Shown piece by piece: positions 1 through 64,000 of a stretch of 64,000 nucleotides of DNA. This DNA comes from Pelotomaculum sp. (GTDB lineage Bacteria > Bacillota > Desulfotomaculia > Desulfotomaculales > Pelotomaculaceae): positions 186,001-250,000 of the forward strand of contig JAHDOA010000018.1 of NCBI GenBank assembly GCA_018435055.1, given 5' to 3'. Each line of letters opens with the position of its first letter. Position 1 is the stretch's first letter. Under the pieces are notes generated by a model, which was given only the letters and a program-made list of their open reading frames with translations, was not told the origin of the DNA and ran no database searches. A program made the translations under genes and the position numbers.

Positions 1-61
1 GCAAAAGATTAGGCTCCCTTCCCCAAATGTGTGCAGTGATTTATACAAAGAGAAGTAAGTT

Positions 62-802
62 TTACATTTTACTTAATAGTGGGTAGGCGGCCAGCAGCAG
101 CAATACCTCACTTAGTTCGTTGATCAGGCCGTATATGTCACCGGTGAGGCCGCCTAATTCCCTGCTTACCCTTTTCCCCACCAGGCATGCGCTCAAGCCA
201 CCCATTAACATCAGCAGCGCCCCGTAAACACCGAGCACGATCCCGGCGGCTGCGCCTGTTAAAACAGTTGCCAGGAGCAGCTCCCTGACGCCGCAATATT
301 TCTTGTAGATGGCGCCAAGCCCTTCCTGCCTGGCGTAAGGAAAAATAAATATCGTCAGAGTCATATTCCAGCGGCTTATCGCCGGTACCACCACCAGCAG
401 TTTAATCAGCATATAGGCGGGAATCCCCACCAGCAGGCTGAATTTAAACAACAGCAGACAAATTGCCCCAATCACACCAAAGGCGCCTACCCGGCTGTCC
501 CGCATAATTTCGAGCTTTTTTTCACGCTGCCGGCCGCTGAATAAACCGTCGATGCTGTCCATAAAACCGTCCAGGTGGATTCCACCGGTTAAAATAACCA
601 TTAGCACAATTAGTAGAGAAGCCTGCAGCTGTACCGGCAAATACCACCCTGCCGCCCAAACCACCGCCGCCATTATAGCGCCTATTAAAACGCCTGCCAG
701 CGGAAAAAATGCCGTAGCCCGGCCGCAGGAAGCCTCGTCAAAAGAGGCATACGGCAGGGGCAGCCTGGTTAAGTGCTGCAGGGCGAATAAAATGCTTTTC
801 AA
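62..802 (-). CDS. cobS: Adenosylcobinamide-GDP ribazoletransferase (cobalamin synthase)
   Basis: Integral membrane enzyme that joins adenosylcobinamide-GDP to alpha-ribazole (or its phosphate), the last assembly step of the cobalamin nucleotide loop. The 246-aa length is normal for the family. The diagnostic Asp-rich motif HLDGFMDSIDG lies at residues 76-86, followed by the conserved RDSRVGAFG region, and the rest is mostly hydrophobic helices. The start is TTG at 802, with an AAAGGGATG Shine-Dalgarno (SD) about 11 nt upstream. It is the last visible gene of the riboswitch-controlled operon cobU-cobQ-cbiB-cobS, about 75 nt behind cbiB. Function is assigned from family motifs and context. Confidence 0.95.
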   Translation of the reverse strand: MKSILFALQHLTRLPLPYASFDEASCGRATAFFPLAGVLIGAIMAAVVWAAGWYLPVQLQASLLIVLMVILTGGIHLDGFMDSIDGLFSGRQREKKLEIMRDSRVGAFGVIGAICLLLFKFSLLVGIPAYMLIKLLVVVPAISRWNMTLTIFIFPYARQEGLGAIYKKYCGVRELLLATVLTGAAAGIVLGVYGALLMLMGGLSACLVGKRVSRELGGLTGDIYGLINELSEVLLLLAAYPLLSKM

Positions 803-877
803 TAAATATATTCATCCCTTTCTACGGGTGCAACCAATACTGTCATAGTCAGGTTGAAGCAGGTAATTACCAGGTAA

Positions 878-1846
878 TTACGGGGAATATTTAAAAAAAT
901 AAAAAATCATGACCCCCGTCAAAAGAGCAATACCGGAGGACAGGTACATCAATCTTACTGTTTGTTTAATATGATCCGGCGCCAGGGGCATTAGCGCTTT
1001 TCCCATATAAGCCCTGAACGAGCTGCGGCCATTGTAGTAATTTAATCCGCCCAACTGTACCCCCAGCGCGCCGGCGACAGCCGCTTCAGAGATGCCGCTG
1101 TTGGGGCTGGGATGACCTGAAGCATCTCTTAGCACCGCTTGCAGCGCTCCTCTGGCGTTCATCCGCAATATCCAGGCGGCAGCCAGTAAAAACAATCCAG
1201 TCAAACGGGCAGGTATATAATTGGCGATGTCGTCAAGGCGCGCCGCAGCCATGCCATAGTTTATATAGCGCTCATTCTTATAACCAAGCATGGAGTCAAG
1301 GGTGTTGATGGCACGGTATGCCATAGCTAGAGGAGCGCCACCGATGAAAGCGTAAAACAGCGGCGCCACGACAGCGTCTACAATATTTTCAGCTACAGTT
1401 TCCACAGACGCCCTGATCACAGACCGGGGTTCCATTTGATCGGTGTCCCGGCCAACAATCATTCCTACCTTGCGGCGGGCTTCCGCCAGATCGCCGCCCT
1501 GCAGCAGAAGATAAATTTCTCCAGCCGCCCTGGACAGGCCGCGTGCCGCTATAGTAGTCGAAATAAGCCAAACTGACAAAATCGCGCCGGCCCAGTAATT
1601 GATACTGAATACCCAGCGCGCCAGCAAGTAGGTCAGGACCCAACTGCCGGCCGTGATTAACAGCGCAGTCAGAATGCCCATAATTTTCAGGGCGGCAGGA
1701 TTTTGGGAAATCCGGCGAGACAGGCGTTCCAAAATTTCTATTGCTTTGCCGATTAGCGCCACAGGATGGGGAATCCAGTGGGGATCCCCCACCAGCAGGT
1801 CCAAAAGAAACGCCGTCATTACATACAAACCGATATATTCCAGCAT
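878..1846 (-). CDS. cbiB: Adenosylcobinamide-phosphate synthase (CbiB/CobD family)
   Basis: Membrane protein that attaches aminopropanol (or its phosphate) to adenosylcobyric acid, giving adenosylcobinamide (phosphate). The 322 aa are typical. Family landmarks are the N-terminal DPHWIPHPVALIG stretch and the C-terminal HPSPNSGISEAAVAGALG and GGLNYYNG segments. At least four hydrophobic spans are visible. It lies 14 nt after cobQ and before cobS in the B12-riboswitch operon, which fits its place between CobQ and CobU/CobS in the pathway. Confidence 0.95.
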   Translation of the reverse strand: MLEYIGLYVMTAFLLDLLVGDPHWIPHPVALIGKAIEILERLSRRISQNPAALKIMGILTALLITAGSWVLTYLLARWVFSINYWAGAILSVWLISTTIAARGLSRAAGEIYLLLQGGDLAEARRKVGMIVGRDTDQMEPRSVIRASVETVAENIVDAVVAPLFYAFIGGAPLAMAYRAINTLDSMLGYKNERYINYGMAAARLDDIANYIPARLTGLFLLAAAWILRMNARGALQAVLRDASGHPSPNSGISEAAVAGALGVQLGGLNYYNGRSSFRAYMGKALMPLAPDHIKQTVRLMYLSSGIALLTGVMIFYFFKYSP

Positions 1847-1860
1847 AACTGTTCACCCGG

Positions 1861-3411
1861 TCAGTTAGATTTTTTTAACCCCATAACTGCATAGATTTTT
1901 TCCATGTCCAAACTGCCCCGCACCAACGCGGCCAGCTTGTCCAGGTCCTTATTGCGCTGTGTAAAGGCTGGTATTGATGCGGCAGGCGCAAGCGGCAGTA
2001 GACCCTTTTTCACCCGGAGGTTATTGAGAACCTGCCGCCTGAACTCGTTACTATCAAAAATACCATGTATGTATGTGCCAAAAACCAGGCCGTCCCGGCT
2101 GATTGCCCCGTCAGGTGAATTCACTCCCCGACCGGAGCTTTCAACTATTTTGAAAGCGGGATATACATCCGGCGCCAGTGCGGTCTTGCCCATGTGTATC
2201 TCGTAACCGGAAATCCGGCTTTCTTCAGATCCAGTGAGCAACGGCCCCACTCCAATCACCTCAGCCTTCACCTGGGTAGTAACTTTTTCACTGTAAAATG
2301 TGGTAGATATATTCAACAGCTGGAGTCCCTCTATATGGGAGATTGCTGATTCGGCATGAAGCGGGTCGTTTAATTCATTGCCAAGCATTTGGAATCCGCC
2401 GCAGATACCGATAACGGGGGTGCCGGACTTGCTAAGATCTGCAATCCTGGCCGCCAGTCCGGAACGCCTCAAGAAATACAGGTCATCAATTGTGTTTTTA
2501 CTGCCTGGTATTATTATCAGGTCCGGCCTGTCCAGCTGGTTTCCCCTGACGACATAACTGAGCCTGACATCAGGTTCGCCTTCCAGCGGATCAAAATCAG
2601 TAAAGTTTGATATATGAGGCAGATGAACGACAGCTATATCCAGCCATTCATTTTCAGTGACATCTTCAGCAGCGCTCCGGTCTTCCGGGATGGTATCTTC
2701 CTCCTGAATTCTGAAACCCTGGAAATACGGCACAACCCCAAAAACCGTCCGGCCGGTTTTCTGCTCAAGGAAATCTACAGCAGGCTGAAACAGGTTCAGA
2801 TCACCCCTGAATTTATTAATAACAAAACCAGCTATTCGTGCGCGATCCTCCTCTGAGAGCAGCTCCAGGGTGCCGACCACAGATGCCAGCGCCCCTCCTT
2901 TGTCTATATCAGCGACGAGCAGGACAGGGGCGCCGGTCATCCTGGCGATGCGCATGTTAACAATTTCGTGCTCCTGCAGATTTACCTCAGCCGGGCTGCC
3001 GGCGCCTTCAATAACGACAATATCGTAAGCCAGGCGCAACCTGTTTAAGGCCTCTTCAATAATATGCAGGGCCCTTGGGGCATAATTAAGATGATATTGC
3101 TGGGCTGAAAAATTCCCCACGGGCTTGCCGAGAACTACCACTTGCGAAGAAGCGGCGCCGGTGGGTTTTAATAAAATCGGGTTCATGTCAACAGTTGGCT
3201 CCACACAGGCAGCCTCAGCTTGTACTACCTGCGCACGCCCCATTTCACCGCCGTCTTTCGTCACAAATGAGTTTAAAGCCATATTTTGCGATTTAAATGG
3301 CGCCACCCGGTATCCGTCGCGCACAAAAATTCGGCACAGCGCCGCGGCCAGCACGCTTTTGCCCACATGAGACGCGGTGCCCTGGATCATAATAGTCCTG
3401 GCTTTAATCAC
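1861..3411 (-). CDS. cobQ: Cobyric acid synthase (glutamine-hydrolysing)
   Basis: Cytoplasmic ATP- and glutamine-dependent amidase that amidates four carboxylates of adenosylcobyrinic acid a,c-diamide. An N-terminal P-loop-like GTASHVGKS precedes a BioD-type domain. The C-terminal class I glutamine amidotransferase domain has the nucleophile Cys in VIGICGGFQMLG (about residue 337) and a His in YIHGIFD. Length of about 516 aa is normal. I place the start at GTG 3411, because GGAG lies 5 nt upstream; GTG 3417 overlaps that SD, and ATG 3390 is also possible. It is 13 nt downstream of cobU. Confidence 0.95.
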   Translation of the reverse strand: MIKARTIMIQGTASHVGKSVLAAALCRIFVRDGYRVAPFKSQNMALNSFVTKDGGEMGRAQVVQAEAACVEPTVDMNPILLKPTGAASSQVVVLGKPVGNFSAQQYHLNYAPRALHIIEEALNRLRLAYDIVVIEGAGSPAEVNLQEHEIVNMRIARMTGAPVLLVADIDKGGALASVVGTLELLSEEDRARIAGFVINKFRGDLNLFQPAVDFLEQKTGRTVFGVVPYFQGFRIQEEDTIPEDRSAAEDVTENEWLDIAVVHLPHISNFTDFDPLEGEPDVRLSYVVRGNQLDRPDLIIIPGSKNTIDDLYFLRRSGLAARIADLSKSGTPVIGICGGFQMLGNELNDPLHAESAISHIEGLQLLNISTTFYSEKVTTQVKAEVIGVGPLLTGSEESRISGYEIHMGKTALAPDVYPAFKIVESSGRGVNSPDGAISRDGLVFGTYIHGIFDSNEFRRQVLNNLRVKKGLLPLAPAASIPAFTQRNKDLDKLAALVRGSLDMEKIYAVMGLKKSN

Positions 3412-3424
3412 AATCACTCCGTTT

Positions 3425-3988
3425 TTAGCTATTTTGCGATCCGCTTTTTATTTCTATGGGAATCCCCGCTACTACCAGATAAACACTGTCAGCCTTTGCA
3501 GCTAAAACCTGATTGGCTTTGCCGGCCAGGTCCCTTAATATCCTGCCCTGATGGTGCGCTGGTACAACGCCAAGACCAATCTCATTGGAAACAACAATCA
3601 GGTCAAGGCCTCTGTTTATTGTTTCCGCAAGACCGGCAACCTGTTCCAATATCCGCCTTTCTGTTATATCCAGCGCACTATCCGGCGCTATGCGCTGCTG
3701 GTAAAAAAACAGGTTTGTTAACCATACGGTAGCGCAGTCGAGAAGAAAAACGTCACCTTTGTCACCCGTACTCAGCACACCCAGGACATCTGTTTCTTCC
3801 TCAATGGTCACCCAATCTTTAGCGCGCCGTTCCCGGTGAAGTTTAACCCTGGCCGCCATCTCCTCGTCAAATACTGCCGCAGTAGCAATATAAGTTACCC
3901 TTTTGCCTGAGCGTTCCGCCATTCTCTCAGCAAATTCACTTTTACCGCTGCGCGACCCACCCAGTACGAAATTTAGTTTCCCTTTCAT
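3425..3988 (-). CDS. cobU: Adenosylcobinamide kinase / adenosylcobinamide-phosphate guanylyltransferase
   Basis: Bifunctional enzyme that phosphorylates adenosylcobinamide and then transfers GMP to it, giving the substrate of CobS. The P-loop GSRSGKS is at residues 11-17. A His in KLHRERRAKDW (about residue 51) matches the guanylylated His of CobU. The start ATG 3988 gives the canonical MKGKLNFVLGGSRSGKS N-terminus of 187 aa; an upstream in-frame extension would run into the riboswitch terminator. It is the first gene after the riboswitch, so it takes the control directly. Confidence 0.95.
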   Translation of the reverse strand: MKGKLNFVLGGSRSGKSEFAERMAERSGKRVTYIATAAVFDEEMAARVKLHRERRAKDWVTIEEETDVLGVLSTGDKGDVFLLDCATVWLTNLFFYQQRIAPDSALDITERRILEQVAGLAETINRGLDLIVVSNEIGLGVVPAHHQGRILRDLAGKANQVLAAKADSVYLVVAGIPIEIKSGSQNS

Positions 3989-4003
3989 GCTACACCAACC
4001 TGT

Positions 4004-4036
4004 ACAAAAAATTACCCCGGCCTGCCGGTCCGGGGG
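4004..4036 (-). terminator. Riboswitch expression-platform terminator before cobU
   Basis: On the minus strand a GC-rich hairpin (CCCCGG at 4015-4020 pairing with CCGGGG at 4030-4035, loop about 9 nt) is followed by TAATTTTTT. It lies between the cobalamin aptamer and the cobU start, exactly where a transcription-termination switch would act. Intrinsic terminator form is directly visible; its role as the B12-controlled switch is inferred from position. Confidence 0.85.
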
Positions 4037-4084
4037 TGAAAAACTGGGCCTCAATACCCGCCGTCCCCTTTACCACGAAGGACT

Positions 4085-4262
4085 TCCGGCTGGAATCCAC
4101 AGGCAGGTTTCCTGGCTCCCGGTCATGTGCGGGACAAGCGCAGATCCATTTCACTGAAGAAAATGCAGCTTGTCACCTATGCGCCGGTTACAGTGGCGGG
4201 ACCGCTCAGGCTTTTACCTGATTCCCCTGCTGGCCAAACATTGCGGCACCTGCGGATACTGT
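4085..4262 (-). ncRNA. Cobalamin (adenosylcobalamin) riboswitch aptamer
   Basis: The minus-strand leader carries the B12-box signature: AAGCCTGAGCGGTCCCGCC followed by CACTGTAACCGG (about 4184-4213), and a 3' GAGCCAGGAAACCTGCCTG element (about 4099-4117). These are hallmarks of the cobalamin riboswitch class. The terminator at 4004-4036 and the cobU start follow, so high cobalamin should shut the operon off. Aptamer edges are approximate. Confidence 0.95.
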
Positions 4263-4270
4263 GTTTTAAT

Positions 4271-4298
4271 TCTATAATCCTTCTATAAAATCCTTCAA
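4271..4298 (-). promoter_or_regulatory. Putative sigma-A promoter of the cobalamin operon
   Basis: On the minus strand, TTGAAG (4293-4298) and TATAGA (4271-4276) are separated by 16 nt. They sit just upstream of the aptamer, so transcription would begin at about 4264. Matches are good but not perfect. Confidence 0.55.
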
Positions 4299-4436
4299 GA
4301 TACTACTCATAAGGCATTTTCTTTTTCATCAAAAAAATACCGTTAAGCCCTGGTTTGTCGATATTACTAAATATTTGCAAAATTATAATTAATCAACATT
4401 TAGCAAATTAATGTGGATAAAGGTGTGAGTAAGTAG

Positions 4437-4712
4437 TTATTTTGATGAATTGCTGGAATTTGTATTGTGCAACTTCAATTCCAACTCAACAATCTGCCGG
4501 TTTTTATAAAGCAACCATTTGGCGTAACGATAGTTGTTCTGGTGCAATTTACGGTTTTCCTTTTCGAGCCTATTTAAAAAGCCTGCTCTATCTTTTTCGA
4601 TTTTTTCGATCAGGTTCATCAGTACCCGCCGGCTTAACCTGAGCTGTTCTACTTTTTCCTCAAGTTCCTGCACCCTTGCACGAAGGTACGGCAGATCTGT
4701 CATGTCATGCAT
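4437..4712 (-). CDS. Small coiled-coil protein of unknown function
   Basis: I do not recognise this 91-aa protein. Residues about 8-60 form a heptad-rich, highly charged stretch (VQELEEKVEQLRLSRR ... EKIEKDRAGFLNRLEKENRK) that predicts a coiled coil. The tail is Asn/Ser rich (NTNSSNSSK). There is no signal peptide or membrane span. A clear GGTGAGGTGATTAGGC SD precedes ATG 4712, which supports real translation. It stands alone between the aminotransferase gene and the divergent-looking spacer of the B12 leader. A structural or sporulation-related role would be a guess. Confidence 0.65.
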   Translation of the reverse strand: MHDMTDLPYLRARVQELEEKVEQLRLSRRVLMNLIEKIEKDRAGFLNRLEKENRKLHQNNYRYAKWLLYKNRQIVELELKLHNTNSSNSSK

Positions 4713-4834
4713 GCCTAATCACCTCACCGGACATTCCCATCATAGTATATGCCCGATGTCAGCCATTTAGACGATTGTGGCAGGGCTTAAAAATTCTTAA
4801 CTAATCAGGCTTAAGGGGTCTTACGGGGATTTAA

Positions 4835-4890
4835 AATAAAAGAATTCACAGGATTTACAAGTCCTTTAATCCTGTCTATTCGTTTTAATT
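4835..4890 (-). terminator. Terminator-like hairpin behind the aminotransferase gene (repeat-derived)
   Basis: On the minus strand ACAGGATT (4868-4875) pairs with AATCCTGT (4848-4855) across a 12-nt loop, followed by GAATTCTTTTATTTT. It begins right after the stop of the gene at 4893. The arm belongs to a repeat (ACAGGATTAA..., next to AAACGAATAG) that recurs behind spoIIIE and, more degenerate, behind rodZ. Confidence 0.5.
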
Positions 4891-4892
4891 TC

Positions 4893-6059
4893 TTATTTGA
4901 AAGAAAAATTTTCTCCAATCCGCCGCACAGCCTCAGCCAGAAGCGTTTCATCTTTAACCATGGCAATTCTTACGTAACCCTCACCCTGCCTGCCAAAAGC
5001 GCTGCCAGGGACGACAACGACTCCTGCTTTCTCTAATAAATCAGAAACCAAAGCGTATGAGGATGTGTATCCCGGCGGCAGAGGCGCCCAGATAAACATG
5101 GAAGCGCTGGGTTTAGGAATATCCCAGCCAATTTTACCCAAACCGTTTACCAGCACATCCCTGCGCCGCTGATAAATCCTGGCCGTATCGGCCACACAAT
5201 CCTGAGGGCCGGTAAGGGCGGCAATTCCCGCTTCCTGTACCGCGAGAAAGACACCATAATCTATATTCGATTTAATTAAAGCAAGTTTAGAAACAACGTC
5301 CTTGTTACCGGCGACAAATCCGAGCCTGCAGCCGGCCATATTATAGGTTTTTGACACAGAGTAGAACTCTACGCCTATCTCTTTGGCCCCTCCGACCTCC
5401 AGAAAGCTCATCGGTTTAAAATTGTCATATGCCAGTTCGGCGTAGGCTACATCATGACAAACCAAAATATCATACCTGCGGGCAAACTCAACCACATGTT
5501 TGAAAAAACCAAAATCCGCCGAAGCGGCGGTCGGATTATTCGGATAATTGATCCACATCATTTTCGATTTTTTGGCAATATGTTCCGGAATATTAGATAG
5601 TTCAGGCAAAAAATTATTTTCAGCCAGCAGGGGCATGGGATAAACCTCCCCCTGGGCCATCAGTATGCTAAAGCTGTAAATAGGATATCCGGGGTCCGGA
5701 ACAAGCGCTACATCGCCCGGGTCGATATACGCCATGGCCAAATGAGCCAGCCCGTCCTGTGAACCCATAAGCGCCAGTATTTCGTTCTCCGGGTTCAGAT
5801 CAACATTAAAGCGTTTTTTATACCAGCCGGCTACCGCCTCGTATAGACGGGGCATACCACTCAATGAATATGAATAATTCATGGGATTACCGACAGAATC
5901 CTGCAGGGCTTTTATTATATGAGGGGCAGGAGAAAGATCCGGGCTGCCCACGCTGAGATTAATAGCCTTGATGCCTCTTGCTTCAAATCTTCTCTTTTTT
6001 TCATCCATATCGTTAAAGATTCCTGAGGACAGTTTGTCCATGCGCCTTGCCTGATTCAT
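4893..6059 (-). CDS. PLP-dependent class I/II aminotransferase, DapL-like
   Basis: Fold-type I aminotransferase of 388 aa. The PLP lysine is K237 in SVSKTYNMAG. NYPNNPT at 171-177 and the D203 region (CHDVAYAEL) complete the cofactor site. The overall pattern resembles Firmicute proteins annotated as LL-diaminopimelate aminotransferase, which convert tetrahydrodipicolinate to LL-diaminopimelate in one step. dapA, dapB, dapG and asd occur elsewhere in the window, so such a role would complete lysine and peptidoglycan precursor synthesis. Substrate cannot be settled from sequence alone; alanine/aspartate-type aminotransferases share these motifs. Confidence 0.8.
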   Translation of the reverse strand: MNQARRMDKLSSGIFNDMDEKKRRFEARGIKAINLSVGSPDLSPAPHIIKALQDSVGNPMNYSYSLSGMPRLYEAVAGWYKKRFNVDLNPENEILALMGSQDGLAHLAMAYIDPGDVALVPDPGYPIYSFSILMAQGEVYPMPLLAENNFLPELSNIPEHIAKKSKMMWINYPNNPTAASADFGFFKHVVEFARRYDILVCHDVAYAELAYDNFKPMSFLEVGGAKEIGVEFYSVSKTYNMAGCRLGFVAGNKDVVSKLALIKSNIDYGVFLAVQEAGIAALTGPQDCVADTARIYQRRRDVLVNGLGKIGWDIPKPSASMFIWAPLPPGYTSSYALVSDLLEKAGVVVVPGSAFGRQGEGYVRIAMVKDETLLAEAVRRIGENFSFK

Positions 6060-6098
6060 GCCGACCTCCCGGTTATAACCTTAATTTGTCGTTAAAAA

Positions 6099-6914
6099 TT
6101 ATCCCGCTCTTTTTTTAAGTTCCTCAACAACACTATAGGGCACAGTAGTCATCCCAAACCTGTTTCCTTCCTTATGTCCGGGACTGTGGTAATCCGATCC
6201 CCCTGTAGCAATTAAACCTTTTTGCCTGGCCAGCCGTTTAAAATAGTTGGACTGTTCAGTTGAATGAGACGGATGATCAGCTTCGATGCCGGCCAGACCG
6301 GCTTTTATTAAATCTTCCAACAAATACCCCGGCCTGTTCAGGCCCGGGTGGGCAAGGACAGGCGCGCCGCCTGCGGATTTTATTAAAGCGACCGCCTCAA
6401 CAGGCGCCATTTTATACCTTGATACGTAGGCAGGACATCCCTCGCCGATATACTTCTCAAATGCTTCAAATATCGTCTTCACGGCGCCAATCTTAATCAT
6501 AGCAGCAGCCAAATGGGGCCTGCCAAGAGAGCCGCGCCCGGATATATCCTTTGTCATCTCCATTGTGACAGGAAATCCTAGTTCCTGTAGCTTCTCAATC
6601 ATTCTTTTCATACGGTAAACCCTGGCCTCACATAAAGCGGCCAGCTTCTCCAGAAACAGGCGGTCGCTCAAATCAACCAGATAACCAAGGATATGTATTT
6701 CCTCTCCCTGCGAGTATGAACCCAACTCAATGCCTGGTATTACCTCAACCCCATTGGCAACACCAGCATATAATGCCTGCTGAATCCCGGCAATGGTATC
6801 GTGGTCGGTTATAGCTATGGCCTCCAGCTTGAGTAATTTAGCCATTCCGACAATTTCTCCGGGAGTAGAGCCGCCGTCTGAATAGGTGGTGTGAATATGC
6901 ATATCTGCCGGCAT
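6099..6914 (-). CDS. PHP-domain metal-dependent phosphoesterase
   Basis: The 271-aa PHP protein shows the four usual metal-ligand motifs: HIHTTYSDG at residues 6-14, AITDHDT at about 34-40, VLAHPG near 200, and GGSDYHSPGHKEG near the C-terminus. Relatives (YciV/TrpH type) are 5'-3' exonucleases or 3',5'-nucleoside bisphosphate phosphatases acting on short RNA or pAp. ATG 6914 has a good GGGGTGATT SD. It sits upstream of the aminotransferase gene with a 40-nt gap and is probably co-transcribed with it. Confidence 0.85.
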   Translation of the reverse strand: MPADMHIHTTYSDGGSTPGEIVGMAKLLKLEAIAITDHDTIAGIQQALYAGVANGVEVIPGIELGSYSQGEEIHILGYLVDLSDRLFLEKLAALCEARVYRMKRMIEKLQELGFPVTMEMTKDISGRGSLGRPHLAAAMIKIGAVKTIFEAFEKYIGEGCPAYVSRYKMAPVEAVALIKSAGGAPVLAHPGLNRPGYLLEDLIKAGLAGIEADHPSHSTEQSNYFKRLARQKGLIATGGSDYHSPGHKEGNRFGMTTVPYSVVEELKKRAG

Positions 6915-7074
6915 TTTATAATCACCCCAGTTTTTTCGACATTTCCTGTGGCAAAACCTGCTTGAATATTTAAGTATATTCTATCCCTCACAACCACACT
7001 TGTTTATTGATACTCTGGCAGCGGAATGGCCGGGGAGTATCCCCAACGAATTATGCAGGAAACTTTTTATATCA

Positions 7075-7122
7075 TAAAACAACACCTGTTCATTAATATT
7101 TAATAAACAGGTGTTTTTTATT
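7075..7122 (-). terminator. Bidirectional terminator after spoVS
   Basis: AACACCTGTT (7081-7090) pairs with AACAGGTGTT (7106-7115), a 10-bp stem. T-rich tracts lie on both sides: GTTTTTTATTT on plus and TTGTTTTAT on minus. It lies just beyond the spoVS stop at 7135. Confidence 0.8.
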
Positions 7123-7134
7123 TATATCAACTGG

Positions 7135-7395
7135 TTACCGTGGTTCAACAATAATCTTTATAGCAGTCCTTTCTTCCCCATCAATAATTATGTCAGTAAA
7201 TGCCGGTATGCAAATCAGGTCAACCCCGCTTGGCGCCACAAAACCTCTGGCTATTGCTACTGCTTTTACCGCCTGGTTTAACGCGCCTGCGCCAATCGCT
7301 TGCATTTCAGCGCAACCCCGCTCGCGGAGCACACCAGCCAGGGCGCCTGCAACAGAATTTGGGTTGGACTTGGCTGAAACTTTTAATACTTCCAT
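7135..7395 (-). CDS. spoVS: Stage V sporulation protein S
   Basis: Small Alba-like protein of 86 aa with the highly conserved sequence VLKVSAKSNPNSVAGALAG at the start. SpoVS is needed for normal coat and core development and for progress past stage V in B. subtilis. ATG 7395 follows a strong GGAGGAGG SD. The neighbouring order rny ... ymdB-spoVS is that known in Bacillus, and it confirms a spore-forming host. A terminator closes the unit. Confidence 0.95.
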   Translation of the reverse strand: MEVLKVSAKSNPNSVAGALAGVLRERGCAEMQAIGAGALNQAVKAVAIARGFVAPSGVDLICIPAFTDIIIDGEERTAIKIIVEPR

Positions 7396-7536
7396 CTGCT
7401 GAAAACCTCCTCCATTACTTAGTATAGACTTGAACTCCTAATCTCCCTGTATGATGTATATTTCGCTAACCGCTAAAAAATTCCTTTCATTTTACCTCAA
7501 TAATTTTTTTAATATCACAATATTCAAACTATTGCT

Positions 7537-8316
7537 TTATTCATAGTTTTGCACGCGTCTAATAGAAACAGCCTCGCCTGTACCTTCATCAATTTCTATT
7601 ATAGCCCCGTTAAATTGGAAAGGTCCTGTGGCCACCTCAAAATATCGGGGAATTCCACTGATGAATTTTTCGATAACAACATCCTTCTTCACTCCAATTA
7701 CTGAATCCATTGGCCCTGTCATACCTAGATCAGTTATATAGGCCGTTCCCCCGGGCAGGATTCTTTCATCCGCAGTTTGTACATGGGTATGGGTGCCGAC
7801 CACCGCTGACACACGCCCGGACAGGTACCATCCCATGGCCATTTTTTCTGAGGTGGCTTCCGCATGAAAGTCAACAATTATAATCCTGGCTTGTTCTTTT
7901 ATCCTTTTTACTATCTCATCAACCCGGCGGAAAGGGCAGTCCAGGGCTTCCAGAAAAATCCTTCCGGCAAGATTAATCACGCAGATCGTAATGTTCCCCG
8001 GCGCCGTATAAATAGCCCAGCCCCTACCGGGCGTACCCGGCGGATAATTAGCCGGCCTGACAATGCGAGATTCCCTGTCTAAGTATGCATAAGCCTCTCT
8101 TTTATTCCATACATGGTTACCCATGGTAAGCACATCTACACCATTTAAAAACAGGTCCCGGGCGGTATCTTCCGTAATTCCCTTGCCGCCGGCAACATTT
8201 TCACCGTTCGCTATTACAAAATCCAGATTGAATTCTTTTCTTAGACTGCCTACATTAACCTTGACCGCCCGGCGGCCGGAACGTCCTACTATATCACCGA
8301 TTATCAGCAGGCGCAA
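7537..8316 (-). CDS. ymdB: YmdB-family metallophosphoesterase
   Basis: Calcineurin-like phosphoesterase of the YmdB family (259 aa). Metal-site motifs are GDIVGRSGR (7-15), ANGENVAGGKG (about 36-46), MGNHVW, VDFHAEATSEK and VGTHTHVQTADERIL. In B. subtilis YmdB hydrolyses 2',3'-cyclic nucleotides and affects biofilm/motility switching. The start is TTG 8316 behind AGGAGGTAAGATCC. It is downstream of rny and of an unknown 173-aa gene, a context that links it to RNA turnover. Confidence 0.93.
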   Translation of the reverse strand: MRLLIIGDIVGRSGRRAVKVNVGSLRKEFNLDFVIANGENVAGGKGITEDTARDLFLNGVDVLTMGNHVWNKREAYAYLDRESRIVRPANYPPGTPGRGWAIYTAPGNITICVINLAGRIFLEALDCPFRRVDEIVKRIKEQARIIIVDFHAEATSEKMAMGWYLSGRVSAVVGTHTHVQTADERILPGGTAYITDLGMTGPMDSVIGVKKDVVIEKFISGIPRYFEVATGPFQFNGAIIEIDEGTGEAVSIRRVQNYE

Positions 8317-8331
8317 GGATCTTACCTCCTG

Positions 8332-8853
8332 TTATTTGTTAAAAACCAAAACTTTGCCTTCTTCGCGAAAAGCAAACAGATATTTATTCTCCGCCGAACC
8401 TTTTATGCATTGCAGCATATGCTCGATCATTTCTTCCTGGGCAACAATATCCTCTTCGATAAGGCGATCATTTTCTTCAGTGACGAGATTGGAATTGAGG
8501 TGCTGGCGGAACAACTCCACTATCAGGGTTATTTCTTCCTGGGCCAGGGAGTGCACATCACGCTGCACCTCAATCATGGTCAGGTTGTCACAGACATTAT
8601 GATTTATGTCAACCTGAAGGGTTTCTTTGCCTTCCAACAGATTGTACACCTCAATACTGTCCATCAGCCTTCCTTTTAAACCGGCAAGCTCGTTATCACC
8701 CAATACCCGCGAAAATATAAATGTAAACTTCAGCAATTGTTTCTCCGGGAAAAAGTTGATAGTGGATACCTCCGGGTAACGCACCAATATCGATATCAAC
8801 AGGCCTACGCTGTCTGTTAACTCTCCCCCGCCGCATTTATAATTTAATCCCAT
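8332..8853 (-). CDS. Unknown 173-aa protein between rny and ymdB
   Basis: I do not recognise a family. The protein is soluble and acidic in its C-terminal half. The N-terminal part (about 15-70) looks like an alpha/beta domain (LLISILVRYPEVSTINF ... LLKFTFIFSR), and residues about 95-150 look helical (VQRDVHSLAQEEITLIVELF). ATG 8853 has an AAGGAAGG SD. It ends 15 nt before the ymdB start, so the two are probably co-transcribed. The fixed position between two RNA-metabolism genes suggests a related role, but that is inference. Confidence 0.7.
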   Translation of the reverse strand: MGLNYKCGGGELTDSVGLLISILVRYPEVSTINFFPEKQLLKFTFIFSRVLGDNELAGLKGRLMDSIEVYNLLEGKETLQVDINHNVCDNLTMIEVQRDVHSLAQEEITLIVELFRQHLNSNLVTEENDRLIEEDIVAQEEMIEHMLQCIKGSAENKYLFAFREEGKVLVFNK

Positions 8854-9000
8854 ACTGACACCTTCCTTAAAAAAACCTGCCGAATAATTAGTGATTCTGT
8901 TTTATAAACATTATTCCTGCTTATTTAAATCCGAGTCCCCTGAAATATTATTCCATAAAAAATCAATATTGGATATGCATCTAAACCGGCAGACCATAAA

Positions 9001-9055
9001 TAAGGAGACATATCCGGGGAGGAAAACTTAACTTCTTTACCCGGTATGTCCCCTA
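9001..9055. repeat. GGGGACA-type palindromic element between rny and the 173-aa gene
   Basis: Plus strand GGAGACATATCCGGGG (9004-9019) is followed about 20 nt later by CCGGTATGTCCCC (about 9039-9051). The two arms form an imperfect 12-13 bp stem around an A/T-rich loop. Related GGGACATACC or GGGGACATATC strings occur at about 35372-35400 and 63124-63140, which suggests a dispersed REP-like family. Confidence 0.5.
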
Positions 9056-9107
9056 TTGCTTATGAAAATCATCATAGTAAATTTAGTTTATTGTTTTTTT
9101 ATATCAT

Positions 9108-10646
9108 TTATTTGGCGTATTCTACAACTCTGGTCTCCCGGATAATAACCACCTTTATTTGACCGGGATAATCCAGTTCATTTTCAATTCTTTTGGCAAC
9201 CTCCCGCACCAGGCGTACAGCAGATAAATCGTCAATCTTGTCTGGTTTAACCATGATCCTTACTTCGCGACCCGCCTGAATTGCAAAAGATTTCTCTACA
9301 CCTTCGAATGAGTTGGCTATTTCCTCAAGTTTTGTTAACCGTTTAATGTATGATTCCAGAGTCTCCCTGCGTGCTCCCGGCCTTGCCGCAGATACTGCGT
9401 CGGCGGCCTGCACGAGAACAGCAATAATAGTCTTGGGCTCTTCATCCCCGTGGTGGGCGGCAATGGCATGAATAATTTCGTGTGATTCCCGGTATTTCCT
9501 GGCAAGATCAACACCAATAGCGACATGAGGACCTTCCACCTCATGATCGACAGATTTACCCAAATCATGTAGCAGGCCAGCTCTTTTGGCTACCTGAATG
9601 TCCACACCTAATTCCGCAGCCATTAGCCCGGAAAGGTGGGCAACTTCAATAGAATGTTTCAGGACGTTTTGCCCGTAGCTTGTACGAAATTTCAGCCGTC
9701 CAAGGAGGGTGACAATCTCGGGATGAAGTCCGTGCACGCCGGTCTCAAAGGAAGCCTGTTCACCAGCTTCACGGATCTGCGTATTTACATCCTTTTGCGC
9801 CTTCTCGACCATCTCTTCTATGCGGGCCGGGTGAATCCTGCCGTCAACGACCAACCTTTCCAGGGCAATCCTGGCCACTTCCCTGCGAATCGGATCAAAG
9901 CCGGATAAAATGACGGCTTCCGGGGTATCATCAATAATCAAATCTATACCAGTCAGCGTTTCAAAAGCCCTTATATTCCTGCCTTCACGGCCGATAATAC
10001 GGCCCTTCATTTCATCGCTTGGCAGCGGTATTACCGCTACGGTAGCTTCAGCCACATGATCGGCGGCACATCTTTGAATAGCCAGGGAAATTATATTGCG
10101 GGCGCGTTTTTCTCCCTCCTCCTTGGCTTTATTCTCAATATCTTTGATCATTATGGCTGCTTCATGTTGGATTTCCTTTTCAATATCTGCAAGCAGGATC
10201 TGCTTGGCATCTTCGGAAGTTAAACCGGATATTCGTTCCAACTCTACTAATTGCCGGTTATAGATGTCTGATAGCTTTGTCTTAACAGCTTCAATTTCCG
10301 AATCCTTTTTGTTTAGATCTTCTTCCTTTTTTTCAATAGAATCGACCTTGCGATCCAGGGTTTCTTCTTTTTGCACCAGGCGGCGCTCAAGCCTTTGCAA
10401 TTCTGACCTGCGCTCCCTGTGCTCCTTTTCCACCTCATTACGGAGTTTCAACACTTCTTCCTTGGCTTCGAGAAGAATCTCCCTTTTCTTAGCTTCCGCC
10501 CCTTTATTAGCCTCATCAATTATTTTTTTAGCTTCAGCCTCAGCAGAGATAATCTTTGCTTCCGCCAGGTATTTCCTGAGAAAATATCCTAAAACAAATG
10601 TAACCAGGGCGGAAATAATAATAATAACAACAGTATTAAAATCCAT
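9108..10646 (-). CDS. rny: Ribonuclease Y
   Basis: Membrane-anchored endoribonuclease that starts mRNA decay in many Firmicutes. Residues 4-23 form one transmembrane helix, about 25-190 a long charged coiled coil. The KH domain carries [12 protein letters not shown] at 215-226. The HD domain has [10 protein letters not shown] near 331 and LLHDLGK with the HD pair at 360-361. At 512 aa it is full length. The SD is AGGGAGGTGAG before ATG 10646. A strong terminator and a separate RNA unit lie just upstream (10691-10903). Confidence 0.97.
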
Positions 10647-10690
10647 ACAAACTCACCTCCCTTGCTAAATAAATATTTTAAACTTGAAAA

Positions 10691-10719
10691 ACAAAAAAAA
10701 CACCGAGTAAAACTCGGTA
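10691..10719 (-). terminator. Strong intrinsic terminator upstream of rny
   Basis: Minus-strand hairpin ACCGAG (10713-10718) TTTTA CTCGGT (10702-10707) is followed by eight T residues (plus-strand A run 10693-10700). It ends the transcript that starts at the promoter at 10910-10938. Confidence 0.85.
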
Positions 10720-10903
10720 GAAAATACAACGACACTACTTATATACTTGTCCAGTCCCAGGTAAGAAAAATAGCCCGCTAAAATGAGCGCAACTTAAAAG
10801 TTTGGCCAAAAACAACTGCCCAACTCCTACCTCCCGGCAATATTGGATTTTATCTATAATAAAACCCGTACAAAGTAGTATACAATTCTATTTTCTCCCA
10901 GCA
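10691..10903 (-). ncRNA. Candidate rod-shaped small RNA (6S-like) between recX and rny
   Basis: This is a self-contained unit of about 213 nt with its own sigma-A promoter and a strong terminator. It has no convincing gene. On the minus strand co-linear pairings make a rod: TATTTTCT region 10889-10896 with 10719-10726; AAGTAGT region 10873-10879 with 10734-10740; and CCTACCT region 10826-10832 with 10759-10765. A side hairpin (10845-10853 with 10859-10867, 9 bp including one G-U) sits in the upstream strand. Length, rod shape and an internal bulge resemble 6S RNA, but I cannot confirm the family. An alternative is an attenuated rny leader encoding a 26-codon peptide (TTG at 10815, stop 10735, SD AGGAG). 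Confidence 0.5.
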
Positions 10904-10909
10904 TTAATT

Positions 10910-10938
10910 ATTGTACAGGTTTTTTGTAATACTGTCAA
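10910..10938 (-). promoter_or_regulatory. Sigma-A promoter of the recX-rny small RNA
   Basis: Minus strand TTGACA (10933-10938), a 17-nt spacer, then TACAAT (10910-10915): a near-consensus promoter. The -35 lies inside a 10-bp hairpin (10927-10952) that overlaps the recX stop codon. The start would be about 10903. Confidence 0.8.
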
Positions 10939-10949
10939 GGCTGACAGTA

Positions 10950-11417
10950 TTATACCTCACTGCAGGCAAGAGCCTCTACTACATTTCTTATAACACTGTA
11001 AGAAAAACCCTTTCGCTTGAGATAGCCGGCCAGAATAGGATAAGAACAAGCTCCACCGCGCAGCGCTATCTTTTTTTGCGCTAGTTTCAAGGCGGCCTCG
11101 AATTCATCTGCGGCTCCTAATTCTGCCAGAAGTTCATTGATTATAGCAACATCGATACCTTTATTCAGCAATTCCTGCCGCAGTCCATAGCTGCCCTTTT
11201 TACCCGCCCTGACTGCAATCCAATAACGCGCAAAATTTTTGTCATCGATATAACCCAGCTGCATCAGGTATTTTATAACGGTATCGACAACTTCATTTGA
11301 ATAACCTTTGCGTGCAAGACACATCTTTAGTTCGGACTCTGACCGGGGACGATAATTCATAAGTTTATATGCGAATAACCTGGCTCGATCTATTTCACTG
11401 CTTATTTCACTGCTCAC
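10950..11417 (-). CDS. recX: Regulatory protein RecX
   Basis: Modulator that binds RecA filaments and limits or adjusts recombinase activity. The 155 aa contain three tandem helical repeats typical of RecX (RPRSESELKMCLARKGYSNE; LGYIDDKNFARYW; KGSYGLRQELLNKGI). Translation starts at GTG 11417, directly abutting the recA stop codon TAA, with the SD GAGGGGAAG inside recA, so the two are translationally coupled. Confidence 0.93.
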   Translation of the reverse strand: MSSEISSEIDRARLFAYKLMNYRPRSESELKMCLARKGYSNEVVDTVIKYLMQLGYIDDKNFARYWIAVRAGKKGSYGLRQELLNKGIDVAIINELLAELGAADEFEAALKLAQKKIALRGGACSYPILAGYLKRKGFSYSVIRNVVEALACSEV

Positions 11418-12452
11418 TTACTTCCCCTCTTTAGTGGATACGGCAGGGGCAGTATTCTCTTTATCACCTGCCATGTTAAGGGCCTGGCGGATTTTCTGTT
11501 CAATTTCATTAGTTAGTTTGGAGTGTTCCCTGAGGTATTCTTTGGCGTTTTCCCTGCCCTGGCCAATTCTGTCCTCTCCGTAGGAATACCAGGCGCCGCT
11601 TTTACTGATGATGTTCTTTTCCACGGCAATATCCAGAATACTGCCTTCTTTGGATATGCCGGTCCCATACATTATATCGAACTCTGCCACTTTAAACGGC
11701 GGGGCGACTTTGTTCTTGACTACCTTTGCCTTTGTGCGGTTGCCGATGATATCTGTTCCTTGTTTAATATTGTCCTGTTTACGTACCTCGAGCCGTATTG
11801 TGGAGTAAAACTTCAGGGCGCGCCCGCCTGTGGTTGTTTCGGGTGAGCCGTAAATTACTCCTACTTTTTCGCGGATCTGGTTGATAAAGACGACAGTTGT
11901 TCTTGACCTGCTTATAACGCCGGTAAGCTTGCGCAGGGCCTGGGACATCAAGCGCGCTTGCAGGCCGACATGAGCGTCTCCCATTTCTCCTTCTATTTCT
12001 GCCCGGGGCACCAGCGCAGCAACGCTGTCCACAACTATCACATCAACAGCCCCGCTGCGTACAAGCGCCTCAGCAATTTCCAGCGCCTGTTCACCTGTAT
12101 CAGGCTGTGATACCAGGAGGTTTTCAATATCCACGCCTAAATTTTTAGCATAGGCCGGGTCAAGGGCGTGCTCAGCATCAATAAATGCCGCCGTCCCCCC
12201 TGATTTCTGAGCCTCCGCGATGATGTGGAGGGCAACTGTAGTCTTGCCGGATGACTCAGGGCCAAATACTTCGATAACCCGCCCGCGCGGCACCCCCCCC
12301 ACCCCCAGAGCTATATCCAGAGAAAGAGCGCCGCTGGGAATAACATCAACGTTCATTTTTGCTGACGCCGCCCCCAGCTTCATAATCGAACCCTTACCGA
12401 ATTGCCTCTCAATTTGAGCTAAAGCAGAATCCAGGGCTTTTTGTTTGTCCAC
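11418..12452 (-). CDS. recA: Recombinase A
   Basis: DNA strand-exchange ATPase and SOS co-protease, 344 aa. Walker A GPESSGKT at 64-71, Walker [15 protein letters not shown], and the L2 loop region near [22 protein letters not shown] are all present. A sigma-A promoter and a LexA/DinR box lie just upstream, so SOS induction is expected. recX follows directly. Confidence 0.98.
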
Positions 12453-12481
12453 AATAATTCCCCCCCAATATCGCTTTACTA

Positions 12482-12493
12482 GAACAACAGTTC
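12482..12493 (-). promoter_or_regulatory. LexA/DinR (SOS) box of recA
   Basis: GAACAACAGTTC is a perfect GAAC-N4-GTTC core of the Gram-positive SOS operator, extended to CGAAC on the minus strand. It lies about 12 nt downstream of the -10 element, where LexA binding would block transcription start. Confidence 0.85.
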
Positions 12494-12505
12494 GTTCTTG
12501 ATCTG

Positions 12506-12535
12506 ATTATAATGGTTATTTCTGGTTGATGTCAA
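12506..12535 (-). promoter_or_regulatory. Sigma-A promoter of recA
   Basis: Minus strand TTGACA (12530-12535), an 18-nt spacer, then TATAAT (12506-12511): both hexamers match consensus. The SOS box follows immediately. Confidence 0.88.
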
Positions 12536-12556
12536 TATTATTCTTAAAATTCTTTT

Positions 12557-14149
12557 TTAATTCCTGCCGCGCGCGGGCTCCACACTGACGCGACGTCCCC
12601 TGATCGTCCGACGGTGCAAGCAGTTTATCACGCGACTGGCCCATTCTTCCGCTACCTCTACAAAGGCAAACTTTTCATAAATATTTATATTTCCAATGCT
12701 GCTTTCCAAAATACCGGCCTCTTGTGCTATCGCTCTTACCAGATCGGCGGCAGATATATTATCTTTTCTGCCGATGGTCATAAAAAGCCTGGTCATACCG
12801 GGACGGGCGCCTGTATTGCCGAAGGATTCCACGATCAGGTCATCGCCGTCTTCGTCCAGATCGAGCGAAAGTTTCAATGCGGCAGCCGCCACATCCATGG
12901 GGTCATATTCATCAACGAAAGAATCGACAATATTACGGTAGTAAGCCAGTTTTCCTTCTTCAAGCGTCAGCAGCAGCTTTTCCTTGATGCCTTCTTTCTG
13001 GCGCTCCTGGATGTCCGCCTGGGAAGGCAGTTTCCCGCGGCGGATGCGTGTTTTGGTCAGGTCTTCAATAAGCCTGAGCTGCCTGTAATCACGCGGGCTG
13101 ACCAGTGTAACAGCCACTCCGCTTTTACCGGCCCGCCCTGTCCGGCCAATCCTGTGCACGTAAAACTCCGGGTCCTGCGGGACATCATAATTGATCACAT
13201 GTGAAACATTTTCTATATCTAAGCCTCGCGCGGCCACGTCTGTCGCCACCAGGTAGTCGATCCGGCCTGCGCGGAACTGGCTCATGACATGATTTCGCTG
13301 GTATTGGCTCAGGTCACCGTGCAATGCGGCAGCCGGGTAACCTCTCGCCTGCAGCCCGGCCACAAGTTCATCTACTCCGCGCTTGGTCCGGCAAAAAATG
13401 ATGGCCAGTGTAACAGTCATCGAATCAAGAACACGGCACAGGCTTTCCAGTTTGTTGGGCTCCCTGGTTTCGTAATACACCTGTTCAATCTGGGGGAGGG
13501 TTAAATTTTGTTTGCTGACTGTGATAAATTCCGGGTTGTGCAGATATTTTCCCGCCAAACGCCTTATTTCCTCCGGCATCGTGGCGGAAAAAAGAAGTGT
13601 CTGGCGCCCCTCGGGCGTGGCCTGGAGAATAGATTCAATGTCATCAATAAATCCCATGTCCAGCATTTCATCAGCCTCATCCAGCACTATTACTTTTACA
13701 TGATCCAGTGACAATGTTTTTCTGCTTAAGTGGTCCAGGAGACGGCCCGGGGTGCCGATCACAACCTGCACACCCTGCCTCAGTCGCCTGATTTGGCGGT
13801 CTATTGATTGGCCGCCGTATATCGGCATCGTCCGCACCCGGCGGTATTTACCTATTCTGGAAATTTCCTCGGCAACCTGGATAGCCAGTTCTCTGGTCGG
13901 AGTCACAATCAAGGCCTGCACGCCGCCATATTTTGTATTGGACATTTCTACAATGGGAATACCAAATGCCGCTGTCTTGCCGGTCCCGGTTTGTGCCTGC
14001 CCGATCACGTCCTTTCCATCCTGAAGAAGCGGCACCGTCTGTTGCTGTATCGGTGTGGGCTCTTCAAAGCCCATGTCAGTAAGGGCCTGTGCTACCCTCC
14101 GGTGAATATTAAGCCCGCCAAAAAAAACAGTTTCTTTTAATGCAGTCAA
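12557..14149 (-). CDS. DEAD-box RNA helicase with DbpA-type RNA-binding C-terminus
   Basis: ATP-dependent RNA helicase of 530 aa. The Q motif precedes Walker A AQTGTGKT (52-59), then PTRELA, TPGRL, DEAD (157-160), SATMP, and the C-terminal RecA-like core with ARGLDIENV and HRIGRTGR. The last roughly 75 residues (RLFMTIGRKDNISAADLV...) match the DbpA/CsdA-type RRM-like RNA-binding domain. Such helicases (DeaD/CshA class) act in ribosome assembly, cold adaptation and the RNA degradosome, which fits RNase Y and RNase J nearby. The start is TTG 14149 behind GAGAGGAA. Confidence 0.93.
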   Translation of the reverse strand: MTALKETVFFGGLNIHRRVAQALTDMGFEEPTPIQQQTVPLLQDGKDVIGQAQTGTGKTAAFGIPIVEMSNTKYGGVQALIVTPTRELAIQVAEEISRIGKYRRVRTMPIYGGQSIDRQIRRLRQGVQVVIGTPGRLLDHLSRKTLSLDHVKVIVLDEADEMLDMGFIDDIESILQATPEGRQTLLFSATMPEEIRRLAGKYLHNPEFITVSKQNLTLPQIEQVYYETREPNKLESLCRVLDSMTVTLAIIFCRTKRGVDELVAGLQARGYPAAALHGDLSQYQRNHVMSQFRAGRIDYLVATDVAARGLDIENVSHVINYDVPQDPEFYVHRIGRTGRAGKSGVAVTLVSPRDYRQLRLIEDLTKTRIRRGKLPSQADIQERQKEGIKEKLLLTLEEGKLAYYRNIVDSFVDEYDPMDVAAAALKLSLDLDEDGDDLIVESFGNTGARPGMTRLFMTIGRKDNISAADLVRAIAQEAGILESSIGNINIYEKFAFVEVAEEWASRVINCLHRRTIRGRRVSVEPARGRN

Positions 14150-14180
14150 GTTTTCAGTTCCTCTCTAATAATAACTATTT

Positions 14181-15437
14181 TTAACTATTCTTACCTAAAA
14201 GGTATTGCCTGACCATGTTAAGCGCGGCATTAACTGTGCCCTGCCTGACAGCCATGCGTATACCGGGAAAATGATGTTCACGGCAGATAGTAATAGGGCC
14301 CGCCGCCAGCGCTATATAGACCAAACCCCTGGGTTTAGCCGCAGTCCCGCCCGCTGGTCCGGCTATTCCTGTAACAGCCAGTCCCAGGTCGGCGCCTGCG
14401 GCGGCGCGAACACCCACCGCCATAGCTTCGGCTGTTTCCTTACTCACAGCCCCATAGCTATTCAGTATTTCCATACTGACACCCAGGATCCGGTTTTTCA
14501 TTTCATTGCTGTAGGAAACAATTCCTCCCTTAAAATAAGCGGAACTGCCCGGTATATCGGTTAGTCTGGCAGCAATGAGCCCGCCGGTGCAGGATTCCGC
14601 AACCCCGATGGTCAGTCCCTTTGCCAATAAAAGTTTCCCGACCAGGTCTTCCAGTATGTCATCATCACAAGCAAAAATATGTTTCTCTAAGCGGATCCTG
14701 ACCTTCCCGGCAAAGTCCTCCAGTAATTTTTCAACCTGAGCGCTTACAGCGCCGCGAGCGGAAACACGGACCTGGATCTCGCCTGGTTTTGCCAGATAGG
14801 CGATCCCTGGATTGTCCTGTCCTCCCATATCTTTGAGCAGGTCCTGCACAGCTGATTCAGAAATGCCGGTAAGCTTAAAAATCCTGTACCTGATCACTTC
14901 ACCGCCGGCTACCTTTTTGGAGAGACAGGTCGCTACAGCGCCTTCAAACATGGGAATCAGTTCATTGGGTGGACCGGGCAGTATTATTAAGGTTTTATTA
15001 TTAAATCCCAGGACAGCCCCGGGCGCGGTGCCTACGTTGTTCGGCAGGATCTTGGCTCCACGTGGAAAATATGCCTGCTTGACATTGCTTTCAGGCATTA
15101 TCGCGCCACGGTCCAGAAAAAACCTCTTTATTTTTTTAAGAGATTCCTGGTCCAGGATTAACGGCAGTCCCAGGACTTCGGCTACAACCTCGAAGGTAAT
15201 GTCATCGGTGGTAGGACCAAGGCCGCCGGTTATAATGATCAAGTCGGATGAACGGCCCAGCGCCTGCTGTAAAACCCTGCTCATCGCCTCCCTGCTATCG
15301 CCGACAGTAGTGTTTAGACCAACCTCAATACCCATAATGGAAAGCATTACCCCCAGGTACTGGGCATGGGTGTTTAAAATATGACCAAGCAAAAGTTCCG
15401 TACCGGTAAAAATTAACTCCGCCTGCAAATTTACCAC
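14181..15437 (-). CDS. cinA: CinA-family protein (competence/damage-inducible; NMN deamidase-type)
   Basis: Two-domain protein of 418 aa. The N-terminal part is a molybdopterin-binding-like (MoCF) domain with [12 protein letters not shown] and [12 protein letters not shown]. The C-terminal CinA domain carries [17 protein letters not shown] and [11 protein letters not shown], characteristic of the nicotinamide-nucleotide amidohydrolase that recycles NMN. The MoCF domain is linked to ADP-ribose pyrophosphatase activity in some members. It sits upstream of the helicase gene and recA, as cinA-recA does in many Firmicutes. The start is GTG 15437. Confidence 0.93.
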
Positions 15438-15574
15438 ATCCTCGATGTTAAATTATAACATAACATCGATCAAAAACAAAAGCTACCTGAAATTGCATCA
15501 CACCTTAAATATTGTCTGTAAAATAATTAAGCCGCCGTAGTAGTCTTACTATGCAGCGGCTGGTTTTTATATTG

Positions 15575-17056
15575 TCAATTCAACTGTCCCCGCATGATTT
15601 CACGGAAGCGTTCCCCAGAGATCTTTTCCTTTTCGAGTAATATCTCAACCGTTTGGGTGATTATAATTTTTGATTCTATTATATATTTTCTTACTCTCTC
15701 TTCCTGTTCCTTTACTATTCCAGTTATGGTTTTGTGTTTTAACTCCTGCGGCAGGATATCCGGACAAATCACACCCAATTCAGTCATGCCGCTTTGCAGC
15801 ATAGTGTCGGCAGTCCGCATAGCCTGCTCAAAATCACCTGATGAGCCGGTGCTGCGGTTACCTAAAATTATTTCTTCAGCAACTGAACCTGCCAGCATAA
15901 TAGCGATCTGATTTTCCAGAAAATCTTTGGTGTACAGATAGGTGTCGTCGTCCGGGGTCTGGCGCATATATCCGAGGGCGTCACCACGCGGCGTGACTGT
16001 AAGCGTGGAAACTGAACCCCGGCGAACAATCTCGCTGAGCAGGGCATGTCCGGACTCATGCACAGCCACCCTCCTCATTTCTGTCTCGGACGGCCTTTTG
16101 TCAAGTTTGCCGCCCATCATTACCTTGTCAATTGATTCGCTAAAATGGTGCTGACAGATCTCTGTTGCCCCATCCCTCATGGCTAGAATTGCCGCTTCAT
16201 TGGCCAGGCTTTCCAAATGCGCTCCGGAGAAGCCAAAGGTATCTTTGGCTATTATTTCAAGCCTTACGTCCTCAGCCAGGGGCTTGTTCCGCGTATGGAG
16301 CTTTAATATTTCCAGCCTGCCTTCTTTATCCGGCAGGTCAACCTTAACCCGCCGGTCAAAACGACCTGGTCTTAAAAGGGCCGGGTCAAGCATGTCGTCA
16401 CGGTTAGTAGCGGCAACCAGCAACACCCTTACCTTGTCGTCGACCTTGAGACCGTCCATTTCTACCAGCAATTGGTTCAGGGTCTGGTCATACTCCAGGT
16501 GACTGGTAGCCTTTCCCCGTTTTCCCCCCAGAATCTCGATTTCATCGATAAACACGAGCGCGTTATCCTTCTTTTGCCGGGTAGCTATTTCCCTGGCGGA
16601 TTGAAAAAGTTTCCTCACCCGCTGGGCGCCTACGCCGGCATACATTTCGATAAACTCTGAGCCGGATGCCGCCACAAAGGCCGCTTCCGTATAACTTGCC
16701 GCCGCCTTGGCCATTAACGTCTTCCCGGTGCCGGGCGGACCGGTCAGTAAAATGCCTTTGAGCGGGCGAATACCAAGGTGTTTTATACCGCAGTGGTTCT
16801 TTATAAAGTCAAGAGCTTCTTTAAGTTCTTTAATAGCGGATTCTTGTCCTCCAATGTCATCAAAAGAAAAATCGCGGTGTTCTGAAGCGCTGCCGGTTTC
16901 AAAATTTTTAATGTTAATTAACCCTCTCATCCCGGCGAAATAATACAACGCTCCGGCCGCGACCGCCAAAAATAAAAAAGGGGTGACATCGTAACCCATT
17001 ATTAGCATGGATACTACCACCGCCATGCTGATGCCTATACTAATTTCTCTGATCAT
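15575..17056 (-). CDS. FtsH-like membrane AAA+ metalloprotease lacking the extracytoplasmic domain
   Basis: AAA ATPase fused to an M41-type peptidase. Two hydrophobic helices (about 6-22 and 26-42) are separated by only a few residues, so the usual FtsH external domain is missing. Walker A GPPGTGKT is at 106-113, the pore-loop-like [10 protein letters not shown] near 135, Walker B FIDEIE at 169-174 and RPGRFDR at 229-235. Zinc motif HESGH at 333-337 and the third-ligand region SSGDFEQA are intact, so it should be an active protease. ATG 17056 with GGAGG gives 493 aa, shorter than ordinary FtsH (about 600-650). Its start overlaps the end of the preceding gene by 17 nt. Confidence 0.88.
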
Positions 17057-17612
17057 TGACGCCACCTCCGGCAACAAGCATATTATTTTCTGGGAGCTGG
17101 TAAACACCGCGGGGAATAACCTCATCCAGCGTGTAATCTCCATGCCGCAAGCGCAAATAAATATATTCCTGGTCAATAGTGATGTCGGCCTTTGCGCCGC
17201 TGACCAGGGCTTCCCTGTTTATTATTTCAGCCATTTCCACGAAGCTGCCCTGGACCTGCGCCTGGTAGACAGCGTATTGGCATCTGTACCAAACTTGATC
17301 CAGCGTATCGTCACGGTTATCATTCAGGGCAAATATAAAACTCCTGCCGCCCATAACGCGCTCCATGTTTTTTCTTATTTCCTTGTAAGGAGCCATCAAG
17401 CCTGTGTCATTTTTAATTTTCACAGATACCAGCAGTGTACCGTTCTCGCTGCTGACCTGGTATGACTCAACAGCCTGGTTAGTACACAAAACGTTATTGA
17501 TAGGCTTACTTATATAATATTTCTGGTACATCCGCTGGGCGCCGAAAATAAGTGCTATCCCGATCAGCAGGGAAAAGATTATTATGTGTATTTTTAAGCC
17601 TTTCCACGGCAT
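17040..17612 (-). CDS. Single-pass membrane protein paired with the FtsH-like protease
   Basis: I do not recognise a named family. The 190-aa protein has one N-terminal transmembrane helix (about 8-25: IHIIIFSLLIGIALIFG) after a basic start. About 160 extracytoplasmic residues follow, rich in beta-type segments, with two Cys (NVLCTNQ, YRCQYAVYQ). Its 3' end overlaps the protease start by 17 nt, a sign of translational coupling. ATG 17612 follows AAAGGGGATT; an extended -10 promoter lies just upstream. A role as substrate adaptor or external domain for the protease is inference. Confidence 0.75.
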   Translation of the reverse strand: MPWKGLKIHIIIFSLLIGIALIFGAQRMYQKYYISKPINNVLCTNQAVESYQVSSENGTLLVSVKIKNDTGLMAPYKEIRKNMERVMGGRSFIFALNDNRDDTLDQVWYRCQYAVYQAQVQGSFVEMAEIINREALVSGAKADITIDQEYIYLRLRHGDYTLDEVIPRGVYQLPENNMLVAGGGVNDQRN

Positions 17613-17657
17613 GATAATCCCCTTTCTAAAAACAAAGCAAGCTAATCCGGCCACACC

Positions 17658-17666
17658 ATTATAGCA
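17658..17666 (-). promoter_or_regulatory. Extended -10 promoter of the FtsH-like operon
   Basis: Minus strand TGCTATAAT is a perfect extended -10 (TGn plus TATAAT). No good -35 is seen at the right distance. The start would be near 17651, giving a leader of about 40 nt. Confidence 0.6.
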
Positions 17667-17688
17667 CAGGCATTAATTGATCTCCCTA

Positions 17689-17746
17689 GTAAATGGCTGG
17701 ATAAATAGCCATTTACACAAAAGGAAGCCGCCCTGAAACAGGGCGG
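17689..17746 (-). terminator. Two consecutive hairpins between dam and the FtsH-like operon
   Basis: CCGCCCT (17728-17734) pairs with AGGGCGG (17740-17746), followed on the minus strand by CTTCCTTTTG: a plausible terminator for dam. Next, GTAAATGGCT (17689-17698) pairs perfectly with AGCCATTTAC (17707-17716), a 10-bp palindrome just upstream of the promoter region that could be an operator. Confidence 0.55.
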
Positions 17747-17795
17747 GTTGAGAAGTCGAGTTAGATAAATGATGCTTTTTGTTTCTCGCGCTGCA

Positions 17796-18667
17796 CTAGT
17801 ACCGGTAGTTTTTGATTAACACCTCATTTACTTCGCCGCGTCCTGCGGAATTAGAGTTGATGGCCCTTTTTGCTTGAACTGTAATGATCTCGAAACCGTC
17901 ATCGCCAAATATTTTTCTTATAAAATCCGTATCGGCGTTGCTTAACAAGCATTTTACACCACGATTAGTTAATTCTACATAAACATTGCGGAGCCGCAAT
18001 TGCTCTTTTTCATCAAATTGATCCGCCTGGTATCCAGTAAAATTCGTATTGTCAGGACTATGATAAGGTGGATCAAAGTAAACGAACGAGTTCTGGTCCG
18101 CATTTTGTGTCACAGCGGCAAAATCATCATTTAATATTTCAATTTCATTATTTTGCAGATAGTTATGAACTGCCCGCAAAACTATTTCTTCACATATAGC
18201 AGGGTTTTTATATCTGCCGTACGGGACATTAAAAAGGCCCCGGGAATTTACACGGTATAAACCGTTGTAACAAGTTTTGTTCAAAAATATCAGGCGCGCG
18301 GCCTTTTGAATATCGCTAAGGCTTTGAAAAAAGACCTGATCCCTGTCCTGTGCGCGTACTTCATAATAATATTTTTCGCTATTATTTTTTTGATGAGCAC
18401 GCAAAGCGTCGATAAGCTCTTCAATATGGTTTCGAACAACATGATATGTAAGAATCAGCTGGGAGTTAAAATCATTGATTACTGCCCGTTTTGGTTGCAG
18501 GTTAAATAAAACTGCACCCGCGCCCACAAATGGTTCATAATACGTATATTCACTAATACGCGGCGGCAAGTGCTTCCAAATCTCAAACAGAAGCTGGCGC
18601 TTTCCCCCTGCCCATTTTAAGTACGGCTTGATTAAAGAATTATTCCTGGCTATTGTGGCAACCTCAT
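17796..18667 (-). CDS. DNA adenine methylase (Dam family) with frameshifted 5' end
   Basis: N6-adenine methyltransferase of the Dam (D12 class) type. Motif X KPYLKWAGGKRQLL is encoded at about 18588-18629, motif I YYEPFVGAGAV follows, and catalytic DPPY lies in FVYFDPPYHSP. The frame is open from 18695 to the stop at 17796 but has no ATG/GTG/TTG before TTG 18569, which would delete motif X. An ATG at 18667 in another frame reads MRLPQ then stops; adding one base near 18652 would join it to ARNNSLIKPYLKWAGGK. So the gene has a single-base frameshift or uses a non-standard start. No restriction enzyme gene is adjacent, so it may be a solitary methylase. Confidence 0.75.
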
Positions 18668-18728
18668 TTCCGCGAAATTTGCGATCTGTAAAATTCTATA
18701 ACACACTGGGGACACTAAAGAAACAGAC

Positions 18729-20057
18729 TTATTCAGCCAGTTCCCCGTTAAGATCATACCAGGACGCGTCTTTGATCAAAACCCGCACAAAATCCCCGCA
18801 ATTAACATTCCTGTTTGCTTTGAAAAACACCTTTCCATCGACACCGGGGGCGTCGCTCTCAGTTCTGCCCTCATAAATATCACCGTCTTTGGCCCCCTCA
18901 ACCAGTACTGTTACCGTTTCTCCAGCCTTACCGCGGTTGTTGTCCAGAGAGATCTCCCGCTGCAGTTCCATCGCCCTTTCCCACCGCTCATTTTTTATAT
19001 CTTCCGGCACCTGCCCGGTCATTCTCGCCGCCGCTGTATCCTCCTCGCAGGAATAAACAAAAACCCCGGCGCGGCCAAACCTTACCTGCGACATAAAATC
19101 AAGCAGTTCCTGAAACTCTGCTTCAGTTTCACCGGGGAACCCTACAATGAATGAGGTGCGCAGGGTAATTCCCGGTATGGATTGGCGTAGTTTTTCCACT
19201 AGCCTGAGATAGTCGTCCCTGTTTCCTCGCCGGTTCATCCTTCTGAGGACAGTATCCGAAGCATGTTGGAGAGGCAGATCGAGGTAGCGGCATATTTTAC
19301 TGCTTTTGGCCATTGTCTGGATCAGCTTATCGGTCAAATAGGTGGGGTAGGCATACATAATCCTGATCCAGGCCAGTCCCTCAATTTGCTCCATTCCAGC
19401 CAACAACTCGGGCAAGGCCGGTCTGGAATAAATGTCTATACCGTAAAGGGTGGTATCCTGCGCAGTAACGATAAGTTCTTTGACACCCCGGCTGGCGAGA
19501 CCCGCCGCTTCGGCCAGTATGTCTTCCATTTCCCTGCTCCTGTAAGGCCCCCTTATATCCGGTATTACACAATATGAACACCTGTTGTCACATCCCTCTG
19601 CGATTTTCAGGTATGCCGTGTAGAACGGTGTCGACTGGATCCTGGTTTGTTCCACCTGGTGCAGGTAACCGGGCTGACCGACCAGCGCAACCCGTTCACC
19701 CGCCAGTGTCCTATTAATTACCCCGGCAATCCCCGCAATAGAGCCGGTACCGACCAGCCCGTCTATTTCCGGCATTTCCCGCAGCAGTTCCTGATGATAA
19801 CGCTGGGCCAGACAACCGGTTACTATAATGGAGCGGCAATTACCGTCCACCTTGTGCCCGGCCAGTTCCAGGATAGTATTTATGGATTCCTCCTTGGCCT
19901 GATCAATAAATGAACATGTGTTTATTATCAGTACGTCTGCTTCCTGTTCCCGGTTTGTTATAAGAAAACCGGCATCCTTTATGAAGCCGAGCATGATCTC
20001 TGAATCAACCAGGTTTTTCGGGCAGCCCAGGCTGACAAGTCCTATCTTTAATGTCAT
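18729..20057 (-). CDS. rimO: Ribosomal protein S12 (Asp88) methylthiotransferase
   Basis: Radical SAM enzyme carrying two Fe-S clusters that methylthiolates Asp88 of S12. The N-terminal UPF0004 domain begins LVSLGCPKNLVDSE. The radical SAM triad is GCDNRCSYCVIP (CxxxCxxC), and a TRAM domain ends the 442-aa protein (KAGETVTVLVEG to the C-terminus). ATG 20057 has GGAAGGAT upstream. The LGCPKN N-terminus distinguishes it from MiaB and MtaB. Confidence 0.96.
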   Translation of the reverse strand: MTLKIGLVSLGCPKNLVDSEIMLGFIKDAGFLITNREQEADVLIINTCSFIDQAKEESINTILELAGHKVDGNCRSIIVTGCLAQRYHQELLREMPEIDGLVGTGSIAGIAGVINRTLAGERVALVGQPGYLHQVEQTRIQSTPFYTAYLKIAEGCDNRCSYCVIPDIRGPYRSREMEDILAEAAGLASRGVKELIVTAQDTTLYGIDIYSRPALPELLAGMEQIEGLAWIRIMYAYPTYLTDKLIQTMAKSSKICRYLDLPLQHASDTVLRRMNRRGNRDDYLRLVEKLRQSIPGITLRTSFIVGFPGETEAEFQELLDFMSQVRFGRAGVFVYSCEEDTAAARMTGQVPEDIKNERWERAMELQREISLDNNRGKAGETVTVLVEGAKDGDIYEGRTESDAPGVDGKVFFKANRNVNCGDFVRVLIKDASWYDLNGELAE

Positions 20058-20099
20058 CTACATATCCTTCCGAAAAGTAAAATATGGTAAGAGGTTAAT

Positions 20100-20597
20100 T
20101 TAAACAGTCCTGTAGTTGACAAACTGCAAGGGTATATCAAATTCATAATCTTTAATGATTTTAATTATTTCCTGGAGGTCATCCCGGTTTTTGCCGCTTA
20201 TTCTAACCTGATCCCCCTGTATGCTGACCTGGACCTTAAGCTTGCTCTCTTTAACCAACCTGGTAATTATCTTTGACTGCTCCTTGTCCACACCCTGCAC
20301 CAGGTTAAGCTTCTGGCGAACAGTGTCCTTCGCCGCAGGCTCAACTTTTCCGTACCGCAGCGCCTTGATATTAATTCCCCGCTTGACCAGCCTGTTTTCC
20401 AGGATGTCTATAACATTTCTCAGTTTGAAATCATCGTCTCCGATTAGTGTGATCTCTTCTCCGTCAAAGATGATATCGCTCCTGCTTCCTTTAAAGTCAA
20501 AACGGGTGCGTATTTCCCGCACAGCCTGGTCTACGGAGTTCCGGACCTCCTGCATGTCCACCCTGGAAACGATATCAAAAGTGTTTTCTTTAGCCAC
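20100..20597 (-). CDS. YajQ-family nucleotide-binding protein
   Basis: UPF0234/YajQ protein of about 165 aa: AKENTFDIVSRVDMQEVRN at the N-terminus, FDFKGS and GIQGDQ-like (VSIQGDQVRISGKNRDDLQ) segments are characteristic. Members have two ferredoxin-like folds and bind nucleotides; some bind cyclic di-GMP. I choose GTG 20597 (VAKENTF), with GGCAGG 8-9 nt upstream, over the GTG at 20606, which overlaps that SD. It is divergent from fakA across about 180 nt. Confidence 0.9.
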   Translation of the reverse strand: MAKENTFDIVSRVDMQEVRNSVDQAVREIRTRFDFKGSRSDIIFDGEEITLIGDDDFKLRNVIDILENRLVKRGINIKALRYGKVEPAAKDTVRQKLNLVQGVDKEQSKIITRLVKESKLKVQVSIQGDQVRISGKNRDDLQEIIKIIKDYEFDIPLQFVNYRTV

Positions 20598-20775
20598 AAA
20601 AAACACCTGCCTTAGATTTTCTATTAAATGTACAACTTTAAAGGAAAAATGTCAAAGGTTAACTCCGGGGCGTTTTTTTACCTGCCTTATACCTGGTTGT
20701 CAATCCTCTCAGAGGAAAAAGGGTATGTTTGTCGAAAAGATAATAAAAATGACACAATAGCAGGAGGAAGTCATC

Positions 20776-22407
20776 TTGGCAGTATATTCTTTTGACGGAA
20801 ATGACCTAAAATTAATCCTCCATGGATCGGTAGAATTATTGGAGCAGTCAAGGGAACATATCGATTCTTTAAATGTATTTCCGGTCCCGGATGGCGATAC
20901 TGGCTCAAATATGTACCAAACCCTGACAGCCGCTTTAGAAGAAGCTCTGCTGCTGGAAACTGATCATATCGGCATGGTCGCCGAAGCAGCGGCCAGGGGC
21001 GCTCTGGCAGGCGCAAGGGGTAATTCAGGGGTAATCCTGTCACAGATCCTGCAGGGTTTTGCCCAGACTATAAGCACAAAAGAAACTGCTACCGCTTCTG
21101 ATTTCGCCGCCGCCCTGGACAACGGTTCCCAGATGGCATACCGGGCGGTAATGAGTCCTGTTGAAGGTACCATTCTCACTGTTGTCAAGAAATCAGCCGA
21201 GGGGGCTGCCAGCCGCCGCAGCGTGGACCTGCTCCGGATAATGGCGGCAGCATTTAAAAGCGCTTTCACAGCTCTCGAGAAAACCCCCGATCAACTGCCG
21301 GAACTGAAAAAAGCCGGTGTGGTCGACGCGGGAGGCCAGGGTTTCGTTACAATTCTGGAAGGGGCAAGGCGCGCCTTGAAGTCAGCCTCACCGTCGACAA
21401 AATGGGCTGCCATAGCGCCATCCGGGGAAAAATTAAATATTTTACCCGCATCAAGTCCTATAAATCATGGCGCTGCCCAATCAATTAAGTTTGCTTACTG
21501 CACAGAACTGATTTTAAAAGGCGGCAGTCTTCCACAGGAAACTATTAAGAAAGGTCTTATACCACTCGGGGACTGTCTGATGGTCGTGGGCAGCGACGAA
21601 TTGTTAAAAATACACATCCACACAAACCATCCCGGCCTGGTGCTTGAAAACTGCCTCAAGCACGGCACGCTGCATGATTTAAAAATAAACAACATGCTTG
21701 AACAGAATAAAAAAGCCTCACTGCCAGATAATGCGCCGGTGGGTTTCAGCAAAATGTTCGGCATTGTCTCGGTTGGCGCCGGCGCAGGCATAACCTCAAT
21801 CATGAAAAGCCTTGGCGCGGATATTGTGGTCAACGGAGGCCAAACCCTGAACCCCAGCACCGGAGAGATATTAAAGGCCGCGAGCGAGATCCCCGCGGAA
21901 AAAATAATAATACTGCCAAACAATAAAAATATTATTCTTTCTGCCGGCCAGGTCCGGGCAATGTCAACAAAAGAGATTACCGTGATACCATCTAAAAATA
22001 TCCCTCAGGGAATCAGCGCCCTGTTGACTCTGGATACCGGGGATGATTATGACACTGCCATAAAAAAGATGGGAGCAGCCCTCAGTGCTGTCCGCACAGC
22101 TGAAATAACTCGCGCCATACGCGATTCTGTTTACGGAAACTTGAACATAAAAAAAGATGAGTATATCGTGATTATAGAAGGCGATTTAATGGCGTCCGGA
22201 CCGGTCCTGGCTGTGCTGCTGGAGGATACCCTGAAATTGCTGGGTGAGGGTTACGGCAGGCTGGTAACACTGTATTGCGGAGAAAACGTGTCTAGAGAAA
22301 GCATTGAAGAGCTTACAAAAAAGATGCGGGAAATTTTCAGCGGAAACGAGTTTGAAATACAAGACGGCGGTCAGCCGGTATACGATCTAATTATATCCCT
22401 GGAATAG
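20776..22407 (+). CDS. fakA: DAK2/DhaL-domain fatty acid kinase subunit
   Basis: FakA/YloV-type kinase that phosphorylates fatty acids bound to a DegV-family FakB partner, feeding acyl-phosphate into phospholipid synthesis. The DhaL nucleotide site VFPVPDGDTGSNM is at 34-46, GARGNSGVILSQ at about 80. The middle and C-terminal domains follow (543 aa, normal). The start is TTG 20776 behind a strong AGGAGGAAG. degV follows 50 nt later on the same strand, the classic kinase/carrier pairing. Confidence 0.9.
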   Translation: MAVYSFDGNDLKLILHGSVELLEQSREHIDSLNVFPVPDGDTGSNMYQTLTAALEEALLLETDHIGMVAEAAARGALAGARGNSGVILSQILQGFAQTISTKETATASDFAAALDNGSQMAYRAVMSPVEGTILTVVKKSAEGAASRRSVDLLRIMAAAFKSAFTALEKTPDQLPELKKAGVVDAGGQGFVTILEGARRALKSASPSTKWAAIAPSGEKLNILPASSPINHGAAQSIKFAYCTELILKGGSLPQETIKKGLIPLGDCLMVVGSDELLKIHIHTNHPGLVLENCLKHGTLHDLKINNMLEQNKKASLPDNAPVGFSKMFGIVSVGAGAGITSIMKSLGADIVVNGGQTLNPSTGEILKAASEIPAEKIIILPNNKNIILSAGQVRAMSTKEITVIPSKNIPQGISALLTLDTGDDYDTAIKKMGAALSAVRTAEITRAIRDSVYGNLNIKKDEYIVIIEGDLMASGPVLAVLLEDTLKLLGEGYGRLVTLYCGENVSRESIEELTKKMREIFSGNEFEIQDGGQPVYDLIISLE

Positions 22408-22458
22408 ATAATAGTACCGTCTCACAATCAATATTAAATGATAAGTCAGGTGTGACAT

Positions 22459-23304
22459 ATGAATCAGGTAAAAATAGTTACAGACAGCACAGCAGACCTG
22501 CCGCCGGATCTGGCAGCGAAATACAACATTACCGTCGTCCCTTTAATGGTGATTTTTAACGATAATGAAATATTCAGGGACAGTGTAGATATAGATACTG
22601 GACAGTTTTACCGGCGCCAGATTGAAAGAAAAGAATATTCCAGAACATCTCAACCCGCGCCGGCGGAATTCCTTAGTATATACAAGGAACTGTCCTCGTC
22701 CGGCAGCAGCGTTATCTCTATACATCTCTCCTCTGCACTAAGCGGCGCTTGCCAGTCTGCCCGGATGGCCAGAGACATGCTGCCGGGCGCCGATATCGCA
22801 GTGATCGATTCCAAACTGGCCAGCATGGGGCTGGGGATGATTGCCCTGGAAGCAGCTCGCGCGGCAGGCGCAGGTAAGAACAAAGATGAAATCCTCAGGA
22901 TTGTAAGACAGATGATCTCAGAAGGAATGTTATATTTTATTGTGGATACCCTGGAATACCTGGCCCGGGGCGGGCGGATCGGCAAAGCGCAAGCCCTGCT
23001 GGGAAATATCCTGAGTATCAAGCCGATATTATATTTAAAGGACGGTGTTGTGCATCCCCTGGAAAAAACCAGGGGCAGGGCGAAAGCTATTGACAGGCTT
23101 GCGCAAATCGTAGAAAAGAAAGTAGGCCAACGCAGGGTCAAGTGCGCCCTGATGCACGGGATGGACCCGGTGGGTATGAGGCAGCTTTATGAAAATATTA
23201 TGCCGCTTTTGAACTGTGACGAACCGGTATGCTCAACCCTCGGCGCCGTAATCGGCACTCATACCGGCATGGGCGCGCTGGGTATAGCCGTCTTCCCGGA
23301 TTAA
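22459..23304 (+). CDS. DegV family fatty-acid-binding protein (FakB-type)
   Basis: The 281-aa DegV protein opens with VKIVTDSTADLPPDLA. It has the conserved SSALSGACQSA and DTLEYLARGGRIGKAQALLG segments that shape the fatty-acid pocket. With FakA it would present the acyl carboxylate for phosphorylation. ATG 22459 follows AGGTGTGAC. Position directly behind fakA supports function; chain specificity cannot be read from sequence. Confidence 0.92.
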   Translation: MNQVKIVTDSTADLPPDLAAKYNITVVPLMVIFNDNEIFRDSVDIDTGQFYRRQIERKEYSRTSQPAPAEFLSIYKELSSSGSSVISIHLSSALSGACQSARMARDMLPGADIAVIDSKLASMGLGMIALEAARAAGAGKNKDEILRIVRQMISEGMLYFIVDTLEYLARGGRIGKAQALLGNILSIKPILYLKDGVVHPLEKTRGRAKAIDRLAQIVEKKVGQRRVKCALMHGMDPVGMRQLYENIMPLLNCDEPVCSTLGAVIGTHTGMGALGIAVFPD

Positions 23305-23396
23305 AACAAAAAAATATTATAAATCTTAATAATCATGTTAATCTTGTCAATATGTTTTAATAACAAGTTAAACATATTTTTGCTACTTCAGAAGTG

Positions 23397-24164
23397 TTAC
23401 TGGACTGCGGGGGCTTTAAATTCCCGCTCCACAACATCCCCCCAGGATCCAAGGAACCCAAGGCTCTGCTCATTTTCCAGCACTTCTACCACTCCCGCGT
23501 TACCGAGGATAATATGAATATTGTTTTTACCTGTAAAAGATTTTGATTCTCCGGTTGACAACTCCCCCTGGAATTCCTCTTTTTCGTCAACTGTCACTAG
23601 AACCCAACACCTGTCGCTGACCACATTGAGATCAATCTTAACCCCGGAATTATTGATAACATCACCCTGGATGGGGTCCTGTTGCCCATTGTTGTCCGGA
23701 GTGGCTGTTTGCTCTTCTATTTGCTGTACCCCTTTCGTGGCAATGTAATTTGACCATAAACCCTTGCCCCCATAAACGAGTGAAACAACAACTGCCGCTA
23801 TCAGCAGCACTGCTGCGATAGACTGCCAGTGTAGCGGCTTTCTATTAGCTGCAGGTTTTTTTTTCGCTATTTTTTCAGTTGTTATATTTTTTTCGGCCGG
23901 TTGTATGTCATATTCTTCGTAAACAGTCTCTCCGCCCTGTTTTTGTTTAAAAGCATCGGTGATCTCATTCGGGTCTATGTTTAAATACTTTGCGTAGTTT
24001 TTAAGAAATGCCCTGGCATAGATAGGCCCGGGTAATATCTCAAACTGCTCCATCTCTAACGCCATAATGTATTTCTTGCGAATTTTTGTTTCTTCCTCCA
24101 CATCTTCAGGAGTGAGTCCCCTGGCAAGCCTTGCCTCTTTAAGCCTGTTGCCGATTTCCACCAT
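23397..24164 (-). CDS. rodZ: RodZ-like helix-turn-helix membrane protein
   Basis: Cytoskeletal/cell-shape protein of the RodZ/YmfM family. The N-terminal Cro-type HTH (IGNRLKEARLARGLTPEDVEE) is followed by a Lys-rich linker, a transmembrane helix (about 113-133, SIAAVLLIAAVVVSLVYGG) and an extracytoplasmic DUF4115-like beta domain (VVSDRCWVLVTVDEKEEF). ATG 24164 follows GGGGGGCG; the longer TTG 24176 would overlap that SD. The position near spoIIIE matches ymfM of Bacillus. Confidence 0.88.
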   Translation of the reverse strand: MVEIGNRLKEARLARGLTPEDVEEETKIRKKYIMALEMEQFEILPGPIYARAFLKNYAKYLNIDPNEITDAFKQKQGGETVYEEYDIQPAEKNITTEKIAKKKPAANRKPLHWQSIAAVLLIAAVVVSLVYGGKGLWSNYIATKGVQQIEEQTATPDNNGQQDPIQGDVINNSGVKIDLNVVSDRCWVLVTVDEKEEFQGELSTGESKSFTGKNNIHIILGNAGVVEVLENEQSLGFLGSWGDVVEREFKAPAVQ

Positions 24165-24201
24165 TTCGCCCCCCAACAGCCAAGGTTATTTCCCATGGTT
24201 A

Positions 24202-25260
24202 TCATAGTTTACCGTTGTGAGATTTGTATTCCGGCAAACCCGTAATAAAGTTTAGGATTTGCATTGCCGCTTTTTCCACATCACTTGTGTCCACAGAACA
24301 GTCGTATTCCTTACTTGGCCTTTCCGGGTATTTATACAGCGGGTCATAATATTTTGCCAACAAGTATGCAAAAACTGGATCGAAGTTTCTTTCCCCCAGC
24401 ATCTTGTTCAGCTCTTCAACTCTGGCCCGGCCCAGCCTTTTCACCAGAGATGAAGTGGCCTCCTGCAATTTTTCTACGTTATGTGCGGGTCCGTCCGTGT
24501 AAATTTTACGGATCCGGCCAACTCTTTCTGCCAGAGGAGCATAAAGCAAAACCCGGATACCGTTCCTGATCGCGTTCATCAACGGCAGCGGGATCAGCAG
24601 GTTGCCGACCCTTCTGCTCTCGCATTCTACTATAAAAATTCCCTTTTTATCTATTGATGATAAAAACCTGACAATTTCACCCTCAAAAGCTTTTTGCGTC
24701 GGTGAAGGAGGCAGGCCAATCTTGCCGTAAACTGATCCCCTATGCCTGGCCAGGCCCTCCAGATCCAGCGCCGGCAGCCCTTTCTGCTCCAGGAGCTCCA
24801 GCACCTCAGTCTTCCCCACACCGGTCAGCCCGTGCAATACGACAGCCGTCTGGGTCAGTTCTTTTACCAGGTACCCATTCACGTAGCGGCGGTAGGATTT
24901 GTACCCGCCGATTATGCGGTACACATCATAACCCATGGTGTCGAGCACTGAAGCCATAAACCGGCTGCGCTCGCCCCCGCGCCAGCAAAAGACGACCAGT
25001 TCGCCGGCGCCGGCATGGCTCAGCGCAGCTATTTTCGAGGGCAACTTCGGCGTTGCCAGCTCCAAAGCCAGTTTTCTGGCGGAAACCGGTCCTTCCTGGC
25101 GGTACAAGGCGCCCACCATAGCCCGCTCTTCATTGTTTAAAACAGGGACGTTAATAGCGCCCGGTATTGTATCCTCATTAAACTCGCCTTCCGAACGGAC
25201 ATCCAGCAACAGAGCGTTTCCCATTTTGAGAGCTTCGTCAATTTTAATTTCTGCGATCAT
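24202..25260 (-). CDS. mnmH: tRNA 2-selenouridine synthase
   Basis: Converts 2-thiouridine to 2-selenouridine at the wobble position of certain tRNAs, using selenophosphate. The N-terminal rhodanese domain has the active Cys in VVFCWRGGERS (C92). A C-terminal P-loop domain carries GLTGVGKTE (144-152). The 352 aa are typical of SelU/YbbB. Its presence implies a selenophosphate synthetase elsewhere in the genome, as expected for selenium-using anaerobes. It is about 38 nt upstream of rodZ. Confidence 0.93.
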   Translation of the reverse strand: MIAEIKIDEALKMGNALLLDVRSEGEFNEDTIPGAINVPVLNNEERAMVGALYRQEGPVSARKLALELATPKLPSKIAALSHAGAGELVVFCWRGGERSRFMASVLDTMGYDVYRIIGGYKSYRRYVNGYLVKELTQTAVVLHGLTGVGKTEVLELLEQKGLPALDLEGLARHRGSVYGKIGLPPSPTQKAFEGEIVRFLSSIDKKGIFIVECESRRVGNLLIPLPLMNAIRNGIRVLLYAPLAERVGRIRKIYTDGPAHNVEKLQEATSSLVKRLGRARVEELNKMLGERNFDPVFAYLLAKYYDPLYKYPERPSKEYDCSVDTSDVEKAAMQILNFITGLPEYKSHNGKL

Positions 25261-25479
25261 ATCGAGCCTGTCAAAACCTCACCATTATTAATAGATATAG
25301 GGCCGAATCATGCGGATCAGGAAGCAATTATTTTTAGGGTTTCCTTTTCCCTAAAATATATAGCAATTTCTACTAACTAAAAAATTAAATTTATTAATGA
25401 GGGCTTAATTTTATGTTTTAAATTATCTAAATAACTAACCTGCATTATAGACAAATAATAATATTAAAATTATTTTTAA

Positions 25480-25540
25480 AAATCCTGTTAATCCTGTTTA
25501 AATCCTGTTAATCCTGTCTATTTGTTTTAATTTAAAGGTG
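25480..25540 (-). repeat. ACAGGATTAACAGGAT-type 3'-flank repeat behind spoIIIE
   Basis: The minus strand just after the spoIIIE stop reads AAACAAATAGACAGGATTAA followed by further ACAGGATT units, giving four copies of ACAGGATT(T/A)A within about 45 nt. The same AAAACgAATAGACAGGATTAA text follows the aminotransferase gene (4862-4890), and a decayed version follows rodZ (23322-23362). The rest of the 25261-25548 gap is A/T-rich with no gene seen. Confidence 0.65.
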
Positions 25541-25548
25541 TATTATCA

Positions 25549-27783
25549 CTACTTTGCCTTTCTGAAAATCTGGTTGTACTGTTCCAGCGTCATTAATATG
25601 GACCGCGGCTTGCTCCCCTCATATCCGCCCACAATGCCTCTCTGTTCCATTATGTCAATCAAACGCGCAGCCCTGGCATATCCTATGTGCAGCCTTCTTT
25701 GCAGCATGGAGATGGAGGCATGTCCGCTTTCAATCAAAATCTTAACCGCCTGCGGCAGTAGCCCGTCCTCCATTTCGGGTATTGCTTCTTCCTCCGGTTC
25801 CGAGGAAAGTATCTTCTCGTCATAAACCGGTTCAGCCTGTTTTTTCAGGTAATTGACCAGTTCCTCCACCTCGCGGTCTGACAGGTACGCACCCTGAATC
25901 CGTACTGGTTTGGACGCCCCCACAGGGTAAAAAAGCATATCGCCTTTCCCCAGCAGTTTTTCCGCGCCGGCCATGTCCAGGATAGTGCGGGAGTCTATTT
26001 GGGATGAAACAGCGAATGAAATTCTTGATGGAATGTTGGCTTTTATCAGCCCGGTGATCACATCCACAGAAGGACGCTGGGTAGCGACAACCAGGTGTAT
26101 GCCGGCAGCCCTTGCCATCTGTGCCAGCCTGCATACAGCGTCCTCCACGTCCGCCGGCGCTACCATCATCAGGTCAGCAAGCTCATCAATAATAACAACT
26201 ATCAGGGGCAAAGGCTGCCCGTCGCCTGGTTCCTTATTTTTAAATACTTTGTTGTAACGGGTTATATCGCGTACCCCTGCCTGCGCGAAAAGTTCATAGC
26301 GGCGTTCCATTTCTCTGACCGCCCAGCGCAGCGCCGTAGCAGCCTTCTTGGAGTCTGTGACCACCGGGTTTACCAGATGCGGTATGCCGTTATAGGTCGC
26401 CAGTTCAACCATTTTGGGATCTATCATGAGCAGCTTGACCTCTTCAGGTGTGGCTTTAAAAAGGATGCTGGCGATTAATGTGTTCAGACATACACTTTTA
26501 CCGGATCCTGTAGCGCCTGCTATCAATAAATGCGGCATTTTAGCCAGGTCTGTTACCTCGGGGTTGCCCGCGATATCCTTACCCAGCGCTATTGTAAGCC
26601 TGGATCCCGACTGCACAAATTCCTGCGCTTCAAGAAGATCCCTCAGGTGTACCATTGAGATCTCCTTATTCGGCACCTCTATTCCCACGGCGGCCTTGCC
26701 GGGGATAGGCGCCTCGATGCGCACGTCCGGCGCAGCCATTGACAGGGCGATGTCATCTGCCAGGCTGACAATCCGGCTGACCTTTACACCGGGAGGAGGT
26801 TGGATTTCATAGCGGGTAATGGCCGGCCCTCTGGAGACATGCAGGATCTTGGCCTTTACCCCGAAGCTTTCCAGGGTTTCCTCCAATATTTGTATATTCT
26901 CGCTGATATCCTTGCTTAAACGATTGCTTTTTATCCGGTGCGGACGTGCGAGAATAGAAATAGGCGGCAGTTGGAATGATGACAATCCTTGCATATAGTT
27001 TTTGGCAAACACAGGAAAAATCTCATCGGCTTCTTCTGGCGCCTCCGTGCTATTAATTTTGGCAATGTCCGGGGAAATCTGCACATTCTTTTTTTCAGCA
27101 GGCGGTACAGATATCCGTTCTTTTTCTCTCTTTTCTTTTATTCTTTTTTGCCCTTTAACTATTGAAAACTGCTCCCCCTCATGATCAATAATAACCGGTG
27201 AGGCAGGCTCCGCTGGTTTTTCATCTTCTATCTCTTCAAAAAGAAAATTCATGACGCCTCGTACAGCATTTTTAAAGGTTTCCCGTACTTTTGCGGTAAA
27301 ACCTTTCATCATGGCCGCTGTTGACAGATTGGTCAGAAGCAGCAGCGCAATTAGCCCAAAGGTAATTAAAATAACATAGGTGCCGATGATGCCAAAGGAT
27401 TTTATGGCAACAAAGCTGATCAGGGCGCCGATCAAACCTCCGCCATCACCTGCTAAGCCTGCTGAAAAGGAGTCCTCAACCGGAATCACCAGGTGAAAAA
27501 ACGCGAGAGCGATCAGGAACAGCAATACCACCCCGTACATTCTTTCGAAAATGCTGGCCTGTGCCCGCTTGCGCACAAATTTTACCCCAATCAGGATTAT
27601 AAGGAAAGGAAAAATAAACCGCCCCTCGCCGGCAATGCTTTTTAGCGCCTTGTCAATTAAGCCGTTAATCAGGCCGGCATCGGGTGAAACAAGGCAGACA
27701 ATGCCTAAAATACCCAGCGCCACCAGGGCGATGCCAAATATCTCGTATTTAAGTTCGTCTTTTATTTGACTCAAGGCGCGCAT
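25549..27783 (-). CDS. spoIIIE: DNA translocase FtsK/SpoIIIE
   Basis: Membrane-anchored DNA pump that moves chromosome through the division or sporulation septum. Several transmembrane helices occupy about residues 15-170, then a charged linker and the RecA-like motor with Walker A GATGSGKS and Walker B IVVIIDELADLMM. The C-terminal gamma winged helix contains GHASISMLQRRLHIGYARA. ATG 27783 has GGGGG 7 nt upstream and gives 744 aa; longer in-frame starts lack an SD. Order with tepA/ylzJ upstream follows Bacillus. Confidence 0.95.
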   Translation of the reverse strand: MRALSQIKDELKYEIFGIALVALGILGIVCLVSPDAGLINGLIDKALKSIAGEGRFIFPFLIILIGVKFVRKRAQASIFERMYGVVLLFLIALAFFHLVIPVEDSFSAGLAGDGGGLIGALISFVAIKSFGIIGTYVILITFGLIALLLLTNLSTAAMMKGFTAKVRETFKNAVRGVMNFLFEEIEDEKPAEPASPVIIDHEGEQFSIVKGQKRIKEKREKERISVPPAEKKNVQISPDIAKINSTEAPEEADEIFPVFAKNYMQGLSSFQLPPISILARPHRIKSNRLSKDISENIQILEETLESFGVKAKILHVSRGPAITRYEIQPPPGVKVSRIVSLADDIALSMAAPDVRIEAPIPGKAAVGIEVPNKEISMVHLRDLLEAQEFVQSGSRLTIALGKDIAGNPEVTDLAKMPHLLIAGATGSGKSVCLNTLIASILFKATPEEVKLLMIDPKMVELATYNGIPHLVNPVVTDSKKAATALRWAVREMERRYELFAQAGVRDITRYNKVFKNKEPGDGQPLPLIVVIIDELADLMMVAPADVEDAVCRLAQMARAAGIHLVVATQRPSVDVITGLIKANIPSRISFAVSSQIDSRTILDMAGAEKLLGKGDMLFYPVGASKPVRIQGAYLSDREVEELVNYLKKQAEPVYDEKILSSEPEEEAIPEMEDGLLPQAVKILIESGHASISMLQRRLHIGYARAARLIDIMEQRGIVGGYEGSKPRSILMTLEQYNQIFRKAK

Positions 27784-27843
27784 CTTCATTCCCCCAGAAA
27801 TAATATACCACAGTATTGCTGAAAATTCCTTTAAATACTTGTA

Positions 27844-27873
27844 AAAATAGCCCTCCCGGCATATTGAGAGGGC
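27844..27873 (-). terminator. Terminator after uppP
   Basis: GCCCTC (27850-27855) pairs with GAGGGC (27868-27873). On the minus strand the hairpin is followed by TATTTTTAC. It separates uppP from spoIIIE. Confidence 0.75.
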
Positions 27874-27901
27874 CTTTCGCTGCTGTAATTTAAGCTGTGC
27901 G

Positions 27902-28693
27902 CTATGGCATTCTAACATAGACCAGCGCGATCACCGCAAACCCGATTAGGAACCGGTACCATACAAACAGGGTGAAACTGCGTTCTGACAGGTATCGCAG
28001 CAAAAATCCAATTGACAGGAAGCCGACAACGGCTGACGATACGACCCCTGTAATGAAGGCAATATTAATATCTGAGGATGCTATATCTTTTAATTGCATT
28101 ACCCCCGCGCCAAAAATGATCGGGGTGGACAGCAAAAATGAAAAACGCGCCGCGGTTTGGCGGGTGAGGCCGAGAGCCCGCCCTGCGGTCATGGTTACAC
28201 CGGAGCGGGAAACACCCGGTATTATGGCAAAAGCCTGTGACAACCCGATCAGCAGGCTGTCTGCAAAAGATATCCCGTTCATATTCTTTCTTTTTACGGC
28301 GCGACGGTCGACCAGGTAAAGTATTAAACCCATAATTATCAGCATGACCGCTATGATCAGCGGGTCTCTAAAAACAGTCTCCGCCTGTTCTTCTAAAATA
28401 TAACCGGCCACAGCGCCGGGAATGGTTGCGATCAGCAGATACCAGAACAGTGATGCCTTTTGTGTGCTCCTGCGTTTAATAACTGCTTCGTTGAAAAGCT
28501 CCACCCAGTCCCGCCAGAAAAATGCCACTACGGCGAAGAGTGTCCCCATGTGCAGCGCCACGTCGAATACCAGGCCGGGATCATCCCAGCCAAACACCCA
28601 TGGCGTTAGAACCAGGTGAGCAGAGCTGGATATGGGAAGAAATTCACCCAGCCCCTGGATGACGCCCAACACCAAAGCTTGTAATACAGTCAA
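27902..28693 (-). CDS. uppP: Undecaprenyl-diphosphatase (UppP/BacA family)
   Basis: Polytopic membrane phosphatase that recycles undecaprenyl pyrophosphate to the lipid carrier used for cell-wall synthesis, and can give bacitracin resistance. The conserved motif 1 GLGEFLPISSSAHLVL (about 15-30) and motif 2 PGVSRSGVTM are both present. The 263 aa are normal. The start is TTG 28693 behind GGGAGGTG. It is not part of the usual tepA-spoIIIE order, so it is a local insertion. Confidence 0.95.
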   Translation of the reverse strand: MTVLQALVLGVIQGLGEFLPISSSAHLVLTPWVFGWDDPGLVFDVALHMGTLFAVVAFFWRDWVELFNEAVIKRRSTQKASLFWYLLIATIPGAVAGYILEEQAETVFRDPLIIAVMLIIMGLILYLVDRRAVKRKNMNGISFADSLLIGLSQAFAIIPGVSRSGVTMTAGRALGLTRQTAARFSFLLSTPIIFGAGVMQLKDIASSDINIAFITGVVSSAVVGFLSIGFLLRYLSERSFTLFVWYRFLIGFAVIALVYVRMP

Positions 28694-28856
28694 AAAAACA
28701 CCTCCCAGGATTCATACTTTCTAATTATAGCACGGGAGGTATGTCCATATAAACTACAATAATAATTCTGCGCCTGCTTCAATGTGAAAATAAATAAACA
28801 GGCAAATAACAAGCAAAAACATTAACCTGAAGGTTTATAATCACGTTATTAAATTC

Positions 28857-29069
28857 TCATGTCTCAATCAAGCTGCCCGGCGCCATCTCCGGTTTGAGGT
28901 AATCGAAGGGGTCGGTGCTTAAAAGCTTCACTATCCTTTGTTCGCCGGAGTCCAACCCTTCTACCAGCACCGGCACACCTTTATATTGTATTTCTTTGTA
29001 CTCGGGGTATTTGGTTTTATCGAAGCCCTCCAGCACCAGTTCCAACTGCAACGGCGTATATAAAATCAC
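28857..29069 (-). CDS. YlzJ-like small protein
   Basis: A 70-aa protein beginning [14 protein letters not shown], the conserved N-terminus of YlzJ-like proteins found next to tepA in spore formers. Function is unknown. The start GTG 29069 overlaps the tepA stop in a GTGA junction, with GAGGTGTC as SD. This is better than the longer reading from 29102, which lies wholly inside tepA. Confidence 0.82.
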
Positions 29070-29908
29070 TGTAGCGACACCTCTTTCCGGTTCTTTTTCC
29101 ATTCTTCGATCAAATCATTCAGTTTTTTTACTGCATCGCCGATACCGCCCACCTCATCAATCAGTCCCACGTCTACTGCCTCCCGGCCGATTAAAACAGT
29201 TCCGATATCTCTGGCCAGTTCCCCGGTGCGGAACATCAATTCGCGGAACTTTTCCTCACTTATTTTTGAGTGCGCCGTGGTGAAACGGACCACGCGGTCC
29301 TGCATCTTGTCCAGGTATTCATATGTCTGCGGCACACCGATTACCAGCCCGTTGAGACGAATTGGATGGATGGTCATGCTGGCTGTATTGGCGATATAAG
29401 AATATTGCGTTCCCACGGCTATCGGCACGCCAATGGAATGCCCTCCGCCCAGTACCACCGACACTGTCGGCTTGGACATGCCGGCAATCATCTCAGCTAT
29501 AGCCAGACCCGCCTCCACGTCCCCTCCCACCGTGTTGAGGACAATCAGGATGCCCTCTATTTCGGAGGCCTGCTCCAGGGCCACCAGCTGCGGGATCATG
29601 TGCTCATATTTGGTGGTCTTATTCTGCGGCGGCAGGACCAGGTGCCCTTCAATCTGGCCGATGATGGTGAGGCAATGGATATTACTTTTTATCTCCGGCG
29701 CCGGTGTTGTTCCAACTTCTTTCATTGCCTCCAGGGAGCTTTTAGATTTGCCGGACACCCTGCGGCCCGGTCTGGGATCCGGATCGGGATCGTTGTGCCG
29801 ATCTGGATCATCATGCCGCTCTGGTTCAGGCTCAATGCCCGGCCCTGGCGGCGTAACAGGGGTATAGGGAAAAACACCAGGTTCAGGTTCATAGCCCTGC
29901 TTTCTCAT
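29066..29908 (-). CDS. tepA: TepA/ClpP-family serine protease
   Basis: ClpP-fold protease homologous to B. subtilis YmfB/TepA, associated with protein translocation and spore small-acid-soluble-protein degradation. Catalytic Ser lies in [13 protein letters not shown] and His in [11 protein letters not shown]. Residues about 8-55 form a Pro/Asp/Arg-rich, low-complexity N-terminal extension ([18 protein letters not shown]...) that is unlike the folded core. I choose ATG 29908, 8-9 nt after GGAG. It is coupled to ylzJ by a 4-nt overlap. Confidence 0.88.
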
Positions 29909-29973
29909 TAACTTCACTCCAGCATGTTATTTTATTAATTGTCATGTTCAGCATTCTTAGTATGTATTTATAA

Positions 29974-30004
29974 CAAAAAAAATACACAGGTTCATCCTAT
30001 GTAT
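29974..30004 (-). terminator. Terminator of the thiamine operon
   Basis: ATACACAGG (29982-29990) pairs with CCTATGTAT (29996-30004) with one mismatch. On the minus strand the stem is followed by eight T residues. It lies just after the HAD phosphatase stop. Confidence 0.8.
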
Positions 30005-30020
30005 TTATCATGCAAAAATA

Positions 30021-30686
30021 CTATTGCAGTGATTTTAGATATATTATTATTTCTTTAAAATCAGTAAAATACCTGGCGCTGACCCCGTTATCCCGGCAGA
30101 ATCTATACAAGTCCTTCTTGGCGAATACTACGTCGGCCCTGGTGGCGGGACAGGTGTCGGAGTACCCGTCTCCGATGTATACAACAGTATTCCCTTCGCC
30201 TTTCAATTCTTCCATCAGCCTGGTTTTACAGGTCCCGCAAATGCCGCATGCCGGATTTGTGCCGGGACATTCTATTTTAAAACTGCCGTCATAAATCATC
30301 CTGTTGGCGTAGTAGGGTACATTAATATGATATTTTTCAAATACAGCTTCGATACAAAGATCATAGCCGTCGCTGAGCACATAAACCCTGTGGCCTCTTT
30401 CCCGGCAAAGTCCCAGAAATTCCTTGAAATATTCGTCTATCTCCATGGTGTCCAGCAACCTTTTCAAATCACTCAGGTCGGCCTGGAAAAGATTAAAAGT
30501 CATATTTGCGCATTGCTCAGTGGAAATCTCTTTTCTTTCCCAGCGTTTATTTATTTCACGCCAGCCGGCGCCCGCAAAAGCCTCAACCATGGCGGCGCAG
30601 ACATCCTGTTTTGTTATTGTCCCGTCAAAATCGACAAATAAAACTATGCCCTCATCTTTCATTGCAACATTTTCTATCACAAGCAT
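30021..30686 (-). CDS. MtnX-like HAD phosphatase in the thiamine operon
   Basis: HAD-superfamily phosphatase of about 221 aa resembling MtnX/phosphoserine phosphatase-like enzymes. The nucleophile motif is [13 protein letters not shown] (about 16-28), motif II lies in YVLSDGYD, and the acidic motif is [14 protein letters not shown] Cys cluster ([14 protein letters not shown]) is unusual. It overlaps the thiC end by 10 nt, at the 3' end of a TPP-riboswitch operon, so a phosphatase step in thiamine metabolism (for example thiamine-monophosphate dephosphorylation) is a reasonable inference. MtnX activity itself is not supported by context. Confidence 0.8.
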
Positions 30687-31981
30687 TCCCCACCTAAAAC
30701 CTTATTCATATGGCGGATCGCGCACATCTTACCGCACATGGTGCATGTCTCCTCCTTTTCCGGCATGGACTCGGACCTGTAACGCACAGCCTTCTCCGGG
30801 TCCAAGGCCAGTTCGAACATCCTCGGCCAATCCAGGTTGCGCCTGGCCGCGCTCATTTCTTCATCCCAACGCGCCGCTCCCGGCACACCCTTGGCAATAT
30901 CGGCGGCGTGGGCAGCAATGCGCGAAGCGATGATACCTTCCTGCATATCTTCCAGTGTCGGAAGCCGCAGATGTTCCGCCGGTGTGACATAACACAGGAA
31001 GTCAGCTCCATTGGCAGCCGCGATTGCGCCGCCGATCGCGCTCGTGATATGGTCGTAGCCAGGGGCGATATCGGTCACAAGCGGCCCCAACACATAAAAC
31101 GGCGCACCGTGGCATAATTTCTTTTCTAAAAGCATATTAGGCGCAATCTCGTTTAAAGCCATGTGCCCGGGTCCTTCGATCATAACCTGGACATCCTTTT
31201 CCCATGCCCGCTTTGTCAGCTCCCCAAGGACAATCAATTCCTGAATCTGGGAAGCATCGGTGGCGTCCTTGATGCTGCCGGGCCGGCAGGCGTCGCCCAG
31301 GCTGACAGTAACGTCGTAATCACGGCAGATATCAAGAAGTTCATCATAATATTCAAAGAAGGGGTTTTCCCGTTTGTTCAGTTCCATCCAGGCAAACAGC
31401 AGGGCGCCGCCCCTGGATACAATGTTGGTCAGACGCGGATTTTTTTTAAACCTGGCAGCGGTCTCCTTGTTAATTCCCGCATGAATAGTCATAAAGTCGA
31501 CACCGTCACGCGCGTGTTTTTCCACTACCCCCAAGAATTCTTCCGCCGTTATTTTTTCCAGTTCTTTACCGTAGAACCCCACGGCGTCATAAACAGGCAC
31601 GGTGCCAATCGCAGCCGTTGATATTTCAACCAGCCTGCGCCTGAACTCCTCGGTCTTACCATAGCAGCTCAGGTCCATGATGGCGTCAGCCTTCAACTCT
31701 ACCGCCTTTTGCGCCTTCTCCAGCTCAGCCTCAATATTACAGCAATCCTTGGATACGCCGAGGTTTATATTGACCTTGGTCTTCAGGCCCTCTCCAATGC
31801 CGCACGGCTCCAGTGAACCATGGTTCTTATTGGCTGGAATGACAACTTTGCCGTCCGCTACAAGTCTCCGCAGCTTTTCAGGCTCTACCAGTTCTCTGCG
31901 GGCTACCGTCTCCATTGCCGCTGTAATAATACCTCTCCGGGCAGCATCCATCTGTGTAGTATAGCGCAATACCGCGCACAT
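30677..31981 (-). CDS. thiC: Phosphomethylpyrimidine synthase ThiC
   Basis: Radical SAM enzyme that converts aminoimidazole ribotide to HMP phosphate, the pyrimidine half of thiamine. The C-terminal cluster motif CTMCGKMC (about 418-425, C-x2-C-x3-C) and core segments [12 protein letters not shown]-like ([14 protein letters not shown]) and [19 protein letters not shown] are present. At 434 aa it is the short form seen in anaerobic Firmicutes and archaea. The start is GTG 31981 behind AAGGAAGG. Confidence 0.96.
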
Positions 31982-32019
31982 CCTTCCTTAATATTTATAG
32001 TCGTAAACAATGCCTTTTA

Positions 32020-32640
32020 TTAACTCCAGGCGCTTTTCAACTCTCTGGCCGCCTCCTCAATATCCCGCCTGGCTAATATTGCAGATATGACGGAAATCCC
32101 TGCAATCCCTGACTCCTTAACTTCACCAATATTGGCTATGCCGATACCGCCTATGCCCACGACAGGTATCGACACGCTTTCCTTTATTCTTTTGAGTCCC
32201 GCCGGGCCGATGGGTTCGATGGCGACCTCCTTGCTCCCGGTGTGGTAAACCGGGCCCGCCCCAAGATAATCGGCCCCGTTTTCCTCCCCGTAAACCGCCT
32301 CAGCTTGATTTGAAACCGAGTAGCCGAGTATTTTACCCGGACCCAGTAGCTTTCTGGCTACCTCCAGGGGCAGATCCTCCTGTCCTATATGCAGCCCGTC
32401 CGCGTCTACCGCGAGGGCGATGTCCAACCTGTCGTTGATAATCAGCGGCGTCCGGTAAAGGCCGGCCAGCTTTTTCATCTCCACCGCAATATTATAAAAT
32501 TCCCCGCTGCCCACGTCCTTTTCCCTGAGCTGAAGGAGAGTTACGCCGCCCCTTACCGCTTCTTCAACTGCTTTGTATAAATTTTTTCCCCCAAGCATGC
32601 CCCGGTCAGTGACAAGATAAAGGCTGTAGTCTACAAACAT
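32020..32640 (-). CDS. thiE: Thiamine-phosphate synthase
   Basis: TIM-barrel enzyme coupling HMP-PP and thiazole phosphate to thiamine monophosphate. Conserved segments are LLQLREKD, LIINDRLDIALAVDADGLHIGQEDLP, and GIGGIGIANIGEV. The 206 aa are typical. Its ATG overlaps the thiM 3' end by 10 nt, so the two are coupled. It lies fourth from the riboswitch side of the cluster thiD-thiM-thiE-thiC. Confidence 0.96.
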   Translation of the reverse strand: MFVDYSLYLVTDRGMLGGKNLYKAVEEAVRGGVTLLQLREKDVGSGEFYNIAVEMKKLAGLYRTPLIINDRLDIALAVDADGLHIGQEDLPLEVARKLLGPGKILGYSVSNQAEAVYGEENGADYLGAGPVYHTGSKEVAIEPIGPAGLKRIKESVSIPVVGIGGIGIANIGEVKESGIAGISVISAILARRDIEEAARELKSAWS

Positions 32641-33434
32641 TCAACTTTCCCTCTTTTCATGATATCGTCTTCAGAAATATTGTACATATAATCAAAGAGT
32701 CTGGTCCTGAAAGTCCCCGGCAGGACCCTTTCCAGCGATTCCGCCGCCATTTCCCCGGCCAGGCCCATGGCCATGATCGCGGCGGCGCTGGAAATAAACC
32801 TGTCATCACTAACGCCCGCCGCGGCTGCCGTCAGCGCTCCCACCATGCAACCGGCCCCGGTAATCATCGTCAGCATTTTTGTTCCGTTATAAACCTGGCA
32901 GGCCCTCTCACCATCCGTGATAATATCAGTTTCCCCTGTGGCGGCCACAACTGCGCCGTAACGCCCGGCCAGAGCCCGGCAGGCTTCAACCGTCCCCTGC
33001 CCGTCATCAATGGAATCGACGCCCCTGACCTTCCCCGCATACCCGGCTAGGAATTTGATTTCCCCAGTATTTCCCTTGATTACAGAAATTTTAGCCGCTT
33101 CCAGCAGTTCTTTTATAACGTCCGTTTTCCTGGGTATGGCCCCGCAGGCTACCGGATCCAGCACGATTGGCTTATTCAGGGCTGAAGCCTTCCGGGCCGC
33201 CAGCGCCGCCGCTTCTTTTTGTTCTTCATTGAGTGTGCCGATGTTGATATATAACGCCGAGATCAGACCGGCGAAATCCTCAACCTCAGCTTTGGCTTCA
33301 CACATGGCTGGCGAGGCGCCGAAACTGAGCAGAATATTGGCGCAGTCATTTATGGTGACATAATTTGTAATAGCCTGCACCAGCGGAGTCTTTTCCCTTA
33401 CAACACAGATAATTTCTGCAATTTTACTGAGCAT
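32631..33434 (-). CDS. thiM: Hydroxyethylthiazole kinase
   Basis: Salvage kinase that phosphorylates 4-methyl-5-hydroxyethylthiazole. Ribokinase-like fold with VQAITNYVTINDCANILL near the N-terminus, VLDPVACGA, and the catalytic region MITGAGCMVGALTAA. ATG 33434 has a strong GGAGG SD and gives 267 aa; the longer in-frame extension lies inside thiD. It overlaps thiD by 11 nt and thiE by 10 nt. Confidence 0.95.
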   Translation of the reverse strand: MLSKIAEIICVVREKTPLVQAITNYVTINDCANILLSFGASPAMCEAKAEVEDFAGLISALYINIGTLNEEQKEAAALAARKASALNKPIVLDPVACGAIPRKTDVIKELLEAAKISVIKGNTGEIKFLAGYAGKVRGVDSIDDGQGTVEACRALAGRYGAVVAATGETDIITDGERACQVYNGTKMLTMITGAGCMVGALTAAAAGVSDDRFISSAAAIMAMGLAGEMAAESLERVLPGTFRTRLFDYMYNISEDDIMKRGKVECL

Positions 33435-34239
33435 ATTTTCCTCCCTCTCCCGCCTTTTCATATAACCTGTAAAAATGATTGACAGGCCCCACGCCATGAC
33501 CAAGTTCTAATGAACGCTCAATTGCGCCGTTTATATATTCCTTTGCCAGCCTGGCCGCCTCCGGAACAGAAAAACCCCTGGCCAGCAGGGCTGCTATAGC
33601 CGATGAGAATGTGCACCCGGTGCCGTGGGTATTTTTTGTTTCTATCCGCCTCCCCTGCAAATAGCTGAAGTCTGTGCCGTTAAAAACCACATCTATGGCG
33701 GCGCCGGTCAAGTGGCCGCCCTTGATAATTACCTTCATGCCGCCCAGTTCGTGTATTTTCACGGCGGCTTTCTCCATTTGCGCCATTGTTTCAATTTTAT
33801 CGCCTGTAATAATTTCCGCCTCAAACAAATTAGGAGTCACCAGTTCAGCCAGGGGAAACAGCATTTTCACCAGTTCACCTCCAGCTTCCTGCCTGAGTAG
33901 ATGGTATCCGCTTTTAGACACCATAACCGGGTCGACGACGATGTTAAACGCATTGTTTTTTTTCAGACATTCAGCGATCACACCGATAATCTCTTTGCTT
34001 GACACCATTCCTACCTTGACGGCGTCAATTGTAATGTCATCAAAAAGACAGTTGATCTGGTCCTGGATGATATCGACGTCCAGCTCTCTTACATTAAACA
34101 CACCCATGGTATTCTGGGCGGTTACAGCCGTGATTACGCTCATGCCGTAGGTACCAAGCGCGCTGAATGTTTTCAAATCCGCCTGCACGCCCGCGCCGCC
34201 GCACGAATCGGAACCCGCGATTGTTAATACGGTTTTCAA
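33424..34239 (-). CDS. thiD: Hydroxymethylpyrimidine (phosphate) kinase
   Basis: Two-step kinase making HMP-PP. The N-terminus [20 protein letters not shown] and the C-terminal [15 protein letters not shown] motif are diagnostic of ThiD. The 271 aa are normal. The start is TTG 34239 with GGAGG upstream. It is the first gene behind the TPP riboswitch and its terminator. Confidence 0.96.
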
Positions 34240-34290
34240 ATAAACACCTCCGGCCTTTTACTAAAAACTTGCGCGGATCACCCCCCGGAA

Positions 34291-34327
34291 AATAAAATAT
34301 CCTTTTACCTGAACTGGTAAAAGGATA
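34291..34327 (-). terminator. Terminator of the TPP riboswitch
   Basis: A perfect 12-bp stem (34298-34309 with 34316-34327, loop 6 nt) is followed on the minus strand by TTTTATTTT. It lies between the TPP aptamer and thiD, so it is the likely expression platform. Confidence 0.88.
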
Positions 34328-34347
34328 CAAACGTACTTTTGAAGAAG

Positions 34348-34437
34348 ACTGCACTCCCTACGCTGGCATTACCCAGATCAGGTTCATTGGGTCAGAACTG
34401 ACATTCTTTCTCAGCTGAATCACTTCAGCTCCCCATG
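34348..34437 (-). ncRNA. TPP riboswitch (THI element)
   Basis: The minus-strand leader contains the THI-box core: CTGAGA about 34410, GACCCAATGAACCTGATCTG (about 34374-34393), then GGGTAATGCCAGCGTAGGGA. This is the thiamine-pyrophosphate aptamer. With the downstream terminator it should switch off the thi operon when TPP is high. Confidence 0.96.
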
Positions 34438-34664
34438 CACTATTTTATTGTCAAACATTATTCTATTTTAAGATATCAAAAGATCCCTGGAAATGCAAGA
34501 GAAATATGGCTGATCCATAATAAAAGTCTCCATGTTGTTAAACTTTTGATCTATATTCACATCCTGAGCCACCTGAAAGGCGGCTTTCCTAAATACATGC
34601 AATTTTATGTCAATATTTATAAAACTGGTCAAAAGGAAAATGCGGAATCATAGGGAAGTATATC

Positions 34665-34694
34665 TTGTACATTTAAGAATTGATGGATTACAAT
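34665..34694 (+). promoter_or_regulatory. Putative sigma-A promoter of the CBS-ACT gene
   Basis: TTGTAC (34665-34670), an 18-nt spacer and TACAAT (34689-34694). Transcription would start about 17 nt upstream of ATG 34718, just before the AAAGGGGG SD. Confidence 0.6.
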
Positions 34695-34717
34695 GTACTA
34701 AAAGGGGGTGATTTTCC

Positions 34718-35350
34718 ATGTTTATACGTGACTACATGTCAAGGGCGCCCATTACCATAAGCAAGGAGACTCCGGTCCTTAAAGCACTGAGCATAATGAA
34801 AAAGAACAGGATCAGACAGCTGCCGGTTGTTTTGGAAAAGAAATTAATAGGGCTAGTAACAGAAAAAGACCTGCTCAATGTATCACCGTCCCCGGCCACA
34901 TCCCTGAGCATATTTGAGGTAAATTACCTGCTGGCCAAAATAACAGTGGCCGAAGCCATGGTCAAAGATGTAATGACTGTTACACCAGACACCACCATAG
35001 AAGAAACAGCGCTGCTGATGAGACAACACAAAATCAACAGTGTCCCGGTTATTGAAGATAATGCTCTGGTTGGAATTATTACAGACAGTGACATTTTTGA
35101 CGCCATGGTTAAGCTGTTCGGTTACGGCAAACCGGGCATCAGGATGGTTATCGAGGCCAAAGACAGGGTGGGCCTGCTGGCTGACATAACTAAGATTGTC
35201 AAAGAGTTTGATATAATAATCCGGGCTGTCGTTACAGTTGAAAAAGATGATCAGAAAGCCGACGTAGTACTAAGGCTTGGTATTATTGATCCGGCGCCGC
35301 TGGTAAAGGCGCTGGAAGACAATGGATTTAAGGTTACTTACATTAGTTAG
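34718..35350 (+). CDS. CBS-domain pair with C-terminal ACT domain (AcuB-like)
   Basis: The 210-aa cytoplasmic protein has two CBS modules (about 7-60 and 78-133), which usually bind adenine nucleotides. An ACT-type small-ligand domain follows (about 142-208: IRMVIEAKDRVGLLADITKIV). This layout matches AcuB-like regulators, though the target is unknown. ATG 34718 has a strong AAAGGGGGTG SD. It is a rightward single-gene unit between the thi leader and rnjA. Confidence 0.88.
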   Translation: MFIRDYMSRAPITISKETPVLKALSIMKKNRIRQLPVVLEKKLIGLVTEKDLLNVSPSPATSLSIFEVNYLLAKITVAEAMVKDVMTVTPDTTIEETALLMRQHKINSVPVIEDNALVGIITDSDIFDAMVKLFGYGKPGIRMVIEAKDRVGLLADITKIVKEFDIIIRAVVTVEKDDQKADVVLRLGIIDPAPLVKALEDNGFKVTYIS

Positions 35351-35364
35351 CTGGCACAAGCGGA

Positions 35365-35402
35365 CATCAATTGGGACATACCCTGTTTCGGGTGTGTGCC
35401 GG
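35365..35402 (+). repeat. GGGACATACC hairpin element
   Basis: GGGACATACCC (about 35372-35382) can pair with GGGTGTGTGCC (about 35389-35399) with one mismatch and one wobble around TGTTTC. It resembles the palindrome at 9004-9051 and the element near 63130, suggesting a dispersed REP-like repeat. It sits in the intergenic stretch behind the CBS-ACT gene. Confidence 0.45.
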
Positions 35403-35475
35403 GTTCCTCAACCGTTTACTGGACGCGGGGCACAAGAGTCGGCTGGATCAGCACAGTAAGCCTTTATTACTAACG

Positions 35476-35506
35476 AAAGCCGCTTTTTAAAGCGGCTTTT
35501 AGTTTT
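35476..35506 (+). terminator. Convergent terminator between the CBS-ACT gene and rnjA
   Basis: AAAGCCGCTTT (35476-35486) and AAAGCGGCTTT (35489-35499) form a perfect 11-bp palindrome followed on plus by TAGTTTTACC. It can serve both converging transcripts. Confidence 0.75.
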
Positions 35507-35513
35507 ACCTTTG

Positions 35514-37178
35514 CTAGGCTTCCATAATAATTGGCAAGATCATGGGGCGTCTCCTGGTTTTTTCATAGAGATATTTCCCCACCGCGTCTCTGACCTGGGA
35601 TTTGATGCTTGCCCATTCTAATATGCCTTTTTCAGAGCATTTGTCCAGTGCGCTTTGCACCCTGGCTTTGGCTTCCTCTAACAGTACCTCCGACTCCCGC
35701 ACATAGACAAACCCCCTGGAGACAATATCCGGACCGGCGATCACTTGCTTGTTGTCACGATCCATAGTTAATACAATGATCAGGATACCGTCCTGTGAAA
35801 GCAATTTACGGTCTTTAAGCACAATATTTCCCACATCACCTACACCGAGCCCGTCAACCAAAACTTTCCCGGCTGCTACCCTGCCGGTGATACGTCCCGA
35901 ACGGCGGCTGAATTCAAGTACCTGTCCATTTTCAGCCACAATAATATTTTTCGGCAGCACTCCGACGTCTTTCGCCAATTCGGCATGTTTGATCAGCATC
36001 CTATACTCACCGTGGACCGGCACAAAAAATTTTGGCCGTACGAGGTTAAGCATCAGTTTAAGCTCTTCCTGGTTGGGATGGCCTGACACATGAATATCAT
36101 TAGCCAGCTCGTAAATAACTTTCGCGCCAAGCTTGAACAGCTGGTTGATTATGCGCGCGACCAACTTTTCATTACCCGGTATCGGCGCGGCCGAAATAAT
36201 TATTGTGTCACCCGGGTAAATATCCACCTGGCGGTGATCCGACAGGGCCATCCTGGTTAAGGCTGACATAGGTTCGCCCTGGCTCCCGGTAGTTAGGATG
36301 ACCACCTTGTTCCTGGCTAGTTTGCTGGCCTCGTCCAGTTCAATTAATATTCCCTCTGGAATATCCATGTAACCAAGTTCATTTGCTACACTGATTACAT
36401 TGACCATGCTCCGGCCTACTACAGCGACCTTGCGGTCATGCTTGTACGCTGCCTGGATAGCCTGCTGCAGCCGGTGTACGTTTGAAGCGAATGTAGTAAT
36501 AATAATGCGTTCAGTCGCCTGGCGGAAATTCTCGTCAAAGGTATTCCCCACAACCCTTTCGGACATGGTATAGCCCGGCCGTTCCGCATTTGTGCTGTCG
36601 GACATTAAAACCAGCACGCCCTTTTCCCCAAGCTGCGCCAGACGGTGGAAATCAGTCACCTGCCCGTCGACGGGGGTCAGGTCAAACTTGAAATCGCCAG
36701 TGTGCATAACAACACCCATCGGCGTATGTATCGCCAGTGCGACTGCGTCCGGTATGCTGTGTGAAACTCTGATAAACTCCACCTTAAAAAGTCCTATCTG
36801 GACGATGTCCCTTGGTTTGACCGTATTCAAGGAGACATTTTCAAGAATATTCTGTTCCTTGAGCTTACCTTCCAGCAGCCCGAGAGTAAGCCTGGTTCCA
36901 TATACCGGTACATTTAAATGGCGGAGCACATAAGGCAGGGAGCCAATATGGTCCTCATGACCATGGGTCAGGACAATTCCTTTTACAAATTCCATGTTTT
37001 CCTGTAGATAGGTTATATCCGGAATAACTATATCAATACCAAGCATTTCTTCTTCCGGAAACATTAAACCACAGTCAATGATTAAAATATTGTCCCTGAA
37101 TCTAACTACCATCATGTTTTTACCGATTTCCCCTAATCCACCCAGGGGTATTAGAGACAATTTGGTTTCTTTCGACAA
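35514..37178 (-). CDS. rnjA: Ribonuclease J
   Basis: Metallo-beta-lactamase/beta-CASP nuclease with 5'-3' exonuclease and endonuclease activity on mRNA and rRNA. The metal motif is LTHGHEDHIGS (HGHEDH at 72-77), followed by HTGDFKFD, SDSTNAERPG and the beta-CASP SGHPNQEELKLM and PVHGEYRML segments. The 554 aa are normal. The start is TTG 37178 behind GGAGGTGAGG. The place downstream of dapA is that of rnjB (ymfA) in Bacillus. Confidence 0.95.
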   Translation of the reverse strand: MSKETKLSLIPLGGLGEIGKNMMVVRFRDNILIIDCGLMFPEEEMLGIDIVIPDITYLQENMEFVKGIVLTHGHEDHIGSLPYVLRHLNVPVYGTRLTLGLLEGKLKEQNILENVSLNTVKPRDIVQIGLFKVEFIRVSHSIPDAVALAIHTPMGVVMHTGDFKFDLTPVDGQVTDFHRLAQLGEKGVLVLMSDSTNAERPGYTMSERVVGNTFDENFRQATERIIITTFASNVHRLQQAIQAAYKHDRKVAVVGRSMVNVISVANELGYMDIPEGILIELDEASKLARNKVVILTTGSQGEPMSALTRMALSDHRQVDIYPGDTIIISAAPIPGNEKLVARIINQLFKLGAKVIYELANDIHVSGHPNQEELKLMLNLVRPKFFVPVHGEYRMLIKHAELAKDVGVLPKNIIVAENGQVLEFSRRSGRITGRVAAGKVLVDGLGVGDVGNIVLKDRKLLSQDGILIIVLTMDRDNKQVIAGPDIVSRGFVYVRESEVLLEEAKARVQSALDKCSEKGILEWASIKSQVRDAVGKYLYEKTRRRPMILPIIMEA

Positions 37179-37226
37179 TTCCTCACCTCCTGTCTGAAAA
37201 ATTTTTAAAGGCTACTTACGTTAATC

Positions 37227-37251
37227 AGCCGCAGTTTTTAACTGCGGCTGT
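37227..37251 (-). terminator. Stem-loop overlapping the dapA stop codon
   Basis: CAGCCGCAGTT pairs with AACTGCGGCTG around a short loop; the dapA TAA (37238-37240) is inside it. The minus-strand continuation is ATTAACG, without a T-run, so it may be an RNA-processing or stability hairpin rather than a classic terminator. Confidence 0.5.
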
Positions 37252-38155
37252 TTAGTCCTGAATCGATACCCTGCAGCAATTCCATACTGTCCATCAGCCC
37301 TCTAATAAATTCTTTTTCCTGCTGGTTGGTTTCAACCAGCGGCAGCCTGGGCGCGCCAACCGGCCACCCCGCCATATTGAGGGCGCACTTGATCGGAACC
37401 GGGTTGGTAGTAATAAATATACATTTAAAGAAAGGGTATAGCCCCAGATGAATATTTTTGGCCAGGGTAACGTTTCCTGAAATAAAAGCATTAACCATTT
37501 CCTGCATACGCTCCCCAACCAGGTGCGACGCCACGCTTATAACCCCTTTTCCTCCCAGCGACAGGATCGGCAGGGTCAGCGAGTCGTCCCCGCTGTATAT
37601 GGAAAACCGATCCGGCAGTGACATCCTTAGCTCGCTAATCTGATCCATATTGCCGCTTGATTCTTTTATCGCCACGATATTGCCGATTTCAGCCAGGTTA
37701 GCTATGGTCCGGGGCAATAAGTTCACAGAGGTCCTGCCCGGGATATTATATATAATTATTGGCAAGTCGGTGCTTTCCGCCACTGATTTAAAATGCTCGA
37801 ACATCCCTTCCTGTGATGGCTTATTGTAATACGGGGCCACCAGCATAACACCATCTATACCAACCTTTTGAGCGGCTTGTGTCAGATTAATGCTTTCCGC
37901 GGTTGAATTGCCGCCGGTATTGGCGATAACCGGGGCTTCTCCTCCCACCTCTTCCACGACAACCTTAAACAACCTGATCTTTTCTTCTTTTGTGAGCGTG
38001 GGGCTTTCTCCCGTTGTTCCCGCAATTACCAGTCCATCTGATCCCGACTGGATCAGGCGCCTGGCCAGTTTTCCGGCCAGATCGAAATTTACGCTCAGGT
38101 CCCTGTTAAAAGGTGTCACCATTGCTGTCAAGATACGTCCAAAATCAGTGTTCAA
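37238..38155 (-). CDS. dapA: 4-hydroxy-tetrahydrodipicolinate synthase
   Basis: Aldol enzyme condensing pyruvate and aspartate semialdehyde, the branch point to lysine, diaminopimelate and spore dipicolinate. It has the TTGESPTLT region, [11 protein letters not shown], and the Schiff-base Lys in [11 protein letters not shown]. About 305 aa. I choose TTG 38155, preceded by AAGGTG; the GTG at 38164 lies in that SD. It follows dapG in the operon asd-dapG-dapA. Confidence 0.96.
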
Positions 38156-38192
38156 GTCTATCACCTTCTTTTTATATTTCTATACGGATTAT

Positions 38193-39413
38193 CTACATTT
38201 CACTGCCAAACTGCCGATGCAAAGCGCGTATACTTTTTTCCATGTCCTCTTTCCTTACGAGGATCCAGATCGTTGTATAAGAATCGGCAGACTGCAGGAT
38301 CTGTATTTTTTCCCGGGCCAGCGTCTCTACAATCCTGGCCATTACACCTGGCACCCCTGTCATAGCCGCCCCTACCGCCGCTACCTTCGCGCAGTCGGGA
38401 AAAACCTCCGGATATATGCCCATGCCGTCTAAAACCTTGAGGGCTTTGGCAACTACAGAATTGCTTATAGTAAAAAGGACAGCTTCCGGACCGACATTTA
38501 TAAAATCGACGCTGATCCCCGCCAGAGCAAGCGCCTTGAACACGCGCCCCTGAAAATCCGGTATGTCAGAGGCATCCTTTGTTGATATCCTGAACCGGGT
38601 AATATCCTGAATATGCGTAATCCCTGTGATGGTCCGGTCCCCGGTAATATCGATGCTTTGATAGGACCTCTCGCGGGTCACCAGGGTACCAGGGGCATCA
38701 CTGAAAGTACATTTGATCCTGAGGGGTATGCTTTTCTGCATAACTATCTCAACTGCGCGCGGGTGGACCACCCTGGCGCCCTCACGGGCAAGCTGGCAGA
38801 TTTCATTGTAAGTAACCATCTCCAGCGGCCTGGCGTCAGCCACGATCCGCGGATCCGCCGTCATTATTCCTTCCACGTCGGTATAAATATCTACACTGGC
38901 CGCGTTTAGCGCAACCCCGAGAGCTGCAGCGGTAGTGTCACTGCCTCCCCGGCCCAGGGTCGTGATCTCCCCGTCTTCGGTAACACCCTGGAAGCCGGTG
39001 ACAATGACTATTTTTCCATCCCGCACGTTTTTTAATATGTTTTCCGGGTTAATTTTCAAAATTTTGCTGTTATTATGTTCAGCGCTGGTAATAATGCCGG
39101 CCTGCGCACCGGTCAGAAGAACAGCCGGACAACCTGTCTTCTGCAGGGTAGCGGCCAATATAACGCCAGATATGATTTCACCACAGTGCATTAACAGATC
39201 TGACTCGCGGGGCGAAAGTTCTTTGCCGCCTTCCCGCGCATAGGAGAGAAGCGTATCGGTGGCATAGGGTTCTCCCATGCGACCGATAGCTGAAACGACC
39301 ACCAGGGGGACATATCCCCGCTGCCGTGTTTCCAACACTCTGGAAACTACCTTCCCGCGCAAATCATCGTTTACCAGGGAAGTGCCTCCAAACTTAAGAA
39401 TAACAAATTCCAT
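38193..39413 (-). CDS. dapG: Aspartate kinase
   Basis: First enzyme of the aspartate pathway (406 aa). The amino-acid kinase domain starts FVILKFGGTSLVN and contains GRGGSDTTAAALG and VYTDVEG-like IYTDVEGIMTADPR. Two C-terminal ACT domains (from about 265) suggest feedback control by an end product. Position between asd and dapA, next to spoVF, matches B. subtilis dapG, the isozyme tied to diaminopimelate and dipicolinate. ATG 39413 follows GGGAGG. Confidence 0.94.
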   Translation of the reverse strand: MEFVILKFGGTSLVNDDLRGKVVSRVLETRQRGYVPLVVVSAIGRMGEPYATDTLLSYAREGGKELSPRESDLLMHCGEIISGVILAATLQKTGCPAVLLTGAQAGIITSAEHNNSKILKINPENILKNVRDGKIVIVTGFQGVTEDGEITTLGRGGSDTTAAALGVALNAASVDIYTDVEGIMTADPRIVADARPLEMVTYNEICQLAREGARVVHPRAVEIVMQKSIPLRIKCTFSDAPGTLVTRERSYQSIDITGDRTITGITHIQDITRFRISTKDASDIPDFQGRVFKALALAGISVDFINVGPEAVLFTISNSVVAKALKVLDGMGIYPEVFPDCAKVAAVGAAMTGVPGVMARIVETLAREKIQILQSADSYTTIWILVRKEDMEKSIRALHRQFGSEM

Positions 39414-39454
39414 GGCCGGCCTCCCTTAGATGTTTGCCGGTCTTAAAAATAAAA

Positions 39455-40474
39455 TTATTTACCCGGCAAGCACCCGTATTTAACTACCAGCTCAGCAATC
39501 TGGACCGTGTTTGTGGCCGCGCCCTTGCGGATCTGATCCGCCACCACCCAGATATTCAAGCCATTAGCGATCGAATTGTCTTCCCTGATCCGCCCCACAA
39601 AAACCTCATCGCGGTCCGAGGTAAATATTGGCATGGGATATTTCTTTTCAGCCGGGTCATCAATCACTATGATACCCGGGAACTGGGCAAATAGCTTTTT
39701 CGCCTCGGCGGCAGTGAGTTTTTTCTCAGTTTCTATATTAATTGCCTCGGAATGGCTGCGGGCCACCGGAACCCTTACCGTGGTAGCGGTAATGGCTATT
39801 GATTCATCGTGCAGTATCTTTTGGGTTTCGCGCACCATTTTCCATTCTTCCTTGGTATAATCCAGGTCCATGAAAACATCGATGTGCGGGATCAGGTTAA
39901 AAGCAATCTGGTAAGGGAATACTTTGGGGTTTATTTCTCCCTGTTCCATTAAGCTTTTTGACTGTGACATCAATTCATCTATGCCTTCCCGTCCGGCCCC
40001 CGATACGGCCTGGTAAGTCGCTACCACCACCCTTTTGATTACGGCGGCGTCATGTATAGGCTTTAAAGCCACCACCATTAGTATGGTTGAACAATTGGGG
40101 TTGGCAATAATGCCTTTATGCCACTTCACATCCTCCGGATTGACCTCCGGCACTACCAGCGGCACTGCGGGGTCCATCCTGAAATTGCTGCTGTTGTCAA
40201 TTACTACTGCCCCTCTTTCAACCGCTGCCTGACCAAATTCCTTACTGGCGATCCCGCCGGCGAAAAGGGCAATATCCGCCCCGTTAAAAGAATCGGGTGT
40301 CGTTACCTCGACAACATACGGTTTTCCCCGGAAGAACAGCTCTTTACCTGCGGATCTAGTGGTCGCGCACAATTTTAGCTCTCCCACCGGAAAATTGCGC
40401 TCCTCCAGTATTTTAATCAGTTCCTGGCCCACTGCGCCACTGGCGCCGACAATTGCTACATTGTACTTTTTCAT
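39455..40474 (-). CDS. asd: Aspartate-semialdehyde dehydrogenase
   Basis: NADPH-dependent reduction of aspartyl phosphate. Nucleotide motif GASGAVGQE is at about 10-18. The active Cys is in NPNCSTILMV (about C128), and a His lies in RVPVARSHSEAI. ATG 40474 has GGGGGA 8 nt upstream and gives the usual MKKYNVAIVGASG start of about 340 aa. It lies between spoVFB and dapG. Confidence 0.96.
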   Translation of the reverse strand: MKKYNVAIVGASGAVGQELIKILEERNFPVGELKLCATTRSAGKELFFRGKPYVVEVTTPDSFNGADIALFAGGIASKEFGQAAVERGAVVIDNSSNFRMDPAVPLVVPEVNPEDVKWHKGIIANPNCSTILMVVALKPIHDAAVIKRVVVATYQAVSGAGREGIDELMSQSKSLMEQGEINPKVFPYQIAFNLIPHIDVFMDLDYTKEEWKMVRETQKILHDESIAITATTVRVPVARSHSEAINIETEKKLTAAEAKKLFAQFPGIIVIDDPAEKKYPMPIFTSDRDEVFVGRIREDNSIANGLNIWVVADQIRKGAATNTVQIAELVVKYGCLPGK

Positions 40475-40543
40475 GTCTGATTCCCCCATTTAACAACATT
40501 AATTATTTAATATATTTCAAAATCAGGTAAATAGTACTTGATT

Positions 40544-41128
40544 CTAATAAGAAGTTAATACGGGTTGATACTGCTTTCCTTTTAGCGCCTCAAGCACTGT
40601 TTCTGTGACAAGATCCCATTTTGCTACTAAAGAATTCGGTTTTTCCACGGGATTATCCTGTCCGAAAGGCACCATGTAAATATTTTTTACATTTAGCAAC
40701 AGTCCGATATTTTTAGCGTTTAAACCCAGACCGTCATTCGTGGATATGCCCAGCACCACCGGTCTCTGGTTGCGCAGGTGTGCCTTTACAGACATCAACA
40801 CCGCCCCGTCGGTAATACCGTTGGCGATTTTAGCCAGTGTGTTTCCAGTGCACGGCGCTACCACCATTATATCAAATAATTTCTTCGGACCGACGTCTTC
40901 TACTTCTGTAATAGTTTTGAAAGCTGGTCTTCCAGTAAAGCTAAAAAGCATCTTTTCCCACTTTTCACCGGTACCGTATCTGGTATCCGTGGCGTCAACA
41001 GAGCTGCTGATGATGGGAAATATCTCGGCACCCTCATTAACTAATTTGCGTGCCTGCGGCAACGCCTGGTCAAGACAACAGTGCGATCCGGTCAGGGCAA
41101 AACCGACTCTAATCCCTTTTAAACACAT
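40544..41128 (-). CDS. spoVFB: Dipicolinate synthase subunit B
   Basis: Flavoprotein-like subunit of the enzyme that oxidises dihydrodipicolinate to dipicolinic acid in the mother cell. GFALTGSHCCLDQ and VVAPCTGNTLAKIANGITD are typical of DpaB. ATG 41128 with GGAGGTG gives about 194 aa; the longer reading overlaps spoVFA only through its SD. It marks the genome as that of a spore former. Confidence 0.95.
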   Translation of the reverse strand: MCLKGIRVGFALTGSHCCLDQALPQARKLVNEGAEIFPIISSSVDATDTRYGTGEKWEKMLFSFTGRPAFKTITEVEDVGPKKLFDIMVVAPCTGNTLAKIANGITDGAVLMSVKAHLRNQRPVVLGISTNDGLGLNAKNIGLLLNVKNIYMVPFGQDNPVEKPNSLVAKWDLVTETVLEALKGKQYQPVLTSY

Positions 41129-41157
41129 ATAAAGCACCTCCGTAACCAATAGCCGCA

Positions 41158-42060
41158 TTAATTACCGGCCATTTCCTCGTACAATAACCCGGTGATCACT
41201 TTTGCCAGAATCCGGCCAGCAGTTTTTGGCGCTACTTTGCCTGGCAGACCCGGCGCCAGGATAGCCTTGACACCAATATTTGCCGCCCTCTGGAAATCGA
41301 CTCCTCCCGGCGCTGAAGCCAAATCTATGATCAACGCGCCGGGAGGCACCTTATCCAGTACGGCGCCCGTTAAAACCGGCACAGGGATGGTATTGAATAT
41401 CACGTCAGCCTCTCCCAGGTAATGGGACATCCCGGCAAAGGGTACGGGAATAAGGTTTAATTCGGTGATCCTGGCCAGGTGTTCAGGTCTTCTGGCAACA
41501 ACCCTGGTTCTGGCGCCCATGGCGCCGAGGAGACGTGCCAGGGTTGCCCCGGTCCTGCCAAACCCCAGGACGAAGGCACAGCTGCCGTGAATGGTGATGG
41601 GCAGCATTTCCATCGCCATTTGAACGGCTCCTTCTGCTGTGGGTATGGAATTCAAAATAGCTACTTCATTCAGCTTCATCAATTCAATCAGACGAAGTCC
41701 TGACACCGCAGCTATTTTAGCCAGATATGATCCCGCCACCCCTGTAAAGATTGGAATATCCGGGGGAATGCGCGCCGCCAGCTCTCTGGTAAAGGACAGG
41801 GGCTGGGGGGCCATAGGGCAGTATAGTTGCCCTTTATCATTCACTCCCGGCGCCGGCAGGACCACCGCCGTTACACCTGCCAGGCATGCTTCAGGTTCCC
41901 TGAAGTAATTAACCCCGGCCGGTAAAACGTCGGCAGGCAATCCCGCAGCGTTTACAACAGCTCCGGATGCCGCCAGTTCTTCCACTATTACCAGTGACCT
42001 GGCGTCACCGCCCAAGACGGCGATGCCCATCTTCTTCAGGTTGATCTGCACGTCCCTCAA
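41158..42060 (-). CDS. spoVFA: Dipicolinate synthase subunit A
   Basis: Rossmann-fold subunit of dipicolinate synthase (300 aa). The N-terminal IAVLGGDARSLVIVEELA and the second nucleotide site AFVLGFGRTGATLARLLGAMG are characteristic. It sits directly before spoVFB (30 nt before its start codon) and after dapB, so dipicolinate and lysine genes share one cluster. The start appears to be TTG 42060 behind AAGGAG. Confidence 0.95.
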   Translation of the reverse strand: MRDVQINLKKMGIAVLGGDARSLVIVEELAASGAVVNAAGLPADVLPAGVNYFREPEACLAGVTAVVLPAPGVNDKGQLYCPMAPQPLSFTRELAARIPPDIPIFTGVAGSYLAKIAAVSGLRLIELMKLNEVAILNSIPTAEGAVQMAMEMLPITIHGSCAFVLGFGRTGATLARLLGAMGARTRVVARRPEHLARITELNLIPVPFAGMSHYLGEADVIFNTIPVPVLTGAVLDKVPPGALIIDLASAPGGVDFQRAANIGVKAILAPGLPGKVAPKTAGRILAKVITGLLYEEMAGN

Positions 42061-42137
42061 AACTCCTTATGAGACTTTGTCTCGCGGCTACAACATTATA
42101 TGAGTTTCAGGAAACGGAGGTGCCTATTTATATTTAG

Positions 42138-42947
42138 TTATACTGTTTCAAATAGCAACTTATCTAAACCATACACCACCTTGTCCAAATGCAATGACCT
42201 GCGAACAGCTAACAGGACACCAGGCATAAATGACTCCCTGGTAATAGAATCGTGCCTGATCGTAAGGGTTTGTCCCAGTCCGCCAAGAATTACTTCCTGG
42301 TGTGCCACCAATCCCGGCAGTCTGACACTGTGAATGCGGATCCCCCCTGTATATTTGCCGCCTCGTGATCCGGGGAGGGTCTCTATTTCAGCGGCCAGTC
42401 CCTGTTGGTACTCATCTCCCCGCCGCTCTAGAATTAATTCAGCTGTTTTTATTGCCGTACCTGAAGGAGCGTCAATTTTTTTATCGTGGTGCATTTCAAT
42501 TATCTCCACATCCGGCAAAAAACGGGCAGCTTCAGCGGCGCACCTCATCATTAAAATCGCGCCAATAGCAAAATTCGGCGCTATCAGGCCGCCGATCCCC
42601 TTTTTTTCAGAAAGATCGATTATTTCTTTAATCTGTCCGGCATCGAGACCTGTTGTCCCAATAACCGGCCTCACCCCATACGCAAGGTACTTTAAAGCGT
42701 TACGGTATACCGACTGGGGCTCGGTAAAATCTACTGCCACGTCCGGGCGCTTTATTTTTAGGAATTCCTCCAGATTGTTTTCAATATTTATACCTGTCCT
42801 GCCACATTCGATGATCTGCCCGATATCTGTGCCTTCGCTCCGGCTGTCAACAGCGCCGGCCAATACCATGTCATCCGCGTTCCATACGGTTCTGGCAGCT
42901 TCACGGCCCATCCTCCCGCACGCGCCAGAAACCATTACCTCTATCAA
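42138..42947 (-). CDS. dapB: 4-hydroxy-tetrahydrodipicolinate reductase
   Basis: NAD(P)H-dependent reductase after DapA. The dinucleotide motif is SGACGRMGREAAR, the catalytic region EMHHDKKIDAPSGTA, and GTTGLDAGQ precedes the NAPNFAIGAIL-like LIAPNFAIGAILMM. About 269 aa. TTG 42947 is preceded by AAGGGGGT at good spacing; the in-frame TTG 42965 lies upstream of that SD. In Bacillus dapB lies elsewhere, so its placement before spoVFA is a local feature. Confidence 0.94.
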   Translation of the reverse strand: MIEVMVSGACGRMGREAARTVWNADDMVLAGAVDSRSEGTDIGQIIECGRTGINIENNLEEFLKIKRPDVAVDFTEPQSVYRNALKYLAYGVRPVIGTTGLDAGQIKEIIDLSEKKGIGGLIAPNFAIGAILMMRCAAEAARFLPDVEIIEMHHDKKIDAPSGTAIKTAELILERRGDEYQQGLAAEIETLPGSRGGKYTGGIRIHSVRLPGLVAHQEVILGGLGQTLTIRHDSITRESFMPGVLLAVRRSLHLDKVVYGLDKLLFETV

Positions 42948-43044
42948 TCCCGTACCCCCTTGCAAAAAAATAAAAATCCACTGTATGGCTTATACAAAAC
43001 TAATTTTCGTATATAAAAAAAAATATGTCAATATTTTAATAATT

Positions 43045-43260
43045 TTAAAATTGCGTTTCGGAAATAATATTTGCAGTTTTCTGTCTCATCTCCGGTACCA
43101 CTAAAACGTCTCCATTGTTGCCGCCCCCCGGCAGCAGGCGACAACTGAATTCAGCAAGCGGATATCCCGTGCCGCCTGTCAAAAGATAATATTTTGTTCC
43201 GTTTGACTGATAGTTAAAAACCACGTTGACATCTTTAATAAAGCTTTCCTGATCGCCCAT
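43045..43260 (-). CDS. Unknown 71-aa protein next to the SDH_sah-type protease
   Basis: I do not recognise a family. It is small and soluble, with a Gly-rich middle (YYLLTGGTGYPLAEF, RLLPGGGNNGDVL) and no membrane span. The AGGAGGATAGT SD before ATG 43260 is strong, supporting translation. It starts about 36 nt after the SDH_sah-type gene and is probably co-transcribed with it. The 79 nt between it and dapB hold only A/T-rich sequence. Confidence 0.6.
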   Translation of the reverse strand: MGDQESFIKDVNVVFNYQSNGTKYYLLTGGTGYPLAEFSCRLLPGGGNNGDVLVVPEMRQKTANIISETQF

Positions 43261-43295
43261 ATACTATCCTCCTGAAAATGTTATATATAGCACAT

Positions 43296-44282
43296 TTATT
43301 TAATTGTCCGCCATCTCTGTTTAAGTATATTTACCTTGACCTGTCCCGCTTCAGGGTAGTCATGCCTCTCCAGGACGCCTGAAAAAACAAACGCGTCTGA
43401 TCCATATACTGACTCCACAAAACCGCTAGTCACCTCAAATTCACAGCTTACTCCCCGGAGTTGCTCAGACGGATTGAACGGCTCGGACAAAGCCAGTTCT
43501 TCAGCATAGTCCAGGTAAAGGGACCATATCAGCGGTTCCAGCCTTGCATCCGGTTTGACCACTGGAAGGGTTATTTCATCCGCTGCTTCCCGTCTCGATA
43601 TCATGTGGTTGTGGGCATATAGCTTTTCAGTAAGATTATCAACAATGTGCTCTATGCGCCCTTCCGCCAAAGGCTGCTGGTGCATAGCCAGCATTTTTTT
43701 GGCCATCGACCGGATTAGCATATAATTGCGGTGGACATTCCCAAGAGCCAGCGGGTGTATTTTTTCTACCAGGATGGTAAAAGCCTTTACCTGCTGGTCA
43801 CTGCTGCAGACACCGGCCTTTTCCCCGGCCAGTGCCAGGTATGAATAAACATCTTCAATATTAACCGGAATTCTGGCGCTTGGATTGTTTGGATCCTGCG
43901 GGTTAAAAGCATTGACTACACTGGGGTCAATAGGACCCAGTTCAGCCAGCCTGCTCATTACCAACTCGTCCGCGCCCAGGCACAGCAGCGTCCCGGCACT
44001 GTAGCATCTAAAAGGGATTAGCACACAAAACCTGTCAGCGTACTCACGGATCAGATGAACCAGCCGCCAGGGTGTAAGCACATCACCGCCGCGTGTATAC
44101 AGCATTAGATCAATTTGCCGGCTATCCCCGCACATCTCCAGGTGCCTGTAAAAAACCTGCGTCACATCAGGAGCTATCCTGGTATTTACATTATCGCGAT
44201 CCCCGGTAATATAACAGATTACCGAAGAACCTCTCAGTTCACCTATTTTTTTTATTATCTCCACCCTGTGCTGTCGGGCCAT
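43296..44282 (-). CDS. SDH_sah-family serine protease (ClpP fold)
   Basis: About 328-aa ClpP-fold protein matching the SDH_sah (serine dehydrogenase proteinase) family: YTRGGDVLTPWRLVHLI, the presumed nucleophile Ser in IPFRCYSAGTLLCLGADEL, then LAELGPIDPSV. No transmembrane span is visible. ATG 44282 has TGGAGG 7 nt upstream; the longer start at 44309 has no SD. The family is poorly characterised and its natural substrate unknown. It is inserted between ymxH and dapB relative to Bacillus. Confidence 0.85.
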   Translation of the reverse strand: MARQHRVEIIKKIGELRGSSVICYITGDRDNVNTRIAPDVTQVFYRHLEMCGDSRQIDLMLYTRGGDVLTPWRLVHLIREYADRFCVLIPFRCYSAGTLLCLGADELVMSRLAELGPIDPSVVNAFNPQDPNNPSARIPVNIEDVYSYLALAGEKAGVCSSDQQVKAFTILVEKIHPLALGNVHRNYMLIRSMAKKMLAMHQQPLAEGRIEHIVDNLTEKLYAHNHMISRREAADEITLPVVKPDARLEPLIWSLYLDYAEELALSEPFNPSEQLRGVSCEFEVTSGFVESVYGSDAFVFSGVLERHDYPEAGQVKVNILKQRWRTIK

Positions 44283-44400
44283 GCCGTGCCTCCATTTTGG
44301 ATATTTCATATTTTAGTATGTCAACCTGAGGCGCTCTTAATAACACCTGTTTAAATCATGATAAAAAAATTCCATGCTTTGCATGGAATTTTAAGTACCA

Positions 44401-44476
44401 GACAGCGGAATGGGGACAAATCGGAACGGGGACACACCTTTGTTTGGAGATTAGCTTTGATGCTGAGGAATGTTCC
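44401..44476 (+). repeat. Dispersed intergenic repeat, copy 1 (GACAGCGGAATGGGGACA)
   Basis: Starts with GACAGCGGAATGGGGACA (44401-44418), followed by a second GGGGACA unit and GCTGAGGAATGTTCCCGA (about 44461-44478). Both motifs recur in the same order and spacing class on the minus strand at 63190-63105. It looks like a decayed REP-type element; no transposase gene is present here. Confidence 0.7.
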
Positions 44477-44486
44477 CGATGATGTT

Positions 44487-44756
44487 TCACATCTGGTAGC
44501 GCTGGTAAAGCGGGCTGGTCTGATCCAACTCGACAATGATAACTTCCGTGCCAATCTTTTTTACCGCATTCCACGGTATAATCAGATGCTGCCTGTCCAC
44601 CCACAAACTGATCAAATTATTTTTTCTGGGGAGTATAATTGACTGGATATCACCCGATTCAATATCGACGGTAATGTCTGAATCCCCCACTACGCCCAGA
44701 CGCCGCCCGTTATTAATATTTATTATTTCTTTGCCGACAAGCTCACCCATTCTCAT
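44487..44756 (-). CDS. ymxH: YlmC/YmxH-family PRC-barrel sporulation protein
   Basis: PRC-barrel-like protein of 89 aa (MGELVGKEIININNGRRLG ... GDIQSIILPRKN), the YlmC/YmxH family common in spore formers. The exact function is unknown. GGAGG precedes ATG 44756. In Bacillus ymxH lies between mlpA and spoVFA, as it nearly does here, which supports the assignment. Confidence 0.88.
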   Translation of the reverse strand: MRMGELVGKEIININNGRRLGVVGDSDITVDIESGDIQSIILPRKNNLISLWVDRQHLIIPWNAVKKIGTEVIIVELDQTSPLYQRYQM

Positions 44757-44779
44757 CCTTATAACCTCCGGTTTTTTGT

Positions 44780-45115
44780 CTACAGGCGCTTCCAGGCGTT
44801 AACCACCTTAAAGAAATAAGGCTGCGCCAGTGAAATCAAGATAGATATCGCTGCCAGGGGTTCCAGGCTAATCCTGCCAAAATTTACACGCTCGGGGACC
44901 TGAAGTTCCAAAAAGGTGGCCAGGATTACCAGTGTCAGATATATGCCGCCGGCAACACCGATTAGATTGGTCAGGGCCTGCGATATCTGGCTGGATTTTG
45001 CTTCACCGATAAAGCCCCAGTCCTTTTCCCGCAAATAGCGCTGGCGCACCCTTTCCCTCAACGACAGAATCATGAGCAGCAAAACTGCCAGGCTAAAAAT
45101 CATTACTCCTGCCAT
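44780..45115 (-). CDS. Small membrane protein of unknown function
   Basis: I do not recognise it. It has about 111 aa and three predicted hydrophobic helices: about 2-19 (MIFSLAVLLLMILSL), 50-68 (GVAGGIYLTLVILATF) and 84-102. A basic loop follows the first (RERVRQRYLREKDWG). ATG 45115 is 7 nt after TGAGGTG; a GTG at 45124 is the alternative. It lies upstream of ymxH with a 23-nt gap, probably in one transcript. Confidence 0.65.
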   Translation of the reverse strand: MAGVMIFSLAVLLLMILSLRERVRQRYLREKDWGFIGEAKSSQISQALTNLIGVAGGIYLTLVILATFLELQVPERVNFGRISLEPLAAISILISLAQPYFFKVVNAWKRL

Positions 45116-45170
45116 TTTTTTCACCTCAGAATAATTTATTATGGACAGGCTTGAAATATGAATCGCAAAT

Positions 45171-45201
45171 AAAATAAAAATCCCGTCTTGGGTTTAAGAC
45201 G
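45171..45201 (-). terminator. Terminator behind the dut 3' structured region
   Basis: CGTCTT (45184-45189) pairs with AAGACG (45196-45201); on the minus strand the stem is followed by GGATTTTTATTTTATT. Confidence 0.85.
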
Positions 45202-45296
45202 AGTCAGGCTGCAGACAAAGCTATTCCATGGTGTTGAAACCTAAGTACACTGACGGAACTGCGCTCTGGAGCAGCAACTGGGTTCAACACCACGGA
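45202..45296 (-). ncRNA. Structured RNA region between dut and its terminator
   Basis: A long imperfect hairpin: TGGTGTTGAA (45229-45238) pairs with TTCAACACCA (45283-45292), extended by CC/GG outside and an ACC/GGT plus AGT/ACT inner helix. The 40-nt apical part contains another small GC-rich helix. A terminator follows about 30 nt later. I find no clear promoter of its own and no ORF, so it may be the dut 3'UTR or a processed small RNA. Confidence 0.4.
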
Positions 45297-45336
45297 CTCT
45301 GTAATTTACTGTTGTTTGTAATCATTTGGTTAACTG

Positions 45337-45798
45337 TTATTTTCCGGTTGAACCGAAGCCCCCCGTTCCCCGGCCGGTGTCCTTTAACTCATCGGTCTCT
45401 TCGATAGTAGCCTTGAAAACCGGTACAAATACAAGCTGGGCTATTCTCTCTCCCGGTTTGATCACATATTCACTCTCTCCCTGGTTCGATACAGCCACGA
45501 TAATTTCACCCTTGTAGTCGCTGTCAATTACTCCAACTGCGTTGGCCAGTGAGATGCCGTGTTTGACAGCCAGCCCGCTCCTGGGGAAAACCAGCCCGAC
45601 AATGTGCCGGTGCGGGATTTCGATGGCTATACCGGTCGGTATTTTAACCCTGGCGCCGGGCGCTACAACCCGTGGGGACTCAAGACAGGCGGGCAGATCC
45701 AGGCCGGCCGCCCCCTCAGTGGCGTATTTAGGTAGGGGAGGCGCGTCCCCTGCCATTTGGGATACTCTCTTGACCTTAACCCTGATCGATAAATCCAT
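45337..45798 (-). CDS. dut: dUTP diphosphatase
   Basis: Trimeric dUTPase that removes dUTP and supplies dUMP. The five motifs are visible: AGLDLPA, PRSGLAVKHG, GVIDSDYKGE, RIAQLVF, and the C-terminal P-loop-like GRGTGGFGSTGK. The 153 aa are normal. It follows the M16 peptidase gene with 32 nt. Confidence 0.96.
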   Translation of the reverse strand: MDLSIRVKVKRVSQMAGDAPPLPKYATEGAAGLDLPACLESPRVVAPGARVKIPTGIAIEIPHRHIVGLVFPRSGLAVKHGISLANAVGVIDSDYKGEIIVAVSNQGESEYVIKPGERIAQLVFVPVFKATIEETDELKDTGRGTGGFGSTGK

Positions 45799-45830
45799 CC
45801 GTTCTCACCTTGCAGTTGAAGAAATTTTAT

Positions 45831-47093
45831 CTATAGCAAATTACTAATAGTCCTTTCCAGGCTGCCGCAGTCATCCCACGGCCCTATGCTGGCCAGGGAA
45901 AAACCCTGCGGGTCCAGCACTTCTTTTGCCAACTCCTGAATATCGCTTATGGTTACCTTGTTCACCTTGTTTATGATTTCTTCAGGCGCAACGACCCTTC
46001 CCAGATACAGCTGGGATTTACCGAGCCTGCTCATTCTTGTGTTCACATTTTCCAGACTTAGATACAGGTTGCCTTTCAGTTGCTCCCTGGCCCTGTGCAA
46101 TTCCTCTTCCTTCACACCGTTAACCTGGATATCTCTCACCTGTTTAAATATCAGCGCCAGGACTTCGTCCACGTTTTGTTTGCTCAACCCGGCGTACACG
46201 CCGAAAAGCCCGGTGTCATGATAAGAGCTGTGGTATGAATATACTGAATAAACCAGGCCTCTCTGCTCCCTGATTTCCTGAAAGAGCCTTGAGCTGAGGC
46301 CACCGCCTAAGATAGTATTGATTATCTGCATCACATATATTTTTTCATGATCCAGCTTTAATCCAGGCGCTCCAACGATCAGGTGGACCTGCTCAGTATC
46401 TTTATTGCGGCAGGTAATCTGCCGCTTAGTGGCTGGTGTATTGACCTGCCTGGGGCTCTCCTTCACTTCTCTTTTTTCAAAAACCGGTCGCAACCTGTCT
46501 ATTACCGCATCGTGGTTGATATTTCCCGCCACAGCGACGATCATCCGGCCGGGATTGTAGTGTGTTTTATAGTAATCATACAGACTGTCCCGGGAAAGAC
46601 TGTTTATTACATCCGCCGTACCGATAATAGGCTGTCCCAGGGAATGGCCCCGCCAAATCGAGCCGGCAAAAATATCATGCACAAGCTCATCCGGCGTGTC
46701 CTCATACATTTTAATCTCCTCGATAATTACATTTCTTTCCCTGTCTATATCAGCGGGATCAAACTTCGATTCAAAAAGCATATCCCCCAGCAGGTCAACC
46801 GCCAGGTCAAAATGCTCATCCAGCACCCTGGCGTAGTAACATGTATATTCCTTGGTAGTAAAAGCGTTTAACTGGCCGCCCACCGCGTCCAGTTCCTCAG
46901 CTATGTCTTTGGGTGTCCTCCTGCCGGTCCCCTTGAACATCAGGTGCTCGATGAAGTGTGAAGCCCCGTTTATGTCAGATGTTTCATAGCGGGAACCTAT
47001 ATCCACAAAAAATCCTATAGATACCGAGCGGACATGGGCTACTTTCTCTGTAAGGACATTCGCGTTGTTGTCCATGGTAACTAAATTATACAT
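45831..47093 (-). CDS. mlpA: M16-family zinc peptidase (MlpA/YmxG type)
   Basis: Inverzincin-type peptidase: zinc motif HFIEH at 46-50, with the downstream Glu in ERNVIIEEIKMYEDTPDE (about 120-137). The second half carries the usual inactive paralogous domain, including LGGGLSSRLFQEIREQRGLVYSV. The 420 aa are normal. Position matches mlpA in the Bacillus pnpA-ylxY-mlpA-ymxH order. Native substrate is unknown. Confidence 0.92.
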   Translation of the reverse strand: MYNLVTMDNNANVLTEKVAHVRSVSIGFFVDIGSRYETSDINGASHFIEHLMFKGTGRRTPKDIAEELDAVGGQLNAFTTKEYTCYYARVLDEHFDLAVDLLGDMLFESKFDPADIDRERNVIIEEIKMYEDTPDELVHDIFAGSIWRGHSLGQPIIGTADVINSLSRDSLYDYYKTHYNPGRMIVAVAGNINHDAVIDRLRPVFEKREVKESPRQVNTPATKRQITCRNKDTEQVHLIVGAPGLKLDHEKIYVMQIINTILGGGLSSRLFQEIREQRGLVYSVYSYHSSYHDTGLFGVYAGLSKQNVDEVLALIFKQVRDIQVNGVKEEELHRAREQLKGNLYLSLENVNTRMSRLGKSQLYLGRVVAPEEIINKVNKVTISDIQELAKEVLDPQGFSLASIGPWDDCGSLERTISNLL

Positions 47094-47142
47094 GAAAAAC
47101 CTCCTACTATTCCGTCACCAAAAGTATTCGTTATAAAACCAG

Positions 47143-48300
47143 TCATATCCTTTTTGCGGCTGGTTTAAATATTTCTTTCGAAAATAATTTTAGCGCGTTC
47201 TTCCTTTTTACATCACGATCAGACACCAGGGCAACACTACCGGCCTGCCTGCCGTTAACTGATACGGCTGCGCTGCCTACATAGTTACCCATTGTTACCG
47301 GGGCATATAGAATTTCTTCCACATCATATTTTATATCTATCAGGTCCAACCTGCCTTTTGGTATTACCACGGAATATTCCGCTGCAGCGACTGCCTGGAC
47401 CTGCTGGATGGCGCCTTCTTTAACTGCTATCTCCGCGACAGCCTCACCTCTTTCAAAAATCCGGCAGTTCTCAAAATTATCATAACCATAACGCAGGAGT
47501 TTGGTTGAATCGTTCCAGCGGTCTTCGCTGTTAAGCGCCACACTAATTAGCTGCCTGCCGTTAATTGTAGCCGACGCTACCAGGCACTGACCAGCCTCAT
47601 CCGTCGTGCCGGTTTTTACGCCGTCCGCCCAGCTGTAACTCCACAACATGCGGTTGGTATTGCTCAAATAGCGTTTCAAGTTGCCGCCGATTGTTTTATC
47701 ACGGGTACCTACTATTTTTTTAAAAACAGGGTTACTTAAAGCATACCTGGTTATAACGGCCAGGTCCAAAGCTGTCGTGTAATGGCCCGCTGCGGGAAGG
47801 CCGTTGGTATTCTTAAAACTTGTATCTTTGGCGCCTACCATTATAGCCTTCTGGTTCATCAGCAAAACGAAATTTTGTTCACTCCCTGCGATATGCTCTG
47901 CTATGGCTACGCAGGCGTCATTGCCCGACTCGAGCAGCGCCCCATAAATTAGTTCCTCCAACGTAAGCTTTTCACCCGCCCGCAGGTCAAGGCTGGCTTC
48001 CCCCACTGAAGCGGCGCCGTGGCTTACGGTTACCACGGACCGCAGGTCCCCGCCTTCAAGGGCTAACAGCGCTGTCATGATCTTTGTGGTGCTGGCCGGC
48101 GGCATCTTTTGCCCAGCGTTCTTCTCGAAGAGAACCTGTCCGCTATCGGCGTCCAACAACACCGCCGCCTTAGCTGTTATAAGGGGAACACCGTCATCAT
48201 CAGATCCTGCAGTCCCGGCAACGGGTGCGTACAGGAACAGCATGCATATAATTAAAATAAGAAAAAAGATAGATTTAACCAGCCTGCAATTTATCTTCAC
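47143..48300 (-). CDS. D-alanyl-D-alanine carboxypeptidase (DacF/DacB type)
   Basis: Secreted S11 penicillin-binding enzyme that trims peptidoglycan stem peptides. A signal peptide with hydrophobic core IFFLILIICMLFLYA lies near the N-terminus. The catalytic motifs are STTK (about 70-73), SGN in LLESGNDACVA, and KTGT in ADGVKTGTTDEAG. A C-terminal PBP5-like domain follows. GTG 48300 lies behind ACGGGGTGT; the TTG at 48315 has no SD. Position in a sporulation-rich region fits a spore-cortex role, but vegetative paralogues look alike. Confidence 0.93.
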   Translation of the reverse strand: MKINCRLVKSIFFLILIICMLFLYAPVAGTAGSDDDGVPLITAKAAVLLDADSGQVLFEKNAGQKMPPASTTKIMTALLALEGGDLRSVVTVSHGAASVGEASLDLRAGEKLTLEELIYGALLESGNDACVAIAEHIAGSEQNFVLLMNQKAIMVGAKDTSFKNTNGLPAAGHYTTALDLAVITRYALSNPVFKKIVGTRDKTIGGNLKRYLSNTNRMLWSYSWADGVKTGTTDEAGQCLVASATINGRQLISVALNSEDRWNDSTKLLRYGYDNFENCRIFERGEAVAEIAVKEGAIQQVQAVAAAEYSVVIPKGRLDLIDIKYDVEEILYAPVTMGNYVGSAAVSVNGRQAGSVALVSDRDVKRKNALKLFSKEIFKPAAKRI

Positions 48301-48534
48301 ACACCCCGTTTCCAACTACAAGGATTCCCATTTACCCGGATAAATATTTAGAGTATATTTAGTCCCGGCATAATCTGGTTTTTTAAATTGGATACTATTA
48401 AAACAAATATTTAAAAGCAGCCTGATTTTAAATAATTATTCAATATTGATAAAAACATGAAGGAGTTGCCTGGGAATATAATGAATATTTTGAACAAGCA
48501 GCGGCTCTTGTATTTACTAAAATAAGGGGTTGAT

Positions 48535-48954
48535 ATGATGATAGGCAAAAAAATCGGTGAATTGGAAATCGGGCAAAAAAAATTTGTTCAGAAAACAATA
48601 AGTGAAACCGACATCTATCTTTACGCCGGGATCACCGGCGACTTAAACCCGGCCCATATTAATGAAGAATATGCTAAGAATACTTTTTTCAAGGGCAGGA
48701 TCGCCCACGGCATGCTGACGGCCGGTTTGATATCGGCTGTTGTAGGCATGAGATTGCCGGGACCCGGCGCAATTTATCTGGCCCAGGAGCTGAAATTTAC
48801 GGCGCCGGTAAGGATAGGAGACACTATCAAGGCCGAGGGCGAGGTTATTGAATTAATCCCGGAAAAAAATATCGCGGTAATCAAAACTACCTGCACCAAC
48901 CAGGACGGCACTGTTGTACTAACCGGTACAGCGACTGTAAAGCCTCCGAAATAA
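48535..48954 (+). CDS. MaoC-type (R)-specific enoyl-CoA hydratase
   Basis: Hot-dog fold hydratase of 139 aa with the motif YAGITGDLNPAHINEEYAK (catalytic Asp and His) and RIAHGMLTAGLIS. Relatives hydrate enoyl-CoA, linking beta-oxidation to other pathways. ATG 48535 or 48538 follows AAGGGG. It is the only rightward gene in this region and is an insertion relative to Bacillus order. The preceding 230 nt hold A/T-rich sequence and a 22-codon ORF without an SD. Confidence 0.88.
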   Translation: MMIGKKIGELEIGQKKFVQKTISETDIYLYAGITGDLNPAHINEEYAKNTFFKGRIAHGMLTAGLISAVVGMRLPGPGAIYLAQELKFTAPVRIGDTIKAEGEVIELIPEKNIAVIKTTCTNQDGTVVLTGTATVKPPK

Positions 48955-49512
48955 AAGACATTGTCCCCATGGCGCCTTATGCTGTGCGGCATTGGGCGTA
49001 CGGCGTGAAGGCTGTTACACCTGACAAAAGAGCTCTTGCCGCAGGGAGCGGGATGAGGCGTTGGTATCGGCCTTGAAAATAGTGAGAGAAAGGCTATTAT
49101 CATAACATGAAAGGTTCCCAAGTTCCGAATCGATGCCTGTGCCGCGTTCACGCCACCTCTATGCCGGCCACCAGCTGGTCAGTAAACAGGTTTCTTCCAG
49201 CCTCCTCCCGAGCAAGCCCCTCATCTCGGTTTTGATGACAACCTCGAGGTTTCGACACGTCTACAGTGGTTCAGGTTCATTCGTCTCCATGGCACTTACC
49301 TGACAGATTCTCATTCTGCCTTTTCCATAACGCTCACTACCATGGCTTTTGACCACAGCAGCTTATGGTGGTTTGAAGCCTCTACCTGTATAGCGGCTCC
49401 GAAGGATCTTCCTTCATCTTCGATCCAGCTTCCTTGGCACACAGGGGCCTCCCTCATCTTCTGTATAGCACCACACTTTCAGATTCTATTTAAAAGTGTG
49501 CTCGTGGCACAC
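48955..49512 (-). mobile_element. Probable group II intron remnant (5' part only)
   Basis: No gene is visible in this stretch of about 560 nt. On the minus strand the sequence begins GTGTGCCACGAGCAC at 49512, fitting the GUGYG group II intron 5' end. GACGTGTCGAAACC and GGTTGTCATCAAAACCGAG (about 49226-49264) and GAACTTGGGAACC (about 49115-49127) resemble domain I text of bacterial class B introns as I know it. There is no reverse transcriptase frame and no clear domain V, so it is a truncated fossil. The left end is uncertain. Confidence 0.55.
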
Positions 49513-49538
49513 GAACGTCCCTTTGTCTCACCCTTGTC
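49513..49538 (-). repeat. Short tandem repeat abutting the intron-like 5' end
   Basis: Between the ylxY stop and the intron-like 5' end the minus strand reads AAGGGTGAGAC twice in tandem, then AAAGGGACGTTC. The GGGACGTTC end resembles the GGGGACA-type elements seen elsewhere in the window and may have been the insertion target. Confidence 0.5.
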
Positions 49539-50246
49539 TCACCCTTCTAAAAGGGAGGAGACCTTGACCAGCTGGTAGCCCTGTTTTTTCAGTTCCTTGA
49601 TTACTACCGGCAGTGAGTGGACTGTGGGGGCGGTCGGGTGCATCAGCACAATTGCGCCGTTATGCGCCCCGGCAAGCACGCGCTCCGTTATTACGGAAGG
49701 CTCGGGCCGCTGCCAGTCGATCGTGTCGATACTCCAGAAGATCGTGGTGTAACCAGTCTCTTCTGCGGCTTTTAATATCACATCGCTTTTTTCTCCGTAT
49801 GGCGGTGCGAATAGTTCAGGCTTAATTCCTGTGACATTAATAATTGACGTTTCAGCTTTTCTGATTTCTTCAATATTCGCCGCTTTGGAGATCCGCTCCT
49901 GATGCAGGTGGGAGTAACCATGGTTACCTAATTCATGCCCGTTCTGGGCAATCTTATTGGCCAGATCGGGAAAATCGTCCACCCACTGTCCACCCATGAA
50001 AAAGGTTGCCTGCACTCCGTTTTCACTTAAAATATCTAGTATTTGGGGGATATACTCTTCCCCCCAGACAACATTAATGGTTAGTGAGATCTTCTTTTCT
50101 GCCTCACTGCCGTGGTAAACAGGCGCCATAGCAGCTTTTTCCGGGACATCCCACATTTTTATAACTGCCGCCCCGGCCAGCAGCAAAGAAATTAATAACA
50201 ATAAGCCGGACCAAAGCCCTTTTTTGCTTAAAGTAAGATAAAACAT
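49539..50246 (-). CDS. ylxY: YlxY-type polysaccharide deacetylase-like sporulation protein
   Basis: NodB-homology protein of 235 aa with an N-terminal membrane anchor (about 10-27, SGLLLLISLLLAGAAVI). The usual first motif TFDDG is replaced by TINVVWGEEY, while NHGYSHLH and FAPPYGEKS are kept. This loss of the Asp-Asp metal site is a mark of the YlxY sporulation group, so classical deacetylase activity is doubtful. It lies just after pnp, as in Bacillus. Confidence 0.88.
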   Translation of the reverse strand: MFYLTLSKKGLWSGLLLLISLLLAGAAVIKMWDVPEKAAMAPVYHGSEAEKKISLTINVVWGEEYIPQILDILSENGVQATFFMGGQWVDDFPDLANKIAQNGHELGNHGYSHLHQERISKAANIEEIRKAETSIINVTGIKPELFAPPYGEKSDVILKAAEETGYTTIFWSIDTIDWQRPEPSVITERVLAGAHNGAIVLMHPTAPTVHSLPVVIKELKKQGYQLVKVSSLLEG

Positions 50247-50314
50247 GCGCTGATCATCCCCCTCACAACCTGTTCAGAATTAAATTATGCCGGGAGGGAC
50301 GTAATTATTTAGAA

Positions 50315-50347
50315 AACAAAAAAAACCTCATTGTGCGAGGTTTTTTG
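50315..50347 (-). terminator. Terminator after pnp region
   Basis: AACCTC (50324-50329) pairs with GAGGTT (50337-50342). On the minus strand the stem is followed by TTTTTTTTG, and on plus by TTTTG, so it is bidirectional. It separates pnp from ylxY. Confidence 0.85.
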
Positions 50348-50373
50348 TTCATTTCCCTGTTTTAAAGATAATA

Positions 50374-52581
50374 CTATTCGCCGCTACCATCCCTCCGCCT
50401 GAACTGGCGGCCGCCGCGGTTACCTTTATTCTCCTGGCCGGGCGGTGGCGGCGTCGCGTCTTTTTTGGACAGCTTCATCCGGCCCTGGTTGTCGTAGCCG
50501 ATCACCTTGACCATGATCATATCCCCTTCTTTGACCACGTCTTCCACCTTGTTTACCCGGTGGTGCTCAAGCTGGGAAATATGCACCAGTCCCTCTTTGC
50601 CCGGCATTCCCATAACACCAGGGACAACTTCCACAAAACAGCCGAAATCAGTGACCCGTGTTACCCTGCCGTTATAAATTTCGCCGGCATGCACTTCTTT
50701 TACTATGGACTCGATAATCTCCAGGGCTCTCTTACCTTTCTCCTGGTCGACTGAGGCGATGAAAACCCTGCCGTCATCTTCAATATCGATATCCGCGCCT
50801 GTTTCTTCCACGATTTTTTTGATTATCTTGCCGCCTGGGCCGATGACCTCCCTGATCTTGTCCGGGTCGATAGTAGTATGGATAATTCTCGGAGCGTTCG
50901 GCGACAGCTCAGGCCTTGGGGCTGACAACACTTCTGCCATTTTCCCCATAATGTGCATCCTGCCTTCATAGGCCTGGGCCAGCGCTTGCTTGAACACAGC
51001 TTTGGTAATACCCGGTATTTTGATGTCCATTTGCAAGGCTGTAATGCCCTTTGCCGTTCCGGCTACCTTGAAGTCCATGTCACCGAGGTGATCCTCGTAG
51101 CCCTGTATATCCGTCAGGACGGTAAAAACATTTTCTTCCGCGATTAATCCCATGGCCACTCCGGCCACTGGCGCCTTAATGGGAACACCCGCGTCCATTA
51201 AAGCCAGGCAGCTGCCGCACACGCTGCCCATAGATGTCGAGCCGTTTGACTCCAGCGCGTCCGATACCACCCGGATGGTGTATGGGAAATCCTCTTCCAT
51301 CGGTATAACCGGCAAAAGAGCTTTTTCAGCCAGAGCGCCGTGGCCGATTTCACGCCGGCCGGCGCCTCTGATCGGCCTTGTTTCGCCAACGCTGTAAGGG
51401 GGGAAATTATAGTGGTGTATATATCGTTTGGATTCTTCAACGCCCAGCCCGTCCAGGATCTGTTCTTCTGAAATGGTGCCGAGTGTTACTGCTGAGAGGA
51501 TCTGTGTCTGGCCGCGGGTGAAGAGTCCGGAACCGTGCGGACGCGGCAGCACGCCGACCTCAACCGATATGGGCCGTACTTCAGTAATGGCGCGCCCATC
51601 GATGCGCATCTTTTCCACTGTCATAATCTGACGGATTATTTTTTTCTCAACCTTGTCCATTATTTTTTTGATAGTGCTTTCTTCTTCGGGGTATTCTTCC
51701 AGGTACTGCTGCAGTATCCCGGCTTTTATTTCATCAATGTAATTGTCCCTCGCGTGTTTTGAAAGCCTTTCGCTGATACACCTGCGGATCCCCTGGTCCA
51801 GCCTTTCCGTAGCGGCGCCGGTGACAGCCTCCAGCATTTCATTCTCAGGATCTGCAATTTCAGGAACAAACTTTTCTTTAGCAAGGCCCATGGTCAGGGC
51901 TTCTTCCCTGAAATTTTCTATAAAATTCACAATCTCAGATACCACTCCGTGTCCGTATGATATGGCTTCAAGCATCAAGTCTTCCGGGACTTCCTTTGCT
52001 CCCGCTTCAACCATCATAACCCCATCCGAAGTGCCAACAACCACCAAATGCATGTCGCTCTTCTCAACCTGTGACAATACCGGGTTAATTACAAATTCCC
52101 CGTCCACAAGACCGACAATTACGCCGCCTATAGGTTGCCTCAACGGGATTTCAGATATATGCAGCGCTGCAGAAGCGCCTACCATTGCGGCTATTTCAGG
52201 CGCGTGGTCCTGGTCCACGGACAATATTGTTGCAATAACCTGGACTTCATTGCGCATATCTTTCGGAAACAGCGGTCTTATCGGCCTGTCTATCAACCTG
52301 GCTGAAAGAACTGCTTTTTCACTGGGACGGCCTTCCCTTTTTATAAAACCGCCCGGGATCTTGCCAACAGCGTAAAACCTTTCTTCATAATCTACGGTGA
52401 GAGGAAAGAAATCAATACCTGTCCTGATAAAGTTGGCCATGGTAGCTGTAACCAGAACAGCGGTATCACCGTAACGGACAAATACCGCGCCGCCGGCCTG
52501 TCTTGCCAGCCTGCCGGTCTCCAGTGTCATAGGACGGCCGCCAATCATGATTTCTCTTTTCAAAACTAGTTTTTCTAACAT
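50374..52581 (-). CDS. pnp: Polyribonucleotide nucleotidyltransferase
   Basis: Phosphorolytic 3'-5' exoribonuclease and degradosome partner. Two RNase PH-like cores are followed by a KH domain ([15 protein letters not shown]) at about 560-620 and an S1 domain ([20 protein letters not shown]) at about 625-695. The 735-aa length is normal, with a basic Gly/Arg-rich tail. rpsO lies immediately upstream, the conserved rpsO-pnp arrangement. Confidence 0.97.
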
Positions 52582-52690
52582 ATATGGGACATCCTCCTGT
52601 AAAATTTAAGCAATATTAATAACTTTTATATCTTCGTCTATTTTCTATTATCTCCTTCTTTTATGACAAAAAATACACAGCGCCTTCATA

Positions 52691-52716
52691 ACAAAGAAGC
52701 GGGTATTACCCGCTTT
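52691..52716 (-). terminator. Hairpin between rpsO and pnp
   Basis: AAGCGGG (52697-52703) pairs with CCCGCTT (52709-52715). The minus-strand flank CTTTGTT is only weakly T-rich, so it may be a partial terminator or RNase processing site between the two genes. Confidence 0.55.
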
Positions 52717-52723
52717 ACTGTGC

Positions 52724-52993
52724 CTACTTCCTTAAACCAAGTTTTTCAATTAAGGAACGGTATCGATCAAAATGACGATCACGCAGATAATTGAGCAAAG
52801 CCCTTCTCTGACCTACCATTTTCAATAAACCGCGCCGCGAATGGTGATCTCCCTTGTGCAGTTTCAGGTGTTCAGTCAGAGTATTAATCCTTGCTGTTAA
52901 TATCGCTACCTGGACTTCCGGAGAACCTGTGTCATTCTCGTGGATTTTATGCTTTGAGATAACCTCTTGTTTCTTTTCAGTGGTCAAGGACAT
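52724..52993 (-). CDS. rpsO: 30S ribosomal protein S15
   Basis: Canonical 89-aa S15 that binds 16S rRNA early in 30S assembly: [19 protein letters not shown] and [18 protein letters not shown] are conserved. ATG 52993 with GGAGGTGACGG gives the standard MSLTTEKK start. Upstream lies the unknown small gene pair; pnp follows. Confidence 0.98.
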
Positions 52994-53078
52994 GCCGTCA
53001 CCTCCTTTTGTTAAAATCGCCACAGGCCAAGAAAACCGCTGGAGAACAAGTCCCCTAGCCTGCAGTTCACAGGGGATC

Positions 53079-53300
53079 TTACTTGCCGATTATAGTAATT
53101 ACCAGGCGTCCGCCCGGTATATCTTTGGCAACCAGGTCAAATATCCGGCCGGATTTGGCAAAAAAACCGCGCAGTCTGGTAGCTGTTGGGATCCGTCCCG
53201 GTATAGTGTTTGCGGCGCAAACGATATCCGCAATCGTAATCTTTTCCTGCCTCAAATCTTTAAGCCGTTTCCGGGCATGCTCGGTGATAATTACCTTCAT
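53079..53300 (-). CDS. Small DUF4258-like protein (possible toxin-type fold)
   Basis: About 73 aa, starting [20 protein letters not shown], with [12 protein letters not shown] and [21 protein letters not shown]. The ITxHAxxRL start and beta-rich C-terminus resemble DUF4258/RelE-like small proteins; I cannot verify family membership. It is 14 nt downstream of the 74-aa gene and 85 nt upstream of rpsO. It could be the toxin partner of a pair or a ribosome-linked factor; neither is shown by the sequence. Confidence 0.55.
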
Positions 53301-53314
53301 TTTAACCAAACCTT

Positions 53315-53539
53315 CTAAGCATGGACCGGGCGCGTTTTTTCGTCCTCATCCTGGTTAAGAAAGGCATAAAGGGCGTCTTGGAATGCCGCCAGTTGGACAT
53401 TTTCCACACTCGCCTGGAGATAAATAGTTTCAAGTTCCTTCTTTAGAGACTGAAACTCCTCACTGAGGCAGATCAAGGCGATATAATTAAGCCATTTTTT
53501 AATCTCCTCATCTGGAAAGTCGAATTTGGGTATGCCCAA
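53315..53539 (-). CDS. Unknown 74-aa acidic protein paired with the DUF4258-like gene
   Basis: I do not recognise it. It is acidic and mostly helical (PDEEIKKWLNYIALICLSEE ... ENVQLAAFQDALYAFLNQDEDE), without a membrane span. The start is TTG 53539 behind AAGGAG. The tight spacing to the next small gene suggests a two-gene unit between ribF and rpsO, an insertion in an otherwise conserved operon. Confidence 0.55.
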   Translation of the reverse strand: MGIPKFDFPDEEIKKWLNYIALICLSEEFQSLKKELETIYLQASVENVQLAAFQDALYAFLNQDEDEKTRPVHA

Positions 53540-53648
53540 TGTTAACGTCTCCTTTTGTTTTTCCGGGACTGTTAACGCGTTAATTGTAGCATAATCCGGT
53601 ATTCATGTAAACGTTGCCTCTTGAAAATATATTTATGCGGGGGCCTTT

Positions 53649-54584
53649 TTATTCCCTTGCTTTCAACCATTCGGTCCTGGCTTCATGGATGTCCATTTCA
53701 ATTTGCTTGATCAGTTCGACAGGTGAGGCAAATTTTTTCTCTTCTCTAATGCGCCTGGTAAAACTGACTTTAATCTGTTTTCCGTAGAGATCTTCGCAGA
53801 AATCCAGCAAATGCACCTCAATATTCCTTTTCTTCCCCTGGAAAGTTGGTTTAACCCCAATATTAGCCAGGCCAAAATACATGTCGCCGTCATGATAAAT
53901 TTTCGCAGCATATACACCGTTTGCCGGCGCCAGGATATCTTGATCGATCTCCAGGTTGGCGGTGGGAAAACCAAGTGCCCGGCCGCGTTTATCCCCGGCT
54001 ACGACCTCCCCCCCTGTAAAAGGGTAATACCCCAATAATTTTGCGGCTTCAGATACATCACCGATTCTAATTAAGTGTCTAATCATCGTACTGCTGACGG
54101 TTTGCCTTTCTACCATTACCGGCTGGACCACCTGCAGGGCAAAACCATAAGTTTCAGATAGATCTTTTAACAATTCCGGGGTTCCCCGGCCGCGATGCCC
54201 GAATGTGTAGTTATAGCCTACCACAACACCACGCGCACCGATTTCTTCACATAATACCGTACGAACAAAATCTTCCGGAGAGAGGGCGGCTAGTTTCAAG
54301 TTAAAAGGAATAGTCAAAAGCACTTCTACGCCAAGCCTGGCGAATATCTCTTGTTTGTATTCCTGCGATAATAGCTGGGGTGGGCAGCTTTCGGGCTTCA
54401 ATACGGCCAGCGGGTGGGGGTGAAAGGTAAACACGGCCGGTGTGCCGTTAATATTTTTTGCCATTGTCACAAGATCATAAATCAATTTCTGGTGTCCGAT
54501 GTGAACACCGTCAAAGTTACCAAGGCCAATCACAATATTATTATGCTTGCTCTTGAGACCTTCCCAGCTGTTGTAAATATGCAA
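53649..54584 (-). CDS. ribF: Bifunctional riboflavin kinase / FAD synthetase
   Basis: Makes FMN and FAD from riboflavin. The N-terminal adenylyltransferase site is GNFDGVHIGHQKL (22-34) and the C-terminal flavokinase motif GRALGFPTANLEID. The 311 aa are normal. The start is TTG 54584 behind TAGGAGGT. It follows truB by 17 nt, as in the conserved infB-rbfA-truB-ribF order. Confidence 0.95.
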   Translation of the reverse strand: MHIYNSWEGLKSKHNNIVIGLGNFDGVHIGHQKLIYDLVTMAKNINGTPAVFTFHPHPLAVLKPESCPPQLLSQEYKQEIFARLGVEVLLTIPFNLKLAALSPEDFVRTVLCEEIGARGVVVGYNYTFGHRGRGTPELLKDLSETYGFALQVVQPVMVERQTVSSTMIRHLIRIGDVSEAAKLLGYYPFTGGEVVAGDKRGRALGFPTANLEIDQDILAPANGVYAAKIYHDGDMYFGLANIGVKPTFQGKKRNIEVHLLDFCEDLYGKQIKVSFTRRIREEKKFASPVELIKQIEMDIHEARTEWLKARE

Positions 54585-54601
54585 TATGCAGACCTCCTAA
54601 T

Positions 54602-55531
54602 TCACCTTGGCAGTACACAAACAGGCTTAAAAACTAAACGCGCCATATCCTGCGTGTCACAAGTCGTTTCCGCCACAGCCAGAAATCCTGCCGGCCCGAT
54701 CAGGCGGACCCGGGCGCCTTCATTCAGCCCTCCGGGCAACTTCGCCACACCGGGCGGATATAGTTTAGCTCCAGACAATACCGACGGGACAGCCCCGTTT
54801 TTGACCAGAACAGCCGGCAGGGCGGAAAGCGCTTCATCTATATCGATAACCTTTTCCAACAAGGTATTTTCCTCTTTTAAGATTTTAATTTCCTCCAGGG
54901 TAAGCGATTCGGATATTTTATAAGGACCTACCGCTGTCCTCACCAAAAAAGACATGTGCGCTCCGCAGCCCAGCCTGGACCCTATATCGAGACAAAGGCT
55001 CCGCACATAGGTGCCTTTGGAGCAGGACAAGTGCAGTAAGGTTCGCGGGTGGGGTGTGCCCCAATCGTACCCGCTAACAAATTCCAGGGAATTTATATTA
55101 ACAACACGCCCCGGCCGGTCAACCTCAAGGCCGGCCCTGGCCAGTTGGTATAATTTTTTTCCATGCAGTTTAATAGCTGATGTCATCGGTGGCACTTGAA
55201 TTATTTTTCCATGAAAATGCGACAGCACCGCACGTACATCATCCTCGCGTAAACCTGAGGCGTCTTTTTCGCCTGTTACTTCACCAAACGCGTCTCCCGA
55301 GAGCGTGGCGATACCAAATGTAATTTCAGCCCTGTATTCCTTATCTTCATCGATCAAGAAACCTGCCAGGCGTGTGGCGCCACCCAGGCAAATCAGCAAA
55401 ACCCCTGCCGCGCCTGGATCAAGTGTGCCGGTATGTCCCACTTTTTTTATGCCAAGTAAGCGACGAATGAAATTGACGACATCATGGGAAGTCATCCCGG
55501 GTGGTTTGAGAACGTTGATAAACCCATTCAC
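54602..55531 (-). CDS. truB: tRNA pseudouridine(55) synthase
   Basis: Modifies U55 in the T-loop of tRNAs. N-terminus GFINVLKPPGMTSHD and the catalytic Asp D38 in VGHTGTLDPGAAGVL are diagnostic; a PUA-like C-terminal part completes 309 aa. GTG 55531 overlaps the nrnA stop by 4 nt (GTGA), so translation is coupled. Confidence 0.96.
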   Translation of the reverse strand: MNGFINVLKPPGMTSHDVVNFIRRLLGIKKVGHTGTLDPGAAGVLLICLGGATRLAGFLIDEDKEYRAEITFGIATLSGDAFGEVTGEKDASGLREDDVRAVLSHFHGKIIQVPPMTSAIKLHGKKLYQLARAGLEVDRPGRVVNINSLEFVSGYDWGTPHPRTLLHLSCSKGTYVRSLCLDIGSRLGCGAHMSFLVRTAVGPYKISESLTLEEIKILKEENTLLEKVIDIDEALSALPAVLVKNGAVPSVLSGAKLYPPGVAKLPGGLNEGARVRLIGPAGFLAVAETTCDTQDMARLVFKPVCVLPR

Positions 55532-56505
55532 TGGCCAATGCCCCTTACCGCCAATAAAGCCGCGGAAACAACCCGCTCGATTATTTCATTCAAATCCCCC
55601 TGCACCGTACTGCCGGAGGCGTGCGGGTGTCCGCCGCCGCCAAACAGTGCGGCCAGCTTGTTAACATCTACAACATCTTTCGAACGAAAGCTTATTTTAT
55701 AACTGCCTTCCTTGATTTCACGAAAGAGCATGCCGACTTCAACGCCTCTGATTGACTTGGCATAATTCACTAGACCTTCCGTATGCTCGTCCATCGCACC
55801 GGAATTTTTAATTGTTTCGCGTGTAACCGTCATCCACGAAATTTTTCCGCATGAACTGGTGGTAAGTGTACTTAATGCCATGCATAGCAGTTGAAAAAAC
55901 GCTTTCGGCTTTTCCTCATAAATGCGGACATTGATCTGCGCCGCCGGCACACCGATCTCCATAAGGTTCGCTACGCGGCGCAGTGTACCCGGCGTGGTGC
56001 TGTCATATTGAAAGGAACCTGTATCAGTAATTATGGCCGTATAAAGGCATACCGCCACATCCCGGTTAATTTCCAGGCCCATCTCAATTATTAGATCATA
56101 TATGATTTCTCCTACAGCAGCAGCAGCAGGGTCTATATACCTGTATTTACCGAAACAGGATGAACCCGTATGGTGGTCAAGGATGATTATTTCCATTTCC
56201 CCTGACAAAAGTTCCTGAAAACCCCGGCCAAGTCTTTCCGGTACGGAGCAGTCTAAAATGATCAGGGTGTCAAATTCGACATCCGGGGGTAAACCAACCC
56301 GGTATTTGTCCAACCCCGGCAGGAAATCATAAATCTCCGGAGGCGGGTCAGGCCCGGCCATAGTTACCTTTTTGCCCATGCTTTCCAGGGTTAATCCCAG
56401 AGCCAGTACTGAACCCAGGGAATCACCGTCAGGCATAACATGACCGCAAATAAGAGCGCCCTCAGCCCGCTTTAATGCTGCAGCTATATCGGCCAGGCTA
56501 TTCAT
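55528..56505 (-). CDS. nrnA: NrnA-type DHH phosphoesterase (nanoRNase / pAp phosphatase)
   Basis: Degrades very short RNAs and/or pAp. The DHH family motifs are [28 protein letters not shown], and the DHHA1 motif [10 protein letters not shown] near the C-terminus. ATG 56505 follows AGGCGG; the GTG 56514 lies in that SD. It overlaps rbfA by 8 nt. Presence between rbfA and truB is common in Clostridia. Confidence 0.92.
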
Positions 56506-56857
56506 TCTGACCACCGCCTTTTTCCTTGACCTTTTCCATCAACGCGATTATTCTGGAGCCGTGACTTATAGACTGATCAAGTTTAAAGGTTATTTCCGGG
56601 GTATAACGCAGGCGAATCCTTTTGCCCAGTTCTCCCCGGATAAAACCCTGGGCTTTTTGCAGGGCCTTTATGGAAATTTTCTGCTGGTCCGGTTCGCCAA
56701 AAATACTGGCGTAAATATTGGCATAGCGCAAATCCTTGGAAACATCGACAGACGTTATGGAGACAAAGCCTATCCTCGGGTCTTTCAACTCTTCTCTTAA
56801 CAGCTCCGATACTTCCTTTTTAATGGCTTCAGCCAACCTTTCAGGACGGAAGGACAT
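56498..56857 (-). CDS. rbfA: Ribosome-binding factor A
   Basis: 30S maturation factor acting near the 16S 5' helix. [38 protein letters not shown] and a KH-like core are characteristic. ATG 56857 is just after GAGAGGTG; about 119 aa. It sits between infB and nrnA. Confidence 0.94.
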
Positions 56858-56929
56858 TTTGGGCACCTCTCATTGTAATCATCAACCAAGAAGATATAAG
56901 ATGACAAAAACAAATAAGTTAAATATTAA

Positions 56930-59800
56930 TCAGGATAGCTGACGTTTGATTGTTTCAATATTGAAAGCTTCAACAACGTCCCCTTCCTGTATCTCATTGA
57001 ATCTTTCAATGGCCAGACCGCACTCGTAACCCTGCAGCACTTCTTTAACATCGTCTTTAAAGCGCTTCAAAGAATCAAGCTTACCCTCATGAACAACGAT
57101 ACCGTCACGCACTACCCTGACACCGGCGTCTCTTTCGATTTTACCCTCAACAACATAACAGCCGGCTATCGTGCCAATCCGGGAGGCCCTGAAAATCTTG
57201 CGTATTTCGGCGCGACCGAGCATAACCTCACGGTACTCCGGCTCAAGCAGGCCGCTCATTGCCGCCTTGACGTCTTCAATAGCGTCATAGATCACCCTGT
57301 ACAGCCGTATATCCACTTTTTCACTTTCTGCCGCTTTCCTGGCATTCACGTCAGGCCGCACGTTAAAACCGATGATGATGGCGTTGGAAGCGGATGCGAA
57401 CATAACGTCCGTTTCTCTTATGGCGCCCACACCGCCATGAATAATATTAACCTTTACCTCACCCGTGTTCAATCTTTCCAACGCTTGCCGGAGGGCTTCC
57501 ACTGATCCCTGCACATCGGCTTTGACAATAATTCCGAGTTCCTTGATCTGGCCTTCCTGAATATGCTTAAAAAGGTCTTCTAAGGATACCTTGCTGGTGG
57601 TTCTCAGTTCCTCATCGCGCTTTCTAGTTTGTCTCCTGGATACAATGCTTCTGGCGAGTTTTTCATCCTCCGTAACAATAAATATATCACCAGCGGCCGG
57701 CACTTCGGAAAAACCGATAACCTCAACCGGTGTTGACGGACCCGCCTTTTTAATCCGGCGTCCCTTATCGTCCATCATCGCCCTCACCCGGCCTATCGCT
57801 GCCCCGGCAATTACAGTATCACCTATATTTAATGTGCCACTCTGCACCAGAACCGATGCGACCGGACCTCGGCCTTTGTCCAGTTCAGCCTCAACAACCG
57901 TGCCTCTTGCCGGCCGGTTCGCATTTGCTTTTAGTTCGCCCATTTCTGCAACAAGCAGGATCATCTCTAATAATTCATTAATACCCTGCTTATTAATAGC
58001 CGAAACATTTACACAAATAGTATCCCCGCCCCACTCCTCAGACACCAGTCCTTGTTCCGTCAATTCCTGTTTTACTTTGTCAGAGTTCGCACCAGGTTTG
58101 TCAATCTTATTAATGGCGACAATAATGGGAACCCCGGCGTCTTTGGCATGGTTTATTGCTTCCACTGTCTGGGGCATTACCCCGTCATCCGCAGCTACTA
58201 CCAAAATGGCGATATCGGTCACCTGAGCGCCGCGCGCCCGCATTGCCGTGAAGGCCTCATGGCCCGGTGTGTCAATAAAGGTTATTTTTTTCCCGTTATG
58301 CTCGATCTGATATGCGCCTATATGCTGTGTAATACCGCCGGCTTCGGTAGCAATAACGTTGGTTTCCCGGATGGCGTCCAATAGTGAAGTCTTACCATGG
58401 TCAACGTGTCCCATTACAGTTACCACACTGGCTCTATGCTGCAACAGTTCAGGGCTGTCTTCCGGCTCCTGCATAAGTACCGCTTCCAAATCTACAGGTA
58501 ATTTAATCTCCACTTCGTAGCCGAATTCACCGGCCAGAATAGTCGCTGTGTCAATATCGATTTCCTGGTTAATTGTTGCCAGGACACCCAACTGCATCAA
58601 CTTTTTGATTAGCTCCGCGGGGCTTTTGTGGAGCTTTAACGCCAGTTCCTGGACAGTCACCGAATCGCCAAGCACTACAGGTTTTTTCTCAATTGGTCTG
58701 GTTGGTTTCGGCGCCTGCGCTTGTGCCCTGGAGGGTCCTTTTTTACGGTGGACATTTGAGCGAAGCCTTGCTTCAGCCTGATCGGCGACAGAGCTCCTTT
58801 TTTCAAAACGGCTTCTTGGTTCAGGTTTTTTATAGCCGGGTTTAGGCTGTTTAGACTTTTCCGCCGTTTTTGCCTTGTCTGCCGGCATGCGGCTCTTGTC
58901 GTCCACTTTAGGGATCTGCAGACGCAAACTTTGCTGATCTGCCCTCGGTTTAACACCCTGGCCGGCATCGGTACGGACCGGCCGGTCCGTTGGTTTTGGC
59001 CTGGCGCCCTGAGCGCCGCCAGGTCGCGGAGCTCCCATACCACGCTGCGGCGTCCTTGCCCCCGGGGCAGCCTGCCCGGCTCCTGACCTAAAAGGAGCGC
59101 CCTGCCTCTGGCTGGCAGGCCTGTCATAAGGTCTGGCTGAGCCTGTGCCGGCCTGCGTCCTAGGGCCAACCGGCCTTGTTGCGCTGCGGCCCTGACGCTG
59201 GGATTCCTGCTGTAACCTGTCCGGACGGGCTGATATGTCACGCTGCGTTTGTGGCCTTTCCTGCAACGGGGAGCGTTCATGTTGGGTATTTTTAACCTGG
59301 ACATGGTCCTGTTGCCCATCATACCGGGGTTTAAAAAATTGATCATTTTTCGGGGGGCTTTTCGGCCTTGCCGTCCCTGCGGGCCTTTCTTGAAAACGCC
59401 TGTCCGGTGGTCTGGAGGGCACACGGTCAACCGTGCCGGGTCCGCGATAGGATTTAGATCTCACGCTCTTTTCTTCCTTTTTGTGCACATCCCTTAACTG
59501 TTTATCGCTACCAGAGACAGGTTTCGTTTCAGACAGTATTTTTTTCTTCTCACCCTGTTCCATCTGCCGGGCGGCTGATAGGCCAGACTGACCAGTTCCC
59601 GCAGGTTTCCCGGCAACATCAGCTTTCTTCGCTTTAACTCCATCTTTTTTATAAATTTTGCGCAGCCGCTCGATATCTTCGTCTTCCAAAGTACTCATAT
59701 GAGATTTGATAGCTACGCCCATGTCATTTAACTTGTTGATAATTTCCCTGCTTTCTATGTTAAGTTCCTTGGCGAGTTCGTGTACACGTTTTTTTGCCAT
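56930..59800 (-). CDS. infB: Translation initiation factor IF-2
   Basis: GTPase that places initiator tRNA on the ribosome. The N-terminal IF2_N helix domain ([19 protein letters not shown]) is followed by a long Lys/Arg/Pro/Gln-rich linker of about 310 residues. The G domain has [29 protein letters not shown] and NKIDKP, and then the C1/C2 domains. It is long, at 956 aa, because of the linker. ATG 59800 has GGAGGTG. Confidence 0.97.
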
Positions 59801-59886
59801 CCAATCACCTCCAAGATTTTAGTTATCTTATTTTGACATCTCCCCTTCCCCTGGCGGCTCCGGTACTGACAAAACCGGGGCAGACA

Positions 59887-60159
59887 TCATTCATTCTTCA
59901 CCAGCCCCTTCTTTAAATCTTCCACCAGACCCTGACTAATTGTTCGCTGCAGGGCTTTGTCAAGGCGTTTACCTTTCAGCGCTTTGCCCAGGCAGTCCAG
60001 ATCCGGGCATATATATGCGCCGCGGCCTGATTTTTTTCCCGTAGGGTCTATTACCACAGAGTCATCAGGTGTGCGGACCACCCTGATTAGCTGTTTTTTG
60101 GGTTTCATCTCCTGACAGCCAACACACATGCGCTGGGGAATTTTTTTTATTCTCGGCAC
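59887..60159 (-). CDS. ylxR: YlxR-family RNA-binding protein (RnpM)
   Basis: DUF448 protein of 90 aa: RMCVGCQEMKPKKQLIRVV with the Cys pair, then KKSGRGAYICPDLDCLGKA. RnpM has been tied to RNase P modulation in Bacillus. It follows nusA by 12 nt. The L7Ae-type ylxQ gene that often follows ylxR is absent; only 86 nt precede infB. Confidence 0.92.
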   Translation of the reverse strand: MPRIKKIPQRMCVGCQEMKPKKQLIRVVRTPDDSVVIDPTGKKSGRGAYICPDLDCLGKALKGKRLDKALQRTISQGLVEDLKKGLVKNE

Positions 60160-60171
60160 CAGACCTCTCCC

Positions 60172-61254
60172 CTATTCGTATTCATTTTCAAAAAGGTCGC
60201 TGTACTCATCAGGATATATCTCCCTCATCTGGGATTCACTTTTGATATCTATCTTCCAACCAGTGAGCTTTGCCGCCAGGCGGGCGTTTTGACCTTCTTT
60301 GCCGATTGCGAGTGAAAGTTGATAGTCCGGCACGATAACTCTTGCTACCTTTTCTTCTTCCCATATTTCTACCGCGACAACTTTGGCCGGGCTTAATGAA
60401 CTGGCCACAAATTTAGACGGGTCTGTATTCCATTTTATTATATCTATCTTTTCACCGTTAAGTTCGTTTACAATATTCTGGACCCTCATCCCTTTAGGTC
60501 CCACACAGGCGCCGACCGGATCCACGTTATCGTCTTTGGAATAGACAGCTATCTTTGAACGGGCGCTTGCTTCCCTGGCTACTCCCTTGAGTTCGATTAC
60601 ACCGTCAAGCAGTTCGGGTACCTCCATCTCAAAAAGGCGTTTCAATAGGCCGGGATGGGTACGGGAAACAAGAATTTGTGGTCCTTTGGTAGTTTTTCTG
60701 ACCTCTATTATATAAACTTTGATCCGGTCTCCCTGCCGGTAATTCTCCCCCGGCATCTGTTCTGACTGAGCAAGAATGGCCTCAGTTTTCCCCAGTTCAA
60801 TATATACGTTTTTTTGCTCATTACGCTGGACAACACCTGTGACGATATCGCCTTCCCGATTGGCAAATTCCTCGAAAATTATATTCCTTTCAGCTTCCCG
60901 GATTCGCTGAACGACTACCTGTTTGGCTGTCTGCGCGGCAATCCGGCCAAAGTTCCTTGGTGTAACCTCGCTCTCAACAATGTCCCCTAGTTCATAATTG
61001 GGGTTTATTTTTTGCGCGTCTTCCAGTGTAATCTCCTGTCGTTGATCTTCTGCCATTTCTTTAACAGTATGCTGGGTAAATACCCGGAAATCCCCGGTCT
61101 CACGATCTATATGGACCCGGGCATTTTGCAGTGACCCGAAATTTCTTTTATAAGCGGATAATAAAGCCGCTTCTATGGCCTCCAGCAACACATCAACCGA
61201 GATGCCCTTTTCCTTCTCTAAATCTTTTAGAGCTTCTAAAAAATCGATGTTCAT
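60172..61254 (-). CDS. nusA: Transcription termination/antitermination factor NusA
   Basis: RNA polymerase-binding factor affecting pausing and termination. The N-terminal domain is followed by an S1 domain (REGDIVTGVVQRNEQKNVYIEL) and two KH domains (VGACVGPKGMRVQNIVNEL; LAIGKEGQNARLAAKLTGW). ATG 61254 with GGGGAGGTGA gives 360 aa; an upstream in-frame start lies inside the SD region. It overlaps no gene but is only about 20 nt after rimP. Confidence 0.96.
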   Translation of the reverse strand: MNIDFLEALKDLEKEKGISVDVLLEAIEAALLSAYKRNFGSLQNARVHIDRETGDFRVFTQHTVKEMAEDQRQEITLEDAQKINPNYELGDIVESEVTPRNFGRIAAQTAKQVVVQRIREAERNIIFEEFANREGDIVTGVVQRNEQKNVYIELGKTEAILAQSEQMPGENYRQGDRIKVYIIEVRKTTKGPQILVSRTHPGLLKRLFEMEVPELLDGVIELKGVAREASARSKIAVYSKDDNVDPVGACVGPKGMRVQNIVNELNGEKIDIIKWNTDPSKFVASSLSPAKVVAVEIWEEEKVARVIVPDYQLSLAIGKEGQNARLAAKLTGWKIDIKSESQMREIYPDEYSDLFENEYE

Positions 61255-61274
61255 GATTTCACCTCCCCGAACTT

Positions 61275-61736
61275 TCAAAATTCCGCTTTAAGCCGTGCCG
61301 ACGCTACCTGGCTATAATTTATTGTTAATTCTTTGCCTTCTAAATCAAGAATTATGTTATCATCGCGGACTGCTGCAATGCGTCCGGTAATATTCTTTTT
61401 GCCGTCATATGGAGCAAACGTGCTTATGGCAACCAGGTTACCGGTAAAGCGGCTAAAATCGGCTAGCTTTTTCAGTGGTCTTTCAAGCCCGGGCGATGAA
61501 ACCTCGAGATGATATGATTGGGGTATCGGATCCTTTTCATCTAATAGCCTGTCAATTTTCCGTGAAAGATACCCGCAGTCTTCAATTCCGATGCCGCCGG
61601 GCTGATCAATAAAAATTCGCAGATACCAGCAGGGACCTTCTTTAACAAATTCAACGTCAACCAGTTCCATACCGGATTCCTGAACGCAGGGCGTGATTAA
61701 CTCCTCGACAATTTCAACAGTCCTTTTTTTGGACAA
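61275..61736 (-). CDS. rimP: Ribosome maturation factor RimP
   Basis: 30S assembly factor of 153 aa: VEELITPCVQESGMELVDVE, LRIFIDQPGGIGIEDC, and SPGLERPLKKLADFSRFTG are conserved. The start is TTG 61736 behind GGAGGGG. It opens the rimP-nusA-ylxR-infB-rbfA-nrnA-truB-ribF run. Confidence 0.95.
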   Translation of the reverse strand: MSKKRTVEIVEELITPCVQESGMELVDVEFVKEGPCWYLRIFIDQPGGIGIEDCGYLSRKIDRLLDEKDPIPQSYHLEVSSPGLERPLKKLADFSRFTGNLVAISTFAPYDGKKNITGRIAAVRDDNIILDLEGKELTINYSQVASARLKAEF

Positions 61737-61794
61737 TTATATAACCCCTCCATCAATATGTTTTCCGCTAAACCGGCGATTTATCTCCAACATA

Positions 61795-61830
61795 AGACGA
61801 AAGAGTGGGCGCCACCCACTCCTTACAAAG
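61795..61830 (-). terminator. Hairpin between the glycosyltransferase gene and rimP
   Basis: GAGTGGG (61804-61810) pairs with CCCACTC (61816-61822); the minus strand then reads TTTCGTCTT. A terminator of the preceding gene or a leader hairpin of the rimP operon. Confidence 0.6.
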
Positions 61831-61910
61831 AAGTTAAAATCTACCTTGCCGAAAACCATGGATAGTATATCACAGAAGACATTTGTTGACAAGTGCAAAT
61901 ATGCTTCAGG

Positions 61911-63068
61911 TTATTTTGTCGCCTGCATAACATCGGCGCTACCCACAGTTATTGCCATCAACCTGACAACATCACGCGCCGCGTAAGGTTTACCGCGGGC
62001 CGCTGATGCGCGCGCCATATTTTCAATTTTTACAGGGTCCTTGAGATAATCCTGAACCAGAGATTCCAGATTGGCCAGATCGATCCTGACACCGGCGCCG
62101 GCGGCGGTCATGAATTCTGCATTTCTTACCTCTTGACCCGGCAGGGGATCCACAATGAATAGCGGCAGTCCCAAAGCCATAGCCTCAGCACAGGCCAGTC
62201 CGCCCGCTTTACCTATCATTAAGTCCGAAGCTGCCATTAATTCGTGAATGTTGTCGACAAAGCCATAAATCTTCACCAGGCATGACATGTCCCACGCCAT
62301 ATTGTCCAGCTTTTCCCGCAGAGCGGCATTGACGCCGGCAACACATATCAGCTGGCAGCGGTTGCTATTTCCCAACGCTTTAAACACAGTATCAATAGGT
62401 CCCATACCCAACCCGCCACCCATAAGCAGGACAACCGGCAGATCCGGCTCCAGTCCAATCTGTTTGCGCAGCAGGAGCTTATCATAGCGGGCAAAAAATT
62501 TCGAGTGTATGGGTATCCCCGTCGCATGCACGCGACCCGGGTCTATGCCGAATGCCAGACACTGTGGTACCAAATCCTCGGAACCAACTATATAGTTGTC
62601 TACTTCAGGAAATATATAAAAAGAATGGACGTCATAGTCGGTAATTATTGCAAATAACGGACCACTGAATATTCCTTTTTTCTTAAGAAATGATACTATG
62701 CCAAGGGGGAAAGCGTGTGTACAGACAATAATATCCGGCTGGAAATCATTTATGTATTTGACCAGCCTGGGCGCGGCGGCAATGTTTATAATATGGCTGA
62801 AGCCGGCCTTGCCTTTCCCCGATAAAGGCTTCCCGCGTCCGGCCTGTCTGTACAGGAACCCATACAGAAACGGCGACTTTTTCAACATTTCCATATAAGC
62901 GCCCAGCACCATTTTCCCAAGGAACGGGCTGGCATAGCGGAAGGTGTCCAGAATCCTGATCTCAGCGCGTGGATATAGTACCTTAGCCGCTTCTTTAAGC
63001 GCTTCCGCAGTTCGCATATGGCCGGCCCCAACTGCCACGGACAGTATCAGAACTTTATTGAGTCCCAA
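61911..63068 (-). CDS. UgtP/MGDG-synthase-like glycosyltransferase
   Basis: GT28-type glycosyltransferase of 385 aa resembling processive diacylglycerol glucosyltransferases and MGDG synthase. The N-terminal motif is LILSVAVGAGHMRTAEAL, and the C-terminal donor site is VVLLMGGGLGMGP, ASDLMIGKAGGLACAEAMALGLP. These enzymes make membrane glycolipids or lipoteichoic acid anchors. Start TTG 63068. The exact acceptor is not certain. Confidence 0.87.
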   Translation of the reverse strand: MGLNKVLILSVAVGAGHMRTAEALKEAAKVLYPRAEIRILDTFRYASPFLGKMVLGAYMEMLKKSPFLYGFLYRQAGRGKPLSGKGKAGFSHIINIAAAPRLVKYINDFQPDIIVCTHAFPLGIVSFLKKKGIFSGPLFAIITDYDVHSFYIFPEVDNYIVGSEDLVPQCLAFGIDPGRVHATGIPIHSKFFARYDKLLLRKQIGLEPDLPVVLLMGGGLGMGPIDTVFKALGNSNRCQLICVAGVNAALREKLDNMAWDMSCLVKIYGFVDNIHELMAASDLMIGKAGGLACAEAMALGLPLFIVDPLPGQEVRNAEFMTAAGAGVRIDLANLESLVQDYLKDPVKIENMARASAARGKPYAARDVVRLMAITVGSADVMQATK

Positions 63069-63104
63069 AGTTTATGTAACCTCTTTCCGGATAAACATTT
63101 TCGG

Positions 63105-63260
63105 TAAACATTCCTCAGCCATTCCATCGGGGACATATCTCGGCTCAAAAGAAATGCCACAGATAAAGATGTGTCCCCATTCCGCTGTCCGGCGCCATGC
63201 CACGATACAAATCGCAAAAAAAGCGTGTAAGGAGTGCCAGGAGAACCGTCCCCTTGACAC
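63105..63260 (-). repeat. Dispersed intergenic repeat, copy 2, with GGGGACA-type elements
   Basis: Minus strand: GTGTCAAGGGGACGGTTCTC (about 63241-63260), then GACAGCGGAATGGGGACA (63190-63173), GATATGTCCCCGATGG and GGCTGAGGAATGTTTACCGA (about 63103-63122). The second and fourth motifs recur at 44401-44476 in the same orientation. No intact transposase frame is present. Small frames here do not look like known proteins. Confidence 0.65.
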
Positions 63261-63277
63261 GCGCGCTGAAACCGCAC

Positions 63278-64000
63278 CTACAGTTCTTTTAACATCTCCA
63301 GCACCGTTTGTTCGATTTTTTCCTCCGATACCATGGTTATTTCTCCGGAGCGGCGCGCCTTCACTTCAAGTGTCTTTTCCAAAACGGCTTTTGAACCCAC
63401 AGTAATCCGCAGCGGATACCCGATCAAATCTGCATCCTTGAATTTGACACCCGCCCGTTCGTAACGGTCGTCAAGGATGGTTTCAACACCCGCTGCTGTC
63501 AAATTAGTGTATACTTTTTCTGCCAGAGCAATTTGTTCAGGATCCCTGTTGTTAACCGGTATAACTACCACGTGAAAGGGCGCGATAGCGGCCGGCCAGA
63601 CAATACCGTCCCGGTCATTATTCTGTTCGACGGCAGCAGCCATAGTCCGGGACACGCCTATACCATAACAGCCCATTATTATTGGCTTTGCCTTGCCACT
63701 TTCATCCAGGTAGGTCGCCCCCAGCAGCTTGCTGTATTTATCGCCCAGCTTAAATATCTGGCCCACTTCAATCCCCCTGGCTTCTTTTAATTTTTGGCCG
63801 CAGCGGGGGCATGGTTCACCGGCCTCCACTATCCTGATATCAGCCAGTATATCTATTGAAAAATCACGTCCGGGGTTGACATTTAAGAGATGAACATGAT
63901 CTTTGTTGGCGCCGGTGACTGCGTTAGCGATAGACGACACTTCAAGGTCGGCAATAATTTTAACCCCTTGCAACCCGACCGGCCCGGAAAATCCTCTGGA
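63278..64000 (-). CDS. proS: Prolyl-tRNA synthetase (3' part, runs off the window)
   Basis: The C-terminal portion of class II prolyl-tRNA synthetase. The open frame continues to the window edge with [16 protein letters not shown]. The end of the editing (YbaK-like) domain, a CPRC motif in [12 protein letters not shown], motif 3 [13 protein letters not shown] and the anticodon-binding domain ([13 protein letters not shown]) are visible. The start lies beyond position 64000. A repeat-rich spacer separates it from the glycosyltransferase gene. Confidence 0.95.

Follow-up and report, generated by a model that had tools for sequence, protein, structure and literature searches.

A conserved leader RNA upstream of rny in Pelotomaculum and related bacteria is predicted to attenuate transcription of the RNase Y gene

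Introduction

RNase Y is a main mRNA-degrading enzyme. In many Gram-positive bacteria it determines how long mRNAs last, which calls for tight control of its dosage. RNases involved in mRNA decay are known to autoregulate in the cases of Escherichia coli rne and Bacillus subtilis rny, and both systems act on the finished mRNA. In B. subtilis, RNase Y autoregulates partly via the rny 5′ UTR and cleaves its own mRNA in this 5′ UTR and in the early ORF, followed by RNase J1 (PMC10303841).

Here, we analyzed the region upstream of rny in a 64-kb stretch of Pelotomaculum sp. DNA, referred to as the window in its full length. The original prediction for this region favored a self-contained RNA resembling 6S RNA and named an attenuated rny leader with a short peptide frame as a competing reading. 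Based on sequence comparison, we conclude with a probability of roughly 0.7 that this region gives rise to the 5′ leader of rny mRNA, functioning as a transcription attenuator.

Results

The gene encoding RNase Y lies on the minus strand of the window (9108..10646) and its product matches the TIGR03319 RNase_Y equivalog model with 786.9 bits (cutoff 454). The upstream neighbor on the same strand is recX (10950..11417), which matches RecX models with scores below the curated cutoffs and is not part of the unit described here. Between the two genes, the near-consensus promoter that had been predicted is present at 10910..10938 (TTGACA at 10938-10933, TACAAT at 10915-10910, 17-nt spacer, 11 of 12 positions matching). 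It reads on the minus strand, which the original prediction had implied but left unstated, and drives the leader and, through it, rny. Since the window contains two promoters of this quality, compared to a mean of 1.1 in shuffled windows, the match alone is not beyond chance and it is conservation that carries the claim. The predicted leader RNA, counted from its start site through the T-tract, spans about 211 nt (10693..10903, minus strand) and gives a covariance-model match of 203.7 bits; both its 5′ and its 3′ end are predictions.

All parts of the previously proposed architecture, i.e., three co-linear helices and a side hairpin, are found in the minimum-energy fold of this RNA. The conserved 5′ element UGGGAGAAAAUAGAAUUG (10883..10900) comprises the 5′ tip and the 5′ strand of the closing helix P1a, whose 3′ strand GUUGUAUUUUCU (10720..10732) directly abuts the terminator stem with a gap of 0. 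Helix P1b continues the rod with its 5′ strand at 10873..10881 and, as supported by covariation, its 3′ strand at 10732..10740. The side hairpin P2 (GGGUUUUAUUAUAGAUAAAAUCC, 10845..10867), which is backed by fold and covariation, carries the loop motif AUAGAU, and the interior of the rod (10741..10844) is variable and poorly conserved in alignments. The terminator hairpin UACCGAGUUUUACUCGGUG (10701..10719) with its CCGAG/CUCGG stem is followed by a tract of eight T residues (10693..10700), so that the strong terminator expected in front of rny is indeed there. The ribosome-binding site AGGGAGG (10656..10662) follows 31 nt past the T-tract and the rny start lies 46 nt beyond the leader terminator. 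All these features are on the minus strand.

The leader folds with a minimum energy of -64.0 kcal/mol, compared to -46.7 +/- 4.1 kcal/mol for shuffled sequences (z = -4.2), and 0 of 200 shuffles reached an equally good value. An RNA from the plus strand was also considered and dismissed, its fold being unremarkable (z = -0.97). Among 48 aligned sequences, pairing is intact in 92% of cells and two-sided changes occur in 20 of 36 pairs versus 12 in shuffles. The covariation score of 0.218 compares with 0.122 after shuffling and 0.03-0.04 after sliding. Fitting the alignment to the model biases it toward the structure, but the signal is not recovered in the slide control. Covariation among relatives, on which the original prediction had staked its structure, is strong in the closing helix: P1b shows two-sided compensatory changes at all nine modelled pairs, and the side hairpin P2 shows such two-sided changes at seven of eight. 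Helix P1a is paired in 91% of cells of the 48 sequences, and its strands evolve differently. In 28 aligned sequences, the 5′ strand GGGAGAAAAUAGAAU is near-invariant whereas the partner strand drifts via wobble pairs and mismatches. The 5′ strand probably has another duty besides pairing, because it is conserved beyond what its pairing partner requires.

Conserved ends flank a middle of variable size, with total lengths from 163 to 412 nt among the loci of the class that were read first and as little as 98 nt in certain representatives of other classes (e.g., L112). In minimal members, only about 30 nt of the interior are left. The loop-like motif AUAGAU is kept in the side hairpin that follows the 5′ strand, even in very diverged leaders from other families (L109, L111, L117, L152, and L159).

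By DNA search, the leader was detected in 41 of 60 relatives; the 24 that belong to the same family all have it. Using a covariance model built from 28 sequences, we searched 113 genomes of the order and class and found the leader in 91 of them, nearly always as a single copy per genome; carriers include Pelotomaculum, Desulforamulus, Desulfoscipio, and Desulfocucumis. Inspection of 20 model-negative genomes revealed six assemblies with no usable rny. The other 14 contain rny, preceded by a diverged copy of the leader in 11 genomes (L147-L157), by the promoter and a different leader in two, and by neither in one. Outside the class, 11 of 12 model matches lie directly before rny. Scanning about 85,000 species genomes for the exact 5′ motif gave 23 matches, 21 of which adjoin rny and/or recA; the remaining two are in unrelated DNA with neither gene nearby. 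The exact motif was absent from the viral contigs searched. We found no convincing copy away from rny among the class genomes searched with the model, and the Pelotomaculum genome itself has one copy only. Two weak model matches (L120 and L123) that might have represented unlinked copies were rejected as terminator-like chance matches, and a search of the own genome with the pattern CCGAGTNNNNACTCGG was uninformative since the pattern had the wrong spacing. One metagenome-assembled genome titled Armatimonadetes (L145, JAIMBK010000047.1) contains recA, the leader, and rny with 79% identity to the window and is probably a mis-assigned genome.

The leader is located upstream of rny in every locus that was read, and recX is optional: the leader is retained at several loci where the adjacent recX is missing (L022, L028, L031, and others). 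At another locus (L030), CRISPR-like repeats (GTTTCAATCCACGCACTCCTGT...) lie upstream of the leader in the place expected for recA/recX. In the window, a LexA/DinR-like box (GAACAACAGTTC, 12482-12493) is found just downstream of a recA promoter that matches at 12 of 12 positions (12535-12506, minus strand). recA-recX is therefore probably under SOS control; rny is served by a separate promoter.

To survey the phylum, we used 87 genomes from a range of its families and genera. A promoter matching at least 10 of 12 positions is present upstream of rny in 86 of the 87, and 11/12 sites occurred in only 0-1 of 86 shuffled upstream regions. Three loci (L181, L182, and L189) keep the same promoter with a leader of 40-65 nt but have no terminator before rny, which identifies this promoter as the rny promoter. 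A terminator-like hairpin precedes the rny ribosome-binding site in 62 phylum genomes (18-28 in shuffles), and in 54 of these the hairpin has a ΔG of -9 or better (6-10 in shuffles). The same CCGAG/CUCGG stem is found before rny in 48 of the 86-87 genomes examined and in 0-1 after shuffling. Intrinsic terminator stems usually drift in sequence. Across families (L163-L252), this stem is almost frozen, even where only about 25 nt precede it and the T-tracts are weak. Such near-identity points to a further constraint or a binding partner, since the stem is more conserved than attenuation needs.

The arrangement leaves little room for an alternative start of rny transcription. The rny promoter lies upstream of a predicted intrinsic terminator that itself precedes the ribosome-binding site. 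In 88 loci, the gap between T-tract and ribosome-binding site has a median of 33 nt and a minimum of 3 nt (L075) and does not exceed 35 nt in 52 of them. Only three of the 88 loci have a promoter-like site with its -10 hexamer inside the gap, so that a second promoter between terminator and gene is rarely possible. Most gaps are too short for one. In most members, the sequences thus imply that polymerase has to pass the terminator, which is the only visible route to rny there.

None of the models in Rfam 15 matched the leader at the gathering score, whether the window copy or eight diverse relatives were queried, and none gave a credible match at permissive thresholds. Sub-threshold matches to roX2, anti-hemB, and pan were discarded as chance. 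Elsewhere in the window, on the minus strand, a cobalamin riboswitch (4085-4268), a TPP riboswitch (34337-34445), and a group II intron RNA (49298-49415) matched above the Rfam gathering score.

Discussion

If the leader is an attenuator, a strong near-consensus promoter would start every rny transcript and most transcripts would presumably end at the intrinsic terminator, leaving an RNA rod of about 210 nt that is closed by pairing between its two ends. Expression of rny would then come only from the fraction reading through. We infer that the 5′ tip GCUGGG, which continues from P1, may pair with the terminator 5′ arm CCGAGU during its synthesis, and that this pairing would compete with the terminator and set the level of read-through. 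For the nascent window RNA, before the 3′ arm of the terminator has been made, the predicted fold indeed puts the 5′ tip on the 5′ arm; in the full-length RNA, the two predicted states differ by 3.7 kcal/mol with the terminator favored. Of 48 sequences, 45-48 retain the pairs G8-C, G9-C, and U6-A/G, which show invariance instead of covariation. A shuffled tip of matched composition pairs equally well with the terminator arm in about 15% of cases. As evidence, the complementarity between tip and terminator is therefore only suggestive. Also suggestive is the replacement, seen in a few divergent genomes, of the mismatch where helix and terminator meet by C-G or U-G. The structural model is thus one in which the 5′ tip could be an antiterminator.

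Less certain is the nature of the signal, which may be RNase Y itself. Excess RNase Y would cut or open the A/U-rich 5′ strand, so that either the terminator is freed or the leader-bearing mRNA is exposed to a 5′ exonuclease, and the outcome would be a negative feedback like that of B. subtilis rny. We infer this control of the leader by analogy. As RNase Y is membrane-anchored according to a published report (PMC11313650), it may not act on nascent RNA. We hold only tentatively the broader proposal of a phylum-wide RNA family in which the 5′ end and the closing helix work against a sequence-conserved terminator, with RNase Y deciding on read-through by cutting or opening the helix.

The same anatomy would be expected if nothing were sensed and the leader with its terminator simply fixed a low RNase Y level or insulated rny from the probably SOS-regulated recA-recX transcript, a passive role for which the LexA-like box at the recA promoter and the several lineages devoid of a terminator could be cited. 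A plain insulator, however, is expected upstream and not downstream of the rny promoter, and fixed low expression needs neither a covarying closing helix nor a near-invariant 5′ element and a terminator sequence shared across the phylum, so that we regard a passive leader as rather improbable. Similar doubt applies to a dual role, in which the terminated leader would accumulate as a stable sRNA that also acts in trans, for example by binding RNase Y or by pairing via its 5′ element. A strong promoter, a closed rod, and a terminator would give an abundant, stable RNA, and the conservation of the 5′ strand beyond pairing needs as well as that of the terminator stem across the phylum would fit such a role; yet copies unlinked from rny were not found by the model in the class genomes, and the interior varies widely in length and sequence. 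The poor conservation of this interior, which is nearly absent in minimal members, is also unlike that of aptamers and speaks against a ligand-sensing riboswitch or a protein-binding leader that responds to a signal other than RNase Y. Such a leader would account for the conserved hairpin P2 with its recurring AUAGAU loop and for a conserved UGGACAA segment, with the terminator serving as expression platform, but the Rfam aptamers are unmatched and we judge it unlikely.

The 6S-like identity favored by the original prediction is not supported. A stand-alone RNA that binds RNA polymerase would agree with the size of about 200 nt, the rod shape with closed ends, and the promoter of its own. The search with the Rfam 6S model suggested at the time left RF00013 unmatched in the region at E-values up to 10, whereas the bona fide 6S RNA of this genome was detected with 95.3 bits on another contig (L001, G000:C17:22017-22197). 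Moreover, the RNA is inseparable from rny and thus not a free-standing gene, and it measures merely 98 nt at L112, all of which makes a 6S function very unlikely. The competing reading fared better in part: its rny leader stands, while its peptide falls. The window does contain a 26-codon frame LFLAKLLSCAHFSGLFFLPGTGQVYK with AGGAG upstream, through which leader-peptide attenuation could operate, but the frame is absent or broken in every one of the 13 relatives tested, five of them from the same genus. This non-conservation refutes the leader peptide, and we give attenuation by this route hardly any credence.

Should expression of rny require that polymerase pass the terminator in its leader, as the attenuator reading predicts, a transcriptional layer would be added to the autoregulation of RNases. 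With the leader conserved across much of the phylum, these bacteria seem to make RNase Y only past a built-in brake, and RNase Y homeostasis would become testable with a single reporter fusion. The leader would also add a new and clearly covarying family to Rfam. Neither Rfam 15 nor the open-access papers searched describe a conserved leader or attenuator of rny and, as far as checked, the proposed attenuating leader is novel both as a family of RNAs and for this gene.

Among the known systems, 6S RNA (RF00013) resembles the leader in size, rod shape, promoter, and terminator and differs in that its model does not match, that the leader is cis-linked to rny, and that the genome encodes a separate 6S RNA. 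The E. coli rne 5′ UTR, which serves RNase E autoregulation, is likewise a structured leader of a decay-initiating RNase; according to the B. subtilis study (PMC10303841), binding to a stem-loop speeds mRNA cleavage there rather than involving a terminator, and the enzyme is a different one. The B. subtilis rny 5′ UTR (160 nt) belongs to the same gene, is of comparable length, and limits RNase Y synthesis, but the accessible text mentions no intrinsic terminator or attenuation (PMC10303841), whereas the leader described here combines a conserved closing helix with a terminator before the ribosome-binding site. The analogy is one of purpose and not of proven mechanism, since the B. subtilis work describes mRNA decay and not attenuation. 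In its layout, the leader resembles attenuators and riboswitch platforms that use intrinsic terminators, with which it shares a promoter, a structured leader, a terminator, and possibly, if the prediction holds, a competing pairing to the terminator 5′ arm. Unlike in those systems, neither an aptamer nor a leader peptide was found, the competing strand would be the 5′ end of the transcript itself, and the sequence of the terminator stem is conserved phylum-wide.
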